A stretch of 7,904 nucleotides of DNA. Source: a bacterium (GTDB lineage: Bacteria > ARS69). Under the pieces are notes generated by a model. It saw only the letters and a program-made list of their open reading frames with translations, was not told where the DNA came from and did not search any database. The position numbers and the translations under genes were made by a program. Each line of letters opens with the position of its first letter. Positions within the stretch are counted from its first letter, which is position 1. The DNA lies in assembly GCA_025774865.1 (NCBI GenBank), contig JALGZO010000761.1, forward strand, positions 1 to 7,904, in the 5' to 3' direction. Below are positions 1 to 7,904 of this stretch, one piece after another.

Positions 1-16
1 GAGCCCGCTGATTCAT
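1..16 (-). CDS. 5' end of a leftward gene, truncated by the window edge
   Basis: Only the first five codons (Met-Asn-Gln-Arg-Ala) lie inside the window, so no product can be named. Three things support a real start. The ATG at 16-14 is preceded on the minus strand by a purine-rich AAGGGAG (29-23) six bases upstream. A sigma70-type promoter with a perfect TTGACA points toward it from 144-116. The rest of 17-299 fits an intergenic control region between divergent genes. The gene would be transcribed away from the helix-turn-helix gene at 300, the usual arrangement for a regulator and its target. Confidence 0.45.
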
Positions 17-78
17 GATCTGCTCCCTTCGAAAGCGCGAGAGGGAGGCCGGCCGCCCAGGGGCAGCGGGCCGACAAT

Positions 79-115
79 CAGCAACAAGCAATGTCAGATT
101 GCTGTTGTCAGCAAT
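79..115. promoter_or_regulatory. Cluster of alternating AGCAAT/ATTGCT elements, probable operator
   Basis: AGCAAT occurs at 87-92, its reverse complement ATTGCT at 98-103, and AGCAAT again at 110-115. A partial copy, CAGCAA, lies at 79-84. Consecutive elements are offset by 11 and 12 bases, about one helical turn. The central element can pair with either neighbour: a 6-bp stem with loop GTCAG (87-103), or a 7-bp stem ATTGCTG/CAGCAAT with loop TTGT (98-115). The cluster begins at the -10 of the leftward promoter and covers its predicted start site, where a repressor would block transcription. Which protein binds is inference; the helix-turn-helix product of the gene at 300 is the obvious candidate. 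Confidence 0.5.
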
Positions 116-144
116 AATATGCCCTCGTGGACGACGGCTGTCAA
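116..144 (-). promoter_or_regulatory. Leftward sigma70-type promoter
   Basis: On the minus strand a perfect -35 hexamer TTGACA (144-139) is followed after 17 bases by CATATT (121-116, four of six matches to TATAAT). TATTAT (119-114, five of six) is an alternative at 19-base spacing. Transcription would start near 109 and give a leader of roughly 90 bases ahead of the ATG at 16. The AT-rich -10 region stands out against very GC-rich surroundings. Confidence 0.6.
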
Positions 145-219
145 CCTGTAGACTGGCTCAATATGCTCAAACACCGGGTTCTGATGGGGGAGGGGGATGG
201 CCATGGTCGGTTCCAGGTT

Positions 220-233
220 CATTGTGGACAATG
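220..233. promoter_or_regulatory. 14-bp palindrome CATTGT-GG-ACAATG
   Basis: A perfect inverted repeat with 6-base arms and a 2-base centre. It lies just upstream of the candidate rightward promoter (-35 at 242) and immediately before TATAGA (235-240), a possible alternative -10. Its position suits an operator for the gene at 300. Its arms share ATTG with the elements at 87-115, but it is not the same repeat. Function is inferred from symmetry and position only. Confidence 0.35.
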
Positions 234-241
234 GTATAGAC

Positions 242-270
242 TTGACGGGCTGTCTCTCGGGACCTACCCT
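242..270 (+). promoter_or_regulatory. Candidate rightward promoter for the helix-turn-helix gene
   Basis: TTGACG (242-247, five of six to consensus) is followed after exactly 17 bases by TACCCT (265-270, three of six). Transcription would begin near 277, just ahead of the GGAGGA ribosome-binding site at 287-292. The -10 is weak. An alternative pair is TTCCAG (211-216) with TATAGA (235-240) at 18-base spacing. Confidence 0.35.
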
Positions 271-299
271 GGCATGGTGACCCAACGGAGGATCCCGGC

Positions 300-2012
300 A
301 TGGCCCACGCCACTCCGAAACGTCTCCCGCGGAGGTACCGGGAGGTCTGGCTCGCGCTGCACGAAGCGGATGAGCGGGCCGCCTCTCGGGCGGAGCTTTG
401 CCGCCGGTTGGGCGTTTCGACCCACACCGTCCAGCGGATTCTCGTGGACGGTGCGGTCCCCGACTTTTCCAAGCGGCAGAGTACACGCCTCACCCGATCC
501 TGGGCCCGCACTCTGACGCGTCTGGCGTATCACCTCGAGCATGACCCGCGGGATTGGATCGAGCGGGTGGGAATCCGTTGGGACGAGGGTGTACGACGCG
601 CGTCGGAATCTGCCGTCGGGCCACGACGCCAAGGTGGGGAGCCGGCTCGTTCGACCACGGGCGCCGGCGTCGAAACACTCGGGAGAATCCGATCCCGGGC
701 GGCGAGAGGGGATCCAGATCCCGTCGAGGTCGGTTTCGTGGACCTTCGGCCCTTCGTGGATCCGCTTCCGACGGCTGACTCGTTCTTCGAGGCCTACGCG
801 CACCGGCTCGTGGGGTCGCTCGAACCCAGCTGGGGGATCCGAACGCGGAAGGGGGCTGCCGCCGACCTCGTCGATGCGCTCACGGCCGAGAGCCCCGAGC
901 TTTCTCTTGCGCTCGGACTCTTCGAGACAGGCTACTTGAGGAACCGCGGCCTCGCGTTCCTTCCGCTTCCGGGCTGGCGCCTGGGGTTCTCGGCGGTCTG
1001 GGTCGCGGGAGAATCGCGCTCCTCATCGGTGACCTGGGGCGAAATCGCGTCCCCCGATCCCCGGGGGGGATTGCGCTACATGGTCCAGGAATGCGACCCA
1101 GCGTGGTCGCTCGTTCGTAGCCAGTGGGCAGTTCATCCGGAGCGGATTGTCGTCCGGCGGCGCGCAGTGCCGGAGCTCCTGGCCGAGGATCTGAAGCGAC
1201 GGGCGCAGCGACGACCGAACGAGACCACGGCGCTCGTCGCCGACGAGGAGACCTGTCGGCGGGCCTTTGACGAACTCGAGCGCCAAGACGGATTCGGCCG
1301 CCACTTCGAAGCCGTCCGCGTTGCTCCGCCGGCTGCGGAACGCCCTCGGTTCCGGCTCGGCGTGGCGGTGCGCGCCGACTCGACGAGGTGGCTCGAGCTA
1401 TTGCAGCACGCGTGGCGGGAAGAGCTGTTCGGAACGTCGCGGGCCGCCACCGCAGCGCTCTATGCGGATTTGTTGTCGACGACTTCTCGGACGCTGGTGG
1501 CATCGAACGGGCTCCCGGATGAGCTCCCGACGAACGTCCGCCCCGAGCATTTCCCCGAGGCGAATGCCGAGTTCCAGGACGTGTTCGCCCGGCAGCTGAT
1601 CTCGTCCCTCTTGGCGACGCGTGCGCTCGGAGGAGTCTCTAGCGGTGGCGCCACTGACGAAGAGTGGGACTGTATCGTTCGCCTCGCTCGATCGGTCGTC
1701 CCTCCCGAGTGGCGCACGACTCTGGATGAGGTCGCCTGGGTCGCAAAGCTCGAGAGGTCGGGCGGCGCCGCCGACGAGATCCGACCGTTTCACACGTACT
1801 GCCAGTCTTGCTCCGGTTCACTCCGTGAGTACCCTGGTCCCTCGCCGAACTACTGCCGCTTCTGTTCCGATGAGGGGGGAGACCTTCTCCCGCGCGACGA
1901 GGTCCAGCAACTCATCGCGCGTTGGATGACGTTCTGGCAGGAGGGAATCTCCGAGGAAGAAGCGCTCGACCGTGCCGCACGTTACATGAGCGCGATGCCG
2001 GCCTGGTCGTGA
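300..2012 (+). CDS. Probable one-component regulator: helix-turn-helix, periplasmic-binding-like sensor, zinc ribbon
   Basis: A 570-residue protein starting at ATG 300, eight bases after GGAGG (287-291). Residues about 29-56 form a helix-turn-helix, with recognition-helix region LGVSTHTVQRILVDG. Residues about 143-400 resemble a type 2 periplasmic-binding fold. The visible cues are FFEAYAHRLVGSL, an ALGLFET segment, a FLPLPGWRLGFSAVWV strand region, and a second-lobe stretch LGVAVRADSTRWLELLQHAW. No signal peptide or membrane segment is visible, so this fold would act in the cytoplasm. The C-terminus has a zinc ribbon, C501-x2-C504 and C519-x2-C522, followed by helices. That tail (YCRFC, then a GISEEEA stretch) resembles the Pfam Putative zinc ribbon family (PF12674). 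The family name of the whole protein is not recognised. A DNA-binding, ligand-sensing regulator is the best inference. It is convergent with the beta-subunit gene, separated by 10 bases. Confidence 0.75.
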   Translation: MAHATPKRLPRRYREVWLALHEADERAASRAELCRRLGVSTHTVQRILVDGAVPDFSKRQSTRLTRSWARTLTRLAYHLEHDPRDWIERVGIRWDEGVRRASESAVGPRRQGGEPARSTTGAGVETLGRIRSRAARGDPDPVEVGFVDLRPFVDPLPTADSFFEAYAHRLVGSLEPSWGIRTRKGAAADLVDALTAESPELSLALGLFETGYLRNRGLAFLPLPGWRLGFSAVWVAGESRSSSVTWGEIASPDPRGGLRYMVQECDPAWSLVRSQWAVHPERIVVRRRAVPELLAEDLKRRAQRRPNETTALVADEETCRRAFDELERQDGFGRHFEAVRVAPPAAERPRFRLGVAVRADSTRWLELLQHAWREELFGTSRAATAALYADLLSTTSRTLVASNGLPDELPTNVRPEHFPEANAEFQDVFARQLISSLLATRALGGVSSGGATDEEWDCIVRLARSVVPPEWRTTLDEVAWVAKLERSGGAADEIRPFHTYCQSCSGSLREYPGPSPNYCRFCSDEGGDLLPRDEVQQLIARWMTFWQEGISEEEALDRAARYMSAMPAWS

Positions 2013-2022
2013 GGGCGGCAGG

Positions 2023-2919
2023 TCAGGTGCCGTGCTCCACGCGGCGCTCCAGCACTTCCCACCGGGCGTCGACGTCGCTCTGAATCCTGGCGATATGCTC
2101 GTCGTCGAGCTGACGAAACCGGCCCTGCTTCCGCAAGTAAGGTTCCACGGGATCACCCGGATGGTCCGCGGTGAAGCGCCACCGCTCCCCGTTCTCCACC
2201 TCCAGGAGCGGGAAGACGCGGTTGCGCACCGCCATGCGGGCCAGCTGGATCGAATCCTCGTCGGCGCTCTTCCAACCCGGCGGACAAGGGGACAGGATCT
2301 GGATGAACCGGGTACCGTGGATGCTCTTGGCCTTCGTGACCTTCTTCACGAGATCATCGGGATACGCGACGGAGGCGGTGGCGGCGTAGGGGATCCGGTG
2401 GGCGGCCAGGATAGCGATCATGTCCTTCTTCGGCCGGGTCTCGGGGCTCTCCGCCGGAGTCGTCGTGGTCCAGGCCCCCCACGGTGTGGAGGATGAGCGC
2501 TGGACCCCGGTGTTCATGTACGCCTCGTTGTCGTAGCAGAAGTAGATGATGTTCTCGTTTCTCTCGGCGGCGCCGCTGAGCGCCTGAATCCCGATGTCGA
2601 AGGTGCCGCCGTCCCCGGCCCAAGCCATGACGGTGGTGCTCGTCTGGCCGCGCACATCGAGGGCCGCCCGGATGCCGGACGCCGCCGCGGCCCCCGTTTC
2701 GAACGCCGTATGGAAGAGCGGAACCTTGAGCGACGACTGGGGAAACGGCCCGGCGATGATCGACCAGCAACAAGCGGGGAGAGTGACGATGGTGTCGGGG
2801 CCGAGGGCCTTGAGCACCAGGTTCATGGCGATGGGGGCACCGCAGCCCGGACAGGCGAGATGCCCGGAGGCGAGAAACTCTTCCCGGGGGATCCGTTCCT
2901 TGAGGTCGATCTGAGTCAT
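2023..2919 (-). CDS. porB: 2-oxoacid (pyruvate-type):acceptor oxidoreductase, beta subunit
   Basis: This 298-residue protein is the thiamine-diphosphate-binding beta subunit of a cytoplasmic 2-oxoacid oxidoreductase. The expected motifs are in order: CPGCG (C23, C26), C50/C51, the diphosphate/Mg motif GDGGT (102-106), DNEAYMNTG (130-138) followed by QRS, and C212 in SPCPPGW. In the family, C23, C26, C51 or C50, and C212 would ligate a [4Fe-4S] cluster. The NEAYMNTG-QRS-TP signature is typical of pyruvate enzymes rather than 2-oxoglutarate enzymes. Length is normal (about 290-330). The start at ATG 2919 overlaps the alpha-subunit stop as ATGA, with GGGAG seven bases upstream. It is the last gene of the operon. 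No terminator is visible in the 10 bases separating it from the convergent gene. Confidence 0.92.
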   Translation of the reverse strand: MTQIDLKERIPREEFLASGHLACPGCGAPIAMNLVLKALGPDTIVTLPACCWSIIAGPFPQSSLKVPLFHTAFETGAAAASGIRAALDVRGQTSTTVMAWAGDGGTFDIGIQALSGAAERNENIIYFCYDNEAYMNTGVQRSSSTPWGAWTTTTPAESPETRPKKDMIAILAAHRIPYAATASVAYPDDLVKKVTKAKSIHGTRFIQILSPCPPGWKSADEDSIQLARMAVRNRVFPLLEVENGERWRFTADHPGDPVEPYLRKQGRFRQLDDEHIARIQSDVDARWEVLERRVEHGT

Positions 2920-4025
2920 GCGTGGACTCCCAGCCAGATATCTTCCTTCTCCGGCGCGCCCGCCGTGCGCGTCTGCTCGACGATGTCGTGGATGAGCTCG
3001 GGAGTGACGTCCCGTCCGCCGAGCCCCACCACGTAACCGTAGAGGGCGGGCCTCCTCTCCGGAGCGAGGTCGTAGAGGGCCGAGCGGATCTCTTCCGCGA
3101 AGATGCCCCCATGACCGGGCGAGATGTTCCGGTCGAGGACCGCCACGCGCCGGGCCGGGGCCAAGGCCTCGCGCAGGAGGTCCGTCGGGAACGGACGGAA
3201 CATCTTGACCTTCACGAGCCCGACCGCCTCGCCTCGATCTCTCAAGGTGTTCACGACATAGCGGCTCGTGGAGGTGATCGTGCCTGACGTCACCAGAAGA
3301 ATCTCCGCGTCCTCGGTACGGTAGGTCTCGATCGGTCCGTAGCGACGACCCGTGAGCTGGCCCCACTCCTCGTCCAGCTCGACCATGACGCGGCGCGCTT
3401 CGTCCATGGCGTCCTGCTGGCGTAGCCGGATCTCCATGTACACATCCGGTCGCGTGAGAGCCCCGAACGCAATGGGGTCGTTCACGTCGAGCTTGTGCCG
3501 AGCCTCGCGGCGGGGCAGGAAGCTGTCGACGATCTCCTGGTCGGGGATGTCCACCGGTTCGGACGTATGGGAGAGATAGAACGCGTCGAGCACGAGCATC
3601 ACCGGCAAGTCGACGGCCTCGGCGAGCTTGAACGCCTGCACCGTGGTGTCCAGCACCTCTTGATTCGTCTCGCAGTAGAGCTGGATCCAGCCCGTGTCCC
3701 GCTGAGCGAGAGAATCGTTCTGGTCGGTCCAGATGTTCCAACCCGGCGCCATGGCCCGGTTGATGTCAGCCATGACGACGGGGAGCCTTCCGAGCGAAGC
3801 CCAGTGCAGCAGCTCGTGCATGAGCGCGAGTCCTTGCGAAGACGTGGCCGTGAACGTCCGCGCCCCCGCGGCCAACCGCGCCGCAAGCCGCCCCTTCGCG
3901 CACATCTCGGACAGTTCCTCGACGATCTGGGTCTGGGGGGTGATCGGATACGCGGAGATCACTTCGGCGCGGGCCAGCTGGACGCCCCAGGAGACGGCGT
4001 GGTTTCCGACGATGACCTTCTTCAC
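2916..4025 (-). CDS. porA: 2-oxoacid (pyruvate-type):acceptor oxidoreductase, alpha subunit, with an internal deletion
   Basis: A 369-residue alpha subunit. The start is GTG 4025, overlapping the upstream stop as GTGA, with GGGAGGG (4035-4029) just ahead. Family motifs are clear: AYPITPQT (25-32), FTATSSQGLALMHE (58-71), RLPVVMA (80-86), QRDTGWIQ (108-115), a DAFYLSHT segment near 147-154, KMFRPFP (274-280), and GLGGRDVTPE (334-343). Known homologues such as those of Pyrococcus and Thermotoga have about 43 residues between PITPQT and TATS, including the ESEHSA motif; here there are 26. About 17 residues are therefore absent around residues 45-56, and with them the glutamate that corresponds to the thiamine-activating Glu64 of Desulfovibrio africanus PFOR. 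The reading frame is intact. The enzyme may be impaired, catalytically altered, or the gap may be an assembly error. Confidence 0.88.
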   Translation of the reverse strand: MKKVIVGNHAVSWGVQLARAEVISAYPITPQTQIVEELSEMCAKGRLAARLAAGARTFTATSSQGLALMHELLHWASLGRLPVVMADINRAMAPGWNIWTDQNDSLAQRDTGWIQLYCETNQEVLDTTVQAFKLAEAVDLPVMLVLDAFYLSHTSEPVDIPDQEIVDSFLPRREARHKLDVNDPIAFGALTRPDVYMEIRLRQQDAMDEARRVMVELDEEWGQLTGRRYGPIETYRTEDAEILLVTSGTITSTSRYVVNTLRDRGEAVGLVKVKMFRPFPTDLLREALAPARRVAVLDRNISPGHGGIFAEEIRSALYDLAPERRPALYGYVVGLGGRDVTPELIHDIVEQTRTAGAPEKEDIWLGVHA

Positions 4026-5764
4026 AGTCCCTCCCGGGTCATTGCCATCGCACCCCGTGGGCACTCCGCATTGCACAGGCCGCACCCCTTGCAGTAGTCG
4101 TAGTCGATATCGAATCCCGAACCGTCTTCCCGACGGGAGATGGCCATGTCGGGGCAGAAGATCAGGCAGATCTCGCACTGGTTGCACACCGCGCAATTGA
4201 AGCAGCGACGCGCTTCGTCGAGGGCGTCCTGGTGAGAGAGTCCTTCGTTGACCTCGGCGAAGCTCGCACGGCTGCGGTCCGCGGAGAGAGAGCGGTCCGC
4301 ATGTTTCGGAATCCGGACGAAGTGGTCCAGGTTGAGGTCCTCGAGCGGCACGACTTCGTTGACGGAATTGTTGCGGTGAATCGGGTCGTCCCCGCGCCAC
4401 CGAGTGACACTGACGTTGCCCCGTGGCCCCAGGCGTAGGAGGGAGGGGTCGGCGCCGTTGGACTCCCCACGCCTCCTGCAGAGGAACATGTCGATTCCGA
4501 CGGCGGCCCGCTTGCCCGACCCTAACGCGTCGGCGATCGTATGGGGTTGCTCGACGATGTCGCCACCGGCAAAGAACCCGGGGCGTCGGGATTGGCCGAA
4601 GTCGTCCACGCGCACGGTCCAGTCGTCGTGGTCGACTTCCGGCGGAAACGTCCCGAACTGCGGTCCTTCGCCAATGGCGGTGAGCACGGTGTCGGCCGGG
4701 ACGAAGAACTCGCTTCCCTCGATCGGAACGGGCCGCCTCCTTCCGGAGGCATCGGGTTCGCCCAGACGCATCCTGATACAGTCGAGACCGGTGAGGCGGC
4801 CCTCTTCGGAGCGAACTGCAACCGGGGTGGCGAGGAACTCGAATTTGACGCCCTCGCGTTCCGCCTCGGCGACTTCCTCGTCGTTGGCCGGCATCTCGAT
4901 CCGGCTGCGTCGATAGAGAACGAGTGTCTCGGCACCGAGGCGGAGGCTCGACCGCGCACAGTCCATCGCCGTGTTGCCGCCTCCGACGACGACGACTCGT
5001 GCTCCGATTTCAGGCCGACTGCCGGAGTTCACTTCGCGGAGAAACGAGAGACCGGGGCGCAGGCCGTCCACGTCCTCGCCCTCGATTCGCAGGCCGAGGC
5101 TTCGGTGGACGCCGGTCGCGACGAACACTGCATCGAACCGATCGAGCTCGCTCCACGGAATGTCGGTTCCCACGCGAACGCCGCAGCGGAACACCACGCC
5201 GACGATTCGGATTCGTTCGATCTCGCGCGCCAAGACTTCCTTCGGCAGGCGATAGTCGGGGATGCCCAAGCGAAGCACGCCGCCCGGCTCGGGCGCAGCT
5301 TCGAACACGGTCACCCCGTAGCCCAACCGGGCGAGGTGGTAGGCGCAAGCCAGCCCGGCGGGACCGGAACCGATCACCGCGACCGTTTCCGGACGCGTAC
5401 GGGGCACGCGTCCCGGCCAACCCGCTGGCGCCAGATCCCCCAGCATCCGCTCGACCGCGTGGATCGCGACCGCGCCGTCGAACGACGCCCGGTGGCAGGC
5501 CCCTTCGCACGGGTGATAGCAGACGCGTCCGGTGGTGGCGGGCATGGGGTTCTCGCGGAGGACGAGATCGACGGCTTCATCGACCCGACCTTCGCGCAGA
5601 AGATTCATGTACCCCTCGATGTCGATTCCGACGGGGCAGCCTTCGGCACAGGGAGAAACGCGGTCGCGGTACATCGGGCGGATGTACTTCCACGAACCGG
5701 TCTTGTTGACGCGCGTGCTCAGACCTCCCGCCGCCATGGGGGGAGTCGGACGTGGGTCAGACAT
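4022..5764 (-). CDS. GltD-like FAD/NAD(P) oxidoreductase fused to a 2x[4Fe-4S] ferredoxin
   Basis: A 580-residue protein that probably links the oxidoreductase core to NAD(P). Residues about 35-110 form the GltD/DPD-type N-terminal iron-sulfur domain (C39, C43, C82, C86, C90). An FAD-binding GSGPAG lies at 132-137, an NAD(P)-binding GGGNTA at 261-266, YRRSR at 284-288 (suggesting NADPH, as in glutamate synthase small subunit), and the flavoprotein AGGD motif at 399-402. The C-terminus carries two ferredoxin motifs: C527-x2-C530-x2-C533-x3-C537-P and C558-x2-C561-x2-C564-x3-C568-P, with extra cysteines C521 and C524. It appears to merge the delta (ferredoxin) role with a PadH-like electron-transfer role. 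The ATG at 5764 was chosen because it has GAGGAG seven bases upstream and overlaps the gamma stop as ATGTCTGA. The frame is open further upstream, to 5983, only by reading through the gamma gene. Confidence 0.88.
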
Positions 5765-6332
5765 GGGCGATCTCCTCACCCGGGGCGCGTCGCACGAGGT
5801 CGGCCGCTTCTTGCGCCGCGCGGATGTTTTCTTCCGGCCGGGGGACATCTTCAGAAATGGCCTCGCAGACGGAATCGAGCCGGACGAGACCGGAGTCCAG
5901 GGCGAAGGCGCCCAGAATGGCGGTGTTGACGATCGGCTGCGTCTTGGAGCCCAGCCCGTGCTCACGCGCGATGGCGTTCGCATCCACCGTGGCGACGCGG
6001 TAACGCGCGGTCAGCCGAGTGTACTCTTGGGGGGACCGTTCCGAGTTGATCAGGATGGACCCGCCTGGCTTCAGGCCCGTCGTCACGTCTACGGCCTCGA
6101 CGAGGGTGGGGTCGAGGACGATGAGGTCGTCGGGGGCCGTAATCTCGCACCGCAGCAGAATGGGGCCGTCGCTCACCCGCAGGAATGCGGTGACCGGGGC
6201 ACCGCGGCGCTCCACCCCGAAGGCGGGAAACGACTGGACGGACTTCCCCTCCCGGAACATGGCGGCGGCCAACAGCTTCGAAGCGACGACCGCCCCTTGT
6301 CCTCCTCGTCCGTGGATCCGAAGCTCTCGCAA
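5757..6332 (-). CDS. porG: 2-oxoacid:acceptor oxidoreductase, gamma subunit
   Basis: A 191-residue gamma subunit, normal in length, and the first gene of the operon. The N-terminal glycine motif GRGGQG (8-13) and the segment [13 protein letters not shown] (35-47) are hallmarks of the family, which helps form the CoA-binding, catalytic side of the enzyme. The start codon is an uncommon TTG (6332-6330). It is supported by AGGAG at 6343-6339, six bases away, and by the [14 protein letters not shown]-terminus, which begins where the family begins. The 3' end overlaps the flavoprotein gene by eight bases (ATGTCTGA), so translation is probably coupled. No good sigma70 promoter was found between 6333 and 6467 on this strand. 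Confidence 0.9.
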
Positions 6333-6338
6333 GCGGCT

Positions 6339-6343
6339 CTCCT
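6339..6343 (-). promoter_or_regulatory. Ribosome-binding site that fixes the TTG start of the gamma subunit
   Basis: AGGAG on the minus strand (within GTGAGGAGAG), six bases before the TTG at 6332. No ATG or GTG nearer the family's usual N-terminus competes with it, so it decides the start of the whole operon. Confidence 0.7.
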
Positions 6344-6369
6344 CACGGTACCTTGGGTGGGCGGAGCTG

Positions 6370-6400
6370 GGCTCGGTGCGGGCCGAGCCGGGACCGCACC
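6370..6400. repeat. Overlapping GC-rich inverted repeats in the operon leader region
   Basis: GGCTCGG (6370-6376) pairs perfectly with CCGAGCC (6383-6389) around a 6-base loop. GGTGCGG (6375-6381) pairs with CCGCACC (6394-6400). The two stems overlap, so only one can form at a time. They lie between the start of the oxidoreductase operon and the promoter of the small plus-strand gene. No run of T follows on either strand, so they are not rho-independent terminators. In such GC-rich DNA they could be chance. Confidence 0.3.
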
Positions 6401-6407
6401 GGTAGCC

Positions 6408-6436
6408 TTTACAGCGGCCCGTCGACCCATGATATT
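6408..6436 (+). promoter_or_regulatory. Sigma70-type promoter for the small cysteine-containing gene
   Basis: TTTACA (6408-6413, five of six) is followed after exactly 17 bases by GATATT (6431-6436, four of six). Transcription would start near 6443, leaving a leader of about 25 bases containing the AGGAAAGAGGAG ribosome-binding region before the ATG at 6468. The spacing to the small reading frame is ideal. Confidence 0.5.
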
Positions 6437-6467
6437 GAGGACGGGGGAGTCAGGAAAGAGGAGACTC

Positions 6468-6644
6468 ATGGGAACCATGCCGGATCACGGGACCGGGGCC
6501 CTTTGCCCGGAGGCCCAGGCGGACGGAGTCCCCTGCGAAACGGTGGAAAGCGATTGCTCGACGTGCGAGAGGACCCTCGCCGGACAGGGCGGCACCGGCG
6601 AGACGCGGGCGAGGCCGGACGAACCGCTCCCTCGGCGCGGCTAG
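6468..6644 (+). CDS. Small cysteine-containing protein, 58 residues, not recognised
   Basis: ATG 6468 is preceded by GAGGAG five bases upstream and by a good promoter at 6408-6436. The stop TAG (6642-6644) comes two bases before the end of the convergent lipoprotein gene. Codon third positions are strongly G/C, like the neighbours. The product has four cysteines, C13, C23, C30 and C33 (spacing x9, x6, x2), in the first 34 residues, including CPEAQADGVPC and CSTC. The rest is a charged, glycine- and proline-rich tail. There is no signal peptide or membrane segment. Four clustered cysteines suggest metal binding or redox activity, but no family was recognised. It is divergent from the iron-sulfur oxidoreductase operon; a link to it is speculation. 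Confidence 0.5.
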   Translation: MGTMPDHGTGALCPEAQADGVPCETVESDCSTCERTLAGQGGTGETRARPDEPLPRRG

Positions 6645-6646
6645 CG

Positions 6647-7438
6647 CTATTCGATCTCGACCTCGGCCTCTTCGACGAGCACCGCGTAGCTGTAGCCCGC
6701 TCCGAAGTCCCGGTCGACCGCGACCACGCCGCGCACGATCACGAGATCGCCCACGGCCGACTCGCCGTTCGTGGTCACGGTGAGATCGTGGGTCCCCGCC
6801 TCGGGGTCGCCGCTGCCGTCCTGGATGTGCAGCCAGTTCCGCCCCAGGATGCCGGCGTTGTACTTCACGACCCGGCCCCGCACGACTACCTCGCTCGCGG
6901 CGAGCTCGCTGCGGCGAGCCCAGAGATCGGCCACTCGGTGGCCGCCCGCGGCCTTCTCGATGGAATCGAGGTCGAGGTCCGGGAGTGCTTTCCGCTCCTC
7001 GAATCCCGGAACGCCGGCGTGAGGATCGGCGCCGGGTTCGGAGCCGGTGGACGCGACGTGCGTCGGGCGCAACTCGCTGACGAAGTAGACGGCATCGAAC
7101 GTCCGACCGAGCGATTCGCTGTGGAATCCGTCCATCCGCATCTCGAGCCCGATTGCGATCTCGTCCCCGAGCGCGACCACGGTCTTCGGCCCGGCCGCCC
7201 ACACCTGCTCGCCGTCCCGCTCGAGCGCCACATAGGTGTAATTCCCAGCGTCCATCGTCTCGGTCACGTTGCCGACGAAACGTCCGGAGGGAACCTGCGA
7301 CTCGGGGGCTGCCTCGGCTTCGGACTGGGGGGCTGCCTCGGCCTCGGATCCGCCTCCCCGGGAGCAGGCGAGTGTCGACGGGAGTATCGCGATGAAGATC
7401 CATGAAAGGGCGGTCAGGCCGAGTCTCACGGGATGCAT
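6647..7438 (-). CDS. Putative lipoprotein with two OB-fold-like domains
   Basis: A 263-residue exported protein. Start ATG 7438 follows a purine-rich GAAGAG. This start gives a clean signal sequence: R5, a hydrophobic stretch at about 6-24, then C25 in STLAC, an acceptable though imperfect lipobox (Thr at -3). A low-complexity Ala/Glu/Pro linker (31-50) follows. Domain 1 (about 51-122) has GNVTETMDAGNYTYV, VWAAGP and GFHSESLGRTFDAVYF. Domain 2 (about 170-263) has VVKYNAGILGRNWLHIQDG, DLTVTTN and DFGAGYSYAVLVEEA. The second pattern matches conserved bacterial OB-fold-like proteins of unknown role; the first looks like a related repeat. Biochemical function is unknown. An earlier in-frame ATG at 7471 would add 11 residues and spoil the signal peptide. 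Confidence 0.8.
   Translation of the reverse strand: MHPVRLGLTALSWIFIAILPSTLACSRGGGSEAEAAPQSEAEAAPESQVPSGRFVGNVTETMDAGNYTYVALERDGEQVWAAGPKTVVALGDEIAIGLEMRMDGFHSESLGRTFDAVYFVSELRPTHVASTGSEPGADPHAGVPGFEERKALPDLDLDSIEKAAGGHRVADLWARRSELAASEVVVRGRVVKYNAGILGRNWLHIQDGSGDPEAGTHDLTVTTNGESAVGDLVIVRGVVAVDRDFGAGYSYAVLVEEAEVEIE
7304..7351 (-). repeat. 24-bp tandem duplication in the lipoprotein linker
   Basis: Two adjacent 24-base units (7304-7327 and 7328-7351) share 20 of their first 21 bases and encode two near-identical Ser-Glu-Ala-Glu-Ala-Ala-Pro-type octapeptides just after the lipid-attachment cysteine. Such units expand or contract by slippage and would change only the tether length. Confidence 0.75.
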
Positions 7439-7486
7439 GGTCTCTTCTTTCTGAGTTGGGGGCGAGAGCACTCTGGAAATCGTCTC

Positions 7487-7515
7487 AACCTACCCACGAC
7501 CTGAGCCCTTGTCCA
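7487..7515 (-). promoter_or_regulatory. Candidate lipoprotein promoter overlapped by a palindrome
   Basis: On the minus strand TGGACA (7515-7510, five of six) and TAGGTT (7492-7487, three of six) are 17 bases apart. Transcription would start near 7480 with a leader of about 42 bases. The -35 sits inside a perfect palindrome CCCTTG-TC-CAAGGG (7506-7519), a possible operator. The rest of 7520-7608 shows nothing recognisable and no terminator for the upstream gene. Confidence 0.35.
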
Positions 7516-7608
7516 AGGGAGTTCGACAGGTGGTGTGAGTTTCGACTTTGCTGACGACGCAGCTGGGCCCGTCGAAGAGCTCGTGAACGTCAAGACGGTG
7601 TAAGTCGC

Positions 7609-7904
7609 CTAGGGGGCGAGCAGGTCGATCGGGCGAAGGTCCAGGCGCTCGTACGACTCCACGCCTTCGGTGACCCGTATCATGGTGGCCGGGGGCGTGT
7701 CGTCGATCACGTTGTGGTGATCCGAGGCCGGCCACACGATCTCGATGGTGCGAATACGCGTGGCCGCCCCGAGGCCGATTTCCTGCCGGCCGGGTGAGCC
7801 GCCGAAGCTGCTGACGCTGCCGACGGCGCGGTGGATCTCGCGGACCTCTTCGCCCTCTTCGATGACGACCCGAACCCTCGCACCCACCGCGTCCCGGTTG
7901 CTCT
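7609..7904 (-). CDS. ASPIC/UnbV-domain protein, C-terminal part only
   Basis: The last 97 residues of a gene that enters from the right edge; its N-terminal part is outside the window. The visible part is an ASPIC/UnbV domain: SNRDAVGARVRV at the start, then IGLGAATRIRTIEIVWP, then TPPATMIRVTEG, where the family usually has an N-R-IGARV motif, F-GLG-A and a WPSG-like strand. In this family the domain normally follows several FG-GAP/VCBS propeller repeats in large secreted or surface proteins. A GTG at 7887 could be read as a start, but the frame and the family match continue upstream of it, so this is an internal valine. The final 17 residues go beyond the usual domain end. Confidence 0.82.
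   Translation of the reverse strand, partial: SNRDAVGARVRVVIEEGEEVREIHRAVGSVSSFGGSPGRQEIGLGAATRIRTIEIVWPASDHHNVIDDTPPATMIRVTEGVESYERLDLRPIDLLAP

Follow-up and report, generated by a model that had tools for sequence, protein, structure and literature searches.

Locus and family of the short alpha subunit

Does a 2-oxoacid:ferredoxin oxidoreductase alpha subunit that lacks the segment with the thiamine-activating glutamate represent an enzyme working in an unusual way, a recently broken gene or an error of assembly? The question is raised by a single copy in the window, i.e. the whole stretch of DNA analysed here, which is one complete contig of 7904 bp (C765, genome G000). Its source bin is a MAG of 785 contigs with a completeness of 92.65% and a contamination of 8.3%, and the tetranucleotide composition of the window lies inside the range of its own bin. 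The minus strand carries a four-gene operon encoding gamma, an FAD/NAD(P)-ferredoxin fusion, alpha and beta:

5757..6332, minus strand: gamma subunit, PorC-like, 191 aa
4022..5764, minus strand: GltD-like FAD/NAD(P) subunit fused to a PorD-type 4Fe-4S ferredoxin domain, 580 aa
2916..4025, minus strand: alpha subunit, PorA-like, GTG start, 369 aa, stop at 2916-2918, domains POR_N and PFOR_II
3873..3874: breakpoint of the missing 51 bp, from alignment to relatives, which read F/Y-IKVESEHSAMAACIGAS here
2023..2919, minus strand: beta subunit, PorB-like, 298 aa, TPP_enzyme_C, gap-free against 77 relatives

The alpha gene is coupled to both neighbours by stop/start overlaps, GTGA with the upstream gene and ATGA with the beta gene. 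The same gene order is kept in Gemmatimonadota and Eisenbacteria MAGs, and the fusion of the delta ferredoxin to the GltD-like FAD/NAD(P) protein (4022-5764) is conserved in these relatives as well; it suggests coupling to NAD(P) rather than to free ferredoxin. Two further reading frames lie outside the operon: a 570-aa ORF at 300-2012 on the plus strand, with a weak helix-turn-helix match, a cysteine-rich C-terminus and otherwise no Pfam or NCBIfam family, and a 274-aa lipoprotein-like ORF at 6647-7471 on the minus strand, for which neither a Pfam/NCBIfam match nor a relative in 12 other genomes tested was found.

The alpha subunit has the make-up of a PorA-type protein, with PF01855 (POR_N, 208 bits) and PF17147 (PFOR_II, 96 bits) in one chain and gamma, ferredoxin and beta subunits in the operon. 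The best NCBIfam model for the window and its sisters is NF040682 (PorA_Arch), with 420 bits for the window and 478 and 486 bits for full-length sisters, all of which miss the equivalog cut-off of 550. With the PadG model the window scores 285 bits against a cut-off of 700, which does not qualify it as a phenylglyoxylate dehydrogenase. The operon clusters with Eisenbacteria/Gemmatimonadota relatives, whereas the bin itself is placed in a small phylum apart from these, and none of the four further genomes from its family yielded an ortholog at E 1e-60; misbinning or horizontal transfer of the C765 operon may account for this. When an intact second alpha copy was sought in the same bin, the best other matches were paralogues with 34% and 29% identity. 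Intact POR_N paralogues that carry the glutamate occur in the bin, namely a fused single-chain PFOR (C635), C744 and C540.

A lone gap of 17 codons

Compared with its relatives the alpha gene lacks exactly 17 codons, i.e. 51 bp, in frame. On the coding strand the breakpoint falls between GCGGCGCGGTT and GGCCGCGGGGG, i.e. between plus-strand coordinates 3874 and 3873, and the junction is clean when set against relatives (GCGGCGCGGTT running directly into GGCCGCG), with a microhomology of 0-1 base. The minus-strand translation reads PITPQT-QIVEELSEMCAKGRLAARLAAGARTF-TATS; the 26 residues between the two motifs are those counted in an earlier sequence-only reading, and its expectation of about 43 matches the 43 residues of the relatives. 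Measured over C..G..FTATSS, the stretch has 22 residues in the window and 39-40 in nearly all of 100 aligned relatives, the exceptions being two rows clipped by local alignment and L018, which has a foldback insertion. In this PorA-like sequence (L018:1395-1644, G044:C77) a palindrome without a spacer, whose 125-nt arms are 98% complementary, follows directly after ESEHS and takes the place of about ten codons; the palindrome is a foldback lesion or an assembly chimera. Match spans of the closest relatives are longer by exactly 51 bp (1155 bp in L029 and L030 versus 1104), and among 87 aligned alpha subunits only that of the window exceeds 4 gap columns at conserved positions, with a gap of 17; elsewhere, lone gaps reach 3-4 columns at most. 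The in-frame loss of about 51 bases proposed earlier is thus confirmed both by the gap and by the match spans.

The short form was found nowhere else. About 100 relatives, including 23 at 62-74% identity, hold the missing segment at a near-fixed length, and phylum searches of Eisenbacteria (47 genomes), Gemmatimonadota (395) and a smaller group (7) did not yield the short form: all matches covering the segment carry the extra length, while some split matches start downstream of it and are uninformative. Neither set contains a sister lineage with the short form, and the loss is not shared across a lineage. Homologues combining the short form with an alternative conserved glutamate, which the sequence-only reading had named as evidence that would overturn it, were searched for and none was found. 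The junction DNA was likewise not found in viral contigs. As no relative has the same gap, the window almost certainly holds either a gene broken in this one copy or a mistake of assembly.

Loss of the glutamate and of its strand and helix

The second glutamate of the ESEHSA segment aligns to residue 63 of the 1b0p chain, i.e. to residue 64 of D. africanus PFOR when the initiator Met is counted, which we take to be the residue named Glu64 from its structure; the earlier claim that the lost part includes this glutamate therefore holds. Via a KorA relative, the same position aligns to residue 294 of the alpha subunit of Sulfolobus tokodaii StOFOR1. Glu294 of this enzyme is reported to form a hydrogen bond to N1' of the aminopyrimidine and to be important in ylide formation (PMC5020499). 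Every other POR_N paralogue of the bin that spans the region keeps the glutamate, including distant IorA- and KorA-like proteins. In the window alpha the ThDP-activating glutamate is missing together with the whole [ED]xE segment, and a replacement acidic residue is not evident in the alpha subunit: the junction itself, RLAAGARTF, contains none.

Structure models were computed with AlphaFold2 as single chains. In the closest full-length sister (mean pLDDT 86.4) the segment is modelled as a strand (50-53) and a helix (57-69). The window alpha, modelled with the same relatives, reaches a pLDDT of 78.3 with the drop concentrated at residues 51-100, which is no more than supporting evidence, as AlphaFold2 confidence is not a measure of stability. 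Compared with the alpha chain of M. acetivorans PFOR, the window model gives an rmsd of 3.5 A and the sister model one of 2.2 A. The models show that, along with the catalytic glutamate, the lesion takes one strand and one helix out of the ThDP pyrimidine domain. Without this glutamate the protein would not activate thiamine diphosphate at N1', and the cofactor domain of the short alpha would probably be unable to fold; given both, the enzyme as written should be inactive, i.e. dead. The gene is a PorA-type member by descent, but its product as written should be unable to act as one.

The surroundings are intact, as had been stated from the sequence alone: outside the segment the window alpha retains every column that is invariant in 27 relatives, the gene overlaps are preserved, and beta, gamma and the FAD/ferredoxin protein show no lone gaps in their alignments. 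MAG copies of this operon show further lone lesions among relatives of the FAD/ferredoxin protein: a gap of 12 residues that is peculiar to L102, and a stop codon within the frame of L055. Branch lengths and pN/pS give alpha no higher rate of evolution than beta, gamma or the FAD subunit. The pN/pS values to sister L032 are 0.135/0.515 for alpha, 0.124/0.506 for beta and 0.124/0.496 for gamma, with synonymous sites near saturation, which makes the age limit on the lesion loose. For the lineage as a whole there is no sign that selection has been relaxed. Since the other invariant columns, the partners, the junctions and the substitution rates are all normal, the lesion is young relative to the divergence, and very young at that, or it is not biological.

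Origin of the lesion and comparison with known enzymes

We are highly confident that the gene is an ordinary PorA-type alpha with a lone in-frame 51-bp lesion, arisen as an artefact or as a young deletion, and not a new enzyme type. This view is carried by the position of the glutamate, the unique gap, the intact remainder of the operon, the normal rates and the fragmented MAG. Two observations run against it. The number of lost bases is divisible by three and the frame is otherwise intact, which is what one would expect if a working protein were under selection (by chance, 1/3), and the junction offers no repeat that would make a collapse in assembly easy or account for a deletion by slippage. 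Either the lesion arose as an artefact in the assembly or library of a MAG that is fragmented and of low quality, or it is a deletion too young for further decay. Even chances are given to the artefact: the segment would be complete in the living organism, and its 51 bp would have dropped out when the library was amplified, contigs were joined or a gap was closed across flanks rich in GC. The fragmentation into 785 contigs fits such an origin, as do the position of the junction in the top 0.3-0.7% of the contig's 40-60-base windows by GC, the foldback in the same segment of another genome (L018) and the lack of decay elsewhere in the operon. However, only the flanks are GC-rich, the missing segment being of average GC in the relatives, and besides the preserved frame there is no repeat long enough to mislead a k-mer assembler. 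The lack of a repeat at the junction and its microhomology of 0-1 base speak against a simple de Bruijn collapse. Slippage or collapse between direct repeats was rejected, as no repeat family lies near the junction, and so was a hairpin-bounded deletion, as the flanks fold no better than shuffles.

With a likelihood a little short of even, the deletion is real, young and present in the sampled population, and it inactivates the operon. Loss of operon function may be tolerated because the bin has genes for further 2-oxoacid oxidoreductases, a single-chain PFOR among them; the glutamate-bearing paralogues C635, C744 and C540 in the same bin are consistent with this, selection that is normal in all other respects agrees with a very recent event, and the in-frame length and the lack of a repeat to collapse on also favour a real deletion. 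On the other hand, a population consensus without a second hit in four genes leaves a narrow time window, and at a bin contamination of 8.3% the paralogues may belong to another cell than C765, with sequence composition speaking neither for nor against a shared cell. A real deletion would make the gene a real but ordinary pseudogene. We consider it very improbable that the enzyme keeps its operon and its other active-site motifs and works without the glutamate and its strand-helix unit, perhaps with altered chemistry. The loss is in frame, the remaining motifs are all intact, and a natural glutamate-free ThDP family exists in glyoxylate carboligase; yet no homologue has the same form, the junction supplies no acid, and strand and helix are gone in the model. 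A short form that truly existed and was active would call into question the rule by which ThDP enzymes depend on the N1' glutamate within a complete pyrimidine domain. The three readings offered from the sequence thus fared differently: a young inactivating lesion and an assembly collapse both stand, whereas an unusual working enzyme is opposed by the lack of any sharer, the lack of a compensating acid and the missing strand and helix. In about 270 operon gene copies in MAGs, lone gaps of at least 10 residues occur twice; at this rate, scanning many MAG windows yields such cases without special biology. Where one fragmented MAG alone shows a gap of this kind in a catalytic stretch, the reads should be checked before a biological meaning is given to it.

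Glyoxylate carboligase resembles the short alpha in being a natural ThDP enzyme without the canonical glutamate. In that family, Val at position 51 takes the place of the glutamate throughout (PMC3534367). This is a point replacement in an intact fold, whereas the window alpha is one isolated sequence from which a whole segment is gone; as the carboligase fold is intact and its change family-wide, it is no model for a singleton without strand and helix. The PadEFGHI phenylglyoxylate:acceptor oxidoreductase matches in its alpha, beta, gamma and ferredoxin parts and in having an FAD/NAD(P) subunit in the operon, but the window alpha falls far under the PadG cut-off. With the PorABCD/VorABCD-type 2-oxoacid:ferredoxin oxidoreductases (NF040682, NF006232, NF006233) the window shares domains, operon partners and the invariant residues outside the segment; it differs from them in the 17 codons missing from alpha and in the fusion of its delta ferredoxin to the GltD-like FAD/NAD(P) subunit.
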